Shown: one piece after another, positions 1 through 64,000 of the stretch
Layout: each line of letters opens with the position of its first letter
Numbering within the stretch: position 1 is the stretch's first letter
Assembly (NCBI GenBank): GCA_903875575.1
Contig: CAIQWJ010000005.1
Coordinates: 62,001-126,000, forward strand
Length of the DNA: 64,000 nt
From: an uncultured Acidobacteriia bacterium
GTDB lineage: Bacteria; Acidobacteriota; Terriglobia; Bryobacterales; Bryobacteraceae
Direction of reading: 5' to 3'
Notes under the pieces: generated by a model
Told to the model about the DNA's origin: nothing
What the model saw: the letters and a program-made list of their open reading frames with translations, nothing else
Databases searched by the model: none
Position numbers and translations under genes: made by a program

Positions 1-1065
1 AGGGCCACCGTCAACTTCGATCGCGCGCTACTGGTCAGTGAGATGGGCCGCGAACTGCCGCTGCCGCCGGGCACTGTCATCGAAGTCCTGGAAACTGTAG
101 AACCGGACGAAGCTGTTCTGGCGGCCTGCGCAGCCCTGCGTGTCCAGGGTTTCTGGATAGCACTCGACGACTATACCGGCGATCCGAAGCTGGACCCCTT
201 ACTCGATGTCGCCGACCTCTTGAAGATCGACGTACTCGCGATCCCCGTCGCCATGCAGGAGACGATTCTGGCACGCGCCCGGGAGCTCGGGATTTCCACC
301 CTGGCCGAGAAGGTGGAAACCAGGGAAGAATGGGAGCGGGCTCGCACTGCCGGCTACGACTATTTTCAGGGCTTTTTCTTCGCCCAGCCGGTTCCGGTCG
401 CAACCCAGCAGATACCGGCGACGGCGCACAACGCGCTCGGCCTGATGCGGGAAGTGCAGAGCAGGGACCTCGACTTCGTCCGTCTGGAGCAACTCATTAA
501 GCGCGAGGTCGGGTTTTCCCACCGCCTGCTCCGTTACCTGAACTCCGCCATGTTCGCGTTTCAGGGGCCGGTTTCATCCATTCGGCAGGCTTTGTTGCTG
601 CTGGGCGAACGCGAAATCCGCCGCTGGGTAACGCTTGCCACCTTCTCGCTCCTCGGTTCGGAAAAACCGGCGGAACTGGTCACCCAGTCCATGATCCGGG
701 GACGGTTTTGCGAAATGCTGGGGCGCGAAAGCGGACTCGCCTCGGATGGCGACCTGTTCCTGCTGGGAGTCTTTTCGCTGCTGCCCGCCCTGCTGGACCG
801 GCCGATGCCGCAACTACTGGAAGAGCTGGCGCTGGCACCGGAATTTGCCGCGGCACTGCTCGGCCAGGCCCCTCCAAATGACCGATTCACAGGGCTACTC
901 GGCCTTGTCCGTGCGTGGGAAGCAGGCGACTGGGAGACCGTTGGCTTCATCGCATCCCGGTTGGAGATTTCCCGACAAACGATCGGGAAATCGTACATTG
1001 AGGCCGTCTGTTGGGCGGACGCGATCGCCGGGGAGTCCGGCCGTGAGACCATCCCGCGGAGCTAA
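1..1065 (+). CDS. EAL-HDOD domain signalling protein (5' end outside window)
   Basis: The reading frame is open from the first base, so the gene starts upstream and 354 residues are visible. The first part is the C-terminal half of an EAL domain: a VLETVEP strand, an ALDDYTG motif in the place of DDFGTG, a LKIDV strand, and AEKVET in place of the usual EGVET, ending in YFQGFFFAQP. From about residue 140 an HDOD domain follows (KREVGFSHRLLRYLNSA, then RQALLLLGEREIRRW). This EAL plus HDOD order is the YuxH-type architecture, a cytoplasmic signalling protein. The altered EAL motifs suggest c-di-GMP binding or no activity rather than hydrolysis, but the diagnostic N-terminal EAL motif is not in the window. 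Confidence 0.88.
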   Translation, partial: RATVNFDRALLVSEMGRELPLPPGTVIEVLETVEPDEAVLAACAALRVQGFWIALDDYTGDPKLDPLLDVADLLKIDVLAIPVAMQETILARARELGISTLAEKVETREEWERARTAGYDYFQGFFFAQPVPVATQQIPATAHNALGLMREVQSRDLDFVRLEQLIKREVGFSHRLLRYLNSAMFAFQGPVSSIRQALLLLGEREIRRWVTLATFSLLGSEKPAELVTQSMIRGRFCEMLGRESGLASDGDLFLLGVFSLLPALLDRPMPQLLEELALAPEFAAALLGQAPPNDRFTGLLGLVRAWEAGDWETVGFIASRLEISRQTIGKSYIEAVCWADAIAGESGRETIPRS

Positions 1066-1083
1066 TACCATTTCGAAATGGTA
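1066..1083. promoter_or_regulatory. Perfect 18-bp palindrome upstream of vapBC, likely autoregulatory operator
   Basis: The sequence TACCATTTCGAAATGGTA is identical to its reverse complement. It lies directly after the preceding stop codon and 20 bp before the antitoxin ATG. AbrB/MazE-type antitoxins repress their own operons by binding palindromes in this position. The 10-base half-site CGAAATGGTA recurs at 1378-1387, inside the first codons of the toxin gene. Confidence 0.6.
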
Positions 1084-1102
1084 AATGCCATAATCAAGTG
1101 GT

Positions 1103-1363
1103 ATGACCCTCACAATCGACGGTGCCGGACGAATCGTGATCCCTAAGCCGGTGCGGGACAAACTGGGCCTGCGTGCTGGCAGCACTCTCGAAGTCGTGGA
1201 AACGGCGGAGGGCGTGACACTGAAACCCGCCGAGCGGGAGTCTCCCTTCGCCATGGTCGACGGGCAACTGGTGATTACAGCCAAGTTGCCTCCCGGTTTT
1301 GATATTGTCAAGGCCATAGCGGAAGAACGCGAGGAACGTGACCGAAGGAATCTGGGGTACTGA
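1103..1363 (+). CDS. vapB: AbrB/MazE-fold antitoxin of a VapBC module
   Basis: This 86-residue protein starts with a SpoVT/AbrB swapped-hairpin DNA-binding domain (TIDGAGRIVIPKPVRDKLGL, residues 4-23, then GSTLEV). The C-terminal half is charged and would wrap around the toxin. The family acts as the antitoxin that neutralises a PIN-domain RNase and represses the operon. The PIN toxin follows 10 bp downstream from its preferred ATG, and a perfect palindrome sits just upstream. The domain and the pairing are clear; the toxin's RNA target cannot be read from the sequence. Confidence 0.85.
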   Translation: MTLTIDGAGRIVIPKPVRDKLGLRAGSTLEVVETAEGVTLKPAERESPFAMVDGQLVITAKLPPGFDIVKAIAEEREERDRRNLGY

Positions 1364-1373
1364 TTTCAGAACT

Positions 1374-1814
1374 ATGGCGAAATGGTATTTCGATACGCCA
1401 GTCCTGGTGGCTGCCTCCGTCACTGAGCATGAGCATAATTTCCGGGCAAAGAGCATACTGAACGAACTTCAGGATGACCAACACATGGGCTACATGAGCG
1501 CCCACAGTCTGACCGAGGTGTATTCCGTCCTGACCAGGGTTCCGTTTACCCCGCGTGTCTACCCGGCCGACGCCATGCGAGCGATCGAAGAACGAATTCT
1601 CTCCCGCATGACTCTCGTTTCCCTCGATGAAACCGAATACGTCGAAGTCGTCCGCCGCGCCGCCCGCGAGGGCTGGATCGGCGGTCGAATCCACGACGCC
1701 ATCCACGTTCAATGCGCCGCGAAATCGAACTGCGACCGCATCTACACCTTCAATCTGCGAGACTTCCGCGCAATCGCCCCGCCGGACCTCGCCCCACGAA
1801 TCTCCGCACCCTGA
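1374..1814 (+). CDS. vapC: PIN-domain toxin VapC
   Basis: This 146-residue protein is a PIN-domain endoribonuclease, the toxin partner of the upstream AbrB-type antitoxin. The acidic metal-binding residues are in the usual places: D7 in WYFDTPVL, E48 in HSLTEVY, D108 in GRIHDAIHV, and D121 or D130 near the end. I prefer the ATG at 1374, because it begins the protein right at the first PIN strand. A GTG at 1338 in the same frame would add 12 residues overlapping the antitoxin. PIN toxins of this type usually cut tRNA or rRNA. Confidence 0.87.
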   Translation: MAKWYFDTPVLVAASVTEHEHNFRAKSILNELQDDQHMGYMSAHSLTEVYSVLTRVPFTPRVYPADAMRAIEERILSRMTLVSLDETEYVEVVRRAAREGWIGGRIHDAIHVQCAAKSNCDRIYTFNLRDFRAIAPPDLAPRISAP

Positions 1815-1964
1815 TTTCCGCAGAATTGGCCGCTTTAACCAAAACTGTGTCCCAGTGACACACCGCCGCCACACCACGCCACGCGCCCCCGCCGGATCAT
1901 CCAAAATAAACGATTTAAATCAACACTTTAGGGCTAGCGCAGACGGTATCCGACTTGCTACTAT

Positions 1965-2123
1965 GGTTGGCGAATCGTTTGAAGTACTCCAACCTGCCCT
2001 CTGCTGCAATACGTGGGCGTTGGGGTGGCGAGACCCGGGTCATCTGCCTTCGGGGGTGGATGGCTGGCAACACAAAAGGCTCGTTATCCCCCGCTTGGCG
2101 GTTGCAGCAGGAGGGGTTTTTTT
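1965..2123 (+). ncRNA. Candidate structured RNA with a terminator-like 3' end
   Basis: The 346-bp gap between the convergent genes vapC and the MFS transporter holds a strong predicted fold. GGTTGG (1965-1970) pairs with CCAACC (1989-1994). CCCT-CTGCTGCAA (1997-2009) pairs with TTGCAGCAG-G-AGGG (2102-2115), a 13-bp stem with one bulged base. It encloses a hairpin CATCTGCC/GGTGGATG (2041-2048/2055-2062) and a GTTG/CAAC helix. The closing stem is followed directly by seven Ts (2117-2123), as at an intrinsic terminator. A TACTAT -10-like box lies at 1959-1964. No known family was recognised: SRP, tmRNA and RNase P signature motifs are absent, and a divergent 6S RNA is possible. The rest of the gap shows nothing further. 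Confidence 0.5.
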
Positions 2124-2160
2124 GCCCCCCCCTGCCGGGTACGATTCGCCCCGCGCTCCC

Positions 2161-3393
2161 CTAAGCTTCCCAGTCGATTGGTTCCACCTTCGGCACCACC
2201 AGCACGTACCCCACAAACGAAATCAGCAGCATCACGGTTGCAGCTACAAACGCTGCCTTGAAACTGCCGCCCGAGACCTTCACGACCCAGCCCGTGAACC
2301 ACGGCGCGATGATCCCGGGAATGTTCCCCGCCAGGTTTTGCATGCCCGTCCACCGCCCGGCTGCCCACGGCCCCGCCATCCTCTGAGTTGTCGCCCAGAC
2401 GTTCGACGATTCAATTCCGATCGCCATGCTCGCTACACAGATCAGAATCAGCGAAACCGTGGCGTCATCCACCAGCGCGGCAGGCAGCATAATCGTCGCG
2501 CCTAAAACACCCGTGCCAAGGAAACTCTTCCGCACCTTGCTGGCATCCCAGCCGCGCGCAATCAGCCGGTCCGAAATCAAACCGGAACTTAGCGTGGACG
2601 CCGCCGTCACCCACAGCGGGATCGACCCGAAAATTGCCACCTCATGCTGCGAATAGTGCCGTGCCAGCCGGAAATACCCCGGGATCCAGGTCAGTAGAAA
2701 ATACCAGGCATAGTTTCCGCCGAACAGTCCCAGAAACGTTCCCCAGGCCGCCCGCTGCCGGCAAATCTCCATCATGGTGGGGACGCGACCCACAGCTGCG
2801 GGTATCAATCGACCGCCCTTCGGCACCATCAGGAACCAGGGAATCATCCACAGAAAACTCAGCCCGCCCATGGCGTAGAAGAAGGTGCGCCAGCCGAATT
2901 TTTCCATCAGCAAACCGCCGGCCAGCAGGCTCATCGCCGGGCCGATCTTGCTGCCCGCGTCAATCGCCGCATTGGCGAACCCGCGCTGCGTTTCGTGATA
3001 GCTGCCGGCCAGAATCTTCGAATAGGCCGGATACGCGACGCTCTCGCCCGCGCCCAGCAGCACCCGCAGCACCAGCAGCATCGCCATGCCGGAAGCCGCC
3101 CCCGTGAACAGAATCGCGGTAGTCCACAACATGAACCCCACGGCCAGCACGCGATTCACGTCGAACCGATCCACCAGCCAGCCGGCCACCAGCATCAGGC
3201 CGGCGTAACCGGCGAAGAACGCCGAATACACCTGGCCGCGCTGTTCGGTATCCATGCCGAAATCGATCTGGAGGTACTTATCCGCCGCCGACAAACTGCC
3301 GCGGTCAATGTAGTTAATCGTGACTGAGAGCACAAGCAGCGTGAGAATGATCCACTGCGGACGTGTGAGAGGAATCTGAACCATTCTGGACAT
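2161..3393 (-). CDS. MFS transporter, anion:cation symporter (ACS) type
   Basis: This 410-residue protein has about 12 hydrophobic segments and the NYIDRGSLS motif in the first segment, which is typical of the ACS family of hexuronate, glucarate and organic-acid importers. It also has the loop motif AGWLVDRFDVNR between segments 2 and 3. The likely role is proton- or sodium-coupled uptake of a sugar acid across the inner membrane; the substrate cannot be read. It is divergent from a second MFS gene of similar type, with a 111-bp shared upstream region. No strong ribosome-binding site precedes either of its two early ATGs (3393 and 3384). Confidence 0.85.
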   Translation of the reverse strand: MSRMVQIPLTRPQWIILTLLVLSVTINYIDRGSLSAADKYLQIDFGMDTEQRGQVYSAFFAGYAGLMLVAGWLVDRFDVNRVLAVGFMLWTTAILFTGAASGMAMLLVLRVLLGAGESVAYPAYSKILAGSYHETQRGFANAAIDAGSKIGPAMSLLAGGLLMEKFGWRTFFYAMGGLSFLWMIPWFLMVPKGGRLIPAAVGRVPTMMEICRQRAAWGTFLGLFGGNYAWYFLLTWIPGYFRLARHYSQHEVAIFGSIPLWVTAASTLSSGLISDRLIARGWDASKVRKSFLGTGVLGATIMLPAALVDDATVSLILICVASMAIGIESSNVWATTQRMAGPWAAGRWTGMQNLAGNIPGIIAPWFTGWVVKVSGGSFKAAFVAATVMLLISFVGYVLVVPKVEPIDWEA

Positions 3394-3504
3394 TTTTTAG
3401 TAGGGACCCGCGATCATGTAGACGAAGAGACTTCCAGTAGCTTATCGCAATTCGTCCGGCTTGTGTAAACGATAAACTGGTTATGCCCACGCAACCGGGC
3501 GTTC

Positions 3505-4692
3505 ATGCCAACCAATAAAGCCGCTCGCTGGGGAGCCGTCTCCGTTTTCGCGCTCGCCTCCACCTGGAACTATCTCGATCGCCAGGTGCTGAACTCCGCC
3601 GGTCCCGCCGTCATCGCGGAATTCCATCTCAGCAAGACGCAGTTCGGCTGGCTGATCTCAGCGTTTTCCATCGCCTACGCCCTCGCGTCTCCCGCTACAG
3701 GCTGGCTTCTCGACTGGCTCGGACTCGAAATCGCCATCATGTGGTCCGTAGCCATGTGGTCGGTCTCCTCCATCCTCGGTGGACTCAGCCGCGGCTTCGG
3801 GCAACTTCTTGGCACGCGCGTCATGCTCGGCGCGTTCGAATCCGCCGGCGTTCCGGCAGCGGGCAAACTCAACGCCAGCTATCTGGAGCCGGAGAACCGT
3901 GCGATCGGTGCCGCCATGACGCAGGTCGGCCTCAGCATCGCGGGCTTCGCCGCTCCCTGGCTGGTCGCCGCAACTACGGGCTGGCGACAGCCCTTTTATA
4001 TTTGTGCCGCGCTCGGGCTGCTCTGGATTCCGGTTTTTTTGCTCACCAAACGCCGCATCGCCCCGTTTGAAAGCGTCCCTCCTCAGCGCGAAACCGGCGG
4101 CCTGCAGATCCTCCGCGACCCGCGCCTGCAGCGAATCGTCATCGCCAACATGCTCTGGATGGGCAGCTACTCCTTCTGGACCAACTGGACTACAGTCTTC
4201 CTCACAGGTTCGTTCCACCTCACCCTGAAAACCGTAGCCCCGTTTGCCTGGATTCCTCCCGTTGCCGCGACTCTGGGCGCCTTCGCCGGCGGCTGGATTT
4301 CCCGACAGGCGATCCGACGCGGGCGTTCCAATGCCGACGCCCGCATCCTCGGCACCCTGATCAGCGCCGTTGGCTGTCTCGTCGTCCTCGCTATGCCCTT
4401 CTGTACAACTCCCCAACTGGCAACATTCGTCGCCTCCGTCAGCAGCTTCTGGGCTGTGGCCGGCAGCGTCAATCTCTACACAATCCCCGTGGATATCTGG
4501 GGCCCGGAGCGAGCCGGTACCGCCGTCTCCGCCCTGGTATTTGGCTACGGCGTGCTCCAGGCCGGCATTTCACCGGCGATTGGCTGGAGTGTCGATCATC
4601 TCCATAGTTACGATCTGGTCTTCCGCCTGCTCGCTCCCATGCCGCTGATGGCCTGGTGGCTGCTGCGCCGTCTGCGCACCGAACAGTCCTAG
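3505..4692 (+). CDS. MFS transporter, ACS-like
   Basis: This 395-residue polytopic membrane protein has the NYLDRQVLN motif in transmembrane segment 1 and GWLLDWLGLEIAI after segment 2, both typical of ACS-type major facilitator permeases. About 12 hydrophobic segments can be counted, so the length is normal. It is transcribed away from the neighbouring MFS gene, and the two may import related organic acids or sugar acids; this is inference from context. Its TAG stop overlaps the stop of the convergent membrane-protein gene on the other strand. Confidence 0.84.
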   Translation: MPTNKAARWGAVSVFALASTWNYLDRQVLNSAGPAVIAEFHLSKTQFGWLISAFSIAYALASPATGWLLDWLGLEIAIMWSVAMWSVSSILGGLSRGFGQLLGTRVMLGAFESAGVPAAGKLNASYLEPENRAIGAAMTQVGLSIAGFAAPWLVAATTGWRQPFYICAALGLLWIPVFLLTKRRIAPFESVPPQRETGGLQILRDPRLQRIVIANMLWMGSYSFWTNWTTVFLTGSFHLTLKTVAPFAWIPPVAATLGAFAGGWISRQAIRRGRSNADARILGTLISAVGCLVVLAMPFCTTPQLATFVASVSSFWAVAGSVNLYTIPVDIWGPERAGTAVSALVFGYGVLQAGISPAIGWSVDHLHSYDLVFRLLAPMPLMAWWLLRRLRTEQS

Positions 4693-5249
4693 CGCGGCCA
4701 CATCAGGGCAAAAGTCTCGGCCGTAATCGCTGCGTAGATCAGGCCATCGATCATGCTCCTGAGCGTTGTCGCCCACGAACGGCCCCACCAGATCGACATC
4801 TGGCACAGCGCCCCGGCATAGGCCATGAAAGTCACGGCACCCACCACGTGGAAGATCCGGCGATGCTCATCGCCAGCCTGGACAACGTGCCCCGCAAAGA
4901 AACCGGCGAAGAGACTGACCGCCAGGATATAGACGAACCACGCGCCAAGCATCTTACCCATGTTGGTAACCTCATTGGGCAGCACGGTGAACACGAGGCG
5001 AGGACCTTCCTTCAGCTTGCTCAGAAACTCTGGCGAGTTCATATTTTTCATGTTGTCCGGACGGGGAAGAACGTAATCGCCAGGCGCGAGCCCCAGCTCG
5101 CCAATCGCCTTGCGTGCCTTCTCCTGATCCGGCACCGAGCGGAGATCGCTCTTATGCCAGGGCGTAATCATGTGGATAAGAGAACTGGCAAAAAACACCA
5201 ATATGGAGGCGATGAGAATCGGAAGCCAGAGGTCGACGAGAATGGACAT
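4689..5249 (-). CDS. Membrane protein of unknown function
   Basis: From the ATG at 5249 the protein has about 186 residues. It opens with a transmembrane segment (LVDLWLPILIASILVFFASS) followed by a soluble stretch containing GLAPGDYVLPRPDN. Two or three further hydrophobic segments follow (FVYILAVSLFAGFFAG and IFHVVGAVTFMAYAGAL). I do not recognise a characterised family. A TTG at 5285 in the same frame would overlap the upstream gene, so the ATG is preferred. It starts 10 bp after the stop of the MGMT-like gene and is probably cotranscribed with it. It is convergent with the MFS gene, and the stop codons overlap. Confidence 0.7.
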   Translation of the reverse strand: MSILVDLWLPILIASILVFFASSLIHMITPWHKSDLRSVPDQEKARKAIGELGLAPGDYVLPRPDNMKNMNSPEFLSKLKEGPRLVFTVLPNEVTNMGKMLGAWFVYILAVSLFAGFFAGHVVQAGDEHRRIFHVVGAVTFMAYAGALCQMSIWWGRSWATTLRSMIDGLIYAAITAETFALMWPR

Positions 5250-5259
5250 GAGAAAAAGG

Positions 5260-5724
5260 CTACCGCATTTCGGCGAGAGTCGCAACGGTTGGTAGCCGCT
5301 TGCCTACACCCTTCAAAAGGCGATGGCCTTCTTCCCGAAGATGTTCCGCCTGTCGTTCTACGCCGCCCGGAAACTTCGGATTCAGTTGCCCATCGTCGCG
5401 AACCACCCGCCAGTACGGCGTGATCCGGGTCTTGCCGGCGGCCGCGTCTTCCTCCGCGGCCGCCGCCGCAATCCGCACAAAAATTCCTGTCACCAGCGGG
5501 CAAGCGGTATCCGCCGCATACTTCTGTGCCAGCGTCTGACGAATCTTCGAGACGGTAGTGACTTCGCCTTTGTGCACGCCGCGGATACAAGCGTCCACCT
5601 CGCGCGGACTCGGCAGCAGCATGGTGCCAGCGCCCATTCGCTTCTGCATTTTCGGCGGTATCGCAACAACCTTCGGCAGGTTCGGGTTGTCCATCTTCTC
5701 CCGCCACGTCTTTCGGGTCTTCAT
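5260..5724 (-). CDS. MGMT/ATL-like DNA-binding protein lacking the catalytic cysteine
   Basis: This 154-residue protein resembles the C-terminal DNA-binding domain of O6-alkylguanine-DNA alkyltransferases: IRGVHKGEVTTVSKIRQTLA (winged helix) and then YWRVVRDDGQLNPKFPGG. In true MGMT enzymes the second block begins PCHRV with the acceptor cysteine. Here it reads PYWRV, so alkyl transfer to cysteine is impossible. Alkyltransferase-like (ATL) proteins have a similar replacement and hand alkylated DNA to nucleotide excision repair, which makes a lesion-sensing role plausible but unproven. The start at 5724 is supported by a clear GAGGTG ribosome-binding site; an upstream in-frame start at 5802 is less likely. 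Confidence 0.7.
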   Translation of the reverse strand: MKTRKTWREKMDNPNLPKVVAIPPKMQKRMGAGTMLLPSPREVDACIRGVHKGEVTTVSKIRQTLAQKYAADTACPLVTGIFVRIAAAAAEEDAAAGKTRITPYWRVVRDDGQLNPKFPGGVERQAEHLREEGHRLLKGVGKRLPTVATLAEMR

Positions 5725-5777
5725 TATGTCACCTCGTTCTTGTCTTGATTTTACGCCCCAAAACCCCTGTCCACATG

Positions 5778-5783
5778 TATAAT
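5778..5783 (+). promoter_or_regulatory. Perfect -10 box (TATAAT) upstream of the TIM-barrel gene
   Basis: TATAAT lies 38 bp before the start codon at 5821. No good -35 hexamer is found at 16-18 bp, so this is a partial promoter call. The divergent MGMT-like gene starts 54 bp to its left. Confidence 0.45.
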
Positions 5784-5820
5784 CAGGTCGGATATTCTCC
5801 ACCCCAAAAAGGCCATTCAG

Positions 5821-6954
5821 ATGAATTTCACCAGAAGAGATTTCGGCAAACTCGCCATGGCTGCTGCTCCTGCCGCAGCTGGCCTGAGCATTCCAGGCAT
5901 GGGCCTCGCCGCCCAGAGCTCAAAGCTTGACGGCGTCCAGATCGGTGCCATTACCTACAGCTTCCGCCAGGGCGTCGTCAAAACCGACCTCCCCTCCATC
6001 ATGCAGAAAATCGGCCTCAGCGAAGTGGAACTGATGTCCGGCGACGCGGAAGCCATTGCAGGCATTCCCTCCGCCGGTGGCGGTGGCGGCGGCGGACGTG
6101 GCGGCAGCGGCGGTGGACGCGGTGGAGGACGTGGCGGGAGCGGTGGTGGCCGCGGTCCCGTAGCGCTCGCTCCCAATGGCTGCCCTACTAATACGCCCTC
6201 CGGTCAGGACTCAGTCGCGAAATCCGGCCAGGCTCCCGCCCGCGGTGGCGGTCCGGGTGGTGGCGGCGGCGGTCGCGCCATGACTCCCGAACAGGAAGCC
6301 GCCCAGAAAGCCATTGCTGACTGGCGCATGGCCGCCAAACCGGCCACCTGGAAAGCCGTCCGTCAGAAGTTTAACGATGCCGGCATCGACGTCCAGATCC
6401 TTTGCTACAACATGGGCCTTACCGCCAAAGACGACGAAATCGAATACGCCTTCCAGATGGCCCGCGATCTCGGCGTTCGCGCCATCTCCTGCAGCTCCAC
6501 CGTCGCCTTCGCAAAGCGCGTCGCGCCCTTTGCCGATAAGCATAAGATGATGTGGGCCGGTCACGGCCACGCCGATATTTTTGACGACGAACAGTTTGCC
6601 AAACCGGAAACGTTCAAAAAAATCATCTCGTTCGGCAAGTACATGGGCGTGAATCTCGATATCGGCCACTTCACCGCGGCCGGCTTCGACCCGGTTGCTT
6701 TCATTCCGGAAATCCACGACCGCATCACCAACCTTCATATCAAGGACAGAATGAAGCCGGATAAGTGCTACGCTTCGCCGAATGTGGAATGGGGCAAAGG
6801 CGAAACACCCATCAAAGAAGTGCTCATGCTCATGAAGAAGAACAAGTATAAGTTCCCGGCAAACATCGAGTTCGAATACCAGACGCCGCAGGGTTCCGAT
6901 AGCGTCATCGAAGTCGGGAAATGCTACGAATACATCAAGAAGTGCTTCGCGTAG
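5821..6954 (+). CDS. Tat-exported sugar isomerase/epimerase-like TIM-barrel protein with Gly-rich insert
   Basis: This 377-residue protein starts with a twin-arginine signal (FTRRDFGKLAMAAAPAAAG). A xylose-isomerase-like TIM barrel follows, with VQIGAITYSFR as the first strand, GLSEVELMSGD, LNDAGIDVQILCYNMG, MMWAGHGHADI, VNLDIGHFTAAG, ITNLHIKDRM and PANIEFEYQTP. The E, D/H, H and E metal-binding positions of the family appear to be present. Between strand 2 and the next helix, at about residues 83-165, there is a long insert made mostly of Gly, Ser, Arg and Pro. The family acts on sugars or inositols. Export suggests a periplasmic substrate, which is not identified. Confidence 0.82.
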   Translation: MNFTRRDFGKLAMAAAPAAAGLSIPGMGLAAQSSKLDGVQIGAITYSFRQGVVKTDLPSIMQKIGLSEVELMSGDAEAIAGIPSAGGGGGGGRGGSGGGRGGGRGGSGGGRGPVALAPNGCPTNTPSGQDSVAKSGQAPARGGGPGGGGGGRAMTPEQEAAQKAIADWRMAAKPATWKAVRQKFNDAGIDVQILCYNMGLTAKDDEIEYAFQMARDLGVRAISCSSTVAFAKRVAPFADKHKMMWAGHGHADIFDDEQFAKPETFKKIISFGKYMGVNLDIGHFTAAGFDPVAFIPEIHDRITNLHIKDRMKPDKCYASPNVEWGKGETPIKEVLMLMKKNKYKFPANIEFEYQTPQGSDSVIEVGKCYEYIKKCFA

Positions 6955-6982
6955 CGACGGCGTCGTACTCAGAAATAAACCG

Positions 6983-7007
6983 GAGGGCAGGCGTCAGGCC
7001 TGCCCTC
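6983..7007. terminator. Bidirectional hairpin terminator
   Basis: GAGGGCAGGC (6983-6992) and GCCTGCCCTC (6998-7007) form a perfect 10-bp stem with a 5-base loop. It lies between the convergent TIM-barrel and esterase genes. The flanks are only weakly T-rich. Confidence 0.65.
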
Positions 7008-7014
7008 TTCCGTT

Positions 7015-7884
7015 CTACTTCACCTTCAGCGTCTTCTTCAGCCAGGCGATCATCTCGGCCTTGTAGTGTTGCTGATCGGCATCCTTCCAGCCGCCCATGC
7101 CATGCCCGCCGGCTTCCACCGTGACAATCTCGCACGCCGCGCCCACCGCATGCATCGCATCGCACATCATCGTGGACTGTTCGTAAGGCACCTGATCGTC
7201 GCGTGTGCCATGGATAGCCAGAAACGGCGGCATGCCCTTATGCACCGCGTGGATCGGCGAAACCTCTTTTAACTTCGCGTAACTCGCTTCGTCGTAGCCC
7301 TCAACCTGGAAAAACCAGATTCCGCCGCCTTTCGCCTGGTGGCTGCCGATGGACGCCATATTAAAGCGACCCGGATAATCCTTTCGCTGTCGCGCGATCT
7401 TTTCGTAGTCCGTCGGCCCATAGATATCCACCACGGCGGCGACCTTCGTCTCCGCCGTCTCGTGTGTAGCGGCGTAGTTCACCAGATAGCCGCCGGCCGA
7501 TTCGCCGCTCAACACCAGCTTCGACACGTCCACCTTATAAATCTTCGCGTTCGCCTTCACCCAGCGGATGGCGGTATCAATATCTTCCTTCGCCTGCGGG
7601 AAGCGAAAGTCGGGAGCCATCCGGTAGTCGATACTGAACCACACAAAGCCGGCGTCCGCCAATGGCTGAAAGGTCGGGGCCATGTTGGTGGAACGGCTGC
7701 CGCCATCGAAACCACCACCATGTACCAGAATCGCCGCAGGGAAAGGACCCGGCCCGTCCGGCACATGCAGGTCAAGCAACAGCGCGTGGCCGTCCGGCCT
7801 GGCGAACTCCACCCCCTTCTGATCCAGGGGCGCGGCGACAAGTCCGGCGGCGCAGACAAGTACAAAGAGGAAGGCTTTCATCAC
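7015..7884 (-). CDS. Secreted alpha/beta hydrolase (carboxylesterase, BD-FAE/HSL-like)
   Basis: This 289-residue protein has a cleavable signal peptide (MKAFLFVLVCAAGLVAAP) followed by an alpha/beta hydrolase fold. The oxyanion-hole motif HGGGFDGG, the nucleophile elbow GESAGG, an acid in HGTRDDQVPYEQ and a catalytic His in EAGGHGMGG are all present. The HGGG plus GESAGG pairing places it with the esterase/acetyl-esterase group that acts on short-chain esters, including those on plant polysaccharides. It would act in the periplasm or outside the cell. The gene stands alone, convergent with the TIM-barrel gene and separated from it by a hairpin. The substrate is unknown. Confidence 0.85.
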   Translation of the reverse strand: MMKAFLFVLVCAAGLVAAPLDQKGVEFARPDGHALLLDLHVPDGPGPFPAAILVHGGGFDGGSRSTNMAPTFQPLADAGFVWFSIDYRMAPDFRFPQAKEDIDTAIRWVKANAKIYKVDVSKLVLSGESAGGYLVNYAATHETAETKVAAVVDIYGPTDYEKIARQRKDYPGRFNMASIGSHQAKGGGIWFFQVEGYDEASYAKLKEVSPIHAVHKGMPPFLAIHGTRDDQVPYEQSTMMCDAMHAVGAACEIVTVEAGGHGMGGWKDADQQHYKAEMIAWLKKTLKVK

Positions 7885-7934
7885 CGCGGATTCTATCAGG
7901 GTCGCGTGAAGCCTTTTACGACGGGCGACCGAAA

Positions 7935-8063
7935 CTAAGAATCAACCCGCTCCGGTTCCCACTCGATGAGATCCTCGCGCTGCGCCAGTTCTTCGCGCGC
8001 CTCGCCATTCTCCTGCTCGATGCGCCGCTTCCGCTCTTCGCGTTCTTCACGTCCGTCGCTCAT
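7935..8063 (-). CDS. Small charged protein (42 residues)
   Basis: An ATG at 8063 with an AGGAGC ribosome-binding site opens a 42-codon frame. It begins MSDGREEREERKRRIEQENG and ends WEPERVDS. The protein is almost entirely charged, looks helical and has no recognised domain. It lies 30 bp downstream of the yoeB gene on the same strand and so may share its transcript. The start context and spacing support a real gene, but I have no homologue to offer. Confidence 0.5.
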   Translation of the reverse strand: MSDGREEREERKRRIEQENGEAREELAQREDLIEWEPERVDS

Positions 8064-8093
8064 AACTGCTCCTGCTACCAGTGTACGGGAAAC

Positions 8094-8375
8094 TCAGGAC
8101 TCGTAATGATAGCGCGCCTGAAGGAATGTGACAGACTCGGCCGTGAGGTCATAAACCAGTCTGTGCTCCGCCGAAATCCGCCGCGACCAGCAGTCCGCGA
8201 AATCGTATCGCATCGGCTCGGGCTTACCAATGCCTTCAAACGGACTGCGCATAACGCCATCAACAAGGTCGGGGACACGAAGAGCCAGTTTGCGGTCGTG
8301 TCGAATCCAGTACTGAAGATCCTCGCGAAACTGCGACGTGAAGACTGATCTGCGGTCAGTCTTTTTCAAGACCAA
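8094..8375 (-). CDS. yoeB: YoeB/Txe-family mRNA interferase toxin
   Basis: The 93-residue product matches the YoeB fold: QFREDLQYWIRHDRK, then RSPFEGIGKPEPMRYDFADCWSRRISAEHRLVYDL, ending in QARYHYES. The key residues are all there: the E of EHRLVY, the R of WSRRI, and the His and Tyr of the C-terminal YHY. YoeB binds ribosomes and cuts mRNA in the A site. The best available start is a TTG at 8375; no ATG or GTG fits. A complete YefM-type antitoxin gene is missing. Only a 26-codon tail in another frame precedes and overlaps the toxin, so this looks like an orphan or decayed module. Confidence 0.85.
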   Translation of the reverse strand: MVLKKTDRRSVFTSQFREDLQYWIRHDRKLALRVPDLVDGVMRSPFEGIGKPEPMRYDFADCWSRRISAEHRLVYDLTAESVTFLQARYHYES

Positions 8376-8436
8376 ATTCCCTGCGCAGGTCAGCCATGGA
8401 CGTCGGCTTCAGCTTGCCCTTTCGGGCCTCGACGAA
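8356..8436 (-). pseudogene. Remnant of an antitoxin gene upstream of yoeB
   Basis: A frame that overlaps the start of yoeB by 20 bp encodes FVEARKGKLKPTSMADLRRE and then FGLEKD before a TGA at 8356. It has no start codon of its own beyond the internal ATG at 8397 and is preceded by an in-frame stop. The position, overlap and charged tail fit the C-terminus of an antitoxin whose 5' part has been lost next to the divergent SDR gene. The identification rests mainly on position. Confidence 0.4.
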
Positions 8437-8476
8437 TCAGCACCTCCAATCTATACTCGGATTTGCACCAGCCCAA

Positions 8477-9220
8477 ATGAAAGCAATCCTCATCACCGGT
8501 GGCAGTCGCGGCATCGGTGCCGCCACCGCTCGCCTTGCCGCGCGTCACGGCTATGCCGTCTGCATCAACTACCGCAATCGCAGAGACGAAGCCGAAGCCC
8601 TCGTTCGGGAACTCGAATTCGCCGGTGCGCAGGCCATCGCCGTACAGGCCGATATCTCCCTCGAAGGCGACGTCGCCCGCCTCTTCGAAGCCTGCGACCA
8701 CGCCTTCGGAAACCTTTCCGCCCTCGTCAACAACGCCGGCGTTCTCGAAACGCAGATGCGCGTAGAAGCCATGACTACCGATCGCCTCCAGCGCATCTTC
8801 GCCACCAACGTCTTCGGCGCGTTCGCCTGCGCCCGGCTCGCAGTTCGCCGGATGTCAACAAAGCACGGAGGCCACGGCGGCAGCATCGTCAATGTTTCGT
8901 CCGTAGCCGCCCGCCTTGGTGCCGCCGGAGAATACGTAGACTACGCCGCTTCCAAAGCCGCGCTGGACACTCTCACCATAGGACTCGCCAAAGAAGTCGC
9001 CGAAGAAGGCATCCGCGTCAACGCCGTTCGGCCTGGCTTCATCTACACCGAAATGCATGCCAGCGGTGGCGAGCCAGGCCGCGTGGACCGCGTAAAGGAG
9101 TTCGTCCCCATGAAGCGCGGCGGCACTCCCGAAGAGGTAGCGGAAGCCATCCTCTGGCTGCTGTCCGACGCGGCGTCTTTCACCACCGGATCGTTCATCG
9201 ACGTAGCGGGTGGGCGTTAG
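8477..9220 (+). CDS. SDR-family oxidoreductase
   Basis: This 247-residue short-chain dehydrogenase has the NAD(P)-binding motif TGGSRGIG at residues 7-14, the NNAG motif (VNNAGV), the catalytic Ser (NVSSVAARLG) and the Tyr-Lys pair in YVDYAASKAAL. The C-terminus SDAASFTTGSFIDVAGGR is typical of FabG-like proteins. An ATG at 8396 in the same frame would add 27 residues ahead of the first beta strand and is unlikely. The NYRNR segment after the second strand favours NADP(H). The family reduces or oxidises alcohols and ketones; the substrate is not evident from the neighbours. Confidence 0.86.
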   Translation: MKAILITGGSRGIGAATARLAARHGYAVCINYRNRRDEAEALVRELEFAGAQAIAVQADISLEGDVARLFEACDHAFGNLSALVNNAGVLETQMRVEAMTTDRLQRIFATNVFGAFACARLAVRRMSTKHGGHGGSIVNVSSVAARLGAAGEYVDYAASKAALDTLTIGLAKEVAEEGIRVNAVRPGFIYTEMHASGGEPGRVDRVKEFVPMKRGGTPEEVAEAILWLLSDAASFTTGSFIDVAGGR

Positions 9221-9229
9221 CCCCGACCG

Positions 9230-9754
9230 CTACTTCATCACGGAAAGATACTCCGTCCAGGGCCCGACTTCCTGCTTATAGTGCTTCGCCATCACACGAC
9301 TCACCTGCAGGATATGCCCTAGATCGTGCGCTGTCCATGTCGCCAGCAACTGTCGCAGCGTGACCACGCCGAAAGCCGGATGCGTCCCCTGTAACTCCAG
9401 TTGTTCGGGCTGTAAATCCAGCGCACACAGCCGCGCCAGATTCTCGCGGCGCAACGAACTGAACTCATCCAGCAACTCCGTGAGCGATTTCCCCGGACTC
9501 TCCCGGAACTGTGCCTCGCGGTCAAACAGCGCAAATGTCCGGCTCGTGCCATGCTCCAGAATCATCGTCGCGCGAGTCATCCAGTCGGTCTTTTCGCCAT
9601 GGATCAGATGACCGATCACGTCGTAAGGACTCCACGTCCCCGGGCCTTCGGTAGCCGAAATCCACGCTTCCGGCAACTCGCGCAACATGGCATTCAACAC
9701 CGCCGGCGTACGCGTCAATACAGCAAGAGATTCTCCCAGAAAAGGTGCGCTCAT
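9230..9754 (-). CDS. DinB-family (DinB_2) protein
   Basis: This 174-residue four-helix-bundle protein has the DinB pattern. WSPYDVIGHLIHGEKTDW supplies the first metal-binding His, and WTAHDLGHILQVSRVM supplies the second pair. Family members bind a divalent metal, and some are thiol-dependent S-transferases (for example bacillithiol transferases); many remain uncharacterised. It is convergent with the SDR gene and divergent from hicA. A second DinB protein lies at 18119-18610. Confidence 0.8.
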   Translation of the reverse strand: MSAPFLGESLAVLTRTPAVLNAMLRELPEAWISATEGPGTWSPYDVIGHLIHGEKTDWMTRATMILEHGTSRTFALFDREAQFRESPGKSLTELLDEFSSLRRENLARLCALDLQPEQLELQGTHPAFGVVTLRQLLATWTAHDLGHILQVSRVMAKHYKQEVGPWTEYLSVMK

Positions 9755-9840
9755 GGACCAATTATCAACTACTTCTAATCAAATGCCGCCAACCCGAAGT
9801 TCCGCGACGCAACGAGTCCCTTGTCACAGAGACCGGCAAC

Positions 9841-10068
9841 ATGGGAGAATCGAATTTCAGCTCATCCATGCCCAGGCGTTATACAAGTCAGGAACTGGTG
9901 AAGCTGGCTGATGAATTTGGATGGAAGTTGGTCAGCGTGAGAGGCGACCATCACAATTTCAAGAACCCGGCGAGTCGGTTCATTGTGACAATTGTGCATC
10001 CCCAGAAGGATGTCCCGGTCGGACGGGCTGTTGACACAGTAAAGAAGATTACGTTAGAGGTCAAATGA
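9841..10068 (+). CDS. hicA: HicA toxin
   Basis: From the ATG at 9841 the product is 75 residues. Its core is RYTSQELVKLADEFGWKLVSV, then GDHHNFKNP and a strand VTIVHPQKDVPVGRAVDTVKK. This is the double-stranded-RNA-binding-like HicA fold with the catalytic His in the G-x-HH-x-F motif. HicA cleaves mRNA independently of translation. A later ATG at 9868 would begin right at the domain and is an alternative start. The stop overlaps the start of hicB (ATGA), a coupled toxin-first arrangement that is usual for this system. Confidence 0.85.
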   Translation: MGESNFSSSMPRRYTSQELVKLADEFGWKLVSVRGDHHNFKNPASRFIVTIVHPQKDVPVGRAVDTVKKITLEVK

Positions 10069-10337
10069 TGCGATTCCTTGTCATGCTGGAACAAACCGAG
10101 ACTGGATTTGCCGTGCAAGCCCCGGATTTAGCAATCGTGACCTGTGGCGAGACGATCGAATCGGCAAAGCGTGCCGCCGTCGAAGCGATCCGGATCAACC
10201 TCGAAGCCTATCGGGAAACTGGGCAGCCTGTTCCACAGGGGCAAAGCGTTTCGGCCCATCTCGAAAACTCTGAATTCCGGGATCTGCTCTTCGCGTATGT
10301 CGACGTCGCCGAGCCGCAGGGTCGAATCGCCGCGTAG
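10065..10337 (+). CDS. hicB: HicB antitoxin
   Basis: This 90-residue protein has the partially degraded RNase H fold of HicB: MRFLVMLEQTETGFAVQAPDL, then CGETIESAKRAAVEAIRINLEAYRETGQPVP. It would bind and neutralise HicA. The first ATG overlaps the hicA stop by 4 bp. The usual C-terminal DNA-binding helix-turn-helix or ribbon-helix-helix is short or absent, so autoregulation may be weak; this last point is inference. Confidence 0.82.
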   Translation: MMRFLVMLEQTETGFAVQAPDLAIVTCGETIESAKRAAVEAIRINLEAYRETGQPVPQGQSVSAHLENSEFRDLLFAYVDVAEPQGRIAA

Positions 10338-10367
10338 CATTGTTGCAACCAGGAGAGAACTTCTGTT

Positions 10368-10904
10368 TCACTCGATTTCCGGGACGTGTGAGCGGAGAGC
10401 GGATCGTATCTGGGCGATTCGATCAGACGACAAACCGTCCTTCGGAATGGCCCGATAACAGACTGGGTCGCCTTGCTGCAGTAGAAATATCGTCTGCCCA
10501 TCTCGGAAGCCCTTGAAGTTTGGTCACGGCGTGAAACCCGTCGCGCCAGATCTGTCTGGAGTCAGCAGACCCTCGGACGTGAACGACAACTTCAGCGGAT
10601 TGACGGACGCCAGGGCTGCCGCAGTCTTACGAACAATGCGACGACGTATCCACCAAAACAGAAGAACCGGCGCAATCGCCATCAGCAGCCCCAATCCCGC
10701 GCGCGAAAGGTTGGGTGCCGGACCCGAAAAGTTTTTCACGACAGACGACAAACCTCCGAAAAAGAGCACTGCTACGATTGCACCTCCGTAGAGATTCTGA
10801 GCGATAAAACCGGGCCAATAATGCCAGCGTCTACCAGCTTTCGCCAGTTCGTCGGTCGCCTCAATCGTGAACGATACCTCTACTTCCAACACCTGAGATG
10901 GCAT
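10368..10904 (-). pseudogene. YcxB-like membrane protein gene interrupted by an in-frame TGA
   Basis: The first 126 codons encode an N-terminal EVEVSFTIEATDELAKA segment, two transmembrane helices (IVAVLFFGGL and LGLLMAIAPVLLFWWI) and LSFTSEGLLTPDRSGATGFTP, and then meet a TGA at 10524-10526. Beyond it the same frame stays open for 51 codons. It encodes PNFKGFRDGQTIFLLQQGDP, then YRAIPKDGL, and stops at 10368. That second part is the normal C-terminal domain of YcxB-like proteins, and the restored length (178 codons) is normal. The TGA sits where this family has a Trp, consistent with one TGG-to-TGA change. It may be a nonsense mutation or a sequence error. Confidence 0.75.
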
Positions 10905-11060
10905 GCCCTTACTTCCCGCCCATTCTAACGTGTCGCTTCATTGCCTGGGAGTCAACTCCGCCCTCCGCTCCCTCTCCGAAATCGCCCGCCGCACCCGTCC
11001 GTAACCCCCACCACATCCCCCCTCCTGTTAAAATCGTCTTTTCCCCCTTCAGGAGGCCGA

Positions 11061-12299
11061 ATGGCAGCAATAACCCGCCGCAAATCGATCGCGGTCAGCA
11101 TTGGCAACATCAAAGTCGGCGGTTCCAACCCCATCGTAGTCCAGTCCATGACGAATACGGACACTGCCGACGTCATGTCCACGGTCAACCAGACCATGGC
11201 CCTCGCCAACGCCGGTTCCGAACTCGTGCGCGTCACCGTCAACACCGAAGCCGCCGCCGCCGCCGTCCCCAAAATCGTCGAAACTCTCGACAAATTCGGC
11301 GTCCGCGTCCCCATCGTCGGCGACTTCCACTACAACGGCCACCTCCTCCTCAAAAAGTATCCCGAGTGCGCCCGCGCCCTCGCCAAATACCGCATCAACC
11401 CCGGCAACGTCAACATCGGCAAAAAGCACGACGACAACTTCCGCACCATGATCGAAGCCGCCATCGAATACGGCAAGCCCGTCCGCATCGGCGTCAACTG
11501 GGGCTCGCTCGATGGTGCCCTCCTTACCCGCATGATGGACGAGAACAACCTTCTGCCGGAGCCCAAAGACGCCCGCGAAGTCACTCTCGAAGCCATCGTC
11601 GTCAGCGCTCTCAACTCCGCCGATGCCGCCGTCCGCCACGGCCTGCCCAAAGACCGCATCATCCTCAGCGCCAAAGTCAGCGCCGTGCAGGACCTCGTTG
11701 ACGTCTACCGCAACATGGCCGCCCGCAGCGACTACGCCCTACACCTCGGTCTCACCGAAGCCGGCCTCGGTGCCAAAGGCATCGTCGCCACCACCGCCGC
11801 GCTTTCCATCCTCTTACAGGAAGGCATTGGCGACACCATCCGCGCCTCCCTCACCCCCCTGCCCGGCGGCGACCGCACCGAAGAAGTCATCGTCAGCCAG
11901 CAGATCCTGCAATCGCTCGGCATCCGCAGCTTCACCCCGCAGGTGACCGCCTGCCCCGGCTGCGGCCGCACCACCAGCACCTACTTTCAGGACATGGCGG
12001 ACCAGGTCCAGACCTATCTCCGCGAAAGCATGCCAGCATGGAAGGAGCGCTACGATGGCGTCGAAATGATGAAGGTCGCGGTGATGGGCTGCATCGTCAA
12101 CGGACCCGGCGAATCCAAGCACGCCAATCTCGGTATCTCGCTCCCGGGCACTTTCGAAGAGCCCGTCGCGCCCGTCTATATCGATGGCAAACTCGCCATC
12201 ACCCTGCGTGGCGACGCCATTGTGGCTGAGTTCATCGACATTCTCAACAAGTACGTAGATTCCCACTACGCCGCGGCCGAGCAGCCCGTGGCGGTCTGA
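11061..12299 (+). CDS. ispG: 4-hydroxy-3-methylbut-2-en-1-yl diphosphate synthase (IspG/GcpE)
   Basis: This 412-residue enzyme converts MEcPP to HMBPP in the non-mevalonate isoprenoid pathway, using a [4Fe-4S] cluster in the cytoplasm. The TIM barrel starts with [20 protein letters not shown] and [12 protein letters not shown]. The cluster ligands are visible: C298 and C301 (CPGCGR) and C344 with E351 ([10 protein letters not shown]). The ATG at 11061 is supported by AGGAGG nine bases upstream. It is followed 4 bp later by a DUF2203 gene, probably in the same transcript. Confidence 0.96.
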
Positions 12300-12303
12300 C
12301 TCA

Positions 12304-12738
12304 ATGCCCCGATACTTCACTCTTCGCGAAGCCCGCGCGGCCTTGCCGGCGGTGGGTCGCGACATTCGCGAGGCAGTGCTCGCGAAGACGCGTTATCAGC
12401 AGGCGGAAAGCGCGCTGCACGATCTGGGCCAGCGCATTCTGATGCGCGGCGGTGTCATGGTGGATACCGTGAAGGCCGAAGCCTGGAAGAAACAGCGCGA
12501 ATCCGGCGCGCAGACGCTCAAGACCACGCTGGGCCGTATTGAAAACCTGGGCGTGGTGGTGAAGGATCTCGATGTCGGCCTGATCGACTTCCCCACGTTA
12601 TATAAGGGACACGAAGTTTACCTCTGCTGGCGCATGGACGAAGCGGATATCGACTTCTGGCACGGCACCGATGAGGGCTTCGCCGGGCGGAAACTGATCG
12701 ACAGCGAATTCCTGTCGCACCATAGCGGCGACCAGTAG
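12304..12738 (+). CDS. DUF2203 domain protein
   Basis: This 144-residue protein starts RYFTLREARAALPAVGRDIR. It has a helical middle and the family's conserved C-terminal block GVVVKDLDVGLIDFPTLYKG, then VYLCWRMDE and FWHGTDEGFAGRK. This matches the DUF2203 family, whose function is unknown. It starts 4 bp after ispG and is likely cotranscribed. Full-length and intact. Confidence 0.82.
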   Translation: MPRYFTLREARAALPAVGRDIREAVLAKTRYQQAESALHDLGQRILMRGGVMVDTVKAEAWKKQRESGAQTLKTTLGRIENLGVVVKDLDVGLIDFPTLYKGHEVYLCWRMDEADIDFWHGTDEGFAGRKLIDSEFLSHHSGDQ

Positions 12739-12824
12739 CAAGTACGAGGCAGGGACAGGTGATTTTCGGTGCCGCGCGTGCGGTCGCGGTCAGCCAGGAG
12801 GCAGCAGAACGCCGCCGCGCACCT

Positions 12825-13655
12825 TCAACCGCTAACCGACCCTGTGGTGCCGGGTGAAACGGCGACAAAGGTGGCTATTGACAAGCCGGATGCAGTCACG
12901 TCGAATGCGGTGCCTGCCGGAGCGAACCACGCGTCGCCGGCCCGGAACGGTTCACCGCCGATCGTGCCCACGCCCGCAACCGCAATGAACAACGCAGGCT
13001 TATGGGATGCGGCATGTGTGACGGTGCCGCTCACGTTCAATCGCTCCGTCAGAAAGTACTCGCATGCCACCGGCAGATCACGACGTGGGTCGGGAGTCGG
13101 CTTCAGAATCGACAGCGCGAGCGAATCCTCCAGATGCAGTTCCCGCTCCGGTTTGCGCTGGTAGTCGAATAACCGGTAAGTCACATCCGACAACTGCTGG
13201 ATTTCGCAGAGCACCAGACCGCCGCCGATTGCGTGGATGGTGCCTGCCGGAAGGAAAAAAGTATCGCCCACTCGGGCCGGAAGCCAGTCGAGCAGATCGA
13301 CGATCTCGCCGTTCAGGGCCGATTCCCGAAGCCGTTCCGGAGACACCGACTGCTTCAAACCAAGGGCGACTGTGGCATCCGGCTCCGCCCGAAGAACGTG
13401 CCACATTTCCGTCTTGCCGCGCACGGCTCCGTGGGCCTGCGCATAGGCGTCGTTTGGGTGCACCTGCACAGAAAGGCGCTCCGAGGTAAAGAGAAACTTG
13501 ACCAGCACGGGCATGGCTTCCCTGCCCTGCACATCCGGAGCCGTAAACCAGATCTCTCCGATGTTGAGGCCTTCGGGATTTGCCAGCCACGGCTGGGTCC
13601 GGGGTGTCCCCCAGACCTTTTCGTGGATGGCCGGCGTTAGTTTTTGAAGTGCCAT
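12825..13655 (-). CDS. manA: Class I mannose-6-phosphate isomerase
   Basis: This 276-residue cupin enzyme interconverts mannose 6-phosphate and fructose 6-phosphate in the cytoplasm. The zinc-binding motifs are present: QVHPND (residues about 72-77), KTEMWHV, and the third ligand region PAGTIHAIGGG. It is of the short type found outside the enterics. It sits downstream of the coaD-aminotransferase pair on the same strand, but a 99-bp gap with a 12-bp stem separates them, so it probably has its own promoter. Orthologues may act in nucleotide-sugar supply for surface polysaccharide. Confidence 0.88.
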   Translation of the reverse strand: MALQKLTPAIHEKVWGTPRTQPWLANPEGLNIGEIWFTAPDVQGREAMPVLVKFLFTSERLSVQVHPNDAYAQAHGAVRGKTEMWHVLRAEPDATVALGLKQSVSPERLRESALNGEIVDLLDWLPARVGDTFFLPAGTIHAIGGGLVLCEIQQLSDVTYRLFDYQRKPERELHLEDSLALSILKPTPDPRRDLPVACEYFLTERLNVSGTVTHAASHKPALFIAVAGVGTIGGEPFRAGDAWFAPAGTAFDVTASGLSIATFVAVSPGTTGSVSG

Positions 13656-13701
13656 GGCAAAGTCTTTTACGTTGCCGGACCGGCAGATCTGGCAGCGCGT
13701 T

Positions 13702-13734
13702 CGCGGCTCAGTAACGTGATGCTACTGAGCCGCG
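13702..13734 (-). terminator. 12-bp perfect hairpin after the aminotransferase gene
   Basis: CGCGGCTCAGTA (13702-13713) and TACTGAGCCGCG (13723-13734) form a perfect stem with a 9-base loop. It lies 20 bp beyond the aminotransferase stop on the minus strand. There is no T-tract, so it may be a terminator or a processing/protection hairpin. Confidence 0.5.
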
Positions 13735-13754
13735 CAATGCAAGTCAGCGGTTGA

Positions 13755-14951
13755 CTAGCCCAGGCTTTCGACGAACTTGTGGATGCGATCCAGGCCGCGC
13801 TCGATTTCCTTCATCGAGGTCGCGTAAGAGATGCGCACGTGGTGATCGGTACCGAAGGCTTCGCCCGGAACCACCGCAACGTTGGCTTCTTTGAGCAAAC
13901 GGTCGGCAAATTCGAGCGGCGTCTTGATGCCGCCCTTGTCCAGCGCGCCACGCAGATTCGGATACGCATAAAACGCGCCCGCCGGCATGGAGCATGTCAC
14001 GCCGGGGATCTGGCGCAAACGCGGAACGATGAAGTCGCGGCGCTTGCGGTATTCGGCGAGCATCTGCGGCACGGAAGCCTGCGTGCCATTGAGAGCTTCA
14101 ATGGCGGCCTTCTGCGCAATCGAGGTCGGATTGGAAGTCGAATGGCTCTGGAGCTTCATCATGGCACCGATGATCGGTTCCGGTGCCAGGCCATAGCCAA
14201 TGCGCCAGCCGGTCATCGCGTAAGTCTTCGAAACGGTGCCTGCCACAAGGACCGTCGGCTTCGAATTCGGGATGGACGCAACCGAGTACGGCTTGCCGTC
14301 ATAGAGGAAGTGCGAGTAGCATTCGTCGGTGATGAGGTAAATGCCGCGCTTCGCGGTCAGGTGGTAAATCTTCTCGAACTCTTCGTTCGTGACCACCGCG
14401 CCCGAGGGGTTGCTGGGCGAATTGATGATCACGATCTTCGTCTTCGGGGTGACGTGCTTTTCCACCATGGCGGCGGTGAGATTGAAACCTTCCTGCTCAT
14501 CGGTTTCGACGAACACGCACTTGCCGCCGGCGTAGTTCACGATGTCTTTGTAGGTCACCCAATACGGCACGGGGATGATGACTTCGTCGCCCGGATTGAC
14601 CAGCGCCTGCGTGTAGTTAAAAAGGACGTGCTTGCCGCCAACGGTGGCGATGCATTCCGAAGGCTTGTAATCGGTGCCGAATTCGGCCTTGTGGCGGGCG
14701 ACGACGGCGGCCTTGATTTCGGCGGTGCCGCCGGCGGGCGTGTACTTGGTATATCCGGCGTGGATGGCGTCAATGGCGGCGTTGCAGATGTTGTCCGGCG
14801 TGATGAAGTCGGGCTCGCCGGCGCTGAAGTCGACGACGTCGACGCCTTCGCGGCGGAGCTTATCGGCATCGGCCATTACTTTCATGGTGGAGGAGACGCT
14901 GATCAGCGAGATGCGATCGGCGATGGCTGGTTTGGTGGGTGTGGGTGTCAT
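13755..14951 (-). CDS. aspC: PLP-dependent aspartate aminotransferase (class I)
   Basis: This 398-residue fold-type I aminotransferase has DFSAGEPDF near the N-terminus, GGKHVLFNYTQALVNPGDEV, the substrate/PLP-binding INSPSNPSG, DECYSHFLYDG, and the Schiff-base lysine K242 in VSKTYAMTGWRIGY. A conserved Arg near the C-terminus (HVRISYA) binds the carboxylate. It transfers the amino group between aspartate or a similar amino acid and 2-oxoglutarate. It lies 20 bp after coaD on the same strand, so the two probably form an operon. Confidence 0.9.
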   Translation of the reverse strand: MTPTPTKPAIADRISLISVSSTMKVMADADKLRREGVDVVDFSAGEPDFITPDNICNAAIDAIHAGYTKYTPAGGTAEIKAAVVARHKAEFGTDYKPSECIATVGGKHVLFNYTQALVNPGDEVIIPVPYWVTYKDIVNYAGGKCVFVETDEQEGFNLTAAMVEKHVTPKTKIVIINSPSNPSGAVVTNEEFEKIYHLTAKRGIYLITDECYSHFLYDGKPYSVASIPNSKPTVLVAGTVSKTYAMTGWRIGYGLAPEPIIGAMMKLQSHSTSNPTSIAQKAAIEALNGTQASVPQMLAEYRKRRDFIVPRLRQIPGVTCSMPAGAFYAYPNLRGALDKGGIKTPLEFADRLLKEANVAVVPGEAFGTDHHVRISYATSMKEIERGLDRIHKFVESLG

Positions 14952-14971
14952 ATGGCTGTTTACTGAAGTTT

Positions 14972-15490
14972 CTAGGTACTGGTGTGTCGTTTGTAGCTCG
15001 CGATACGTTGTTTGAGCCGGTCTTCCACCAGGGGCGGGACCAGGCCGGAGATGTTGCCGCCGAGCGAAATCACTTCCTTCACCATCCGCGAGCTGATAAA
15101 GGAGAAGGATTCGGCGGCCGGCAGGAAAATGGTTTCAAGGCCGGGATGCAGACGCCGGTTCATGAGAGCCATTTGTAATTCGTACTCATAGTCGGAGATG
15201 GCGCGAATACCGCGCAGGATCACGCCCGCGCCCTTCGCTCTCGCATAATCGGCCAGCAGGCCCTGAAAAGTGTCAATTTCGACGCCGGTAAATCCACCCA
15301 GACTCTCGCGCAGCATTTCCATCCGCTCGGGGACAGAGAACAGCGGCTGCTTCGCTTCATTCTGAAGAATCGCCACGATCACACGGCTGAACATTCTGGA
15401 GCCGCGCTCAATGACATCCAGATGCCCGCTGGTAATCGGGTCGAACGAGCCGGGGTAAATGGCGACCACGCCGGACTGGGGCTGCGTCAT
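14972..15490 (-). CDS. coaD: Phosphopantetheine adenylyltransferase
   Basis: This enzyme makes dephospho-CoA from 4'-phosphopantetheine and ATP, the fourth step of CoA synthesis from pantothenate. The nucleotidyltransferase signatures are all present: YPGSFDPITSGH at the N-terminus, RGIRAISDYEYELQMA, and SSRMVKE near the end. From the ATG at 15490 the product is 172 residues, close to the normal 160-170. An in-frame start at 15571 would add 27 unconserved residues. Confidence 0.94.
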   Translation of the reverse strand: MTQPQSGVVAIYPGSFDPITSGHLDVIERGSRMFSRVIVAILQNEAKQPLFSVPERMEMLRESLGGFTGVEIDTFQGLLADYARAKGAGVILRGIRAISDYEYELQMALMNRRLHPGLETIFLPAAESFSFISSRMVKEVISLGGNISGLVPPLVEDRLKQRIASYKRHTST

Positions 15491-15622
15491 GTCAAACTTT
15501 GATTCTACCGGATGGCCTGGTTTCGGCTGGCGCTGTGCGGAGACGATACCTTTGCGGGTGGCAATCGGCACGGGAGGATTCGTTCACCTGGTTTCAGGAC
15601 CTGAGGCTCGGAGAGTCATCCT

Positions 15623-15658
15623 TATTCAGTGCCCCACCGGTATTCAGTGCCCCACCGG
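15623..15658. repeat. Two exact tandem copies of an 18-bp unit
   Basis: TATTCAGTGCCCCACCGG is repeated back to back at 15623-15640 and 15641-15658. It lies in the 410-bp gap between coaD and the ATP-grasp-like gene. Nothing else recognisable lies in that gap, apart from an unlikely 5' extension of the downstream gene. The repeat could be an operator pair or simple slippage. Confidence 0.7.
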
Positions 15659-15900
15659 TGGGCTTGCAACCAAAGTTCGGGTAGCTGCGTCCAATACTGT
15701 AGCGAAACCGACACAAAGTCCAGTGTCTCGCCGAATCAATATTTACCAGATTTTTCAATAAGATACAGGGAATCTGGCCCGATTGAACCGTACAAATGCA
15801 GTTCTTTTGTGCCATACTACTTCCAGAAACGGAAGAAAAGGTCGCCGTCCACGACGACAGCCCTAAGCCAGACGCACCTCAGGAAGGCGACCGCCACGTT

Positions 15901-17259
15901 ATGAACCAGCTAGATGAAGCCATCGCACGGTATCACCGGATTCTCGAATCCGAACCCTACCGCGATTTGCGATGGGTAAAAAACTTACAGGAGCAAATGG
16001 AGGCCCGCCAGCTTTCTTCCGGCGGACGCCTGCTTTGTCCATTCCTGCGGCCGAATTTCGTAACCCAGAAGCAATACGACAATCTGGTCAAAACCGGCGA
16101 AGCGCTGATTTCGGCGGTGGATCGGATGCTGCACCTTGCGTTAGCATCCCCGCAACTTCTTTCTACCATGCAGCTTCTTCCCGCGGAGAAGATGCTTGCC
16201 GCGATCGACCCCGGCTACGCTATGCCGGAAGTTTCCTCGCAGCTGGATCTGCAGATCAACAACGGCTCGCTGCATGTCCGTCAATATAGCGCAGATGCTT
16301 TGACGGGCGGCGCGTACGCCGAAGGGCTCTCGGAAGTTTTTTACGATTGCCCGCCGGTGAAGGAATTTCGCCGCCGCTATAACCTCACGCGCCTCGGCGG
16401 CAAGAAGCCTTTTCTGAGCGCTTTGCTGAAGGCATATAAGATGTTCGCCGGCCACGCCAACGCGGGCCGCAAGCCGAAGATTGCGATTCTCGAATTCCGC
16501 GCCATCAATGGTGGCAGCGAATACGAGATGTTCCGCGACTACTTCCGCGCCGAAGGCTATCAGACGGAACTCGTCTCGCCGGATCAACTGGAATACCGTA
16601 ACGGCGTGCTGCGCGGCAACGGCATGGATATCGATCTGATTTATCGTCGTGTCAGCGTGCAGGAATTCCTGATGCGCTTTACGCTCGATCATCCGCTGGT
16701 GCATGCGTATCGCGATCACAAGGTTTGCATCGTAAACAGCTTCCGATCGGAGCTTTCGCACAAGAAAGCGATGTTCGCGCTGCTGACGGACGACAATCTG
16801 ACCGCGAAGTTCCCGCTCAACGAACGCAAGGCCATCAAAGAACACGTGCCGTTCACCCGTGTGGTCAAAGCAGGTAAAACGACGTGGCGGGACAAGCAGG
16901 TGGATCTGATCGACTTCATTCGCGAGAACCGCGAAACGCTGGTGCTGCGTCCGAATGACGATTATTCTGACCTGCACAGCTACATCGGCTACGAACACGA
17001 CGATGGCGCCTGGGCACGAGCGATGCGCGAAGCGCAGCGCTCGCCTTATGTGGTGCAGGAAAGCGTCAAACCCGTCCGCAGCGTCTTCCCGATGCTGACT
17101 TACGGGCATCTCGAATTCAAAGAGATGCAGGTGGATGTTCAACCGCAGGCGTTTTTGGGCAAGGTTTCTGGTTGCCCGAGCTTTGTATCGTCTTCCGGAG
17201 CGGGCTACTCGCATTCTTCGGGTATCGCGCCGACCTTCATCATTGAAAACCGCAATTAG
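15901..17259 (+). CDS. ATP-grasp-like protein of unknown substrate
   Basis: From the ATG at 15901 the protein has 452 residues. Recognisable pieces are LLCPFLRPNFVTQKQYDNL near the N-terminus, PKIAILEFRAINGGSEYEMF, IDLIYRRVSVQEFL, and KKAMFALLTDD followed by TLVLRPNDDYSDLHSYIGYE. The order resembles circularly permuted ATP-grasp proteins (glutathionylspermidine-synthase-like), which couple ATP to peptide or amide bond formation. The C-terminus LGKVSGCPSFVSSSGAGYSH is unusual. An in-frame ATG at 15796 would add 35 residues. The phosphoesterase gene overlaps its 3' end by 17 bp. The family assignment is by motif impression only. Confidence 0.6.
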   Translation: MNQLDEAIARYHRILESEPYRDLRWVKNLQEQMEARQLSSGGRLLCPFLRPNFVTQKQYDNLVKTGEALISAVDRMLHLALASPQLLSTMQLLPAEKMLAAIDPGYAMPEVSSQLDLQINNGSLHVRQYSADALTGGAYAEGLSEVFYDCPPVKEFRRRYNLTRLGGKKPFLSALLKAYKMFAGHANAGRKPKIAILEFRAINGGSEYEMFRDYFRAEGYQTELVSPDQLEYRNGVLRGNGMDIDLIYRRVSVQEFLMRFTLDHPLVHAYRDHKVCIVNSFRSELSHKKAMFALLTDDNLTAKFPLNERKAIKEHVPFTRVVKAGKTTWRDKQVDLIDFIRENRETLVLRPNDDYSDLHSYIGYEHDDGAWARAMREAQRSPYVVQESVKPVRSVFPMLTYGHLEFKEMQVDVQPQAFLGKVSGCPSFVSSSGAGYSHSSGIAPTFIIENRN

Positions 17260-18118
17260 GTCAAGCCTTTTCATCGCGGCGGCCTCCCTTGCAATGGGGG
17301 CCGCCGCTTTTCTTTTTGGGCAGACGCCTGTTGCCCAAACGGACGGCGCGCCCGTTCTTCGTTTCGCTATTCTGGGCGATCGCACCGGTGAAACGCAGCC
17401 CGGCATCTACGAAGCGGTCTGGCGGGAAATCGCGGCCGCGCACCCCGCGTTTGTGGTTGGCGTGGGCGATTCCATTCAGGGGCTGGATGACAAGACGGCT
17501 GAAGCCGAGTGGGCCGATTTCAACCGTGTGCTTCAGCCGTTCCGTCAGATCCCGTACTACCCGACGGCTGGTAATCACGACGTATGGTCGGAGGCTTCGG
17601 CGAAGCTTTATGAGAAGTATGCCGAACGCCCGCTGCACTACAGCTTCGATAGCGGCTCCGCGCATTTCACTGTGCTCGATAACAGCCTCACCGATGCCTT
17701 GCCTTCCGGCGAAATGGCATTTCTGGAAGAGGACCTGAAAGCGCACGCGGCGCAACCGGTGAAGTTCATTGTGTCGCATCGCCCGAGTTGGCTGCTCAAC
17801 GTCGTGCTGCGGAACCCGGCGTTCCCGTTCCAGCAACTGGCGGAGAAGTATGGCGTGCGGAACGTCATTGCAGGCCACGTTCATGAGATGATGCACGGCA
17901 CGCTGAACGGCGTGGAATACATCTCGGTGCCGAGCGCGGGCGGCCATCTGCGCGCGTCAGGCAAGTATGAGGATGGCTGGTTTTTCGGTTATATCCTGGC
18001 CACTGTGAGCGGAAGCAATGTCACGTACGAAATCCACGAGTTGCCCGCGCCGTATGGCGAGGCCCGTGTGACGCCGCTCGCCGCATGGGGCGCGGTGGGA
18101 CTGCTGAACAAACCGTAG
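17243..18118 (+). CDS. Secreted calcineurin-like metallophosphoesterase
   Basis: The phosphoesterase motifs are clear: LRFAILGDRTG, VVGVGDSIQGLDD, PTAGNHDVW, FIVSHRP and VIAGHVHEM. Together these give the Asp, Asn and His ligands of a two-metal site. I place the start at the TTG at 17243, because it gives a good signal peptide (KTAIRSSLFIAAASLAMGAA) and a 17-bp overlap with the upstream gene. An ATG at 17294 would cut the signal in half. The product (291 residues) would hydrolyse phosphate esters in the periplasm; the substrate is unknown. Its stop abuts the stop of the convergent DinB gene. Confidence 0.83.
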   Translation: MKTAIRSSLFIAAASLAMGAAAFLFGQTPVAQTDGAPVLRFAILGDRTGETQPGIYEAVWREIAAAHPAFVVGVGDSIQGLDDKTAEAEWADFNRVLQPFRQIPYYPTAGNHDVWSEASAKLYEKYAERPLHYSFDSGSAHFTVLDNSLTDALPSGEMAFLEEDLKAHAAQPVKFIVSHRPSWLLNVVLRNPAFPFQQLAEKYGVRNVIAGHVHEMMHGTLNGVEYISVPSAGGHLRASGKYEDGWFFGYILATVSGSNVTYEIHELPAPYGEARVTPLAAWGAVGLLNKP

Positions 18119-18610
18119 TCAGCGCGTACCCCATTCCCAGAGTCCGAACATCGCGCTCTGCGATATGGGATGGCCCAGTTGACGCGCGAGCATGGTGATC
18201 TGTCCGCGATGGTGTGCATCGTGCGCGACAAGGTAGCCGAAGAAACTCACCACGTCGGGTTTGAAGCTCTTGATTTTTCCTTCGCCAGCCAATGATGTAC
18301 GCAGGGCTGTCTCCAGAGCTTTCCAACTGGCTTCAAGCGCGGCTATCGCCTGCTGCTTCGTGAACGTGCCGGGCTCCAGCTTCGCGGGAATGTCCGTTGC
18401 ACCCGACGCCTTCAGCCACATGAGCCGGACATTATGGATGTGTCCGGCAATCGACGAAATATCGCGACCCTTACCGCCAGGAGGCTTCGCGATCCACGCT
18501 TCGTCCGGCAGATTTTCCAGAAGGTAAACGTTGATCCGGTTATTCGTGGCGTAAGCGCCAAGCAGCGCATCCGCTATGACGAATGCCGCCTGTGGTTTCT
18601 TTGCGGACAT
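18119..18610 (-). CDS. DinB-family protein
   Basis: This 163-residue protein has the DinB four-helix pattern with the metal-binding His residues in ISSIAGHIHNVRLMWLKA and HDAHHRGQITMLARQLG. A conserved FFGYLVAHDAHH segment precedes the last helix. Family members are metal-dependent, stress-linked proteins, some with thiol S-transferase activity. It lies 4 bp downstream of the sialate esterase gene on the same strand, which suggests one transcript. No signal peptide is seen, so it is cytoplasmic. Confidence 0.82.
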   Translation of the reverse strand: MSAKKPQAAFVIADALLGAYATNNRINVYLLENLPDEAWIAKPPGGKGRDISSIAGHIHNVRLMWLKASGATDIPAKLEPGTFTKQQAIAALEASWKALETALRTSLAGEGKIKSFKPDVVSFFGYLVAHDAHHRGQITMLARQLGHPISQSAMFGLWEWGTR

Positions 18611-18614
18611 CGTT

Positions 18615-20132
18615 TTACTCCCAGGACCGGAATGGCGAAGCGGGCAGCCCTTCTCCGTTGTATAGATTGCAATCCGGATTATCCGCCCAGGCGTATCGTG
18701 TGTAGGCAGGCGCAGCTACCGTGGGGCTGGAAACCACAATCGAATTGCCTTCCACCCGGGCATCCGCGGCGACGAACTTCCTGTCGTTTCCCGCCACTTC
18801 AAAACCCTTCAGCGCCCCGCTCTTCGCCTTCAGGCCGCCCGTCGTGTGTTCGAACCAGACCCGCAGGGCTGCACCCTCGCGGGAGGCATGGCTGAACGTC
18901 GGCCCTGAATCTTCAAGCTTCTCGCCATATGCCACCACGCGTGCAGCGAGCGCCAGACGCAGCCCGACGTCCTGTTTATTCGTCGGATGAATGTTGTCCG
19001 GAATGCCAATATCGATGGTCACTGCCATGCCCGTATTCGCCAGTGAGAGAGTCTGGCGCTGTGCTTCCCGCAAATCTGCCCACGCTGGATTCGCCTTGTA
19101 ATTCGCCAGTTGCACGAACAGAAACGGGAAGTCTCCCTGGCCCCACGCGCGTCTCCAATCGCGAATCATCGCCTGAAACGCTCGCGCATAGAGCGAGGCC
19201 CCGTTTGGATTCGCGTTCGCATTCGTCTCGCCCTGATACCAGATCGCGCCTTTGATAGGAAACGGCGTGAAGGGCGCAATCATCGCATTATAAAGGCCCG
19301 CCGGAACGTAGGCACCGCCTGGCCTCGTGTTCGTCAGTGCGGGCTGGTTCGGCACTGCAGTCCCGTTCGCTTTCGCGGTGGCCGCGGCGATATTCCAGTC
19401 TGCGAGTTGCTTCTCGTAATTCGCCTGCGCCACAGGCCAGCCCTCTTCGGTCTTGGCCCATTCGCTGAAGATGGGCATCAGAGCGGGGTCCGCGCCAATC
19501 CCGTGCAGGCTGACCCAGGCTTCCACCGGAGTCCCGCCCCAGAACGTCTCAATGATGCCGATCGGCACCCCGCCCTCCTTCTCCTGTAAGTGCCGCGCGA
19601 AGAAGAACGCCACGGCAGAAGCACCGCCCGCGTTCTCGGGATTCACTTCCACCCAGGGCTTCCCTGTCACATCCTCCATCGGATAGTCCGCCACCTTGTA
19701 ATCCGACAACATGCGGCGAATTTTCGGATACTTCGCCGCGGCGATCTCGGCAGCGGCGTTATCCGCCTGGCGCAGTTTGAACTCCATATTCGATTGGCCG
19801 GAGGCCACCCAGACATCGCCCACCAGCACGTCGTTAAAAGAAATCGTGTTGTTGCCCTTCACGGTCAGAGGAAATGGACCGCCGGCATCGCCGGGCGCGA
19901 GCGAGACGCTCCACCGGCCCAGGGGATCCGCCTTTGTCGCTTGTGTGGCACCACGAAAGGAGACCGTGACAGCTTCATCGGGCGCAGCCTTGCCCCAGAT
20001 GTGCACAGGCTGGCCGCGTTGAATCACCATGTGATCGGCGAGAACGTGCGGCAGCGTGACGTCTGCGGAGGCGGTTAGGGAGGCGGCGAGCGCGAGACCC
20101 GCGAGGAATAACAAACGTGAATTCATAGTCAA
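18615..20132 (-). CDS. Sialate O-acetylesterase-like secreted esterase (SASA domain)
   Basis: This 505-residue protein has a signal peptide (LLFLAGLALAASLTASA) followed by DVTLPHVLADHMVIQRG, which is conserved in this family. The SGNH-like catalytic core has GQSNMEFKL (nucleophile Ser) and IWYQGETNAN, and DNIHPTNKQDVG carries the catalytic Asp-His pair. Members remove O-acetyl groups from sialic acids or plant polysaccharides. It is followed in the same direction by the DinB gene and preceded by an SGNH hydrolase gene 36 bp away, so the three may be cotranscribed. ATGs at 20132 and 20126 are both possible starts. Confidence 0.87.
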   Translation of the reverse strand: MTMNSRLLFLAGLALAASLTASADVTLPHVLADHMVIQRGQPVHIWGKAAPDEAVTVSFRGATQATKADPLGRWSVSLAPGDAGGPFPLTVKGNNTISFNDVLVGDVWVASGQSNMEFKLRQADNAAAEIAAAKYPKIRRMLSDYKVADYPMEDVTGKPWVEVNPENAGGASAVAFFFARHLQEKEGGVPIGIIETFWGGTPVEAWVSLHGIGADPALMPIFSEWAKTEEGWPVAQANYEKQLADWNIAAATAKANGTAVPNQPALTNTRPGGAYVPAGLYNAMIAPFTPFPIKGAIWYQGETNANANPNGASLYARAFQAMIRDWRRAWGQGDFPFLFVQLANYKANPAWADLREAQRQTLSLANTGMAVTIDIGIPDNIHPTNKQDVGLRLALAARVVAYGEKLEDSGPTFSHASREGAALRVWFEHTTGGLKAKSGALKGFEVAGNDRKFVAADARVEGNSIVVSSPTVAAPAYTRYAWADNPDCNLYNGEGLPASPFRSWE

Positions 20133-20168
20133 CGGGAATTGTATACCAATTCGCCGCCGGGAATCCCG

Positions 20169-21113
20169 CTACTTCGTACCCCGCATCAGATCCACCTGGA
20201 ACTGCAGATCCTGCGAGGCCTTTTCCTCCGCATCCGCGTTCTCCGTCTTCACCGTCTTGTCGCGCGTGTAGCCTACGTAATTCAGCCAGCCCGCGGTTCT
20301 CTTCTCACGATGCGCTTTGACCAGGACGTACAGGGGATCCGCCCTGACCCGCTCCGCCTCTTCCGCAAGCGGCGTTTTCGGCACATTCACTCTCACTGCT
20401 TTCAGAAGCGTCTGCGCCATCAGCAGGTGCCCCGCAAAATCAGGGTGAATGCCGTCTTTCGCGAAGGTGAACTTCGGGTCCTCCGACCGCTGTGCCGCCA
20501 CGTAGTCGCTCATTGGTGTGTGCAGATCCACCACGGTTACGTCCGCAGCGGCCAGCGTCTTTTCCCACGCGGCGTAATCCGCCAGAACGTCGTCATACTT
20601 TTCGTAGGGAGCCTTGTAGCTGTAATCCGGCGCGTCCGCAGGCAAAGTCGCTGTCAACGACACAGGATCGAAAACCGTCGGCGAGAGCAGAATCAACCGG
20701 GCATTCGCCGCCCGCACCGCGGTAATCAGGTCCTGCACGCCTTTTTGAAACGCCGCCATGCGCTCCGGGCTCTGCGGATGATAGATCCCGTCATTCATCC
20801 CGTAACAGGCGACTACCACCTGCGGATGCACGGCGGTCAGCGCGCGCTGCAACCGTTCTGAAAGACAGGGCCGCGGAAACGGGTGATCGTTCTCAGAGAG
20901 GCATGAAACCGTCTCGCTCGAAAGCCCAATGCTCACGAAATCAAAATGGCTGGCGGTGTACTGCCGGTTCAGATAGTACTCAGCGATGCTGACATAATCG
21001 CCAGCCGCAGTAATGCTGTCTCCCAGCCAAAGCACTTTCTGCGCAGAGAGCGGCGCGCCCTTCTGCGCGAAGACCGCAACGCTCAGCCAGAGCAATAAGA
21101 CTACCCGACGCAT
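20169..21113 (-). CDS. Secreted SGNH/GDSL hydrolase
   Basis: From the ATG at 21113 the protein has 314 residues with a signal peptide (MRRVVLLLWLSVAVFAQ). The SGNH blocks are intact: WLGDSITAAGDY (Ser), GLSSETVS (Gly), YGMNDGIY (Asn), and DGIHPDFAGHLLMA (Asp and His). The enzyme is therefore expected to be an active esterase or acetylesterase acting outside the cytoplasm. It lies next to the sialate esterase gene, which suggests a shared role in removing acetyl groups from polysaccharide; the operon is inferred from the 36-bp gap. A longer start at 21188 would bury the signal peptide. Confidence 0.86.
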   Translation of the reverse strand: MRRVVLLLWLSVAVFAQKGAPLSAQKVLWLGDSITAAGDYVSIAEYYLNRQYTASHFDFVSIGLSSETVSCLSENDHPFPRPCLSERLQRALTAVHPQVVVACYGMNDGIYHPQSPERMAAFQKGVQDLITAVRAANARLILLSPTVFDPVSLTATLPADAPDYSYKAPYEKYDDVLADYAAWEKTLAAADVTVVDLHTPMSDYVAAQRSEDPKFTFAKDGIHPDFAGHLLMAQTLLKAVRVNVPKTPLAEEAERVRADPLYVLVKAHREKRTAGWLNYVGYTRDKTVKTENADAEEKASQDLQFQVDLMRGTK

Positions 21114-21270
21114 CAGGTGTCGGCATGGATTCGCCGCTGCCTCCCGAATGCCGCGCTTCACACTTGTCTGCTGAACTTCCATCGTCACGTATCCTCCGTC
21201 AGCCCCTGTTTGCCATTATGATGCAACAGGTGCCGGATCAACATAACGGAAAACTCAAGCCCCGGGGGCG

Positions 21271-22269
21271 TCAATAGTCCCGGCGCGAAATCCCCAGTTT
21301 GTTCATCATGCCGTTCAGCGTTGTTCGCGGCATCCCCAGCCGCAGCGCGGCCGATTTAATCACGCCCGCGCAATCGGCAAGAACGTGGATAATATAGCGG
21401 CGTTCCATCTCCGCCATCGTCCCCGTCTGAAACTCCTCCTGGTGGCGAACCAGTTCCCCCACCGGGGCCAACAGCCTTTCCGCAGGAGAGAGGATGACGG
21501 ATCTCTCCATGAAATTCTCCAGTTCGCGCACGTTGCCGGGCCAGTGCCACTTCAGGAGCGCCCGCAGGATATCCGGCGGCACTTCCCGCACCATGCGATT
21601 CATCTCCAGCGCGTACTTGCGCAGAAAGTGCGCCGCCAGTGCCGGAATATCCTCCGGGTGATCGCGCAAAGGCGGCGTCAGCACGGGAAAGACGTGCAGC
21701 CGGTAATATAAATCGCCGCGAAAGAGCTTGTCCTTCATCATTTGCCACAGATTCCGATTCGTCGCCGCAACCAGACGCACGTCAATTGGAATCGTCCGCG
21801 TGCCGCCCAGCCTTTCAAACGACTTCTCCTGCAACGCCCGCAGCAGCTTCGGCTGCAGGTTCAGCGGAATATCGCCCACCTCATCCAGAAAGAGCGTCCC
21901 TTTGTTGGCCATCTCAAAGCGCCCGATCTTTTGCGACAGCGCACCGGTGAAGGCACCCCGTTCATAGCCGAACAACTCGCTCTCCAGCAGTCCCGTGGGA
22001 ATGGCGGCGCAATTCAGCGTCACAAACGGAAAGTTGCGCCGGGGGCTCATCCGGTGAAGGGCACGCGCCACCAGTTCTTTCCCGGTACCCGTCTCGCCGA
22101 GTATCAGCACGGTGGCATCGGTGGGAGCGACGACGCTGACTTGATCCAGTACGTGCCGCATCGCGGGACTCCGGCCGACAATCTCACCAAAGTCGTCATC
22201 CGGGACAGGGTTGACGCGACATTCCGCAAATTCCGGCTTCCGCCATTGCATTACGGCCGCTGCACTCAT
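21271..22269 (-). CDS. Sigma-54-dependent transcriptional activator
   Basis: From the ATG at 22269 (GGAG nine bases upstream) the protein has 332 residues. After a short N-terminal stretch it has a complete AAA+ domain: Walker A GETGTGKE, the sigma-54 contact loop GAFTGA, Walker B GTLFLDEVGD, and VRLVAATNRN. The C-terminal Fis-type helix-turn-helix is VIKSAALRLGMPRTTLNGMM. There is no receiver, GAF or PAS domain ahead of the AAA+ part, so its activity is probably set by a partner protein or by its own level. It is divergent from the nitronate monooxygenase gene, a possible target, although no -24/-12 promoter was found there. Confidence 0.88.
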   Translation of the reverse strand: MSAAAVMQWRKPEFAECRVNPVPDDDFGEIVGRSPAMRHVLDQVSVVAPTDATVLILGETGTGKELVARALHRMSPRRNFPFVTLNCAAIPTGLLESELFGYERGAFTGALSQKIGRFEMANKGTLFLDEVGDIPLNLQPKLLRALQEKSFERLGGTRTIPIDVRLVAATNRNLWQMMKDKLFRGDLYYRLHVFPVLTPPLRDHPEDIPALAAHFLRKYALEMNRMVREVPPDILRALLKWHWPGNVRELENFMERSVILSPAERLLAPVGELVRHQEEFQTGTMAEMERRYIIHVLADCAGVIKSAALRLGMPRTTLNGMMNKLGISRRDY

Positions 22270-22577
22270 ATGGGACACTCCATGCCAGAAACATTTGCTA
22301 CTAAACCCGCCATGTGGTGGCGGTGCCGGGACTGACCATATCAGGTCGCACGCGGAGCGCCAACGCGAAATCTGGTTCACGATGAGGCAAACAATGACAA
22401 CGGCGGGCGGGTTTGAAACGGATTCGCGGGCCTTCGTGCGCGGTATGCCCCGAATTGCGCCACGGAAGACGCCATTGCGCGCCCATAACCGCATTTGGTC
22501 ACACCCCGCAGTTCCGAAAAACCGGGAAAACCGTGGACTGGCCGCAGGAAGGCGTACCCCGCTCCGTGTTGCGCTGA
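22270..22577. other. 308-bp divergent upstream region without a gene
   Basis: This gap separates the sigma-54 activator and the nitronate monooxygenase. The frame of the activator stays open upstream to 22494, but that extension has no family features. I found no TGGCAC-N5-TTGC element, hairpin or repeat in it. Confidence 0.5.
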
Positions 22578-24074
22578 ATGGTTGTGCAACAATTAAATTT
22601 GGTTACCAATCTTCCCAGGATCATCCAGGGTGGCATGGGCATCGCGGTGTCGAACTGGAGACTTGCATCGGCAGTCTCCGCGCTTGGACAACTCGGTGTA
22701 GTTTCCGGCACCGCCCTCGATCAGGTTTTCGCGCGTCGCCTCCAGGATGGCGATCCCGGCGGTCACATGCGCCGCGGCGTCGATAATTTCCCATTCCCGG
22801 AGATGGCTAAACGCATCTGGGATGCGTGGTACATCCCCGGCGGTAAAGAAGCGGCAAAGCCTTATAAAAGGCCGAAACCCGCCACGAAGGACGGCCCCCG
22901 TGAGGTCCGCGAACTCTGCATCGTGGCGAACTTCGTGGAAGTTTTCCTGGCTGGCGAAGGCCACGGCAATCCGGTTGGCATCAACTACCTGGAAAAAATT
23001 CAGCTTCCGCTTCTCGCCTCCGCGTACGGAGCCATGCTGGCGGGCGTTTCCTATGTACTCATGGGCGCGGGCATTCCGCTGAAGGTTCCGGGCGTGCTCG
23101 ACAACCTGGCGGTCCATGAACCGGCGTCCTACCCGCTCCCCGTCACCGGCGCGCAGGAAGGCGACGATGTGATGATGCGCTTCTCCCCGCGCGAGTACAT
23201 GGAGCACGATCTGCCGCCGCTCAACCGGCCGGACTTTCTGGCCATCATCGCCTCCAACACTCTGGCGATTACCATGGTGCGGAAAGCGAATGGCAAGGTG
23301 AACGGCTTCATCGTGGAAGGCCCCACCGCGGGCGGACACAACGCGCCACCGCGCGGCAAACCAATCTTCAACGAAATCGGCGAACCGGTGTACGGGGAGC
23401 GCGATATTGTCGATATCCCGAAACTTCGGGAGCTGAATCTGCCGTTTTGGCTGGCTGGCGGCTATGGCCGTCCGGAGAAAGTTCGGGAAGCGCTGGAAAG
23501 CGGTGCCGCTGGTGTTCAGGTGGGAACGGCGTTTGCGTTTTGCGAGGAATCCGGCCTGACCCGTGAGTATAAGGACGCCGTCCTGAACGACGTCGCGGCA
23601 GGCAAGGCGCGAGTCATTACGGACGCTGTCGCGTCGCCCACGAATTTCCCGTTCAAAGTTGTGCGAATTCAGGGTTCGCTCACCGAAGAAGAGACGTACA
23701 AGAAGCGTCCGCGCATTTGCGATCTCGGTTACCTGCGAGACGCCTACCGTACGCCGGAAGGCGCCATTGGCTATCGTTGCGCGTCAGAACCCGTGACTGT
23801 TTTTCTGTCTAAGGGTGGGAAGCAGGAAAGCACCGTGGGCCGCAAGTGCCTCTGTAACGCGCTGATGGCGAATATCGGCCAGCCTCAGGTACGGAACAAG
23901 TACGTGGAGCAGGGCCTGATCACGTCGGGCGACGATATTTCGGAATTGCAGCCGTACCTGCCGGCCGAAGGCCTGTTCTACACGGCCAAAGACGTGCTGA
24001 CCCGGTTGATGAGCGATCTTGAGGGCTTGGGCGAAGCGCTGACCAACCTGCAGGAAGTCGCGGTACCGGCGTAA
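22578..24074 (+). CDS. Nitronate monooxygenase-like flavoprotein (long form)
   Basis: This 498-residue protein belongs to the 2-nitropropane dioxygenase/nitronate monooxygenase TIM-barrel family. The N-terminus has IIQGGMGIAVSNWRLASAVS. The FMN-binding parts are FIVEGPTAGGHNAPP, LPFWLAGGYGRPEKV and AAGVQVGTAFAFCEESGL. It is longer than the classic 320-350-residue enzymes, with an insert near IPGGKEAAKPYKRPKP and a cysteine-bearing C-terminus (GRKCLCNAL). The family oxidises nitronates or acts as enoyl reductase-like flavoproteins. The reaction here is not certain. It is divergent from the sigma-54 activator. Confidence 0.8.
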   Translation: MVVQQLNLVTNLPRIIQGGMGIAVSNWRLASAVSALGQLGVVSGTALDQVFARRLQDGDPGGHMRRGVDNFPFPEMAKRIWDAWYIPGGKEAAKPYKRPKPATKDGPREVRELCIVANFVEVFLAGEGHGNPVGINYLEKIQLPLLASAYGAMLAGVSYVLMGAGIPLKVPGVLDNLAVHEPASYPLPVTGAQEGDDVMMRFSPREYMEHDLPPLNRPDFLAIIASNTLAITMVRKANGKVNGFIVEGPTAGGHNAPPRGKPIFNEIGEPVYGERDIVDIPKLRELNLPFWLAGGYGRPEKVREALESGAAGVQVGTAFAFCEESGLTREYKDAVLNDVAAGKARVITDAVASPTNFPFKVVRIQGSLTEEETYKKRPRICDLGYLRDAYRTPEGAIGYRCASEPVTVFLSKGGKQESTVGRKCLCNALMANIGQPQVRNKYVEQGLITSGDDISELQPYLPAEGLFYTAKDVLTRLMSDLEGLGEALTNLQEVAVPA

Positions 24075-24109
24075 GCACTTCCTCCCGCCTCATCTGTTTT
24101 ACCTGTGGC

Positions 24110-24115
24110 TATAAT
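24110..24115 (+). promoter_or_regulatory. Perfect -10 box upstream of the class III aminotransferase
   Basis: TATAAT lies 24 bp before the ATG at 24139. There is no clear -35 hexamer at standard spacing. A very short leader is implied. Confidence 0.4.
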
Positions 24116-24138
24116 CGTAGGCGTCCCACGGTGAAACT

Positions 24139-25434
24139 ATGACGAAACAGGAAATCCTCCTCGCCCAAAAGGAATTCATCTTCCCGGCGGTCTTCAATTA
24201 CTTCAAAGAACCTCTCGTCGTTTCCCACGCCAAAGACCAGTACGTCTGGGATATCGACGGCAACCAGTATCTCGATTTCTTCGGCGGCATTGTCACCGTC
24301 GGCGTTGGCCACTGCAATGATGAAGTGAACCGCAAGGTCTACGCCCAGATCGACAAGCTCGAACACGTCTCCACGGTCTTCGTCAACGAACCGCAGGTCC
24401 TGCTGGCGAAGAAACTCGCCTCCATCACTCCCGCCGGCGCGCTCACCAAATCCTTCTTCACCAACAGCGGCAGCGAGGCGAACGAAACCGCAATCACCGC
24501 CGCGCGCTGCTACACCGGGTCCACCGAGATCGTCGCCCTGCGCCACTCGTATCACGGCCGCACGCAGGCCACCATGGGGCTCACCGGCCAGGCCGCATGG
24601 AAACTCGGCCCCCCGCAGGCCGGCGTCGTCCATGCCCCCAACGCTTACTGCTACCGGTGCCCCTTTGGCCTCACCTACCCATCGTGCGAATTGAAGTGCG
24701 CGCAGGATGTGGAACAGGTCATCCGCACCAGCACGTCCGGCCGCGTCGCTGCCTTCATTGCTGAGCCCATACAAGGCGTCGGCGGCTTCATCACGCCACC
24801 CAAAGAATACTTCAAAATCGTCACCGACATCGTCCGCAAGTACGGCGGAGTCTTTATTGCCGACGAAGTCCAGACCGCGTGGGGACGCACCGGCTCGAAG
24901 TGGTTCGGCATCGAACATTGGGGCGTGGTGCCAGACATCATCACCAGCGCGAAGGGTCTGGGTAACGGCCTCCCCATCGCGGTAACCATCGCCAAACCTG
25001 AAGTGGCCGACGCCATGAAGGGTCTTATGATCTCTACCTTCGGCGGCAATCCCGTGGTCACCACGGCAGCGAAAGCGGTGCTCGATTACATCGAAGAGCA
25101 GAACATCCTGACCAACACCGAAGAAGTCGGGGCTTACCTCAAGGCCGGTCTGCTGGCGTTGCAGGAGAAGCACAAGCTCATCGGCGACGTGCGGGGCATG
25201 GGACTGCTGCTGGCGCTCGAACTGGTGGACGACCGCGTCACCAAAGCCCCCGCCACCGCCGCCACGCTGCGCTTGATGGACCACGCGAAGGACAACCGCA
25301 TCATGATCGGACGCGGCGGCCTCAACGGCAACGTAATCCGGATTTCACCTCCCATGAACATTGGCCGCGCCGACGTGGACGAATTTCTGCTGCGCCTCGG
25401 TACCGCGCTGACAGCTTGCGAAGCCGCTCAATAG
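24139..25434 (+). CDS. Class III aminotransferase (AGXT2/4-aminobutyrate type)
   Basis: This 431-residue PLP enzyme has YLDFFGGIVTVGVGHCNDEV, FTNSGSEANETAI, YHGRTQATMGLTGQ, FIAEPIQGVGGF, FIADEVQTAWGRTG and the PLP lysine K272 in SAKGLGNGLPI. A Cys-rich loop (NAYCYRCPFGLTYPSCELKC) is typical of the alanine-glyoxylate aminotransferase 2-like and beta-amino-acid:pyruvate groups. It transfers an omega-amino group to glyoxylate, pyruvate or 2-oxoglutarate in the cytoplasm. Which acceptor is used cannot be read from the sequence. Confidence 0.88.
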   Translation: MTKQEILLAQKEFIFPAVFNYFKEPLVVSHAKDQYVWDIDGNQYLDFFGGIVTVGVGHCNDEVNRKVYAQIDKLEHVSTVFVNEPQVLLAKKLASITPAGALTKSFFTNSGSEANETAITAARCYTGSTEIVALRHSYHGRTQATMGLTGQAAWKLGPPQAGVVHAPNAYCYRCPFGLTYPSCELKCAQDVEQVIRTSTSGRVAAFIAEPIQGVGGFITPPKEYFKIVTDIVRKYGGVFIADEVQTAWGRTGSKWFGIEHWGVVPDIITSAKGLGNGLPIAVTIAKPEVADAMKGLMISTFGGNPVVTTAAKAVLDYIEEQNILTNTEEVGAYLKAGLLALQEKHKLIGDVRGMGLLLALELVDDRVTKAPATAATLRLMDHAKDNRIMIGRGGLNGNVIRISPPMNIGRADVDEFLLRLGTALTACEAAQ

Positions 25435-25517
25435 GCGAATTGGCCGCACCAATGAAAAGTGGCGATTTCGCTCGTTTTTGACGCCTGTTTCCTGAAAACG
25501 GTCATACAATAGCAGTT

Positions 25518-26264
25518 ATGAAACTACTGGCAGGACTCTTGCTCCTCGGCAGCCTTGTGAGCGCTCAGGAACCCGCGCCCACCGTCGCATCGCTCACCGC
25601 TGAATTGAAGGCGGCACAACACCAGCTTGCCGATTGGGGTGGCCTGACCGTCTACGGCAGCGACAACACAGAGATCCCGCCAGCCAAGCCCGGCGAGAAC
25701 CGTGTCGTATTTCTGGGCGGCACGCTCACGGCGAATTGGGGCAAAGGCAAGGTCCCATTCTTCCCCGGCAAGCCGTGGTTCAACCGTGGCATTCCGCTCC
25801 AGACCACGCCGCAGATGCTGGTGCGTTTCCGTCAGGACGTGGTCGACCTGGGGGCGAAGGTCGTGGTGATTGAGGGCGGGTTTAACGACATCGGTATGGT
25901 GATGGGCCCCGGCAGCGAAGGCACTATTTCGGATCATCTTCACTCGATGATCGATATCGCGAAGGCGCACGGGATCAAAGTGATTATCGCGTCGCTGCCG
26001 CCGGTGTGCGATTGCTACGCACAGCAGACGCGACGACGTCCGGTGGGTAAGATCGCGGCGATTAACGGGACGCTGCGGGATATTGCGACGGAGACCGGGT
26101 CTATTTATCTGAACTACTATTCGGTGCTGGTGAATACTGCCGCCGGCAATCGCCAGATAAAGAAGGAACTCACCGACAACGGTATCGATCCGAATGATGC
26201 GGCGTATGTGCTGATGGCTCCGCTGGCTGAGAAGGCTATCGCGGACGCGCTGGCGTCGAAGTAG
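25518..26264 (+). CDS. Secreted SGNH-fold protein with degenerate catalytic residues
   Basis: This 248-residue protein has a signal peptide (MKLLAGLLLLGSLVSAQ) and an SGNH/GDSL-like fold. Where active relatives read GDSIT it has VVFLGGTLTANWG, so the nucleophile Ser is replaced by Thr and the preceding Asp by Gly. The Asn block is present as EGGFNDIG. The usual HPNDAGY near the end is DPNDAAYVLMAPLAEKAI, so the catalytic His is also gone. The fold features are kept but the triad is not. It is most likely a binding protein rather than an esterase. Confidence 0.8.
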   Translation: MKLLAGLLLLGSLVSAQEPAPTVASLTAELKAAQHQLADWGGLTVYGSDNTEIPPAKPGENRVVFLGGTLTANWGKGKVPFFPGKPWFNRGIPLQTTPQMLVRFRQDVVDLGAKVVVIEGGFNDIGMVMGPGSEGTISDHLHSMIDIAKAHGIKVIIASLPPVCDCYAQQTRRRPVGKIAAINGTLRDIATETGSIYLNYYSVLVNTAAGNRQIKKELTDNGIDPNDAAYVLMAPLAEKAIADALASK

Positions 26265-26288
26265 GGCGCGGGAGCGGGTTTCGACTCC

Positions 26289-26600
26289 ATGCGAGAGATC
26301 CTGCTATCCGGCCGCGACTGGAGTCAACCCGATGATTTCTACCGGGCGCTCCTGGGCGAGTTAGGCGCGCCAGAGTGGCATGGGCACAACCTGGATGCTC
26401 TTTGGGATTCCATCACTGGTAGCGGCATCAATGAAGTAAATCCGCCCTTCCGGATTACGATTACCGGAATTGAGGTGATGCCACCGAACTGCCGGCTGAT
26501 GGTCGAGCACTTCGAGAGCCTGATTCGGGAAGCGAAGCGAAGTGGGTATCCCGTCGAAATCAGCTGCGGTGATCCACAATTGCCAGGCACTTCGATCTGA
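26289..26600 (+). CDS. Barstar-family ribonuclease inhibitor
   Basis: This 103-residue protein matches barstar: SGRDWSQPDDFYRALLGELG, WHGHNLDALWDSITG, then a strand FRITITGIEV and a C-terminal helix MVEHFESLIREAKRSGY. Barstar binds and inhibits barnase-type extracellular RNases in the cytoplasm. No barnase-like gene is next to it, so it is an orphan here. It could be an immunity protein against a toxin made elsewhere or by other cells. It is followed 4 bp later by a TIGR03435 gene. Confidence 0.82.
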   Translation: MREILLSGRDWSQPDDFYRALLGELGAPEWHGHNLDALWDSITGSGINEVNPPFRITITGIEVMPPNCRLMVEHFESLIREAKRSGYPVEISCGDPQLPGTSI

Positions 26601-26603
26601 CAG

Positions 26604-27515
26604 ATGCGCTATTCTCTTCGCATGGCAGGGTGGTTTCAAAAGCTGACATTTCCAGTACTGCTGCTCGTTGCGTTGATCGTGCCAGACGAAGGCAGATTGG
26701 CGAGAGCGCAGATTCTTCACGCCACCGGCGAACGCCCATCGTTTGAAGTCGCCACGATCAAGCCGTGGAAACGGGTGCCGAAGCCGCCCGCTGCGGACGG
26801 TGCCCCTGCTCCGGTGAAAGTGATGAAGGTCGCGCCTGTCGACGCTGGCCCGCCGCCTTCGGGCCAGATGCATATGATTCTGCCCATATCGATACTGATT
26901 ACGTCGGCATTTCAGCTGCCTGTTGGTTCCGAGAGCAGGATTCTCGGGGGACCTGACTGGTTGCGGCAGGATGTCGATCAGTTCGAGATTCAGGCCAAAA
27001 TCGAGGACTCCGAATCTGCCGCCATGCAAAAGATGACGCCGGCGCAGCAGCGCGAGCGGGTTGCTCTGATGGAACAGTCGCTGCTGGCGGACCGATTTGG
27101 TCTGAAGGTGCATTTCGAGATGCGGGAGATACCCGTGTATGCTCTCGTCGTCGCAAAGGGCGGCGCAAAACTGAAGTTGGCGAGCACCGGGGAAGCGGGT
27201 CGGATATCAACGCTGGGCAATGGTCAGGGAAGCGAGATGAGTGCCACCGGCGTGACGCTCGAACAGTTCACGCAGTCACCGCTACTGACTGGTGCGGCGG
27301 GCGGGCGGCCGGTGGTGGACCAGACTGACCTCAAAGGCACCTTTGATTTCACGCTGAAATGGACGCCGGAACAATTGGCGACCGCCAGCGAGACGAGCGA
27401 TGCGCCGTCCCTGTTCACGGCAATTCGGGAGCAGCTTGGATTGCTGCTGGTGCCGTCGAAGGCTCCGGTGGAAGTGATTATCATCGACCATATCGAGCAG
27501 CCCTCGCCGAACTAG
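26604..27515 (+). CDS. TIGR03435-family protein
   Basis: This 303-residue protein has a hydrophobic N-terminal signal or anchor (FPVLLLVALIVPDEG) and then PSFEVATIKPWKR, the family's entry motif. Further on come LRQDVDQFEIQAKI, LLADRFGLKVHFEMREIPVYALVVAKGGAKL, QTDLKGTFDFTLKWTPEQL and the C-terminal signature VIIIDHIEQPSPN. TIGR03435 proteins are expanded in soil acidobacteria and are exported; their function is unknown. A second member follows 58 bp downstream in the same direction. Confidence 0.85.
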   Translation: MRYSLRMAGWFQKLTFPVLLLVALIVPDEGRLARAQILHATGERPSFEVATIKPWKRVPKPPAADGAPAPVKVMKVAPVDAGPPPSGQMHMILPISILITSAFQLPVGSESRILGGPDWLRQDVDQFEIQAKIEDSESAAMQKMTPAQQRERVALMEQSLLADRFGLKVHFEMREIPVYALVVAKGGAKLKLASTGEAGRISTLGNGQGSEMSATGVTLEQFTQSPLLTGAAGGRPVVDQTDLKGTFDFTLKWTPEQLATASETSDAPSLFTAIREQLGLLLVPSKAPVEVIIIDHIEQPSPN

Positions 27516-27573
27516 ACCGATCATTTTTTTACAGCGTTTTCTTAGTAAACTCATTGTCAGGGAAATTATCCGG

Positions 27574-28536
27574 ATGAACTTTTGCCTAAGACTGCAACGA
27601 CTTCTCATAGGTGTCATCACGATTCAATTTGCTGCACTGGCGCAGGTACCGCCGCCGGTACTTCGTTTTGAAGTTGCGTCCATCAGACCTCTGCCACCGG
27701 GTTCGCACGATGCGGACAACCCATCCTTTGTCGCATTCAGAGCTGGTAAGGCAAAGGGCTTCTGCGTTATCTGTATTTCCGGTGTCCACTACGACGTTTA
27801 TGGCTCGCCTTTGATCTCGCTGATCAGCGACGCGTACCAGATGGATTCGCGCCTGGTCGATGCGCCAGCGTGGATCAATCGGGCCGACGTCAATTTCGCC
27901 ATTCATGCCATCATGCCGGAGGGAGCAACCTGGGAGCAGATTCCCGAGATGCTGCGGGCGCTTCTGGAAGAACGGTTTCACCTGGTAGTGCACCGCACCA
28001 CCGTTGAGCAGACTGGATACGCGCTGGTCACCGCGAAGGGCGGGCCCAAACTGAAGCAACCGGGCGACCTTGACCGTGCGGCATGTGAGGATTGGGCGGA
28101 ACCGAATATGGTCAATCCCCTTGCCAACGAGATCTGCCGAGCCTCGAAAGATGTCGGCGACCGTCACGTGAATATTACGATGATGACGCACTCTGCGTGG
28201 GGGCCGCTGCTGACAGAGATTTGGCGCGGCGAAACACTCGAAACTCGTCAGGAGTTATACAGGATCGCCATGCCGAAGCTGGCCGAGATGCTGACGGGTA
28301 CGCTTTCAACGGGCGCGGGAATTGGAGGCAGTGGCGGGTCCCTTGTTCAGATTGTGGATCGGACAGGGCTTGAGGGAGAGTGGCACGTATCGCTGGACTA
28401 TAGCTTTGATCCGGAAATGAAACTACCGACCGTGTCCGCCTCTTTGGGGCAACAGGGCCTGCGCCTGGAGCGCACCAGTGCGCCGGTGGAGAAGTTGTTT
28501 GTCGACAAGATGGACAAGATGCCAACGGAGAACTGA
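27574..28536 (+). CDS. TIGR03435-family protein
   Basis: This 320-residue protein has a signal-like N-terminus (LLIGVITIQFAALAQ) and the family blocks LRFEVASIRPLPPG, IHAIMPEGATWEQIPEMLRALLEERFHLVVHR, YALVTAKGGPKLK and IVDRTGLEGEWHVSLDYS. The C-terminus KLFVDKMDKMPTEN fits the family ending. It differs from its upstream neighbour by an inserted ICISGVHYDVYG segment. Function is unknown. A strong bidirectional terminator follows at 28553. Confidence 0.84.
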   Translation: MNFCLRLQRLLIGVITIQFAALAQVPPPVLRFEVASIRPLPPGSHDADNPSFVAFRAGKAKGFCVICISGVHYDVYGSPLISLISDAYQMDSRLVDAPAWINRADVNFAIHAIMPEGATWEQIPEMLRALLEERFHLVVHRTTVEQTGYALVTAKGGPKLKQPGDLDRAACEDWAEPNMVNPLANEICRASKDVGDRHVNITMMTHSAWGPLLTEIWRGETLETRQELYRIAMPKLAEMLTGTLSTGAGIGGSGGSLVQIVDRTGLEGEWHVSLDYSFDPEMKLPTVSASLGQQGLRLERTSAPVEKLFVDKMDKMPTEN

Positions 28537-28552
28537 ATTCGCTCAAAAAAGA

Positions 28553-28590
28553 AGCGGGTGCCGAAAGCCCTCAAGCCTTCGGCACCCGCT
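28553..28590. terminator. Strong bidirectional terminator
   Basis: AGCGGGTGCCGAA (28553-28565) and TTCGGCACCCGCT (28578-28590) form a perfect 13-bp stem. An A-run (AAAAAAGA) lies on the left and CTTTACTT on the right. It separates the convergent TIGR03435 and PQQ-like genes and can serve both. Confidence 0.85.
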
Positions 28591-28612
28591 CTTTACTTAT
28601 CCTGCGAATAAA

Positions 28613-30196
28613 CTACTTGCCCAAACCGAACGCCCAGAACGTCCCATCGTAAGTTCCCAGGTACAGCTTCCCGTTCGCGATCGACAACCCGGCAAAGTGG
28701 TTGAACGATGTAATCGTATCGCCGCTCGACCACAGTTCCTTGCCCGTCGCCCCATCCAGCGCATAAATCGTCGCATGGCTGGATTTCTGCGCGCGAATAT
28801 ACGAATCGAAGTTCAGGCCCTGTTCCGGCGTCGCCTGCTTCGTGTTCTCGCCGCTGCCAAACGCATACACAACGCCGTTGGCAATCACCGGAGGATAGCC
28901 GCGAATCATGTCACGCGACACCCACGCCGGCAGCAGTTCCAGCTTGCCGTTCGTATCCACCAGCTTGAACGCCGCCACGCCGCCTTCTTTCGCAGCCGGA
29001 GTGTTAACAATCGGGAACTTGAAGCTCGGATGAGTCGGGCCCCAGAAAGGAGCGAGTACCCAACGCGTGCCGGACGCGTCTTCCCACGTGGAGAGCGCAC
29101 CCCAGCTTCCCTGATCCTGGAAGTCCGCCTCTTCGTTGCAGAAGAGCGGCGTCTTGAAGAGCGGCGTATGGTGATCCGCGCCACCCGGGTTCTTCGGGTC
29201 CAGCAGGAACACACGGCATTCCTTGCCCGACGCCACCAGCAGTTCGCGGCCCTTGTACGTGAAGAAGGTCGCGGTGTTATTCGGATCCAGATCGCGCTTC
29301 CACAGCCAGTACCAGTTGGGAGGCGTGAAGTAATCTTTCACCTTGACGTGATCGCCGTCAATCGTGAAGCCGACCATGCTGTTGGCGATGATCAGGTTCT
29401 TCGGATCGCTCTCGTCCACATTGCCGTCGCCGGTGGTGGACCAAACCGTCCCCGTCGAATCGACAGCCGCGCCGCGCAGGCCCCACAGGCCGCCGCTGTT
29501 CCCCATGCCTTCGGTCAGGTAGACATGATGGGTCGGATCGTCGAGTTTGGTTGCAGCCATGCCTCGTCCAACCGGAGCCCAGATCGTATTGCCTACCAGC
29601 GACAGCGGAAACTTGCTGTTGCCGAAATGGAATGGCGGCGTCAGATCTTCGCCATTCGCGGTATCGAGCGTATGCAGCATGCCGCCGCCATCCGTCACAT
29701 AGATCGGACGACGACCCTGCGCATCCGGCGGTCCGATGACCGGCGTATCCGTGCTGCCGCCGGGTCCAAGGAAACCCAGGTGCGCGGGATCCTGATTAGC
29801 GTTGTTGCCACCACCGCCACCACCACCGCGTGCCGGAGGCGCTTCATAAGTGAAGTGCTTGTTCCACACCATCTGACCGGTGTTGGCGTCCACGGCATAC
29901 AGATTGTCCGACGCACCTACGAAATAGACCATTTCCCTTATGGTGCCACCGGTCCGAACGCTTCCCAGAATCAAACCGGGTGTAAACGAAAAGAGAGCTC
30001 GGGTGACGTTATCCGTCTTGAGCTTCCAGATCAGCTTCAGATTCTTGACGTTGTCTTTCGACAGAGTCTTTTCGTCTTTTTGCCAGCCGGTACGCATGAT
30101 GTCGCCACCATCCGTCGTCCAGTCCGCCGCCTGACTGAGCTGGATACCCAGCCCGCAGCACAGGGCCGCACTTGCGATATAGATTAGTTTTCTCAT
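28613..30196 (-). CDS. Exported PQQ-like beta-propeller protein
   Basis: This 527-residue protein has a signal peptide (KLIYIASAALCCGLGIQLSQA) and repeated propeller blades with the PQQ-type pattern. Examples are LYAVDANTGQMVWNKHF, LLVASGKECRVFLLDPKN and IYALDGATGKELWSSGD. A glycine run (RGGGGGGGNN) interrupts one blade near residue 150. It may bind PQQ as a quinoprotein dehydrogenase-like enzyme or act only as a BamB-like scaffold. I do not see a clear catalytic Asp or disulfide ring to decide. It lies 13 bp downstream of a paralogue, so the two form an operon. Confidence 0.78.
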   Translation of the reverse strand: MRKLIYIASAALCCGLGIQLSQAADWTTDGGDIMRTGWQKDEKTLSKDNVKNLKLIWKLKTDNVTRALFSFTPGLILGSVRTGGTIREMVYFVGASDNLYAVDANTGQMVWNKHFTYEAPPARGGGGGGGNNANQDPAHLGFLGPGGSTDTPVIGPPDAQGRRPIYVTDGGGMLHTLDTANGEDLTPPFHFGNSKFPLSLVGNTIWAPVGRGMAATKLDDPTHHVYLTEGMGNSGGLWGLRGAAVDSTGTVWSTTGDGNVDESDPKNLIIANSMVGFTIDGDHVKVKDYFTPPNWYWLWKRDLDPNNTATFFTYKGRELLVASGKECRVFLLDPKNPGGADHHTPLFKTPLFCNEEADFQDQGSWGALSTWEDASGTRWVLAPFWGPTHPSFKFPIVNTPAAKEGGVAAFKLVDTNGKLELLPAWVSRDMIRGYPPVIANGVVYAFGSGENTKQATPEQGLNFDSYIRAQKSSHATIYALDGATGKELWSSGDTITSFNHFAGLSIANGKLYLGTYDGTFWAFGLGK

Positions 30197-30209
30197 TGCT
30201 CAATCTCTC

Positions 30210-31916
30210 TTAGAAAATGATCGGAATGCCGAAAGCATGCACCTGGCTGTCGTGCGTCGCAAAGAGTACGATCGACGCGTCGATGGCCAGTCCGCCGGTT
30301 GCGTAGCTCGAGACCGAAGTCCCGCTGGACCAGACTTCCTTACCCGTTGCCGAATCGAGCGCATACAGCACCGCGTTCTTATTCGTCGCCGGCGTCTTGC
30401 CCTGCCCGGTTGAGAGAGCAAAGACCAGACCGTTGGTCACAGTGGGAGCGGCGGGCGAAACCATGTCCCGTGAACTCCAGGCTGCTACCAGTGACGGCTT
30501 GCCGCCCTGATCGACAACCTTGAAGGCCACGATGGAGCCCGTGGGAGCCGCGCCGTTCGCGTTCGCGAACTTCAGCGGAGAAGCGCCGCTGATGGAAGCG
30601 AAGATCCAGCGGGTGCCTGCCGCCGCCGGTGCTGCCGGAGCGCCACCGCGACCCTGCTGCGGCGGGGGCGGTGGTGCATCATCCCACGTCGCGAAGGCAT
30701 TGAAGATACCGTTCGTCCCATCGGCAGCCGCGAAGACATCGCTCTGCGCCAGAGGTGTATGGTGATCGGAACCGCCGAGCGACGCCGAATCGAGCAGGTA
30801 AATCCGTCCGTCGGTGCCACCGGCAATCACGACGTCCCTACCGTTCCACTGGAAGACCGCCGGCGTTGCGCCGGGAACTTCCGAACCCTTCTTCGGGGCC
30901 GGAGCGGTGCCGGACGGAGTGAAGTAATCCTTCACCGCCAGATCCCTCGAACCGAGCGCAACCACCGTGTTGCCGTACTTGCCCGCTACCGAACCATTGC
31001 CATCGGGAATCAAGCCATAAACCGTGTTGCCATCCGTGCTGACCGCCACTCCGGCAGAACCAGCGAAGCCGCTGCCGTTGGTCGGGAACGAGGTCACCTT
31101 CTTTTCCGGAGTCGAGAGATCGATCGCGTACAGCGCGTTCGGGTTGCCGCCGCATTCCTGCTGCGTGGCCGCGTAAACCACGTTGTTGCTCACCGCGAGG
31201 TCGCTGGCGCGCGAGTTGGCCGGCAGGAACTTCACCGGCACGGTTGCCTTGTTATCGCCATCCTGCTGGCGCAGGGTCTGGAGCATGCCATCGGCACCCA
31301 CTGCCCAGACGTTCGCTCCGCCGCCACGTCCGCCACCACCACCGCCCGGAGCGACGCCGCCCTGGCGTCCCGGACCTGACGCACCACGTCCACCGGCACC
31401 AGCATCCGCCGCCTGCTGGCCGCCGCGACCGCCCGAGGCTCCGCGGCCACCACCGCCGCCACCGCCACCGGGTCCGCCCGCACCACGACCTCCGCCGCTG
31501 CCGCCGTTAATCGAAACACCGGCAGTGATGCCACCGGGACAAGCCGCCGTCGCCGCCGTCTGCTGGGGTTTATCGCCCGCATATGCCAGCGGAGTCTTGA
31601 AGTACGGTCTGCCGGTCCAGAAGTCGATCGAATAGACGTCGGAGCCGCCGCCCACGAACAGCAGCGCTTTGAAACCCTTCCAGCCGATGATATTGCCCAG
31701 CAGGACGGGCGTGCCCATTCTCTGTGCCTTCGTATCCAGCTTCGAGGTGAAGAGCAGCTTGATATCGCCCTTCGCCGCTGCCTCTTTCGAGAGCTTGTAC
31801 TCAGCTCTCTGCCAGCCATCGCGCTGTGGATTGCCACTGGAACTGGCCCAATCCGCGCTTAAGATAAGTGCTCCGGCAACTGTGGCTGCCGATGCAATGA
31901 GTAAAGCCTTCTTCAT
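30210..31916 (-). CDS. Exported PQQ-like beta-propeller protein with long Gly-rich insert
   Basis: This 568-residue protein starts with a signal peptide (ALLIASAATVAGALILSAD) and SSGNPQRDGWQRAEYKLSKE. The blades include VYSIDFWTGRPYFKTPL, NALYAIDLSTPEKKV, GTDGRIYLLDSASLGGSD and VLYALDSATGKEVWSSGT. Between blades one and two, at about residues 140-205, there is a stretch made almost only of Gly, Arg, Ala and Ser. It is a paralogue of the next gene, with matching order of the WTSSDGG/GTS-type motifs. It has a good promoter at 31987-32015. The substrate or partner is unknown. Confidence 0.8.
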   Translation of the reverse strand: MKKALLIASAATVAGALILSADWASSSGNPQRDGWQRAEYKLSKEAAAKGDIKLLFTSKLDTKAQRMGTPVLLGNIIGWKGFKALLFVGGGSDVYSIDFWTGRPYFKTPLAYAGDKPQQTAATAACPGGITAGVSINGGSGGGRGAGGPGGGGGGGGRGASGGRGGQQAADAGAGGRGASGPGRQGGVAPGGGGGGRGGGANVWAVGADGMLQTLRQQDGDNKATVPVKFLPANSRASDLAVSNNVVYAATQQECGGNPNALYAIDLSTPEKKVTSFPTNGSGFAGSAGVAVSTDGNTVYGLIPDGNGSVAGKYGNTVVALGSRDLAVKDYFTPSGTAPAPKKGSEVPGATPAVFQWNGRDVVIAGGTDGRIYLLDSASLGGSDHHTPLAQSDVFAAADGTNGIFNAFATWDDAPPPPPQQGRGGAPAAPAAAGTRWIFASISGASPLKFANANGAAPTGSIVAFKVVDQGGKPSLVAAWSSRDMVSPAAPTVTNGLVFALSTGQGKTPATNKNAVLYALDSATGKEVWSSGTSVSSYATGGLAIDASIVLFATHDSQVHAFGIPIIF

Positions 31917-31986
31917 TCGAAGAACCGTCCTTTTCCTGTGCTACGCACGCGAACCCTGGCGACAGCGATGCACCGCGCCACTAAGA

Positions 31987-32015
31987 ATCATATAGGAAAT
32001 GGTGGAGCGTGTCGA
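31987..32015 (-). promoter_or_regulatory. Sigma-70-type promoter for the PQQ-like gene pair
   Basis: On the minus strand TCGACA (32010-32015) is 17 bp from TATGAT (31987-31992), each 5 of 6 to consensus with ideal spacing. Transcription would start near 31980 and give a leader of about 64 bases before the ATG at 31916. Confidence 0.65.
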
Positions 32016-32100
32016 TAGGCAACAGTAGTCAAAACCCTAATAAAATCAGGGCTTCAAGCTATATATTGGTTGGACCTTCGGTCTGGCGCGCCGCTGAAGT

Positions 32101-33108
32101 CTACCGGTTCGGAATCGCGTAGTAGCCCTTGCGAACCTGGACCTTCTGGTCTTTCTCGTGGGTCTTCAGATCGATCTTGCGGAAGCCGCCGTCCTTGTTG
32201 GTGTTCGTAGGCGTGTATCCGATCAGGTACTGGGTCCGCATCTCTTCTTCGATCTGGCCGAAAATCGATTCGAGTGAGTTCTTGCCGCCTACTGCAAACT
32301 CGCGTCCACCTGTCTCTTCGGACATCTGCTTCAGAACGCTCTCGCCGCCGCCAGCCATCGGAAAACCGCCGTACATTCGCCGATCCACGTAGTAGATGCC
32401 GTAAATGATAGCGTCGGCCTTCTGGGCTGCCTCAACGGCCGCCTTCAAGCTCAGCTTACTGCCTTCATCGTCGCCATCCGTGATCACGATGATGGCTTTG
32501 CGCCCGCTCTCCGGGGCCAGCATATCGTGCGCCGCCAGATAAATTGCGTCGTACATGACGGTGCCACGCTGTTTGTTCATGGTCGGCACGGGACCAGAGG
32601 TCGGGCCGGAATAACCGGTATTCAGCTTGAGCCGGCCAAGCCCCTGCTGGAGCAGGCGCGGCGTGCCGGTGATATCCTGCAGCAACTCGGAATCAGCGCC
32701 GAAGCTGATGAGAAACGCGACGTCTTTCTTCTTCAGCACGCTCGCGAAAAACTGTGCACCAGCCTGCCGTTCCGGATCAATCATGGTGGCCTGGCTGCCG
32801 GAGACGTCGATCAGCAGCCCGATGGTCAGCGGAATATCGGTCTCACGGCTGAAATACTTAATCGTCTGTGGCTTGCCGTCTTCGGCCAGATCGAAATCGC
32901 CTTTCGAAAGGCTGGCGACGAGCCCGTTCTGCTTGTTATGGACGGTGCAATAGAGGCTGACCACATCGACATCCACCTTGATCGCGGTGGCCAGATCGTC
33001 GTCGGATTTCGAGGGTGGCTGGGCGGCAACGCGCGACGGCATCGCCGGAACCAGCATCAGCAGCGCCAGCGTGGCGCCTGCAACTTTCATACAATCGGGA
33101 GTGCGCAT
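32101..33108 (-). CDS. Secreted VWFA-domain protein (TIGR03436 type)
   Basis: This 335-residue protein has a signal peptide (VAGATLALLMLVPAMPSRVAA). A beta-rich strand region follows (VDVDVVSLYCTVHNKQNGLVASLSKGDFDLAEDGKPQTIKYFSRE), then a von Willebrand A domain with the metal site DVSGS in LTIGLLIDVSGSQ. IIVITDGDDEGS is the second metal loop. The C-terminus (QIEEEMRTQYLIGYTPTN) matches acidobacterial VWFA proteins of the TIGR03436 type. Such proteins are exported and bind unknown partners. A second member lies at 39494. Confidence 0.85.
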   Translation of the reverse strand: MRTPDCMKVAGATLALLMLVPAMPSRVAAQPPSKSDDDLATAIKVDVDVVSLYCTVHNKQNGLVASLSKGDFDLAEDGKPQTIKYFSRETDIPLTIGLLIDVSGSQATMIDPERQAGAQFFASVLKKKDVAFLISFGADSELLQDITGTPRLLQQGLGRLKLNTGYSGPTSGPVPTMNKQRGTVMYDAIYLAAHDMLAPESGRKAIIVITDGDDEGSKLSLKAAVEAAQKADAIIYGIYYVDRRMYGGFPMAGGGESVLKQMSEETGGREFAVGGKNSLESIFGQIEEEMRTQYLIGYTPTNTNKDGGFRKIDLKTHEKDQKVQVRKGYYAIPNR

Positions 33109-33170
33109 GAATTCTGGACCTCTTCAGCCTTCTATTGAACGACGTGCGCGGAAATGAGTCTGTTACACAA

Positions 33171-33764
33171 ATGCGAAACGCTCTCCGCCATCTGAAGAAA
33201 GACCCCGTTCTGGCCGAAATCATCCGCCGCACCGGCCCGTATGACATGAGTTACCGGGAGCCCGTCTTCGAAACGCTCGTCAGATCCATTGTCTCCCAAC
33301 AATTGAGCGGGCGGGTAGCCAGCGTGATTTTCGGCCGTCTCCAGGAGGCACTGGGCGGAGGTCCGGTCACCCCGGAAGGCATCATGAAACTGCGCCCGGA
33401 GCGGATGCGGAAGCTCGGCCTCTCCGGCCAGAAGACGCTCTACATCCGCGAACTGGCGAAGCACACAAAGAAGGGCTCCGTGGTTTTTGAGAATCTGCCG
33501 GAGATGGATGACATGGCCGTGATTGAGCACCTCACTCAGGTGAAAGGCATCGGCGTCTGGACGGCTCAGATGTTCCTGATGTTCGCACTGCGGCGGCCGG
33601 ACGTGCTGCCGGTGGCGGATTTGGGCATTCGCATGGCGATGAAGAAAGCCTGGAATCTAAGCGATTTGCCGAAGCCGCCGGAGATGGAAAAAATTGCGGC
33701 CCCGTGGCGACCCTGGGCGTCTGTGGCGAGTTGGTATTTGTGGCGCAGCCTGGATAACGAGTAG
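33171..33764 (+). CDS. DNA-3-methyladenine glycosylase, AlkA/HhH-GPD type
   Basis: From the ATG at 33171 the protein has 197 residues. It carries the helix-hairpin-helix-GPD fold of base-excision glycosylases: FETLVRSIVSQQLSGRVAS, LSGQKTLYIRELAKH, LTQVKGIGVWTAQMFLMFAL (the hairpin), and the catalytic Asp in VLPVADLGIRMAM. It removes alkylated purines such as 3-methyladenine from DNA. There is no N-terminal AlkA extension, so it is the compact form. A TTG at 33135 in the same frame is a weaker start. Confidence 0.88.
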   Translation: MRNALRHLKKDPVLAEIIRRTGPYDMSYREPVFETLVRSIVSQQLSGRVASVIFGRLQEALGGGPVTPEGIMKLRPERMRKLGLSGQKTLYIRELAKHTKKGSVVFENLPEMDDMAVIEHLTQVKGIGVWTAQMFLMFALRRPDVLPVADLGIRMAMKKAWNLSDLPKPPEMEKIAAPWRPWASVASWYLWRSLDNE

Positions 33765-33785
33765 CCCCCTGGCGCGGGCTGGACT

Positions 33786-33840
33786 TAACCGTAATTTATC
33801 GGCATCATAACAGCAGCATAACGGCATTTTATCGGCACCC
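33786..33840 (+). promoter_or_regulatory. Array of five 11-bp-phased repeats upstream of fic
   Basis: TAACCGTA, TATCGGCA, TAACAGCA, TAACGGCA and TATCGGCA begin at 33786, 33797, 33808, 33819 and 33830. They are exactly 11 bp apart and give the consensus TAWCRGCA plus three variable bases. The array ends 40 bp before the Fic start codon. One helical turn per unit suggests an array of binding sites on one face of the DNA. A related three-unit array lies at 51216-51245. Confidence 0.6.
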
Positions 33841-33880
33841 AGAAATTGCAGATGACCGGCCAGTTGAGCTGATAAAGCAG

Positions 33881-34999
33881 ATGAAAACGCCCACGACCAT
33901 AGTCTTCAGCCCCCGGTTCACAATCACACCAGCCATGGCGGGCGCACTGATGCGAATCGAAGCTGTACGGCAAGAGATTGGGGCTCTGCCGATCACCCCG
34001 CGGGTCCTCGCCAGCCTGCGGGAGACGGCGCGCCTCTTCTCCACACATTACTCGACGATGATCGAAGGCAATCGACTGACTCAAGAGGAAGTAGTACGGG
34101 CAATAGGCGGGCACGTGCATTTTCCGGGACGGGAGCACGACGAGGGTGAAGTGAAAGGCTATTACGCGGCCCTCGATGAAGTGGAACGTCTTGCGACTCG
34201 CGGTGATCCCCTCACGTCAAGCCATATTCAAAGACTGCACGCACTTGTCATGTCGAATGGCAAGACGCGCGTAAAGGCATCGCCCTGGCGGGATGGACAG
34301 AATGTGATTCGGGACGCCAATTCAGGGCGAATCGTCTACATGCCACCAGAAGCCGGCGATGTTCCGGCATTGATGAGCGAGTTGGTGGCGTGGATCAACG
34401 AAGAGAGCGCGCTGCCTGTCCCACTGAAGGCCGGTATTGCTCACTACCAATACACAACCGTGCACCCGCACTACGACGGGAACGGACGGACGGCACGTTT
34501 GCTGACGACACTCATCCTGCATCGCGGAGCCTACGGCCTGAAGGGTCTGTACGCACTTGAGGAGTATTATGCGCGAGACCTGAAAGCGTATTACGAGGCG
34601 TTGGATGTTGGACCGTCGCATAACTACTATCTCGGCCGCGCGGCGGCGGATATTACAAAGTGGGTCGACTATTTCCTTGAGGGAATGGCTTCGTCGTTTG
34701 AAAAGGTTCGCGACCAGGCACGCCGGGAGGCGACAAAGGGCGGCAGAGATCAATCGAAACTGCTGCGAAACCTGGATGCGAGACAACGCAGGGCGCTGGA
34801 GTTGTTTCGGGACTCCAGTGAGATTACGGCTAAAGACGTCGCAGGGTTATTTGGCTTCAAAGAACGGACCGCGGCGCTGCAATGCCAGCGATGGACCGAA
34901 AGCGGTTTCCTGGAAATCACCAACCCAGCCAGGAAGTCGCGGCGCTACCAGTTGGGCGAAGCGCATCGGGAACTCGTCGAGAGGGAATTTGGCGAGTGA
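33881..34999 (+). CDS. Fic-domain protein with N-terminal inhibitory motif and winged helix
   Basis: This 372-residue protein has the Fic active-site motif HPHYDGNGRTAR starting at H195, with all catalytic residues of an AMP-transferase. The autoinhibitory motif STMIEGN (S58-E62-N64) lies N-terminal to the core, so it is a class II Fic protein. The core also has VYMPPEAGDVPALMSELV for target docking. A C-terminal winged helix (EITAKDVAGLFGFKERTAALQCQRW) suggests DNA binding and autoregulation. Related proteins AMPylate or de-AMPylate targets such as topoisomerases. The 11-bp repeat array upstream is a candidate operator. Confidence 0.88.
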   Translation: MKTPTTIVFSPRFTITPAMAGALMRIEAVRQEIGALPITPRVLASLRETARLFSTHYSTMIEGNRLTQEEVVRAIGGHVHFPGREHDEGEVKGYYAALDEVERLATRGDPLTSSHIQRLHALVMSNGKTRVKASPWRDGQNVIRDANSGRIVYMPPEAGDVPALMSELVAWINEESALPVPLKAGIAHYQYTTVHPHYDGNGRTARLLTTLILHRGAYGLKGLYALEEYYARDLKAYYEALDVGPSHNYYLGRAAADITKWVDYFLEGMASSFEKVRDQARREATKGGRDQSKLLRNLDARQRRALELFRDSSEITAKDVAGLFGFKERTAALQCQRWTESGFLEITNPARKSRRYQLGEAHRELVEREFGE

Positions 35000-35047
35000 C
35001 AGCACCCGCACCGCTATCGCACCGAGGCAGTCGCTATCCTGAAGCCA

Positions 35048-35506
35048 ATGCGCTATGCCATCCTGGCGGCTCTGCTATTGACCGGCTGCGGCGATCCGCC
35101 CCCGCCAGCCACTCCGCATGATCCGACCACCGACGCATCCTACCGCGAGAACGTCAAGAATCTGGCCGACATGACTCGCCGGGCCAACGACTTCTTCCTG
35201 CACGGCAAGGCTGACGAAGCGTCTCCGCTCGTCCAGCAGGGTGAGGATCTGTCGGGCCAGGTTTTAGCCGTGATTCACCCGACTCTCGAAGCCATGCAGG
35301 CCGCTTCCGATCTGGACGACCTCTACGCGCGGATGTTGCTCTCGAATCGCCACTACACGTGGGCGCAGACGTTCTTCCAGAAGAACCGGGCCCGCTGGAA
35401 ATACTGGCAGCCGCAGACGGAGGACACTGCGCGCCGCATGAAGATTGCCGAAGACGGCATCGCCGCCTGCGAGAGCGGAATTCTGAAACCGGGGCCGACA
35501 AAATGA
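35048..35506 (+). CDS. Small lipoprotein of unknown function
   Basis: This 152-residue protein has a lipoprotein signal (MRYAILAALLLTGCGD) with the lipobox LLTGC, so it is probably anchored to a membrane. The rest is helical and charged (YRENVKNLADMTRRANDFFLHGKADEASPLVQQG), a TPR-like pattern without clear repeats. I do not recognise the family. The next gene, an HD-domain protein, starts inside its stop codon (ATGA), so the two are translationally coupled. Confidence 0.72.
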   Translation: MRYAILAALLLTGCGDPPPPATPHDPTTDASYRENVKNLADMTRRANDFFLHGKADEASPLVQQGEDLSGQVLAVIHPTLEAMQAASDLDDLYARMLLSNRHYTWAQTFFQKNRARWKYWQPQTEDTARRMKIAEDGIAACESGILKPGPTK

Positions 35507-36123
35507 CTCTGGAGTCCAAACCCTGGTGTCAGGCGATCGAAGAGTTCATTCACGAGCAGGCGCTCCCGCGAGAGAAGTACGGGCATCAGCCCAGGCTTTA
35601 CGCGCTGGCGCGGGCCATCGCCGATGCCGGGCCTGAACTGTATGACGATGACGTTCTCTTCGCCGCTGCATGGCTGCATGACCTTGGCGTATTCACAGGG
35701 CATCGTCCAGAAGACCTGGAAGCGCTCGCGCGGTGGGACAACGTTGTATACGCGATGGCGCGTACGCCGGAAATTCTCGCCGGTTTTGGATTTCCGGCGG
35801 AGAAGGTGGGAGCGGTAGTCGAGGCCATTCGGACGCACCAACCCTCCGGCCGTCCCACCACTCCGGAAGGCGCCATCCTGCGCGACGCGGATATCCTGGA
35901 GCAACTGGGAGCCATCGGCGCACTGCGCACCATCTGCAAAATCGGCAGGGACACGCGGTTTCCCACGTTTACGGCTGCGGTGGAATCTCTGCGCCGCGCT
36001 CTGGCAACACTGCCTGCGCAGTTAGCCCTGCCTGCTGCGCGTCAGTTAGCGAAGCCGAGAATTCTCGCGCTGGAAAGCTTTCTGGAGGCCGCAACAGCCG
36101 AAAGTGGCGACGCCCTGCACTAG
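35503..36123 (+). CDS. HD-domain phosphohydrolase
   Basis: The protein has 206 residues from the ATG at 35503. It has an HD-type metal site: HQPRLYALARAIADA (first His), WLHDLGVFTGHRPED (HD pair), and RDADILEQLGAIGALR (last Asp). The fold is that of small HD hydrolases acting on nucleotides or related phosphates. It has no signal peptide. It overlaps the lipoprotein gene by 4 bp and was presumably translated together with it. The substrate is unknown. Confidence 0.8.
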   Translation: MTLESKPWCQAIEEFIHEQALPREKYGHQPRLYALARAIADAGPELYDDDVLFAAAWLHDLGVFTGHRPEDLEALARWDNVVYAMARTPEILAGFGFPAEKVGAVVEAIRTHQPSGRPTTPEGAILRDADILEQLGAIGALRTICKIGRDTRFPTFTAAVESLRRALATLPAQLALPAARQLAKPRILALESFLEAATAESGDALH

Positions 36124-36152
36124 CCGCAAACAAGCCCTGATACCCTGAAGAG

Positions 36153-36395
36153 ATGGCAGACGAAGATATCCAGGCAGAACTCGCGCGGCTCCGCGCTGAA
36201 AACGAAGCGCTGAAGACCAAGAGAAACAGCGCTGTGTCCATGAAGGTCAGCGAAAAGGGCGGCGTTTCGGTTTACGGCCTTGGCCGTTTCCCGGTCACGT
36301 TGTACCAGGAGCAGTGGACCAAGCTCCTCGCATTATCCGAGGACATCAAGACGTTCATTGAAGAGAATAAGTCCAAACTCAAAGCAAAAGAATAG
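36153..36395 (+). CDS. Small conserved protein with N-terminal coiled coil
   Basis: This 80-residue protein has a short coiled coil (IQAELARLRAENEALKTKRN). A compact C-terminal part follows, VSMKVSEKGGVSVYGLGRFP and then TLYQEQWTKLLALSEDIKTFI. The second part looks like a well-conserved small fold, but I cannot name a function. It starts 29 bp after the HD gene and may be its cotranscribed neighbour. A strong hairpin follows. Confidence 0.7.
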   Translation: MADEDIQAELARLRAENEALKTKRNSAVSMKVSEKGGVSVYGLGRFPVTLYQEQWTKLLALSEDIKTFIEENKSKLKAKE

Positions 36396-36406
36396 TTCGT
36401 TCAGGA

Positions 36407-36443
36407 AGCTGAGACCGGCTCGCCTCGCGGGCCGGTCTCAGCT
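36407..36443. terminator. Bidirectional terminator
   Basis: AGCTGAGACCGGC (36407-36419) and GCCGGTCTCAGCT (36431-36443) form a perfect 13-bp stem. It sits between the convergent small-protein and AI-2E genes. No T-tract follows on either strand. Confidence 0.7.
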
Positions 36444-36448
36444 GCCTG

Positions 36449-37468
36449 CTATCCCTTGCCTCGAACGGTGTCGGCACCCAAAGCCAGCCTTGCCAGCGCG
36501 ATGATCGGCACGCTGAGAAAAACCCCCGCCACGCCGCCAATCGCCCCGCCCGCAAACACTCCGAATATCACCATCAGGGGATGCAACTCCACCCCGCGGC
36601 TCATCAGCCTTGGCCAGATTCCGTAGTCCTGCACAATACGGAACACCCCCAGGAAGGCGGCCAGCAGCCACATGTGTTCAAAGCCGGTGAGGGCGCTGAC
36701 CACCAGGATGATCGCAATTTCCACCACCGGCCCGATCATGGGCACGAACTCGCAGAAGAACGCAATCGTGGCCAGCAGCAACGCATAGCGCACACCCACT
36801 ACGCTGAGCGTCACGCCCAGTACCGCCAGCGCGGTACAACACAGGATCAGCAGCGCGCGCATGTACTGGAGCAGCACGACATGGATATCCGCCAGCGTCC
36901 GCTCCGCGTGCGCGCGGTTCGCACCTGCGGCGAACAATGCGAGAAACGCGTCCTCAATGGCGGCCGCGTCCTTGAGCATGAAGAAACTCAGAATCGGAAT
37001 GACGATGAGATAGACCAGATTGGCGGAGGCCGCGAGCACTGCCAGGCTCAGTTGAGGGGCAGTCGTCGCAATTTCGGCCAACTGCCCGCGAATGCGCCCC
37101 CGCGCGGAATCGAGCACCGGTGCCAGCATGGGATGAGCGGCCGCCGTCTGATCCAGAAAGCCCCGTACATCCGGCGGATGCGCGATCAACTGCCTCGCCT
37201 CAGTGGAAACGCGCGATGCGATGCCGATGCCAAGCGACGCCAGCACTCCGAGCACCAGAAAGTAAGTAACGGCAAGCGCGGGTGTCCTGTTCTTCGGCGA
37301 AAAATGGCGGCTCATCTGTGCCACCAGCGGTTGCATCAGATAGGCGAACAGCAGGGCGACCGCAAAGACAACCAGCGTTCCGCGAATCGCGTAGACCGCG
37401 GCGAGAAACAGCAGAGTCAGCGCGGCGGTCCACGTAGCGCGGGCTGCTTTGGGATCAATGGCGAGCAA
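36449..37468 (-). CDS. AI-2E family transporter
   Basis: This 339-residue membrane protein has about eight hydrophobic segments in the AI-2E/PerM pattern. These include AALTLLFLAAVYAIRGTLVVFAVALLFAYLM at the N-terminus, LAVTYFLVLGVLASLGIGIA and FFCEFVPMIGPVVEIAIILVVSA. The family end signature is LHPLMVIFGVFAGGAIGGVAGVFLSVPI. Members export autoinducer-2-like molecules or act as sodium/proton antiporters; which applies here is not known. It follows the LysE gene by 42 bp on the same strand. Confidence 0.85.
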   Translation of the reverse strand: MLAIDPKAARATWTAALTLLFLAAVYAIRGTLVVFAVALLFAYLMQPLVAQMSRHFSPKNRTPALAVTYFLVLGVLASLGIGIASRVSTEARQLIAHPPDVRGFLDQTAAAHPMLAPVLDSARGRIRGQLAEIATTAPQLSLAVLAASANLVYLIVIPILSFFMLKDAAAIEDAFLALFAAGANRAHAERTLADIHVVLLQYMRALLILCCTALAVLGVTLSVVGVRYALLLATIAFFCEFVPMIGPVVEIAIILVVSALTGFEHMWLLAAFLGVFRIVQDYGIWPRLMSRGVELHPLMVIFGVFAGGAIGGVAGVFLSVPIIALARLALGADTVRGKG

Positions 37469-37510
37469 CGGCGTTTTCTCCCCTTTTGGAATCGCGAATC
37501 ACAAAGACTG

Positions 37511-38140
37511 TCAATGTTTGAGTCCGCGACTCAACAACACGTTCACCAGACCGAAGGTACCAATGGCGATACCTGCGACACGGTTCATCCAGCGCATGGT
37601 GTTCTGCGTCACACGGCTGCGGAAGACGTTGGCAATGCCAACCAGAGTGAGCCACCAGGCCATGGAACCGCAGAAGATCCCCGCCACCAGCAAAGACGTC
37701 TGCCATATCTCCCGATGCTGTCCCATGCCGAGCGTGGCCAACACGGCCAGAAACGAAAGCACCGTGCTCGGATTCGCCGCCGTCAGCAGGAAGGCTGTTA
37801 CCAGATCCGAATGGGAAGCCTTTCCGGCTTCCGCAGACTTCAGCGCGTACGCCGGCTTTCGATAGTAAATGACGCCGACACCCATCAGCAGGATCCCACC
37901 CACCAGGCGGATCCAGAATTGCTCGCCGATCAGAAACTGAATCACCAGACTGATGCCGAAACCGGCGATGCCGCCGTACAGCATGTCCGCCAACGCCGCG
38001 CCCAGTCCTGAGAGTATCCCGGATTTCGAGCCGTGTTCGAGGGTCTTTTGCAAGCAGAATACGTTGACCGGGCCGACAGGCGCGGCGATGATCAGACCAG
38101 CGGCGACACCTCGGAGGGGCAAATCCAGTTCCAGTATCAT
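37511..38140 (-). CDS. LysE-family translocator
   Basis: This 209-residue membrane protein has the LysE/RhtB opening (LRGVAAGLIIAAPVGPVNVFCLQKTLEHG) and about six hydrophobic segments. TAANPSTVLSFLAVLATLG is the conserved NP-containing loop. Members export amino acids from the cytoplasm. It lies upstream of the AI-2E gene in the same direction. The exported amino acid cannot be read from the sequence. Confidence 0.86.
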   Translation of the reverse strand: MILELDLPLRGVAAGLIIAAPVGPVNVFCLQKTLEHGSKSGILSGLGAALADMLYGGIAGFGISLVIQFLIGEQFWIRLVGGILLMGVGVIYYRKPAYALKSAEAGKASHSDLVTAFLLTAANPSTVLSFLAVLATLGMGQHREIWQTSLLVAGIFCGSMAWWLTLVGIANVFRSRVTQNTMRWMNRVAGIAIGTFGLVNVLLSRGLKH

Positions 38141-38203
38141 CTGCTGTTCGCGTTCCTGTTCAGCCGTGCACGTGCGCGGCCAAACGCCAGGCCACTCATA
38201 ATT

Positions 38204-39316
38204 CTACTTTGCGCCGGTGAGCGCCAGCACGGCGTATGCGGTCGCCGCATCGCTCATGAAGAGGCCTGTATCGGACAAGACCGGCCGGTTGTTGTTGAGC
38301 GACACAGCCGGCCAGCGTCCGTCGGCCTCCAGTTGACTCCGCTTCAGCCAGGCCAGCGCACGGCGGAGTCCCGGTTCGGCCACCGGCATTTGCAACTGCT
38401 CCAGCGTGTAAGCAACCAGCCCCGTTGCATACCCGTCGGCGGACGTGTCCACCGGCGTGGAATCATGACGCTTCCAGCCCGGCACCATCTGCGCGGTGCT
38501 GAAGCCGCCATCGCCCTGTTGTTTCGCCAGAGTCTCATCGACGATTTTCGCCTGCTGCTCGGGCGTGAGCAGGCCGTTGAGCTTCGATGACGCCCAGAGC
38601 AGGACCACGCGATCGAGTGGCGTCTGGGCGTCCATGTTCTTTGTAAGCCAGGAGCTCAGCAGCTTGACGCCGGCCTGCACGTTTGCCTCGGTCTGGTAGC
38701 TGTCCGGTGCCGATCCGATGGCAAGTGCCGCCAGCGAATTCCCGTAAAACTGTGAATCGCCTTCGAATGGCGCGTTGTGAAACTGCAGCCAGGCCCACGC
38801 GCCGTTCATGTCCGGTGCTTTGATCTGCAGTGCCCACATATTGTCGAGCGCGAGCCGCGCGTCGGCGCTCAGGTGCCCGGTCGGGGCATCTCGTGAAACC
38901 AGGATCAGGGCATTGAGGATAGATTCGGTACCTCGCGATTCAGACGTCTTCGGCAAGCCTCGCGCCTGATCGGGGTAGAAGGGCTCCACATCGCGCCACA
39001 TGCGGACACGCTTCGTTACGCTGTCCAATACTTTCTGTTCCCTGGGGGAGGAGGCTGCTTCTCCGAGCGTGGTGCGCAAGGCCGCGCGGCCAAGCGAATA
39101 AGGCGTTGCCGTGTGGCAGGAGACGCAGAAGGTTTCGTGGTCGCGGGCAGCCGTCGGCCAGGACATCCACCATGTGATGCGCTTATCAAGATAAGCGGCA
39201 GCTTTGGCGGGGCTCCAGAGGGCTGGCCTGTGGGCGTCTTGTGCCCCCGCATTTCCCGCTAAGGGACCCAGACACAACGCCACTACCGCTGTTCCCGCAA
39301 ATACCAATCTGTTCAT
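38204..39316 (-). CDS. Exported CxxCH protein with terpene-cyclase-like alpha barrel
   Basis: From the ATG at 39316 the protein has 370 residues and a signal peptide (MNRLVFAGTAVVALCLGPLA). Near residue 60 it has one CVSCH motif, a c-type heme-binding site. The rest is an alpha/alpha-barrel of the prenyltransferase/squalene-cyclase type, with DNMWALQIKAPDMNGAWAWL, LAKQQGDGGFSTAQM and LAWLKRSQLEADGRWP as QW-like repeats. The catalytic DXDD of cyclases is absent, so it is probably not a cyclase. A longer in-frame start at 39484 would bury the signal. Role unknown, perhaps periplasmic electron transfer. Confidence 0.75.
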   Translation of the reverse strand: MNRLVFAGTAVVALCLGPLAGNAGAQDAHRPALWSPAKAAAYLDKRITWWMSWPTAARDHETFCVSCHTATPYSLGRAALRTTLGEAASSPREQKVLDSVTKRVRMWRDVEPFYPDQARGLPKTSESRGTESILNALILVSRDAPTGHLSADARLALDNMWALQIKAPDMNGAWAWLQFHNAPFEGDSQFYGNSLAALAIGSAPDSYQTEANVQAGVKLLSSWLTKNMDAQTPLDRVVLLWASSKLNGLLTPEQQAKIVDETLAKQQGDGGFSTAQMVPGWKRHDSTPVDTSADGYATGLVAYTLEQLQMPVAEPGLRRALAWLKRSQLEADGRWPAVSLNNNRPVLSDTGLFMSDAATAYAVLALTGAK

Positions 39317-39493
39317 GAAACTCCCCGAAGCCTCCATGGATTCAATGACGCGCCTGCGGCCGCTCCGTCGTGGGAGCACTGCCAACGGGGACTGCGCGTC
39401 AACTCCTTTCAGGATAGAGCAACCCCACGCCCGCAAGATTTGACGAATCGTGACCGATCCCTCATGCGCTTTTCGGGTTAACATGAAGACGAC

Positions 39494-40465
39494 ATGAGCA
39501 TCCCTTCGCGCCGTCCAGCGCTCGCACTCGTCGGCAGCACGTGCCTGTCGGCCCTGGTGATCTTCGGATCTCTTCCCGATGTTGGTGCCCGTGCGCAGGA
39601 AAAGGATCAGACGACTGCGTTCTCGTCGGATGTCCAGGTTGTCAACGTGCTCGCGACGGTGCGGGACAAGAAGGCGCAGTTCATTCGCGATCTCGCAAAA
39701 GACGATTTCACTCTGCTGGAAGATACCCGACCCCAGACGATTCGGTATTTTTCCCGCGAGTCGGATCTACCGCTCACCATCGGCCTCCTGGTGGATACCA
39801 GCATGAGCCAGGTTCACGTGCTCGATGCCGAACGGGCCGCGAGCTTTCGTTTCATCGATGACGTTCTCCGCGAGAGCAAAGATAAAGTTTTCGTTATGCA
39901 ATTCGACATGAACGTAAAGACAAAGCAACTCCTGACCAGCCAGCGCGCTGACCTGCAGGAGTCGCTTCGTCAGGTCAATACACCGACCAAGGCCGAGCTT
40001 CGTACCCAGTATGGCGGCGGAACACTGCTTTACGATGCTATCTCCGACGCTTCAAAAGAAGTGATGCAAAAGCAGGAGGGACGTAAAGCGCTGGTCATTT
40101 TGTCGGATGGCGGCGAAAATGGCAGCAATGCGACACTGACGGAGGCCGTGCAGGAGGCGCAGCGCACGAATACGCTGATTTACACGATTCTTTTCACCGA
40201 CGGCGGCCAGGGCAGCGACTTCGGCAAGCGGATTATGCAGCGCCTGGCGTCTTCCACTGGCGGCAGCTATTTCGAGGTGTCGAGGAAATTGACCATCGAT
40301 CAGGTTTACGCACAGATTGAAGAGGATCTGCGCAGCCAGTACAGCATTGGCTATGTCTCCGATCACCCGGCGGCGATCTCCGAGTTTCGCCGTATCCAGC
40401 TCACCGTGAAGAAGCCGGGCATGACCGTCAACGCGCGCGACCGCTACTGGGCAGGCCCCAGATAA
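39494..40465 (+). CDS. Secreted VWFA-domain protein (TIGR03436 type)
   Basis: This 323-residue protein has a signal peptide (ALVGSTCLSALVIFGSLP). A strand region VQVVNVLATVRDKKAQFIRDLAKDDFTLLEDTRPQTIRYFSRE follows, then a VWA domain with the metal site DTSMS in LTIGLLVDTSMS and VILSDGGENGS. The end (QIEEDLRSQYSIGYVSDH) matches its paralogue at 32101. Both are of the acidobacterial TIGR03436 type. They are exported and probably bind other proteins. The gene is divergent from the CxxCH protein gene. Confidence 0.86.
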   Translation: MSIPSRRPALALVGSTCLSALVIFGSLPDVGARAQEKDQTTAFSSDVQVVNVLATVRDKKAQFIRDLAKDDFTLLEDTRPQTIRYFSRESDLPLTIGLLVDTSMSQVHVLDAERAASFRFIDDVLRESKDKVFVMQFDMNVKTKQLLTSQRADLQESLRQVNTPTKAELRTQYGGGTLLYDAISDASKEVMQKQEGRKALVILSDGGENGSNATLTEAVQEAQRTNTLIYTILFTDGGQGSDFGKRIMQRLASSTGGSYFEVSRKLTIDQVYAQIEEDLRSQYSIGYVSDHPAAISEFRRIQLTVKKPGMTVNARDRYWAGPR

Positions 40466-40632
40466 CGGCTCAGGCCGACCGTGCGGAAAGCGAACGTGTG
40501 TAATCACACTGATCGTTTATTTGTATCACTCGCATCAGAATAATATTCGCAACTTTTTCCCGTTAATTGCGCTTACATAGTTAAAGCTGGATTTGTCCAC
40601 CGGGTCGGGGGAGAACCGTCTGGCAACCCTGT

Positions 40633-41487
40633 ATGGCGATTGACGTCACATTATTAACCTCGAAGACGCGGTTTGTGGTGGTCCACTTCCACATCTTCAA
40701 GAACGCGGGAACGAGTATCGAGCACGCACTCGAGCGCGAGTTCACGGGACGTTTTGCGCGATTACACGGATCAACCCCGGATTCCATGCTGGACGCGGAA
40801 GATCTTTCCCTGTTTCTGCACGAGCACCCGGGCATCCAGGCGGTGACGAGTCACCATCTCCGGTATCCGCTTCCCGCGATTCGACATACCGTGTTATTTG
40901 ATTTCTGTTTCCTGCGCCATCCGCTGGATCGCCTGGATTCCCTGTACAGCTATTACCGAATGATCGATTCTGCGGAGGCCCTCTCCAGAGATGCCCGCCG
41001 GCTGGATCGCCCCGAGTTCTTTCGCCATTTGATCGATCGCGCGCCGCACTTGATTTCGAATGTGCAGGTGATGCAGATCTCGCGTCAGGGAGCTTTTACG
41101 CGTCCGGCCAATGACGCGGATCTGAATCTTGCCACCGCAACGGTAAGAAACATGGCGCTGCCGGGGCTGGTCGAAATGTATTCGGAAAGCATGATTGCAG
41201 GGGAACACTTCCTGCAGCCTGCCTTCCCCGGACTCCGACTGGGAGGGCAACCGGCTAACGTCAGCCGTCGCATCGTGGCGTCAGCCGAAGAACGGGAACG
41301 ACGCCTGATTCAGCTTTGGGGTCGCGACCTTCACCGGGAGATGAAGCGGCTGAACGAACTCGACATGGAACTTTTCCACCGAACTGAAGATGAGGTTCGT
41401 CGCCGTCTGTCTCTGGTTCCGTCGGTCGCAGGGCGGGCCGAAAACTTTGTCAACCGCCACAAGTATGCCGAAGCTTTGGCTGTCTGA
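40633..41487 (+). CDS. Sulfotransferase-family protein
   Basis: This 284-residue protein has the PAPS-binding motifs of sulfotransferases: VVVHFHIFKNAGTSIEHAL (5'-phosphosulfate loop) and FCFLRHPLDRLDSLYSYYR (3'-phosphate site). HIFKNAGTS is the carbohydrate/HS2ST-like variant of the P-loop. It would transfer sulfate from PAPS to a sugar or lipid. There is no signal peptide. It stands alone, with a 167-bp AT-richer upstream region and no recognised regulatory site. Confidence 0.8.
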   Translation: MAIDVTLLTSKTRFVVVHFHIFKNAGTSIEHALEREFTGRFARLHGSTPDSMLDAEDLSLFLHEHPGIQAVTSHHLRYPLPAIRHTVLFDFCFLRHPLDRLDSLYSYYRMIDSAEALSRDARRLDRPEFFRHLIDRAPHLISNVQVMQISRQGAFTRPANDADLNLATATVRNMALPGLVEMYSESMIAGEHFLQPAFPGLRLGGQPANVSRRIVASAEERERRLIQLWGRDLHREMKRLNELDMELFHRTEDEVRRRLSLVPSVAGRAENFVNRHKYAEALAV

Positions 41488-41493
41488 TTGTGA

Positions 41494-41688
41494 TCAGGAA
41501 GGCTTCGCGCCGCCAATGCCTTCGATGTTCACGAGCCCGGAGGTCGGCTCTTCGTCTTCTTCCTCCACGACTTCTGGTTCGTAGTCCGGCGCAAGAATGG
41601 AATAAATCATGTCGAGCTTGTCCTGGAGTTCGTTGTTTATCTCCTCCAGTTGACGGATTCGTTCCAGTAATTCCTTTTCGCTCGGCAT
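41494..41688 (-). CDS. Small coiled-coil protein
   Basis: This 64-residue protein has a heptad-rich N-terminal half (MPSEKELLERIRQLEEINNE and so on) and an acidic tail (EVVEEEDEEPTSGLVNIEG). It starts 4 bp after the stop of the BNR-like gene on the same strand, so the two are likely cotranscribed. I recognise no named family. Its stop is 6 bp from that of the convergent sulfotransferase gene. Confidence 0.6.
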   Translation of the reverse strand: MPSEKELLERIRQLEEINNELQDKLDMIYSILAPDYEPEVVEEEDEEPTSGLVNIEGIGGAKPS

Positions 41689-41692
41689 AGTT

Positions 41693-42595
41693 CTACTTTA
41701 CGCCGACGGCTGGTTCGGTAGAGGCGTCCACAGGCGGCGGGAGGTGACGTGTCCCGCAACCGGCTACCTGCACAAGAAACGACGCGATGCGAGACCAGGA
41801 GTCTCCCGTGCCATTACGTCTCTCGATGACATAGGAACGGCTGGCACTGTCGGTCCCGAGCCTGTACTCGTTGTTCATCGCAGGGGCCCCACGACGCGTG
41901 GCCGGCACCTGCGCAGTCTTGCCCGTCGCGTTCCAGCTATCGCCCGCCGTTCGTGATTCCCAGGTACTATAGCGGGCCGATGAGGCGCGGCCGGAATCGA
42001 GGATCAGTTCGCCATGGTCCGGCGTGTCGAAAGAGAATCGTAGTACCGCTCCTGTACCGCCCTCCTCGGTCAGTTCCGTTTGATGCCATGAATTGCCACC
42101 ATCGCGTGTGCTCAGGACGAACGGATCGCGCGGCAGTGGCACCTGCAACTCACCAGCGGCCCAGGCGTGCGTGGAATCGAGAAGCTGGACCTGTTCCAGT
42201 GCGGCCCCGGGAATCCGCGCGGCGGGTTCTTTCCAGGTGGTGCCGCCGTCGTCGCTCAACAGCAAGATCGAATAGAGCGTGACGGACGAGCCGTGCAGAT
42301 TGCCGGCCACCGCTAACCTCCTGCCTGAGGCGGAAACAGAGCTGAGTTCCAGATAGACCGGGCAAGGGTCGTCGTCGGCACAGGCGAGACCCGATGCGGC
42401 CAGATCTTCATCCGCACAGTTGAACGCCGCCTTCATGGGTGCGCCTGTATTCGTCAGAACGCGCGCTATGGTGGCCGTGTCCTGCGCGAGAGCGCTGAAG
42501 GTAAGGGCGAAGAAGGTGGCCGGAATTCGTGGAAACACTCTGGCCGCAATTCTACTATGCCGCGCCCGCGCGGCATAAGATAAATGAATAGACAT
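41693..42595 (-). CDS. Secreted BNR/YCF48-like repeat protein
   Basis: This 300-residue protein has an N-terminal signal-like stretch (FPRIPATFFALTFSALAQ). Repeats of the BNR/photosystem-assembly YCF48 kind follow: LLSDDGGTTWKEPA, LSTRDGGNSWHQTEL and ESRTAGDSWNATG. Such repeats form beta-propellers that bind sugars or proteins. It is exported, with unknown partner. The ATG at 42595 overlaps by two bases the ATG of the divergent Lon-domain gene (CATG), so the true start may be slightly downstream. Confidence 0.65.
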   Translation of the reverse strand: MSIHLSYAARARHSRIAARVFPRIPATFFALTFSALAQDTATIARVLTNTGAPMKAAFNCADEDLAASGLACADDDPCPVYLELSSVSASGRRLAVAGNLHGSSVTLYSILLLSDDGGTTWKEPAARIPGAALEQVQLLDSTHAWAAGELQVPLPRDPFVLSTRDGGNSWHQTELTEEGGTGAVLRFSFDTPDHGELILDSGRASSARYSTWESRTAGDSWNATGKTAQVPATRRGAPAMNNEYRLGTDSASRSYVIERRNGTGDSWSRIASFLVQVAGCGTRHLPPPVDASTEPAVGVK

Positions 42596-43238
42596 GCCGC
42601 GCCTGTTACCGTTGTTTCCTCTCCAGCTTGTGGTATTCCCGGGCGCGGCAGTGCCCCTGCATATCTTCGAAGAGCGCTATCGGGAAATGGTGGGAGAGGC
42701 GGAGGCCCGTGGGACTGAGTTCGGCATCGTGCGTACGATTGAGCGCGGTGAAGAGAACGCCATCGCCGCGATGGGTTGCACGGTCACGGTGGAGTCTGTA
42801 GTCAATCGACTGCCGGACGGAAGATTCGATGTGGTCACGCGCGGGAGGCGGCGCTTCCAGATCGTATCGCTGGATGATGAGAAATCGTATCTGCGCGGGG
42901 CGGTGGAATACTTCGACGACGAGGCCGCTGAAGAGATTCCGGCGGAACTGCTGAATCGCGCGCTGGAGACGCACGAGAAGCTGCGCGCGGTCAATCCGGA
43001 ATTGCAGACTCTGGCGGGCGATTCCGCGAAGCCTGATTTCAGCTTTCGGCTGGCCGACAGCGTTGACGATCTCGATTTCCGGAGCATGATGCTGCAAAGC
43101 AAGTCGGAGGCGGAGCGGCTGCGGCTGTTTGTCAAATTCGCGGCCGACTATGTCCCGCGGCAGCAGTACGTCGCGCACATGCAGAAGAAGGCACCGACAA
43201 ATGGGTCGGGCCACAAGCGGCCGCTTTCGGAACTCTGA
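42594..43238 (+). CDS. Lon-substrate-binding-domain protein
   Basis: This 214-residue protein is the Lon protease N-terminal (substrate-binding) domain on its own: LLPLFPLQLVVFPGAAVPLHIFEERYREMV, FGIVRTIERGEENAIAAMGC, DGRFDVVTRGRRRFQIV and RLFVKFAADYVPRQQYVA. It has no ATPase or protease part. Stand-alone forms are common, and their function is not settled. The disrupted TonB-like gene starts 3 bp after its stop, so they probably belong to one transcript. Confidence 0.83.
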   Translation: MPRLLPLFPLQLVVFPGAAVPLHIFEERYREMVGEAEARGTEFGIVRTIERGEENAIAAMGCTVTVESVVNRLPDGRFDVVTRGRRRFQIVSLDDEKSYLRGAVEYFDDEAAEEIPAELLNRALETHEKLRAVNPELQTLAGDSAKPDFSFRLADSVDDLDFRSMMLQSKSEAERLRLFVKFAADYVPRQQYVAHMQKKAPTNGSGHKRPLSEL

Positions 43239-43241
43239 CAC

Positions 43242-44867
43242 ATGCAATTGGGCCTGACAGAAGCGACAAGCGCGCCGGTCGAACGCGGCAAGGCGAAGGC
43301 GCTTGTTGTTTCTCTTGGTATCCACGTGGCGACGTTTGCGGGGCTGATGTATACGCCGCCGATTCAGCTGTCGGACATGATGCAGAAGTCGCCCAGCGAA
43401 TAACAGCAGGGGTTTAAGGGCAAAGAAGACAAGATCGTCTGGTACAAGTTCCGGGAGTTGCCGGATGTTCGTCCAAAGGCGGCGGCGAAAGCGGATCAGC
43501 CGCTGCGGGCGGAGGTCCACGCAAAGCAGTCCATCATTTCGTCGCCTAAGGACGCGCCAAAGCGGGTTGAGGTGGTGGTGACGGAAGCGCCCAAAGTGGA
43601 TGTGGTGCCGCTGGATATGCCCAATATGGTGGCGGTGAAGCTGCCGCCGAAAGTGTTCACAACGCCGCCGGATATTGTGCATCCGGAAACGCGGAAGGTG
43701 GAAACGCCCGAGGCGATGACTGGTGACGTGCAGCCGCTGGATGCTGTAAAACTGCCCGAGGCTCGCTTGCCTGCGAAGCCGTTCACTGCGGCGCTGCCGC
43801 AGAAGGCACCGGCTGCGCTGGCGAAGGTGGAGTTGCCGGCGGAAGCGCCTGCGCTCGCGCAGGTTTACAAGCCACAGCAGGGATTGCCCGCGACGAAATT
43901 GCCGAGCCGCGCTTTTGTGCCTCCGGTTTCGGTGCCTCAGTCAACAGTTCCACCGCCGGCTGCAGATCTATCGGAGGCCCCGGCATTGCAGGCAGCGGCC
44001 AGGCAGGCTGCGAATCTGCCCGGCGTGAAACTTCCCTCTCGGGCATTCGCTCCTCCATCTGCTGCCGCTGCTGCGCCTGGCAGGAAGAGCGTCGCTCCTG
44101 TGGAGCCGGTGCCGCAACTGGAGGCGCATCCCGGCGATATCACGATGGTGATTGCGGGGCTGAATCCCGCGAACACTCCTGTCTCGTTGCCTGCGGCATC
44201 GAATCCTGCGCAGTTCTCGGCGGGCGAGAAGATACGGCCCGACGGAGCGTCGGCGGAGGGCACCGCGAAGGGCATCGAGGTGCCGGATCTGTTTGCGCAT
44301 GGGGTTACCGATTCGAAGCCCGATCTGCTGGCGTTGAACCGTTCTCCGTTGCTATCGCGGTTGCCGGTTCCGATGCCGACGGCTCCCGTGGCACCCGCGG
44401 TTCCTGTCGCTCCTGCGATCCCACGTGCGGCGGCGACGCGGGTTTCGAACGCGCCCGATCCGCGGTTCACCGGGCGCGAGATTTACATGATGGCGATCCA
44501 GATGCCGAACCTTACCAGCTACTCGGGCAGCTGGCTGATGTGGTACGCCGCACGAACTGCGCGGGAGGCCGACTTGCAGCCGATTGCCGCTCCTGTGGCG
44601 CATCGTAAGGTGGATCCGAAGTACATCGCGTCGGCGGTTGACGAGCACGTCGAAGGTAAGGTGCAGCTTCGGTGCATGATCGACCGCGAAGGTCTGGTCA
44701 AGTCGGTTGAACTGCTGCGCGGCGCGGATGACCGGCTCAATCGGAGCGCGATGGAGGCCCTGTCAAAATGAGAGTTCTATCCGGCTACGCGGAATGGCCT
44801 GCCGGTGGAAGTGGACGTGGTCGTCGAGATCCCGTTCACGCTGGCCCCACGCACCGCCTTGAGATAG
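43242..44867 (+). pseudogene. TonB-like protein gene with two in-frame stop codons
   Basis: An ATG at 43242 opens a frame encoding a cytoplasmic start, a transmembrane segment (ALVVSLGIHVATFAGLMYTPP) and then a TAA at 43401-43403 (codon 54). The same frame stays open for 455 further codons: EDKIVWYKFRELPDV, a long Pro/Ala/Val-rich linker, then the TonB C-terminal domain HRKVDPKYIASAVDEHVEGKVQLRCMIDREG. A TGA follows at 44769-44771, exactly where the family has a conserved Trp. After it comes EFYPATRNGLPVEVDVVVEI and a TAG at 44865. Restored, it is 541 codons and complete. Two nonsense changes and no frameshift suggest recent decay, recoding or sequence error. Confidence 0.78.
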
Positions 44868-44868
44868 C

Positions 44869-45576
44869 ATGAATCCCGTCACTACACGACAACACCTCAT
44901 CTTTGACGCCGACGATACGCTTTGGGAGAACAACGTCTACTTTGAACAAGCGTTTGACGAGTTCTGCGAGTATCTGGGGCACTCATCGCTGACCCCCGAT
45001 GAGATCCGGTCGATCCTGGATGACATCGAGATTCACAACAACAAGATTCATGGGTATGGCGCGGTGAACTTCGGGCGGAATCTGAGCCAGTGCTATCTGC
45101 GACTGGCGGAGCGCGCGGTGGAGGAGCACGACCTGGCGCGGGTGAAGGCCATGGCGCATCGGATTCTGGAGCAGGAGATCGACCTCATGCCTGGCGTGGC
45201 GGAGACGTTGCCTTTTCTGGCGGAGCGGCATGAGTTGACGATGTTCACCAAGGGGCATCCGGAGGAGCAGAACCGGAAGATTGATTTATCGAGGCTGCGT
45301 CCGCTGTTTGCGCATTGTGAGGTGGTGAAGGAGAAGAATCGCGAGGCTTATTTGAAGCTGGCGGAGGTGCGCGGTTTCGACCACGAGCGGACGTGGATGA
45401 TCGGGAATAGTCCGAAGTCGGATATTAATCCGGCGCTGGCGGCCGGGTTGCACGCCGTGTTTGTGCCGCACCAGCGGACGTGGACGCTGGAGCGGGAGGA
45501 GCTTAGGAGCGACACGGATCGGCTGGTTGTGATTGAGAAATTCAGCGATTTGATAGATCTGTTCGGCGTTGGGTGA
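44869..45576 (+). CDS. HAD-superfamily hydrolase
   Basis: This 235-residue protein has HAD motif I at the N-terminus (HLIFDADDTLWENN), a helical cap, motif II (LTMFTKGHPEEQ), the motif III Lys (EVVKEKNREAY) and motif IV (TWMIGNSPKSDINPALAAG). It is a cytoplasmic phosphatase-like enzyme with an unknown substrate. It starts 1 bp after the final TAG of the TonB-like frame, so it was probably the last gene of that transcript. A REP-like sequence follows its stop. Confidence 0.85.
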   Translation: MNPVTTRQHLIFDADDTLWENNVYFEQAFDEFCEYLGHSSLTPDEIRSILDDIEIHNNKIHGYGAVNFGRNLSQCYLRLAERAVEEHDLARVKAMAHRILEQEIDLMPGVAETLPFLAERHELTMFTKGHPEEQNRKIDLSRLRPLFAHCEVVKEKNREAYLKLAEVRGFDHERTWMIGNSPKSDINPALAAGLHAVFVPHQRTWTLEREELRSDTDRLVVIEKFSDLIDLFGVG

Positions 45577-45585
45577 TCGTGCCGT

Positions 45586-45607
45586 CGCTCCCTTGCGGTC
45601 GCGGCTC
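45586..45607 (+). repeat. REP-like sequence
   Basis: CGCTCCCTTGCGGTCGCGGCTC is shared, within one or two bases, with the repeats at 52881, 54104 and 54724 and with the inverted copy at 54206. It fills the space between two convergent genes and can form a small GCGAC/GTCGC-type hairpin. Confidence 0.75.
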
Positions 45608-46117
45608 AGTCACGGTTTACCGCTACGCGGAAGAGGTCTCTTGGTTCTCCTACTTTTTCGATCTTTGCGCCCTGGAAATAGGCGGCAAGTTCCGGTTGGA
45701 GAGTCTTCCAGGTTTCGGCCGTGTTCGGGGCCAGAAGGCGGTCGTTGACGAAGACTTCCAGCGACTTGCGGTTGAACTTTAACTTGCCTGCAAATGCGGG
45801 GTCGGCTTCCAGGCGGTCGCAGGCGGTCAGTGCGGACTGGTGGGCCTGCGCGAGTTTTTGCTGAAACGTGCCTTCGAGTTTTGCCTTGCGGTTGTACAGC
45901 AAGCCCAGCTTGTTCTCGCGGTTATCCAGGCTGTAGTTGGCCTCATGACCGATCAGGAGCACGCCGGGACCGGCTGGCACGTGGAGATACTCGGCCACGT
46001 CGATCAGGACTTCGGGGCAGACGGTTTCCTTGATCCAGCGATGGAAGACGGGTACGATATCGGCCGGGTTGATGGTGCTCGATTCGTCGAGGAAGATCTT
46101 AACGTTGATATGGTCCA

Positions 46118-46118
<1 letters not shown>
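45606..46118 (-). CDS. Conserved protein linked to the nitrite/sulfite reductase
   Basis: From the ATG at 46118 the protein has 170 residues: MDHINVKIFLDESSTINPAD, VPVFHRWIKETVCPEVLIDVAEYLHVPAG, VLLIGHEANYSLDNRENKLGLLYN, ending in FRVAVNRD. It has no signal, transmembrane segment or recognised motif. Its start overlaps the stop of the reductase gene (TAATG), so the two are translationally coupled and probably work together. Function unknown. Confidence 0.7.
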
Positions 46119-48373
<2,255 letters not shown>

Positions 48374-48421
48374 CTAAATACCCTTAAGTACATCGGAATC
48401 GGGACAATTCGATTATAGCAA

Positions 48422-48466
48422 TGGGGGGTGGGGTGGGGGATGGGGAGTTGGGGTGGGTGGGGCTCG
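48422..48466 (+). other. Run of G-tracts, possible G-quadruplex
   Basis: Eight or so runs of three to six Gs separated by one or two bases lie 48-90 bp upstream of the reductase start. On the reductase transcript the same stretch is C-rich, so a quadruplex would form in the template strand. Confidence 0.5.
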
Positions 48467-48477
48467 CATTTGGGACT

Positions 48478-48593
48478 CGAAAAAACAGAACCAATTTGGG
48501 GATCTGGTGGGTCGAAAAAACGAATCGGTTTCTGGATTGGGCGGCGCGAAAAAACGAATCTTTTCTATATTTGACAAGTCGAAAAAACGAATC
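48478..48593 (+). repeat. Four-copy array with a 33-35-bp period
   Basis: CGAAAAAACGAATC occurs at 48513, 48547 and 48580, and a variant (CGAAAAAACAGAAC) at 48478. Spacings are 35, 34 and 33 bp, near three helical turns. The intervening sequences share little beyond short TGGG-like boxes. Confidence 0.75.
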
Positions 48594-48870
48594 CGATTAT
48601 GAATAAGCCATTTATTTTGTTTTGGTTGGCAATGGATAGCGAGTTGGCACGGGAATGCTTCGGCGATTGGTGCGGAGATTCCAATGGGCGGTCGGATCCC
48701 GGCGGTTCGGAGGTTTTGCGCGGATGGCATTGGCATTCTCTCTACTTAGGGGATAACACGGATGGTCAAGGGCGGAAGCGTGGAATCGGAGGGTGGACCG
48801 GGTTAAGCGGTTTGTATTCAACGCGAAGATTTATTTACGTGGGCTGTGATCGCAAGTTGAGGACTCGTTT

Positions 48871-48915
48871 CGGCAAGCCGCGGGCAATGCGCCTGCAAGC
48901 GTAGGCGGCTTGCCG
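48871..48915 (-). terminator. Hairpin downstream of a TIGR03435 gene
   Basis: CGGCAAGCCGC (48871-48881) and GCGGCTTGCCG (48905-48915) form a perfect 11-bp stem with a 23-base loop. It sits just beyond the stop of the gene at 48947 on the minus strand and is a possible terminator. Confidence 0.45.
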
Positions 48916-48946
48916 CAGTGAATTCAAAAGGTGCTCCGGCGGCTGG

Positions 48947-49792
48947 TCAATTCTCTGTTGGAAGCTTTTCGACTTGATCGACCACGATGAACTCCAGCGG
49001 TGCTTTGATGGACGCGAGCTTCAGCCCTATCTGGTCGAACGCTTCAATTCTCAAGGCGGACCGTCGCGATGGTATCGCCGCAACCTCCGGGTCAGCGTTG
49101 CGGTAGTCCAGGACAAAATCATAGCGGCCCGTCAGGCCGGTGCGATCAATGGTCCCGTTGTAAAACTGCGCAAGCCACTCCACGAACTCCTTCATTGTGT
49201 ATCCGGTGAAGAATTCCTGCTGTTTCGCGCTGTCATATCCCTTACGCCGCGGTACACCCTCCGCCGACTCCTTCAACTGAGGGACGCGCTTTCCCGCCAG
49301 TGTGAGCGCAGCGACCAATGTTTCCTTCGTCTCGCGATGTACCCTGAGCTTGAAGCGATCTTCAAGCAATGTCTGAAGCATGAGCCGCACCTGATCCTCC
49401 GCTACTGGGCGGCCTGCTTTCGCTACCACGACCGTGTTCGCCAAGACCGTCCAGTCCGGAGCGACAACCTGCTGGAAAGGTACGCCATATGCCCATGCGA
49501 TGAGTAAACGCAGGCCGTTGCCATAAGTGAAGTTGCCGTTCTCCACACGCAAAATCCCGGCGAGGGGGTCAGTGCTCCGCTTCACGGATGCGACCTCGAA
49601 TGCTGGTCTAGCCGCAGGATCGGGTGCCGACTGAGCAAAGACCGCAGTTGCAAGCAAGAAGCCGAGGGTTGCGAGCCGCGCCAAATTCCATGCCGTATCA
49701 GCCGCAATTCGTGCCGTTCGTTCCGATAGTCTCAATTTGGACTCCCCTTTACTCAATCGCCAGTTCAATGACTTGCCCGGACCCTGCTCCAA
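48947..49792 (-). CDS. TIGR03435-family protein
   Basis: This 281-residue protein has a hydrophobic N-terminal signal (LARLATLGFLLATAVFAQS) and the family blocks PAFEVASVKRSTDP, LIAWAYGVPFQQV, LLEDRFKLRVHRETKETLVAAL and TIDRTGLTGRYDFVLDY. The C-terminus is LEFIVVDQVEKLPTEN. It is one of five members in the window. Export and unknown function are as for the family. It lies on the same strand as the frameshifted member upstream (50254-51140). Confidence 0.84.
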   Translation of the reverse strand: MEQGPGKSLNWRLSKGESKLRLSERTARIAADTAWNLARLATLGFLLATAVFAQSAPDPAARPAFEVASVKRSTDPLAGILRVENGNFTYGNGLRLLIAWAYGVPFQQVVAPDWTVLANTVVVAKAGRPVAEDQVRLMLQTLLEDRFKLRVHRETKETLVAALTLAGKRVPQLKESAEGVPRRKGYDSAKQQEFFTGYTMKEFVEWLAQFYNGTIDRTGLTGRYDFVLDYRNADPEVAAIPSRRSALRIEAFDQIGLKLASIKAPLEFIVVDQVEKLPTEN

Positions 49793-49881
49793 CAGAGCGC
49801 GCCGGTATTCGGCATCCGATCAGGATCTCGCGCTCGTGAGGCGACTTGCGCCAACCACTCATCTGAACACCCGCTTGCCGC

Positions 49882-50232
49882 TCATCCATGTGTTCCTTTA
49901 TTTGCTACGGAAAGGAATACTGGTTCACCATTACGCTCGCCAATCGTGCGGTAGTTCGGACGTGTAGATCGCAGGCCCTCGTTAATGGCATCGTCGGCTT
50001 CTTCGCGAGAAACGGGGAGATGTTGCCTGTCCACTTCAGCAAAATACGACTCCAGCGCACACAGGAGCGCCTCGCTGCAGGTCTTCTGATGCGGAGATAG
50101 ATCTCTGTCGTTATGCGTCACGTGGCGACCGTTTTCGGTAGTATGACAGAATCCGGGGAGCAGCGCGACGGGTATTGCAAACCAGACTCTTGGCGGCCCT
50201 GGGCGAGAGGTGAGGTCTTTAAGCGTGTTCAC
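49882..50232 (-). CDS. Possible small protein
   Basis: A 116-codon frame fills most of the gap between two TIGR03435 genes on the same strand. Its second half (SEALLCALESYFAEVDRQHL, PVSREEADDAINEGLRSTRP) looks like genuine amphipathic helices; its first half does not resemble a known protein. It starts 21 bp after the stop of the frameshifted TIGR03435 gene. I cannot assign a family and regard it as uncertain. Confidence 0.35.
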   Translation of the reverse strand: MNTLKDLTSRPGPPRVWFAIPVALLPGFCHTTENGRHVTHNDRDLSPHQKTCSEALLCALESYFAEVDRQHLPVSREEADDAINEGLRSTRPNYRTIGERNGEPVFLSVANKGTHG

Positions 50233-50253
50233 GACTGATTAGCCCAGCGACCG

Positions 50254-51140
50254 TCAATTGGGAGTCGGCAGTCCGATGTGATCGATGACCATCGCCCGGA
50301 TGCTTTCGGTCGTCGAGACAAGGCGAAGGCCCAGCTGTGTTTCTAACGCCGTGGTCAAGTCCGGATCTGCCCCGTCTGAGTCGGGTCGGCGAAACCTCAG
50401 ATTGATCTTGTAGATTCCGTCCAGGCCGGTCTTGTTGAAGACTTGCCGCCCCAAACGGGCAACGCTCAGACACAAAGTCAGTTCGTCCATCGTCCAGCCG
50501 GGAAGGTTCGGCTCCATCATCACCATCGGTGCTCCGTCGATTGTGAAACCGCCACCGTTTGGGGTTTTGTCGCCTCCCGGAACCGGACGGATCTTGAGGC
50601 CCTTCGGGGAGACGGCTAATGAATAAGCTGGAATTGTTTGTCCTCATAGTGATATTTCAGGCCGAAGCGGTCTTCGAGCATGTGCTGCACCATGAGTTTG
50701 CATTGGGGCTGGGTAACAGGGGTCGCGGCACGGGCGTCGATGTCCCACAACGGAGTATTTGCGTCGCCTGGAGGCATGTTGAAAACCTGGTAGGGCTTTA
50801 GGTCGAACGCCCACAGAAGCGGGCCCATCGCTGCTACCGGACTGGAGAAAAATCTTGTCCCGTTGCAACCGAGGGCGGGTCTTCGCTCCCAATATGGTTG
50901 GAGGTTCCGTTTGATAGACACAACATCGAATTTCAACGCGTCGGTTGGCTGCGCGGATAAATGCGTGGTCAGCGCGGTGACTACGGCAATCCCTGCCAGC
51001 CCAACACAGATGCAGCGCGTCAGTGCCCCAGGTCGCGCAGTGCCGGAGTCTTTTCGGAAGCGGTTCATGGAGTATATGAGTTTGTCATACTTTGGGTCCC
51101 TGCGAAACATCGTTTGGTGACGCACCTGGATATGGATCAC
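50254..51140 (-). pseudogene. TIGR03435-family gene with a single frameshift
   Basis: The first frame runs from 51140 to a stop at 50616 and encodes a signal-like segment, ALKFDVVSIKRNLQPYWERR, and MVQHMLEDRFGLKYHYEDKQFQL. The family continues in another frame from about 50622: YSLAVSPKGLKIRPV, QVFNKTGLDGIYKINLRF, and the C-terminal IRAMVIDHIGLPTPN. Adding one base near 50620 (CAGCT then TATTCATTAGCC) joins them perfectly. The joined product is about 295 residues, a normal length. This may be a true mutation or a sequence error. Confidence 0.8.
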
Positions 51141-51215
51141 GGACTTGGCCGGCCCGGTCCGGTGGGGTGGTCGTCCACGGTCCGGATTTCGTGCGCCTCA
51201 TTGCCGCCGATGCTT

Positions 51216-51245
51216 CAACGGCAGTTTAACGGCACAATAACGGTG
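51216..51245 (+). repeat. Three 11-bp-phased repeats related to the fic array
   Basis: CAACGGCA, TAACGGCA and TAACGGTG begin at 51216, 51227 and 51238, 11 bp apart. They match the consensus of the array at 33786-33840. They lie 112 bp upstream of the ParD-like start codon. Confidence 0.55.
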
Positions 51246-51357
51246 ACGGCCAGAAAAAAGGCGTCCGTCGTGCGCGGGTTCAGTGCGGACGCAAGTCCAG
51301 ATCTCGCGATGGCAAAAACTTCGCCGACGCGCTAACCTCAAATCAGGAGCCCGCACC

Positions 51358-51609
51358 ATGGAAGTACATTTCGCACCTGACGTGCAGGCAAAGCTCGATC
51401 AAATGGCCCGCGATACGGGACGCGGCTGCGATGAACTGTTAGAAGACGCAGTCGTTGGTCTTTTCGACGAAATGGCCGGTACGAGGGAACTACTCGACCG
51501 GCGTTACGATGAACTGGAAAGCGGTCAGGCACAGGCTATCGACGGCGAAGAGGCCTATTTACGTCTGATGGAAAAGACGGCTGCACAACGCCGACGTCAG
51601 TTGGCATGA
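51358..51609 (+). CDS. ParD-like antitoxin
   Basis: From the ATG at 51358 the protein has 83 residues: MEVHFAPDVQAKLDQMARDT, a short helix-turn-helix-like region, then an acidic helix FDEMAGTRELLDRRYDELESG and a basic tail. This is the usual size and layout of CopG/ParD-type antitoxins that bind RelE/ParE toxins. Its stop overlaps the toxin start (ATGA). The gene is intact, although its toxin is frameshifted. Confidence 0.75.
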   Translation: MEVHFAPDVQAKLDQMARDTGRGCDELLEDAVVGLFDEMAGTRELLDRRYDELESGQAQAIDGEEAYLRLMEKTAAQRRRQLA

Positions 51610-51918
51610 GTGGGTACAAGCTCCATTCGGAAGCGTACGCCGACATCGACGAAATACGAGAATACATCGCGGCGGACAATCCAGACGCGGCCGACCGGGT
51701 TGTCACAGAACTTTTCGACAGCATACGCGCTGGTGGCGGCGTTTCCAAATCGAGGCTATCGACGACCCAATCTGACGTCCCGCCCGCTCCGGTTCATGCC
51801 GATGCGTGAGTATGTGATCGCGTATGCGCCTGAGAAGAGACCCCTCTGGGTGGTGGCGGTGTTCCATGGACGGCGCAGCCCGCGAGTCATTGCGGCGATT
51901 CTGCGGGGTCGCGAGTAG
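51606..51918 (+). pseudogene. RelE/ParE-family toxin gene with a frameshift
   Basis: The first frame encodes MSGYKLHSEAYADIDEIREY, IAADNPDAADRVVTELFDSIRA and then becomes unrelated, ending at 51809. The neighbouring frame continues as LVAAFPNRGYRRPNLTSRPL, REYVIAYAPEKRPLWVVAVFHG and RRSPRVIAAILRGRE, ending at 51918. These are the two halves of one RelE/ParE toxin of normal length. One base lost or gained near 51728-51732 explains the break. The toxin is probably inactive unless this is a sequence error. Confidence 0.82.
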
Positions 51919-52027
51919 ACGATTCAATCGACGCACGGCAGGAATCGCGCGCGCCGCAGTCGCCGCGATACAGGGGCGGGGAGTCAATACACAGCATCGC
52001 GACAGGCGACAGCATCATTCTATACTT

Positions 52028-52056
52028 TTGACATCAATTTAATCATTTGTCATCAT
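52028..52056 (+). promoter_or_regulatory. Promoter/operator of the second VapBC module
   Basis: TTGACA (52028-52033) lies 17 bp from CATCAT (52051-52056, 4 of 6 to the -10 consensus). An inverted repeat TGACA/TGTCA (52029-52033 and 52048-52052) spans the spacer and could be the antitoxin operator. The start codon is only 10 bp after the -10 box, so the message may be nearly leaderless. Confidence 0.5.
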
Positions 52057-52065
52057 GGAATTAAG

Positions 52066-52329
52066 ATGCGAACGACGCTGGATGTGGCAAATGATGTTCT
52101 GGATGCAGCAAGGGCTTTGGCCGCTGCCCGGCGGGTCTCGGTGGGAACTGCATTGTCGGAGCTCGCGCGGCGGGGTGTGACAGCCCAAACACCGTTGGGC
52201 GCGCGAAACGGCTTTCCGATATTTCAGGTAGCGGCTGGAACGCCGGGGTTCGGTCCGGAGGAGGTCGCAGCAGCCGCCGGTTCGGAAGACCTTGAGACGG
52301 CGCGGGAATTTCTGGAGCCAGGACGGTAA
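52066..52329 (+). CDS. vapB: VapB-type antitoxin (ribbon-helix-helix)
   Basis: This 87-residue protein starts MRTTLDVANDVLDAARALAA and ARRVSVGTALSELARRG, the ribbon-helix-helix pattern of VapB antitoxins. A less ordered, acidic C-terminal tail would bind the toxin. It precedes the PIN toxin gene by 2 bp. The AT-rich upstream region, unlike the surrounding DNA, holds a promoter with an inverted repeat. Confidence 0.82.
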   Translation: MRTTLDVANDVLDAARALAAARRVSVGTALSELARRGVTAQTPLGARNGFPIFQVAAGTPGFGPEEVAAAAGSEDLETAREFLEPGR

Positions 52330-52331
52330 CA

Positions 52332-52775
52332 GTGTCCGTCTCCCTGCTTGATGTCAATGTCCTGCTCGCATTGGCATGGCCCAGCCATGTTCACCATGCC
52401 GCCGCGCATCGGTGGTTCGCGGAGAATCGGCACGTGGGGTGGGCAACCTGTCCATTGACGCAAATGGGATTTGTGCGGCTGGGGATGCAGCCGGCGGTGG
52501 TGAAGGTTCCGATGCTCTTCGGGGACGTGATGCAGGCGCTGGCGCAAATGACGGCCAACCGCGCGCATCGCTTCTGGCCGCTGGAAGGCGGACTGGCCGA
52601 TATTCGGGGCGAGATTCGCGCCCGTGTGGCGGGACATCACCAACTGACCGATGCCGTACTGCTCGATTTGGCGATCCGGCGTCAGGGACGACTGGCTACA
52701 TTTGACCGCGGGGTTTCAGGGCTGCTGCCGCCGGATTCGGAACTGCGCGATGCGGCTGCGATCATCCCGGTTTAG
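52332..52775 (+). CDS. vapC: PIN-domain toxin VapC
   Basis: This 147-residue protein is a PIN-domain RNase of the TIGR00028-like group: SLLDVNVLLALAWPSHVHHAAAHRWF (first Asp at residue 7), WATCPLTQMGFVRL, HHQLTDAVLLDLAIRRQGRLATFDRG. The second acidic position is Gln (TQMGF). The other Asp residues are present. It starts with GTG 2 bp after the antitoxin stop. It probably cleaves tRNA or rRNA when released. Confidence 0.85.
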   Translation: MSVSLLDVNVLLALAWPSHVHHAAAHRWFAENRHVGWATCPLTQMGFVRLGMQPAVVKVPMLFGDVMQALAQMTANRAHRFWPLEGGLADIRGEIRARVAGHHQLTDAVLLDLAIRRQGRLATFDRGVSGLLPPDSELRDAAAIIPV

Positions 52776-52845
52776 TTGGCGGGCGAGAGTCCGGTATGCC
52801 GCTCAGGTTTACGATCTCGCCGCCGGCCTGCCACCAAAGCGCTTG

Positions 52846-52911
52846 CGCGCGTGTGCAGGTTCCCGTCTGCACGGATTGTTGAGCTGCGACGCTCCCTTGC
52901 GGTCGCGGCTC
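52846..52911 (+). repeat. REP sequence, copy 1
   Basis: A 31-bp core (52881-52911, GAGCTGCGACGCTCCCTTGC and on to GGCTC) is preceded by GCGTGTGCAGG-TTCCCG-TCTGCACGG. The core is identical to copy 2 at 54104-54134. Homology to the copy at 54724 continues rightwards for about 100 bp (ACGCGCTCAC-TGGA-CGTTCG-TATCGA). It lies between vapC and the TolB-like gene. Confidence 0.8.
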
Positions 52912-53034
52912 TCCAAGGACGCGCTCACCTGGATCGTTCGGTATCGACGTGTTGCGGCGTGTTGCGTTGCGGGGCCCGCGGGATCGGATGCGATGGGCAG
53001 GGGCTTTTGAAAACCCTGTTATAAAGTAAAAGCC

Positions 53035-54059
53035 ATGTATCGACGAATCCGCGTTGCTTTCGCCGGCCTCATTGTTTGCGGCCTGGCCTTTACTGCCGAC
53101 CTTGGCGACACCTTTTATTCAAACGTCCATCAACTGACCTCTGGTGGGCAGAACGCCGAGGCGTACTGGTCGCCCGATGGCAAGCGGCTGATCTTTCAAT
53201 CGACGCGCGGCGAACTGAAGTGCGACCAGATCTTCACCATGAACGCCGATGGCTCCAGCCAGAAGATGGTTTCGAACGGCAAAGGCCGCACCACGTGGGG
53301 TACTTCCTGCCGGATAACAAGACGATCCTGTATGGGTCGACACATCTGGCGGGCGATGCCTGCCCCGCCGACGCCGATCACAGCAAGGGCTACGTCTGGG
53401 CGGTTTATCCGGGCTACGATATTTTCTCGGCGAAGGACGATGGCACGAACATCAAGCGGCTCACCGATGCGCCTGGCTATGACGCCGAGGCTACGGTCAA
53501 CGCGAAGACGAACAGGGTGATTTATACGTCGATGGCGTCGGGCGATCTGGATTTGTGGGAGATGAATCCGGATGGGTCGGGTAAGAAGCAGATTACGAAA
53601 TCGTACGGTTATGACGGTGGCGCGGTGTTTTCGAAGGATGGGAAGAAGATCGCGTGGCGCGCCGGTCATCCGACGACGCCGGAGACGAAGCAGAAGTATG
53701 CGGACCTGTTGAAGGAGAACCTGACGAGTCCAATGAAGATGGAACTGTTTGTGGCGGATGTGGATGGGAAGAATACGAAGCAGATTACGAATTTCGGGTG
53801 CGCGTCGTTTGCGCCGACGTTTACGCCGGATGGGAAGCAGTTGCTGTTCGCGTCGAATAAGCATGAGTGCGATTCGAGTAAGTTCGAGCTTTATCTGATC
53901 AATATTGATGGGACGGGTTTGAAGCAGGTGACGAATTACGGCGGGTTCACGTCGTTCCCGGAGTTTTCGCCGGATGGGAGTAAGTTGGTTTTCGTTTCGG
54001 ACTGGAAGGCCGCGGCGCGGTATGAGTTTAATATTTTTACGGCGGACTGGAAGCGGTAG
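53035..54059 (+). pseudogene. TolB-like beta-propeller gene with a frameshift
   Basis: The N-terminal frame encodes a signal peptide (RRIRVAFAGLIVCGLAFTAD) and WSPDGKRLIFQSTRGELKCD, FTMNADGSSQKMVSNGKGRTT. At about 53297-53300, within a run of four Gs, the frame shifts. The rest follows as YFLPDNKTILYGSTHLAGDA, NPDGSGKKQITKSYGYDGGA, PDGKQLLFASNKHECDSSKF, PDGSKLVFVSDWKA, ending at 54059. The WD40/TolB-like PDG repeats continue unbroken across the join. One missing base explains it. The product would be a secreted six-bladed propeller of about 340 residues. Confidence 0.82.
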
Positions 54060-54103
54060 GGGGGATGCCCGCGTGTGCAGGGTTCCCGACTGCACGGATT
54101 ATT

Positions 54104-54134
54104 GAGCTGCGACGCTCCCTTGCGGTCGCGGCTC
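54104..54134 (+). repeat. REP sequence, copy 2
   Basis: This 31-bp copy is identical to the core of copy 1, including the preceding CTGCACGGATT-TTGAG context from 54070. It lies between the TolB-like gene and the REP-associated transposase. Confidence 0.8.
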
Positions 54135-54205
54135 TCCAAGGGCATCCCGTTGCAGAGCGATGTTGTGGAGCGGCGGGATAGGATGTGAAGGGCGGATTCG
54201 GATGA

Positions 54206-54227
54206 GAGCCGCGACCGCGAGGGAGCG
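54206..54227 (-). repeat. REP sequence, inverted copy
   Basis: GAGCCGCGACCGCGAGGGAGCG is the reverse complement of the REP core with one base changed. It ends 3 bp before the transposase start codon and, with copy 2, forms an inverted pair upstream of the gene. Confidence 0.75.
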
Positions 54228-54230
54228 TTT

Positions 54231-54725
54231 TTGAGATATTTCATTACGTTCGCGTGCTATGGTGCCCACCTGCACGGCGATGATTCAGGCGCAGTGGATC
54301 AAAATCACAACCTGTTTGGCGGCCGATTGGTGCAGCCAGATCCTCTTCGCGCCAAGGCGGAGCGTGCGAGGATGCCGCAGCCGCCCTATCGGCTTGACGA
54401 GGATGCGCGGGAGGCGGTGCTCTCAGCTTTGCGGCAACACTGCGAACTTCGCGGCTGGAAACTCATGGCCGCACATGTACGGACGAACCATGTGCATGTC
54501 ATTGTGGAGGCCGAAGTGCAGCCGGAGAGGATCTTGATCGAGTTTAAGTCGTACGCCAGCCGGGCGCTGAACCGGTTGGGCCGCGATGGGCCGGATCGAA
54601 GGCGCTGGGCACGGCATGGAAGCACGCGATGGTTATTTCAGGACCACGAGTTCGAGAGCGCCATGCAGTACGTGGTGGAATCGCAGGGCGCGCGGATGGC
54701 GGTTTTCGTGGCAGACGAATATTGA
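54231..54725 (+). CDS. REP-associated tyrosine transposase (RAYT, Y1/HUH family)
   Basis: This 164-residue protein has the HUH nuclease core RTNHVHVIVEAEV (H87 and H89) and the single catalytic Tyr108 in FKSYASRALNRLG. FITFACYGAHLHG at the N-terminus and RWARHGSTRWLFQDHEFESAMQYVVESQG at the end fit RAYT proteins. It uses a TTG start. REP sequences lie on both sides (54104, 54206 inverted, 54724), the signature arrangement of a RAYT domesticated from IS200/IS605-like transposases. RAYTs cut single-stranded REP DNA and spread or maintain REPs. Confidence 0.82.
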   Translation: MRYFITFACYGAHLHGDDSGAVDQNHNLFGGRLVQPDPLRAKAERARMPQPPYRLDEDAREAVLSALRQHCELRGWKLMAAHVRTNHVHVIVEAEVQPERILIEFKSYASRALNRLGRDGPDRRRWARHGSTRWLFQDHEFESAMQYVVESQGARMAVFVADEY

Positions 54726-54754
54726 TCTGCGACGCTCCCTTGCGGTCGCGGCTC
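54724..54754 (+). repeat. REP sequence, copy 3
   Basis: This copy differs from the other cores by one base (GAT for GAG) and overlaps the last codons of the transposase. Homology to copy 1 continues to about 54825, up to the start of the next gene. Confidence 0.78.
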
Positions 54755-54830
54755 ACCAACGCGCTCACATGGAACGTTCGATATCGATGTATTATTGCGG
54801 CGTCAGATCGGATATGATGGGCGGAATCCG

Positions 54831-55724
54831 ATGAGATCCGCACTACTGTTGTTTATCGCCTGCTGTGCCCTGCCCGCTCAGGTGGGCAGGCCGCTGGCCG
54901 ACGCGCATAATTGCTACCCGTATGAGGGGAAATACAAAGACCGCATCGACCGGGCTCTGACGATGGGTTTTCCGGTGGCGATTGAGCAGGATATTGCTTA
55001 CTATCGCGGCGAAGCCGTGGTCACGCACACGGAGAAGACGAATGGCTCAGAGCCTACGCTGAAGGCGCATTTCTTTGAGAAAGTACGGCCGATTATTGAG
55101 AAGGCGCTGCGGGAGAATCGGCGCGACACGTGGCCGCTAATCGTGCTGCATTTCGATTTCAAGGACGTGAAGCCTGAGACGCTGCATGCCGCGTGGGATG
55201 TGCTCAAGGAGTATGAGCCGTGGCTGGCTACTGCTTTGAAGACGGCGGATGCTTCGAAGCTTTCGCCTTTCGACATGAAGCCGATTCTGGTGCTGACGGA
55301 AGATGCGGATGAGCAGGCGGTTGTCTTCGATAGTGAAGTGCCGGTGGGTGGGAAGCTACGGCTGTTTGGGTCGGCGCATACCAAGGATCTGACGGCGCGG
55401 GCGACGAATTACCGGCGGTGGCTGAATTATTCGTGGCATGCGGTGGAGCCGGAGGGGCAGCAGAAGGCCGGGGAGTGGTCGGCGGAGAAGGCGGCGCGGC
55501 TGCGGCAGATTGTGGAGAACGCGCACGGGCTGGGTTACTGGATTCGGTTTTACACGCTGGATGGGTATACGGAGAACGAGAATCAGGGGTGGTTCGCGGA
55601 TTACAATTTCGGGTCGCATGCGGCGGTGGAGCAGCGGTGGAAGGCGGCGATGGACGCGGGGGTGGATCTGATTGCGTCGGATCAGTATGAGGCGCTGAGT
55701 TCGTTCATGAAGCCTGCGAAGTGA
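54831..55724 (+). CDS. Secreted PLC-like phosphodiesterase
   Basis: From the ATG at 54831 the protein has 297 residues with a short signal peptide (MRSALLLFIACCALPAQ). The TIM-barrel core has GRPLADAHNCYPYEGKYKDRIDRALTMGFPVAIEQDIAYYRGEAVVTHT, with the His, Glu and Asp residues expected of phosphatidylinositol-phospholipase-C-like or glycerophosphodiesterase-like enzymes. It ends AMDAGVDLIASDQYEAL. The substrate is likely a phosphodiester outside the cytoplasm but is not identified. The start lies directly after REP copy 3. Confidence 0.72.
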   Translation: MRSALLLFIACCALPAQVGRPLADAHNCYPYEGKYKDRIDRALTMGFPVAIEQDIAYYRGEAVVTHTEKTNGSEPTLKAHFFEKVRPIIEKALRENRRDTWPLIVLHFDFKDVKPETLHAAWDVLKEYEPWLATALKTADASKLSPFDMKPILVLTEDADEQAVVFDSEVPVGGKLRLFGSAHTKDLTARATNYRRWLNYSWHAVEPEGQQKAGEWSAEKAARLRQIVENAHGLGYWIRFYTLDGYTENENQGWFADYNFGSHAAVEQRWKAAMDAGVDLIASDQYEALSSFMKPAK

Positions 55725-55753
55725 GGCGGATTCGGGTTATAGTGGATGACGTT

Positions 55754-56062
55754 ATGACTCGTTTAATCGCAATCTACAATCAGCCCGCCGATACGGCGGC
55801 ATTTGATAAGTACTACTATGAGACGCATGCTCCGCTGGCCAAGACGGTTCCGGGTTTGCGGGCTTACACTGTGAGCGCGGCGACTCCGGCGGTGGTGGCC
55901 GGGGATGTGAAGCCTTACCTGGTGGCGGAGCTGGATTTCGACGACGCGGCGAGTCTGCAGGCGGCGCTGGGGTCGGCGGAAGGTCAGGCGACGGCGGCGG
56001 ACCTGGCGAATTTTGCGCAGGCCGGGGTGACGCTGCTTACGTTTGATGTGAAGAGCGTTTAG
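55754..56062 (+). CDS. EthD-family protein
   Basis: This 102-residue protein has the dimeric ferredoxin-like EthD fold: MTRLIAIYNQPADTAAFDKYYYETHAPLAKTVPGL, then VAELDFDDAASLQAALGSAEGQATAADLANFAQAG. The YYYETHAPLA motif is diagnostic. Members assist in ether or quinone degradation or act as small dehydratase-like proteins; the role here is not known. It uses the ATG at 55754, with an upstream in-frame codon at 55721 being less likely. Confidence 0.83.
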   Translation: MTRLIAIYNQPADTAAFDKYYYETHAPLAKTVPGLRAYTVSAATPAVVAGDVKPYLVAELDFDDAASLQAALGSAEGQATAADLANFAQAGVTLLTFDVKSV

Positions 56063-56070
56063 GGGCGGGC

Positions 56071-56424
56071 TTATTGACGGGAAGCGAGTAATTCGCGCTC
56101 AAGGGCAACGTGAAGCAGTTGCTGGACATAAGCTTCGTAGGGTACTCCCTTGGACTTTGAGAGTGCCTGCGCGACCGCAAGGTCGGGAGCGTTCAGACGA
56201 ATTGTGCCCGTGTCGGGCGCTTCCGGCCGTCGGAAGAATGGGTTCCGAATCCAACCGGTGGTTGCGGTGATTTCCGGAATATCACTGGTGTCGATTGCTT
56301 CGTCGGGAAGAGCCGCGAGTGCGGCCAGTTCTGTGCGCTCACGTTTGGTGGGCTTCCGTTTGCGAATCTCGTCCAGCGTCATCGTGATTGTTACCGATTT
56401 ATTCGTCTCAGTTGCCTTCTTCAT
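56071..56424 (-). CDS. brnA: BrnA antitoxin
   Basis: From the ATG at 56424 the protein has 117 residues. It has the BrnA pattern: a flexible N-terminus with KRKPTKRERTELAALAALPDEAID, then DTGTIRLNAPDLAVAQALSKSKGVPYEAYVQQLLHVALERE, the C-terminal ribbon-helix-helix DNA-binding part. BrnA neutralises the BrnT toxin and represses the operon. Its start overlaps the end of brnT by 17 bp. Confidence 0.82.
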   Translation of the reverse strand: MKKATETNKSVTITMTLDEIRKRKPTKRERTELAALAALPDEAIDTSDIPEITATTGWIRNPFFRRPEAPDTGTIRLNAPDLAVAQALSKSKGVPYEAYVQQLLHVALERELLASRQ

Positions 56425-56701
56425 ATAGCCTCCTCTCCCCCGGCGTCGCTTTTCGCGCCGAAATGATCCGAAACAGGACATCTTCGGTGTCGCCGGCAAT
56501 GGTGTGAACAACCAGAGCAATCACCGACCCGTTCTTCATCCGGCCAATTGTCTGCCAGCGTTCCTCGCCGTCCACATAGCGGTCCGGTCGTAAAATCGAG
56601 TTCAGGTCGTAAAAAACATCGCAAGCCGCAGCGAACCCGATTCCGTGTTTGAGGCTGTTGCTCCGGTCCTTCTTCTCGTCCCACTCGAAGCGAGCAGCCA
56701 C
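56408..56701 (-). CDS. brnT: BrnT toxin
   Basis: This 97-residue protein matches BrnT throughout: RFEWDEKKDRSNSLKHGIGFAAACDVFYD, DGEERWQTIGRMKNGSVIALVVHTI and FRIISARKATPGERRLYEE. BrnT is a RelE-like ribonuclease toxin, and its catalytic Lys, Arg and Glu positions look intact. It lies first in the operon, ahead of brnA, as usual for this type II module. Confidence 0.86.
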   Translation of the reverse strand: MAARFEWDEKKDRSNSLKHGIGFAAACDVFYDLNSILRPDRYVDGEERWQTIGRMKNGSVIALVVHTIAGDTEDVLFRIISARKATPGERRLYEEGN

Positions 56702-56754
56702 TACACAACATTGTAAACGAACGGGTGGACGACGAACTACGGAGTTTTTTGGTG

Positions 56755-57660
56755 TTAATTGCTGGTCGGGATTGTCTCGATGTGATCGATGACCAGGGTA
56801 TCCAGCAAAAAGCCTTTCGATTTCACGAGCCTCAGGCCCAGTTGTTTCTGGACTGCGGTAAAGATGTCCGGGAAACTGCCGTTGTCAAAATTCATTGAGG
56901 TGGCCGCACCCACAGGGCCAATAGTTACATTGCCGAGGCGGGGGTTGAATTTGAGTTTGAAGTCATATTTGCCGGTCAGGCCAGTCTTGTCCGCAATGTA
57001 TCTTGGCGATCCATCCGACCCACTCACGAAATGGCGAAGGCGGTCGGCAATAAAATCGGGGATAGTGTAGCTCTTAGCCGTGACCTGTTCACCGTCAGGA
57101 CCCATGCCGATGGCCGAGCCGTGGCCGGGTGGCAGCACGAGGAATCCGTCAGGATCGCGTTCTCCACTGGCTCCAAAAATAGGATCCGGGGCATCGGGGT
57201 CAGCCGATTGTTTGAGTTTTGGGTCACCGGGCGCTACGACCAGTTCGTAGCCTGGAAGCATCCGGTTTTCGTGGTGGAGTCTGAGCTGAAACCGCTCGAT
57301 CAGAAGGTTTTGGAGCATCAGTCGAAATTCCGCCTTCGTGGTTTCGGGCGGCATCGTCACCTCAATCGCGTAGGACGGTCCACGTGCGATGAGCGGGGTT
57401 CTACTGATGATCCGATACTCCTCAACGTCCCAGGCCTTCATGATCAGTTGCTGCAGCGTGGTGAGCCCCCATCTCATGCGGCCAGGTTCGCTGGTGCCGG
57501 GGCCGCCTTTCATCTGGAGTAGACCTGGGACGATAGGGCCTTTGACGTAGATCTTCACGGAGGCCGCGTCAAACGTTGGGTGTGCGTTTTGAGCTAGCGC
57601 GGCGCTTAGGGCGAGGGTGAGGCTGGCAATCAGCCGGGAGATTCGTCTCATTTGGTTCAT
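56755..57660 (-). CDS. TIGR03435-family protein
   Basis: This 301-residue protein has a signal peptide (RISRLIASLTLALSAALAQ) and the family blocks HPTFDAASVKIYVKGP, LRWGLTTLQQLIMKAWDVEEY, LLIERFQLRLHHENRMLPGYELVVAPG and IADKTGLTGKYDFKLKF. The end DTLVIDHIETIPTSN is the conserved C-terminal signature. It is the last of five family members in the window and is convergent with nothing; the topoisomerase-helicase gene is divergent. Confidence 0.86.
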   Translation of the reverse strand: MNQMRRISRLIASLTLALSAALAQNAHPTFDAASVKIYVKGPIVPGLLQMKGGPGTSEPGRMRWGLTTLQQLIMKAWDVEEYRIISRTPLIARGPSYAIEVTMPPETTKAEFRLMLQNLLIERFQLRLHHENRMLPGYELVVAPGDPKLKQSADPDAPDPIFGASGERDPDGFLVLPPGHGSAIGMGPDGEQVTAKSYTIPDFIADRLRHFVSGSDGSPRYIADKTGLTGKYDFKLKFNPRLGNVTIGPVGAATSMNFDNGSFPDIFTAVQKQLGLRLVKSKGFLLDTLVIDHIETIPTSN

Positions 57661-57763
57661 ACGGGGCCGCTTCGCTTCCCGTCATTGTAGAACAGATTTG
57701 GAGGGCCGGTTTTTCTTTTACTGGGCAGGCGGAAACGCCTGCCCCACACATGCACGGTAAAAT

Positions 57764-60700
57764 ATGAGCTTGAGCAACGAGTTGGGGGAATCGGTCGCCG
57801 GGGCAGTAGCGGTTCTGGCTGAGAAGCCTTCGGTCGCCCGTGATATCGCCAAGGTGCTCGGGGCCAACACCAAGGGCGATGGCTACCTGCATGGCAACGG
57901 CTACATTGTCACGTGGGCCATCGGACACCTGGCGTCGCTGGCACAACCTCACGAAATTCGCGCGGAATGGAAGTTCTGGCGGCGGGACCAACTGCCCATG
58001 CTGCCGGTTGACTGGCCTCTGGTCGTTTACGACAAAACCAAAGATCAGTTTGATGTCGTCCGGAAGATTCTCGCTTCGCCGCGCGTGGGCCGCGTCATCT
58101 GCGCGACGGACGCGGGGCGCGAGGGCGAACTCATCTTCCGCTACATCTACGAAGCTGCGGGCTGTTCGAAGCCGATCAGTCGGCTTTGGATTTCGTCGCT
58201 CACGCCGGAGGCCATCCGCAAGGGCTTCGCCGCCGTGAAGCCGGGCGCGGACTACGAGCCGCTGGCGGATGCCGCGCGTGGGCGCAGTCGGGCTGATTGG
58301 CTGGTCGGGATGAACCTCTCGCGCGCCTACACGCTGGCTTACGGGGATGTTTTGAGCGTGGGTCGCGTACAGACGCCGACGCTGGCCATGGTGGTGGAGC
58401 GGGAACTGGCGGTGCGTCGTTTCGTGCCGGAAGATTACCTGGAAGTGGTGGCGACGTTTCGTCCGTCGGAGCGGCCTGAGGGGGAGAGTTACAAGGGCAC
58501 ATGGGTTCGGGATACGGCGGAGATTCAGAAATCTTCGCGGCTGCCGGCCGTGGGTGCGGATGGCGGTGTGGAAGCGGCGCAGATTGTGGAACGGGCGAAG
58601 ACGGGTGCCGCCGCAATTGAGTCGGTGAAGGCCGAGACGCAGCGCATGGGGCCGCCGCCGCTTTACGATCTCACAGAGTTGCAGCGTCATGCGAACCGGC
58701 TGTTCGGGTTTAGCGCGCAGCACACGCTGGATACGGCGCAGACCTTGTATGAGCGGCACAAGCTGATCAGTTATCCGCGTACCGACAGCCGTCACTTGTC
58801 GCACGATGTGGCGGCAACGGTGGGCGGGATTGTGGATGCGGTGTCGGGTCCTTATCGCGCGTTGCTGGCTCCGGGTACGGGCGAGAAGCCGCTGGGGAAG
58901 CGGTACGTCGATGACACGAAGGTCACGGACCACCATGCGATTATTCCCACGGTGACGTCGCCGGGTCGTGTGAGCCTGTCGCCGGATGAGGCGAAGCTCT
59001 ACGACCTGGTTTGCCGTCGCTTTCTTTCCTGCTGGCATGAGGATCACATCTGGCAGGTGACGACGGTGATTACGGCCATTGTGAATGGTGCGATCACGGA
59101 CCGGTATCACTCGTCGGGGAAAGCGATCCAGCAGGTTGGGTGGAAGGTGCTGGATTTCCAGACGGAGAAGAAGAAAGCCGGGAAGAAGAAGGCTGGCGAC
59201 GAGGGGCAGGAAGAAGAGCAGGCGTTGCCGGCTGGGTTGGCGCGCGGGCAGGCGCAGGATGTGCTGGATGCCGAGGCGGTGCGGAAGAAGACGCGCGCAC
59301 CGAAGCGGTTTACGGAAGCCACGCTGCTGACGGCGATGGAGACGGCGGGGAAGACGCTCGATGAGAAAGAGCTGTCGGATGCGATGAAAGAGACCGGACT
59401 GGGGACGCCGGCCACGAGGGCTTCGATTATTGAGACGCTGCTGAAGCGCGAGTATATTGTGCGGCAGGCGAAGAATCTGGAGGCTACCGATAAGGGGATT
59501 CAGCTGATTGAGGTGGTGCATCCGGAGGTAAAGAGTCCGGCGATGACGGGGCAGTGGGAAGCGTATCTGAAGCAGATCCAGCGGGGTGAGGCGGAGTTGG
59601 GGCCGTTTGTACGCGGGATTGAGGATTACGTGCGGGGGGTGGTGGGGAAGGTGGGGCAGTTGCCGGCGGCACCTCGGCAGAATAACGGCGGGGCGGCGAA
59701 TCGGCCGGGTGGGTACAGTTCGGATGGAGCGAGGGATGCTGCCCCACGCGTTGCGCCTGCCGCGCGCGCCACGCCCGTGAAGACGGGGGCGATGACTGAA
59801 CCTGTGATCGCCGTCAGCGGCGAGCCCCTGGACGCGCTGCTGCATCGCGCCTTCGGTTTCCCGGCGTTTCGCGCGAATCAGGAAGAAGTCTGCCGCACGA
59901 TTATCGCGGGGCGCGACGCGTTGCTCGTCATGCCTACGGGCGCGGGCAAATCACTCTGCTACCAACTGCCGGGGCTGGCGCTCGGCGGCACTACGCTGGT
60001 GATCAGTCCGCTGATCGCGCTGATGGAAGATCAATTTGCCAAGCTGCGGGAGCGCGGCTTCGCGGTGGAGTGCATCCATTCCGGGCGCGATCGGGCGGCG
60101 TCGCGGCAGGTCTGTATCGACTACCTGAATGGCAAGCTCCAGTTCCTGTTCATCGCGCCGGAGCGGCTGCGGGTGCCGGGTTTCCCGGAGATGCTGGCGA
60201 AGCGCAAGCCCGCGCTGGTCGCGATTGACGAGGCGCATTGTATCTCGCAATGGGGTCATGATTTCCGTCCGGATTATCGGCTGCTGGGCGGCTATATTCC
60301 CACGCTGCGGCCCGCTCCAGTGATTGCGTTGACTGCCACGGCCACCGGCATTGTGCAGCGCGACATCTGCGCACAGTTGGGCTTTGACGATCAGGCGAGC
60401 TTCATTCACGGCTTCCGGCGATCGAATATCGCGATTGAGGTGGTGGAGACGAGTCCTTCGCAACGGCCTGGGCTGGCGCTGGAATTTCTGGACGACCCTG
60501 AGCGTCGGCCCGCCATTATTTACACGCCGAGCCGCAAGCAGGCGGAGAGCGTTGCCGCGCTGCTGGCGACGAAGTATCCGACGGCGGCGTATCATGCGGG
60601 GCTGGATGCCGAGCGGCGGCGGCGCGTGCAGGATCAGTTCCTGAACGGGAAGCTGGAAGTGGTGGTGGCGACCATCGCGTTCGGGATGGGAATTGACAAG

Positions 60701-61906
60701 GCAAACATTCGGTCGGTGATGCATACGGCGCTGCCGGGGAGCGTGGAAGCTTATTACCAGGAGATTGGCCGCGCGGGTCGCGATGGCGAGCCGAGTCGGG
60801 CGATTCTCATGCATTCGTATGCCGACCGCCATACGCATGATTTCTTTTTTGAGCGCGATTACCCGGACGTGAAGGTGCTGGACCAGATTTACGCGAAGCT
60901 GCGCACGGAACCGCAGGATCGTGAAAACGTGGAGCGGTACTGCAAGGTGGGCGCGGACATGTTCGCGAAGGCTCTGGAGAAACTGTGGACGCATGGAGGC
61001 GTGACGGTGGATGCGGCGGAGAATCTGACGCGCGGGGCGGCGGACTGGCGCGATTCCTACATCGCGCAGGGGGAACAGAAGCAGGCGCAGATTGAGGCGA
61101 TGATCCGGTATGCGCAGAGCAGCCAGTGCCGGATGTCGAGCCTGGTGCGGCATTTTGGCGATACGGCGGACAGCCAGAAGCCATGCGGGATTTGCGATTT
61201 CTGCGCGCCGGACCAGTGCGTGGCGCAGACGTTCCGGTCGGCGAATGAGACGGAGAAGACCGTGGCGCGCGGGGTGTTGGATTCGATCACGATGACGGGC
61301 CGGTCCGTGGGGCAGTTGCATACGCAGCTTTGTTCCGGGAACGGGATGGATCGCGACGCGTTCGAGGAATTGATGGGGGCGATGGCGCGCGCCGGGCTGG
61401 TGAAGCTGGTGGAGGCGGTGTTCGAGAAGGACGGCAAGCAGATCCCGTTCCGCAAGGTGAGCCTGACGCGCGACGGCGGCGATCTGGACGAGGACACGCC
61501 GATCGAGCTGGAGATTCGCGGGATGGCGGATCCAACTAAGGGCGTTGGGGCGGGACGAAGAAAACCGACCGGTGCGGCGAAGAAGCCGGCGAAGAAGGCA
61601 AAGAAGAAGACAGCGGCACGCAGCCGGACCGCCGAGGCGGATCCTTTCGAAATGGCGGTAGAGGAACCGGCTCCCAAGGCCGCCGACTCGAAGGCCGCCG
61701 TACTGCTCAAGGAATGGCGTCGGGCTCAGGCAAAGAAGCTTGGGGTGCCGAGCTTCCGGGTGATGTCCGACCGGGTGCTCCACGCGATTGCCGACGACCA
61801 GCCTGCGAATCTGGCGGAGTTGATGGCAATTCCGGGGATCGGCCTGAAGACGGTGGAGAAGTACGGGGCGCAGATTTACAAGATTCTGGACCAGGCCCGG
61901 CGATGA
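57764..61906 (+). CDS. Fusion of DNA topoisomerase III and RecQ helicase
   Basis: This 1380-residue protein joins two complete enzymes. Residues 1-620 are topoisomerase III: the Toprim domain (VLAEKPSVARDIAKVLG, ATDAGREGELIFRYIYE with D116), LVGMNLSRAYT, VGRVQTPTLA and the catalytic Tyr337 in LISYPRTDS. A Pro/Ala-rich linker follows. From about residue 690 comes RecQ: Walker A MPTGAGKS (K729), DEAH at 822-825, SRKQAESVAALLATKYPTA, TIAFGMGIDKANIRSVMHT, the Zn site C-x18-C-x2-C-x2-C, an RQC winged helix, a Lys-rich linker and a C-terminal HRDC domain (PANLAELMAIPGIGLKTVEKYG). The two enzymes normally act together to dissolve double Holliday junctions and process late replication forms. There is no stop or frameshift. 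Confidence 0.93.
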   Translation: MSLSNELGESVAGAVAVLAEKPSVARDIAKVLGANTKGDGYLHGNGYIVTWAIGHLASLAQPHEIRAEWKFWRRDQLPMLPVDWPLVVYDKTKDQFDVVRKILASPRVGRVICATDAGREGELIFRYIYEAAGCSKPISRLWISSLTPEAIRKGFAAVKPGADYEPLADAARGRSRADWLVGMNLSRAYTLAYGDVLSVGRVQTPTLAMVVERELAVRRFVPEDYLEVVATFRPSERPEGESYKGTWVRDTAEIQKSSRLPAVGADGGVEAAQIVERAKTGAAAIESVKAETQRMGPPPLYDLTELQRHANRLFGFSAQHTLDTAQTLYERHKLISYPRTDSRHLSHDVAATVGGIVDAVSGPYRALLAPGTGEKPLGKRYVDDTKVTDHHAIIPTVTSPGRVSLSPDEAKLYDLVCRRFLSCWHEDHIWQVTTVITAIVNGAITDRYHSSGKAIQQVGWKVLDFQTEKKKAGKKKAGDEGQEEEQALPAGLARGQAQDVLDAEAVRKKTRAPKRFTEATLLTAMETAGKTLDEKELSDAMKETGLGTPATRASIIETLLKREYIVRQAKNLEATDKGIQLIEVVHPEVKSPAMTGQWEAYLKQIQRGEAELGPFVRGIEDYVRGVVGKVGQLPAAPRQNNGGAANRPGGYSSDGARDAAPRVAPAARATPVKTGAMTEPVIAVSGEPLDALLHRAFGFPAFRANQEEVCRTIIAGRDALLVMPTGAGKSLCYQLPGLALGGTTLVISPLIALMEDQFAKLRERGFAVECIHSGRDRAASRQVCIDYLNGKLQFLFIAPERLRVPGFPEMLAKRKPALVAIDEAHCISQWGHDFRPDYRLLGGYIPTLRPAPVIALTATATGIVQRDICAQLGFDDQASFIHGFRRSNIAIEVVETSPSQRPGLALEFLDDPERRPAIIYTPSRKQAESVAALLATKYPTAAYHAGLDAERRRRVQDQFLNGKLEVVVATIAFGMGIDKANIRSVMHTALPGSVEAYYQEIGRAGRDGEPSRAILMHSYADRHTHDFFFERDYPDVKVLDQIYAKLRTEPQDRENVERYCKVGADMFAKALEKLWTHGGVTVDAAENLTRGAADWRDSYIAQGEQKQAQIEAMIRYAQSSQCRMSSLVRHFGDTADSQKPCGICDFCAPDQCVAQTFRSANETEKTVARGVLDSITMTGRSVGQLHTQLCSGNGMDRDAFEELMGAMARAGLVKLVEAVFEKDGKQIPFRKVSLTRDGGDLDEDTPIELEIRGMADPTKGVGAGRRKPTGAAKKPAKKAKKKTAARSRTAEADPFEMAVEEPAPKAADSKAAVLLKEWRRAQAKKLGVPSFRVMSDRVLHAIADDQPANLAELMAIPGIGLKTVEKYGAQIYKILDQARR

Positions 61907-61975
61907 AATCCGGGGTCCCGGATCTGGTAGAATTTATGAGGTAGAAACACGCCGGTATAACAAGGACGCCACGAA

Positions 61976-62527
61976 ATGTTCAAAACAAAAAAAGAACAAG
62001 CCGTTGCCGCTGACGCCAGTCATGGCGATTCGGCGGTCGTGACAGGTCAATATACCAGTGGCGACGTGGCGCGGATCGCGGATGTGAGTCTGCGACAGCT
62101 CCAGTGGTGGGATGAGCGAAATGTCGTTTCGCCCCAGCAGGAAGGCCATCGGCGTGTGTACCGGGAGCAGGAAGTGGTGGAGGTTTCGGTGATTGCCGAG
62201 CTGCGCCGCAAAGGCTTTTCCCTCCAGAAGATTCGCCGTGTACTGAAGTTTCTTCAGAAGGAAATGGGCCGTCGGCTGGCCGATGCGGTGGCGGAAAACA
62301 GCGATATCCATCTGATCACGGACGGCAAGAATATCTATCTGGAAGACCGTCCGGACCGGATCATCGATGTTTTGAAGAACGCGAAGCAGCCGATGTTTCT
62401 TGTTTGCGTGACGGACCAGTGGCGTCGCTTCCAGCCGGGTGTCACCGTGAGCCGGAAGCCAGTTCGCAGCGCTGCAGCCAGCAGTGCTCAGGCGGCCACT
62501 CCCGCGCAAAAGACCAAACTCGGCTAA
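61976..62527 (+). CDS. MerR-family transcriptional regulator
   Basis: This 183-residue protein has an N-terminal MerR helix-turn-helix: YTSGDVARIADVSLRQLQWWDERNVV, HRRVYREQEVVEVSVIAELRRKGFSLQKIRRVL. The second half (RLADAVAENSDIHLITDGKNIYLEDRPDRIIDVLKNAKQPMFLVCV) is not a known effector domain and lacks the Cys residues of metal sensors. It may sense a small molecule or a protein. It starts 69 bp after the topoisomerase-helicase gene, in the same direction. Its targets are not evident. Confidence 0.84.
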   Translation: MFKTKKEQAVAADASHGDSAVVTGQYTSGDVARIADVSLRQLQWWDERNVVSPQQEGHRRVYREQEVVEVSVIAELRRKGFSLQKIRRVLKFLQKEMGRRLADAVAENSDIHLITDGKNIYLEDRPDRIIDVLKNAKQPMFLVCVTDQWRRFQPGVTVSRKPVRSAAASSAQAATPAQKTKLG

Positions 62528-62545
62528 CGGCCGGGTGGCTTCACA

Positions 62546-63724
62546 GTGAACATTCCTATTTCACTTCTTTGGCTGGCTCCGCTCATCGGGCTGGTCGCCG
62601 GATCGGTCGCGTATTGCGGTCTGGCGATTCTGGCGGCTTTCCACTACCGGAAGTCCGGCGCACCAAAGCTGACGAAGTTCCCGCCGGTTTCCGTGCTGCG
62701 CCCGATGGCGGGAGATCGCGACAATACCGAAGCTGGCCTGCGGTCGGTGTTTGAACAGGACTATCCGGTTTTTGAAGTCATCCTGGGAGTGGCGTCGCCG
62801 GAAGATGCCGCAGTCCCGATCGCGCGGCGGCTGATGGCGGAATATCCGAATCGACCGTCGCGACTGGTTTTCAGCGGCGATTCGCCTTATCCGAATCGAA
62901 AGGTCTGGCAGTTGCGCGCGCTGTGGGATGAAGCTCGTTACGAGACGATCGTGATGGCGGACAGCGATATTCGCTGGGCTCCGAATTGCCTGAAAACGGT
63001 TGTGTCCGAACTCACGCAGGAGGGAGTGGCGCTGGTGACGTGCCCCTACAGGGCGACGGCGGGGCCGAGCCGGTGGTCACAGATGGAAGCGTTGGGACTG
63101 AATACGGACTTCATTTCCGGCATGCTGACGGCACGAATGCTCAATGGCATGGATTACGCGATCGGCTGCACTTTGGCCACGCGGCGGGCTGAGATTGAAG
63201 CGATCGGCGGCCTGCAAGGAGTGCAGCCGTATCTTTCGGAAGATTTTGTGATCGGCAACCGGTTGCACCACCTGGGCCGAACGGTGATCCTGTCGCGGTC
63301 GGTGATTGAGCACTACATTGGCAACGATTCGATCCGTGCCAGCTGGAGCCATCGGCTGCGGTGGGCGCGCGGTTCACGGCGTTCGCGGCCGGCCGGGTAT
63401 GTGGGCGAGGTGTTCACGAAGCCTACAGTACCGGCAGTAGCGTTGTTGGTCCTGGCTCCCGGTTGGGGCGCTGTGGCCGGACTGGCGGTGGCGGCGCTGG
63501 TGATGCGACTGGCGGTGGTGTGGACGGCGTCGTCACTGGTACTGGAAGATCGCGAGATGAAGCGGCGCTGGTGGCTGCTGCCCATGGAGGATATCTCCAC
63601 GTTTACGGTGTGGGCGCTGGGCTTCTTCGGCAATAAACTGGTGTGGCGGGGCCACGAACTGATTATTCAGCGGGACGGCACGGTGCTCACGCCGGAGCCT
63701 GCTACTTCTTCAGCGCTTCAATAA
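62546..63724 (+). CDS. Family 2 glycosyltransferase, ceramide-glucosyltransferase/HpnI-like
   Basis: This 392-residue membrane protein has an N-terminal transmembrane segment ([26 protein letters not shown]). A GT-A domain follows, with [32 protein letters not shown], the D2-like [10 protein letters not shown] and the C-terminal [12 protein letters not shown] plus [20 protein letters not shown], an (R/Q)xxRW-type motif. Two further hydrophobic segments lie at the end. This is the GT21-like arrangement of ceramide glucosyltransferase and of HpnI in hopanoid modification. The acceptor is probably a lipid. Its last 23 bp overlap the convergent etfA gene. Confidence 0.82.
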
Positions 63725-64000
63725 TCGCCGGGACGATCTGGAAGAGATCGCCCACAATGCCATAATCGGCGGCTTCAAAGATGGGAGCTTCCGGGTCTTT
63801 GTTGATCGCAACGATCGTCTTCGAACCCTTCATGCCGACCAGGTGCTGAATCGCGCCGGAGATGCCCACGGCAACATAGAGCTTCGGGGCCACAGTCTGG
63901 CCGGAACTGCCGACCTGGCGTTCCATAGGCAGCCAGCCGTTATCGCAGATGGGACGGGAGGCTGCGAGTTCTGCGCCCATCGCCTTCGCGAGCTGTTCGA
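63702..64000 (-). CDS. etfA: Electron transfer flavoprotein alpha subunit, C-terminal part (5' end outside window)
   Basis: The last 98 residues are visible: [95 protein letters not shown]. The [21 protein letters not shown] stretch is the FAD-binding signature of EtfA. EtfA carries FAD and, with EtfB, passes electrons from acyl-CoA dehydrogenases to the quinone pool. The frame stays open to the window end. etfB would be expected upstream, outside the window. Confidence 0.94.

Follow-up and report, generated by a model that had tools for sequence, protein, structure and literature searches.

A topoisomerase III–RecQ helicase fusion encoded in a single reading frame in Acidobacteriota and Myxococcota

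Introduction

The closest described counterparts of the protein analyzed here include RecQ helicases and type IA topoisomerases that meet as separate polypeptides. E. coli RecQ stimulates topoisomerase III (TopB) in vitro (work cited in PMC7140829), and by the account in PMC3905885 this interaction is functional but not physical; section 6 of the review PMC7140829 finds evidence for an E. coli RecQ–topoisomerase III toposome lacking and its genetic support disputed. The eukaryotic dissolvasomes (Sgs1–Top3–Rmi1 and BLM–TOP3A–RMI1–RMI2) also pair a RecQ helicase with topoisomerase III, held together non-covalently with RMI1, and in yeast the disordered N-terminus of Sgs1 is described as binding Top3–Rmi1 (PMC3905885). 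Reverse gyrase, as presented in PMC8185306, combines an SF2 helicase-like motor and a type IA topoisomerase in one chain.

The locus described here contains both enzyme families of the E. coli pair, but joins covalently, in one frame, what are separate proteins in E. coli and a non-covalent complex in eukaryotes. As in the yeast complex, the topoisomerase lies on the N-terminal side of the helicase, here by way of a tether. Among the titles and abstract openings listed by our search of mainly open-access journal literature, none named a TopB–RecQ fusion.

Results

Gene and domain architecture

Within the window (the whole stretch of 64,000 nucleotides that was analyzed), the fusion is a single open frame of 1380 codons, TopB first and then RecQ, running from an ATG at 57764 to a stop at 61904–61906 (Table 1). 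The first-pass annotation had read it as two complete enzymes in one uninterrupted frame, and both the frame itself and the Pfam and NCBIfam matches agree. The TopB half exceeds the curated NCBIfam cut-off for TIGR01056 (topB; 589.8 bits vs 515.75), as the RecQ half does for TIGR00614 (recQ_fam; 380.9 vs 219.8), but the latter falls below the cut-off of the classic RecQ equivalog TIGR01389 (486.5 vs 640.2). Alignments place Tyr337 and the Walker A Lys729 where they had been annotated, and the TopB half of the structural model superimposes on 1d6m with a Z score of 44.7 over 580 residues (rmsd 3.1).

Table 1. Features of the fusion gene, in window coordinates
Feature	Position	Strand	Basis
topB-recQ fusion gene, 1380 aa	57764..61906	+	single open frame, domains, one-frame orthologues
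Toprim domain, aa 16-145	57809..58198	+	Pfam PF01751; alignment with E. coli topo III
Topoisomerase IA core (Topoisom_bac), aa 164-614	58253..59605	+	Pfam PF01131, 360.6 bits; model vs 1d6m
Active-site Tyr337 in YPRTD	58772..58774	+	aligns with YPR motif of E. coli topo III; 94/94
Ala/Pro/Gly-rich variable linker, aa 629-688	59648..59827	+	low identity; pLDDT; without CxxC
RecQ RecA-like domain 1 (DEAD), aa 704-861	59873..60346	+	Pfam PF00270
Walker A Lys729	59948..59950	+	Lys in 94/94 distinct intact fusions
DEAH box, aa 822-825	60227..60238	+	same in 94/94
RecQ RecA-like domain 2 (Helicase_C), aa 911-1008	60494..60787	+	Pfam PF00271
Inserted helical segment, ~aa 1031-1098	60854..61057	+	PDB alignment spacing; model secondary structure
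RecQ_Zn_bind, aa 1102-1147; Cys 1122, 1141, 1144, 1147	61067..61204	+	Pfam PF16124; Cys in 94/94
Winged helix at RQC position, aa 1162-1252	61247..61519	+	predicted fold
Lys/Ala-rich second linker, disordered, ~aa 1258-1305	61535..61678	+	pLDDT <50
HRDC domain, aa 1315-1374	61706..61885	+	Pfam PF00570, 58.5 bits

The RecQ features named in the first-pass annotation were mostly recovered: Walker A, the DEAH box and the zinc site are present, as is HRDC (Pfam cut-off 23.8 bits), whereas for RQC the fusion protein has no Pfam match and a winged helix appears in the structure model only. At the RQC position this model contains elements H502-514, H522-530, H537-549, E553-562 and E565-574, and the structural match to the D. 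radiodurans RecQ core extends over them; the predicted fold thus indicates that the RecQ half has an RQC winged helix. (The VIA-align output comprises best chains only, and folds missing there carry no meaning.) Walker A, DEAH, motif VI and the Cys4 zinc site recur in all 94 of the distinct intact fusions that we compared, and the HRDC region is filled in 87 of them. Between the helicase core and the zinc site lies an inserted segment, helical in the model and perhaps winged-helix-like, which is filled in 94/94 fusions and has far fewer residues in E. coli RecQ.

A flexible tether in place of a Cys-rich tail

The linker joining the two halves has the composition noted at first pass (13 Ala, 8 Pro and 8 Gly among its 60 residues), and across the 94 fusions its mean identity is 15%, compared with 65-75% in the flanking domains, while its length between flanking motifs ranges from 65 to 422 residues. 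Residues 634-685 have pLDDT below 50, which predicts disorder. The model of the two halves together has a pTM of 0.53, and the predicted structure of the joined protein contains no fixed packing or interface between TopB and RecQ. The earlier proposal that fusion fixes both the ratio and the position of the enzymes therefore holds for stoichiometry but not for position: with a linker that is predicted to be disordered and varies so much in length, and with so low a pTM, the tether sets stoichiometry and proximity only.

A CxxC tail is present in 43 of 51 separate TopBs vs none of the 94 distinct fusions (0/94), and the RecQ part sits where most separate TopBs have a Cys-rich tail, presumably for DNA binding. 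The lack of such a tail also sets the fusion apart from the E. coli pair. The 51 remain from 61 RecQ-less TopB frames that score above 300 bits and reach past residue 600, after 10 had been excluded by name (contig-cut, frameshifted, duplicated or fusion-derived); they were gathered by similarity to the fusions rather than sampled at random, and contig ends may still truncate a few of them, L151 for instance.

Conservation of both active sites

All 21 of the active-site and zinc-site residues checked are invariant across the 94 fusions. This number includes the window's own copy and applies to intact fusions only, since the filter demanded coverage of both halves. We left out loci that duplicated a longer one, copies that were frameshifted or truncated at a contig end (L078, L079, L126 and L138, for example) and three loci with a decayed RecQ half. 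The Toprim acidic residues E20, D116 and E120 are kept in 94/94, and the second acidic position of the DxD motif, Asp in E. coli, is Gly118 here and Gly in 94/94; one of our two search patterns, which also recovered separate TopBs, included a DAGRE motif. With dS near saturation, dN/dS is roughly 0.03-0.11 in the topoisomerase and helicase cores and 0.40-0.52 in the linker (defined there in 4 of 8 comparisons). These values indicate that both halves are under purifying selection.

Distribution, decay and genomic context

Of the 62 related genomes in which a TopB exceeds the cut-off, the window's own among them, 53 have the fusion as one frame of 1284-1542 aa, and many genomes carry single-frame orthologues that are 57-84% identical over nearly the full length. 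The search of Acidobacteriota and other phyla suggested at first pass found both domains in one protein in Acidobacteriota and in Myxococcota, where its carriers include the isolates Nannocystis poenicansa (complete genome) and Corallococcus sp.; the fused state is thus widely retained, in no fewer than two phyla. As to whether such genomes lack separate copies of the two genes, the answer differs by gene: the window's genome (98.4% complete, 110 contigs) yielded no separate topB but did contain a second, separate RecQ of 526 aa with an HRDC domain. None of the 62 genomes has a second TopB over the cut-off, so in them the fused type serves as the TopB of the cell.

In some relatives no TopB was found. 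None over the cut-off was seen in 3 of 19 same-genus genomes, and at E <= 1e-80 TopB is absent from 33 of 35 Acidobacteriota genomes with a same-subfamily RecQ alone; these 35 were chosen by hand and are not independent, because 26 belong to one family. Frameshifted copies of the fusion occur in three genomes (G037, G092 and G084). In L082, L083 and L135 the RecQ half has decayed and TopB is intact, and genome G035 has TopB alone, so the coupling can be lost.

A weaker hint of functional pairing comes from one Listeria record (L072), in which recQ and topB lie side by side on the same strand, 23 bases apart; unlike the fusion they encode two proteins in the opposite order, ~41-43% identical to it over the aligned parts. 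Conserved adjacency was rejected as general support: no RecQ-like frame was found in the available flanks of any of 47 separate-TopB loci (38 with at least 2 kb on both sides).

Origin of the fusion

The fused-type TopBs form one clade with support of 100/100, which points to a single origin and disfavors independent fusions in separate phyla. RecQ-only relatives are interleaved with the fused RecQs in our trees, and the fusion has therefore probably been broken repeatedly; a quick tree forcing the fused RecQs into one clade without RecQ-only rows had a log-likelihood lower by 303.6 (p-AU 5e-58). Because the root within the RecQ subfamily shifted between two trees, we name no first phylum.

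Several other candidates were set aside. A mobile-element origin found no single-place match to at least 80% of the query among the best 5000 plasmid records, and for a phage origin none of 89 matching phage records had one place spanning at least 80% of it; among 48 viral loci, none had a reported match across both halves. Two apparent triple fusions, L239 (1990 aa) and L240 (1956 aa), have N-terminal stretches that by eye are read-through ahead of the usual TopB start, and in L193 and L195, where RecQ lies within a long frame, the part upstream of it has no TopB match.

Discussion

Our preferred explanation, in which we have moderate confidence, is that the protein is a tethered, one-chain RecQ–topoisomerase III toposome in which both activities are coupled on DNA. 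The sequence itself shows a complete TopB-type (type IA) topoisomerase attached to the N-terminus of a complete RecQ, with the catalytic residues of both retained and a single origin of the fused TopB. RecQ family helicases move with 3′-5′ polarity. The RecQ half would unwind or branch-migrate joint molecules, supplying single-stranded DNA to TopB, and the tethered TopB would cut one strand, pass another and reseal; hemicatenanes and precatenanes that persist where forks converge or a double Holliday junction has formed could thus be undone without nuclease cutting. The tether would provide a 1:1 ratio and a high local concentration rather than rigid geometry. Double Holliday junctions are our best guess for the main substrate.

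The strongest competitor, which we nonetheless judge rather unlikely, is that two independent enzymes share a transcript and a chain for the benefit of expression or localization, with no coupling on one DNA molecule. The long, unconserved linker and the lack of a predicted interface fit this, as do the interleaved RecQ-only members (without TopB in 33 of the 35 hand-picked genomes), the loci in which only one half has decayed, and the missing recQ neighbors at the 47 separate-TopB loci. It accounts less well for the wide retention of the fused state across at least two phyla, for the constraint on both halves, for the loss of the TopB Cys-rich tail in fusions, or for the in vitro stimulation of E. 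coli topoisomerase III by RecQ cited in PMC7140829. A role in recombination quality control, with the topoisomerase orienting or boosting RecQ for D-loop disruption rather than dissolution, has a precedent in the claim of PMC8813930 for human BLM with TOP3A–RMI1–RMI2; we consider it improbable here, since the active-site Tyr is kept in every one of the 94 fusions and strand passage itself is therefore probably selected.

Reverse gyrase shares the combination of an SF2 motor with a type IA topoisomerase (PMC8185306), but a similar enzyme, whose motor would drive the topoisomerase to alter supercoiling, seems very improbable: the fusion has the opposite domain order, a motor of another family (RecQ, complete with its zinc site and an HRDC domain) and a flexible tether, and scores 109.6 bits against the curated cut-off of 471.7 for the reverse gyrase model TIGR01054, whose best stretch is confined to the topoisomerase half. 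That sequencing or assembly united two neighboring genes is a negligible prospect: the frameshifted copies in three genomes speak for such errors, with nothing in their favor found for the window itself, but the single frame in 53 of 62 genomes, the Nannocystis and Corallococcus isolates and the one-clade origin of the fused TopB all argue against it.

Returning to the coupled toposome, a broader version can be offered only tentatively, as possible rather than probable: that the fusion is a single-polypeptide bacterial dissolvase of ancient origin that has been widely transferred, needs no RMI1 and uses RecQ in place of the topoisomerase's own DNA-binding tail, and that bacteria thereby arrived independently at a counterpart of the non-covalent eukaryotic complex.

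The fusion is a natural test of whether topoisomerase III and RecQ are used as one machine in bacteria. That at least two phyla have kept the two enzymes covalently joined, neither active site being lost, is good evidence that the halves act together in these bacteria, soil bacteria among them. The fusion also offers one purifiable protein for direct testing, along with natural derivatives that are missing either half.

Architecture and conservation of the fused protein

The first-pass annotation had read topoisomerase III (TopB) and RecQ as two enzymes in one uninterrupted frame, and this is borne out by the absence of a stop and by curated-model scores above cut-off for both halves (Table). 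Against solved structures, the best sequence matches are E. coli topo III (308 bits) for the TopB half and E. coli RecQ (320 bits) for the RecQ half; the best matches of their predicted folds are E. coli topo III (1d6m; Z 44.7, 580 residues, rmsd 3.1) and the D. radiodurans RecQ core (Z 30.7, 469 residues, rmsd 6.7). About 85 residues separate the matched helicase core from the zinc site, versus about 20 in E. coli RecQ. Tyr337, proposed earlier as the topoisomerase tyrosine, lines up with the tyrosine in the YPR motif of topo III, and the proposed RQC winged helix is present in the structure model but has no Pfam match.

Features of the fusion, its surroundings and loci compared
Feature	Location	Remarks
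IS200-like (Y1_Tnp) transposase-related gene	window:54231-54725 (+)	~3 kb upstream of fusion
DUF3738 protein	window:56758-57660 (-)	upstream, opposite strand
TopB-RecQ fusion	window:57764-61906 (+)	no stop across 1380 codons
Topoisomerase III half	aa 16-614	Toprim, Topoisom_bac; topB model 589.8 bits (cut-off 515.75)
Linker	aa 629-688	predicted disordered
RecQ helicase half	aa 704-1374	DEAD, Helicase_C, RecQ_Zn_bind, HRDC; recQ_fam 380.9 bits (cut-off 219.8)
Invariant TopB residues	Toprim E20, D116, G118, E120; Tyr337, Arg339	94 fusions
Invariant RecQ residues	Q706, K729, S730, D822, E823, A824, H825, T857, Q999, R1003, R1006	94 fusions
Invariant RecQ cysteines	1122, 1141, 1144, 1147	94 fusions
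MerR-type regulator and family 21 glycosyltransferase	window:61976-63724 (+)	downstream of fusion
L082, decayed RecQ	L082:1928-4552	TopB intact; DEAH box lost, Walker A changed
L083, decayed RecQ	L083:1528-4221	TopB intact; DEAH box lost, Walker A changed
L135, decayed RecQ	L135:2-2626	TopB intact
L194, separate Acidobacteriota TopB	L194:1693-4881 (+)	frame 1063 aa; 434-residue tail with 18 Cys, five CxxC

All 21 checked residues are invariant across 94 distinct intact fusions, the window's included. Mean identity to the window in this set is 65-75% for the TopB parts, 73% for the helicase core, 42-43% for the winged-helix and HRDC parts (filled in 93 and 87 of the 94, respectively) and 15% for the linker. 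Comparisons with eight relatives, rough because dS is high, put dN/dS at 0.07-0.10 in TopB (undefined in one comparison), at 0.03-0.11 in the helicase with its zinc site and at 0.12-0.29 in the winged-helix part. HRDC had 0.07-0.21 in those comparisons that gave a value, and the linker, with values in four of the eight, had 0.40-0.52.

Distribution

The search proposed in that annotation, for both domains in one protein within Acidobacteriota and in other phyla, found them in both. TopB scored above cut-off in 62 of 151 genomes (that of the window plus 150 relatives), and in 53 of the 62 it is part of a single frame of 1284-1542 aa. Six of the remaining nine appear cut by contig ends (G004, G033, G086, G112, G041 and G078; for G041, G078 and G086 this was judged from match coordinates), G037 and G092 have a frameshift between the halves, and G035 encodes TopB alone, ending just past the linker start. 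No second TopB above cut-off was found in any of the 62; G020 and G106 have short additional matches below it.

An even draw of 396 Acidobacteriota, with two candidates per genome scored, gave both halves in one frame in 10 (in G493 the frame ends before HRDC), halves split over contigs in two (G112, G390) and a decayed RecQ half in two (G385, G425). The latter two, the genomes of the L082, L083 and L135 relatives, also encode an unfused RecQ from the fusion's subfamily. A Myxococcota draw scored likewise, centred on Nannocystis because it bears the fusion, gave the fusion in at least 29 of 235 genomes. For the Planctomycetota hit and the Pseudomonadota hit, draws from the respective phylum have the fusion in 1 of 199 and 1 of 398 genomes, each time the centre genome itself; both are metagenome bins, and misbinning is conceivable. 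Five genomes of the Planctomycetota draw (G802, G827, G884 and G900, with loci L244-L247, and G973) carry a fusion-subfamily RecQ alone, 49-51% identical.

Among the matches listed, Nannocystis poenicansa FL3 (complete genome) and a Corallococcus isolate have fused frames, and the closest named relatives are metagenome bins of Bryobacterales (Acidobacteriota), locus L115 first. In ten fusion genomes searched whole, a further TopB-like match above 35% identity appeared only in G546 (39%, frame 972 aa). G546, a metagenome bin titled Geobacter that holds fusion L114, came up in the draw from the Nannocystis phylum; its title, and that of a bin titled Klebsiella pneumoniae with a divergent TopB (L159), may therefore be wrong. 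In three of the 49 other fusion loci searched, namely L014, L017 and L115, the regulator-glycosyltransferase pair also flanks the fusion; for most of the 49 the flanks extended just 1.5 kb.

Origin and loss of the halves

The TopB tree unites all 31 fused-type rows in a single clade, apart from 16 separate TopBs (support 100/100; 100% of 200 bootstrap trees, a bootstrap that had not settled), and a larger quick tree does so for 62 against 23 (support 99). The RecQ tree separates one subfamily from the other RecQs as a clade, and within it fused and RecQ-only members are intermixed; a tree constrained to make the fused rows their own clade was rejected. The simplest reading of these sequences would be a single fusion event, transfer across phyla and repeated losses of one or the other half.

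TopB loss looks commoner than RecQ loss. TopB (E <= 1e-80) is absent from 33 of 35 RecQ-only Acidobacteriota genomes, hand-picked and 26 of them from one family; the other two have a TopB of another type (~41% identity to the window). Myxococcota RecQ-only genomes often have a separate TopB of ~45% identity (at least 13, e.g. G592, G568, G602). In L082, L083 and L135, the RecQ remnant ends after roughly its first domain.

A putative one-chain toposome

The halves might merely be co-expressed in one chain. RecQ persists without TopB in many Acidobacteriota genomes and TopB without RecQ in a few, and 3 of 19 same-genus genomes (G001, G011, G013) have no TopB above cut-off. Adjacent recQ and topB were not found in 47 loci of separate TopBs; one Listeria record (L072) has them 23 bases apart, in the order opposite to that of the fusion. 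Although L072 bears the label plasmid 3 (594 kb), its guaB, recQ and topB suggest a chromosomal piece. In the window's genome, 98.4% complete with 5.98 Mb in 110 contigs, type IA topoisomerases were matched twice, as TopA (825 aa) and as the fusion. An unfused RecQ there (526 aa) has a zinc site and an HRDC domain and shares 33% identity with the fused one. Thus no TopB other than the fusion turned up in this genome, though a second RecQ did, and the suggestion that separate genes might be lacking held for topB alone. Taken together, these observations indicate that the fusion is useful rather than essential.

In a review, evidence for a RecQ-topo III toposome in E. coli is described as lacking, and a joint role of the two in resolving recombination intermediates as not well supported (PMC7140829). 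The established example of a helicase-type IA topoisomerase fusion is reverse gyrase (PMC8185306), which differs in its opposite domain order and different motor. A literature search of titles and abstract openings, with partial coverage, found no report of a TopB-RecQ fusion.

In 51 separate TopBs, the tail past the TGxWE motif has a median of 155 residues and contains CxxC in 43, while none of the 94 fusions has CxxC between that motif and RecQ. Cys-rich tails of separate TopBs presumably bind DNA, and we infer that RecQ took over this DNA-holding role. Because the linker is predicted to be disordered and the two-half model has a pTM of 0.53, TopB would be tethered to RecQ rather than docked; of the earlier expectation that the fusion would fix ratio and position, such a tether would keep the ratio but not the position. 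In yeast, Top3 is described as binding the disordered N-terminus of Sgs1 (PMC3905885), which similarly places a topoisomerase at the disordered N-terminal side of a RecQ helicase. On these grounds we favor a putative one-chain toposome, in which RecQ would make or migrate single-stranded junctions that TopB would then decatenate. Its substrates may include converging replication forks or precatenanes; by analogy with BLM and Sgs1, double-Holliday-junction dissolution would be the most attractive candidate.
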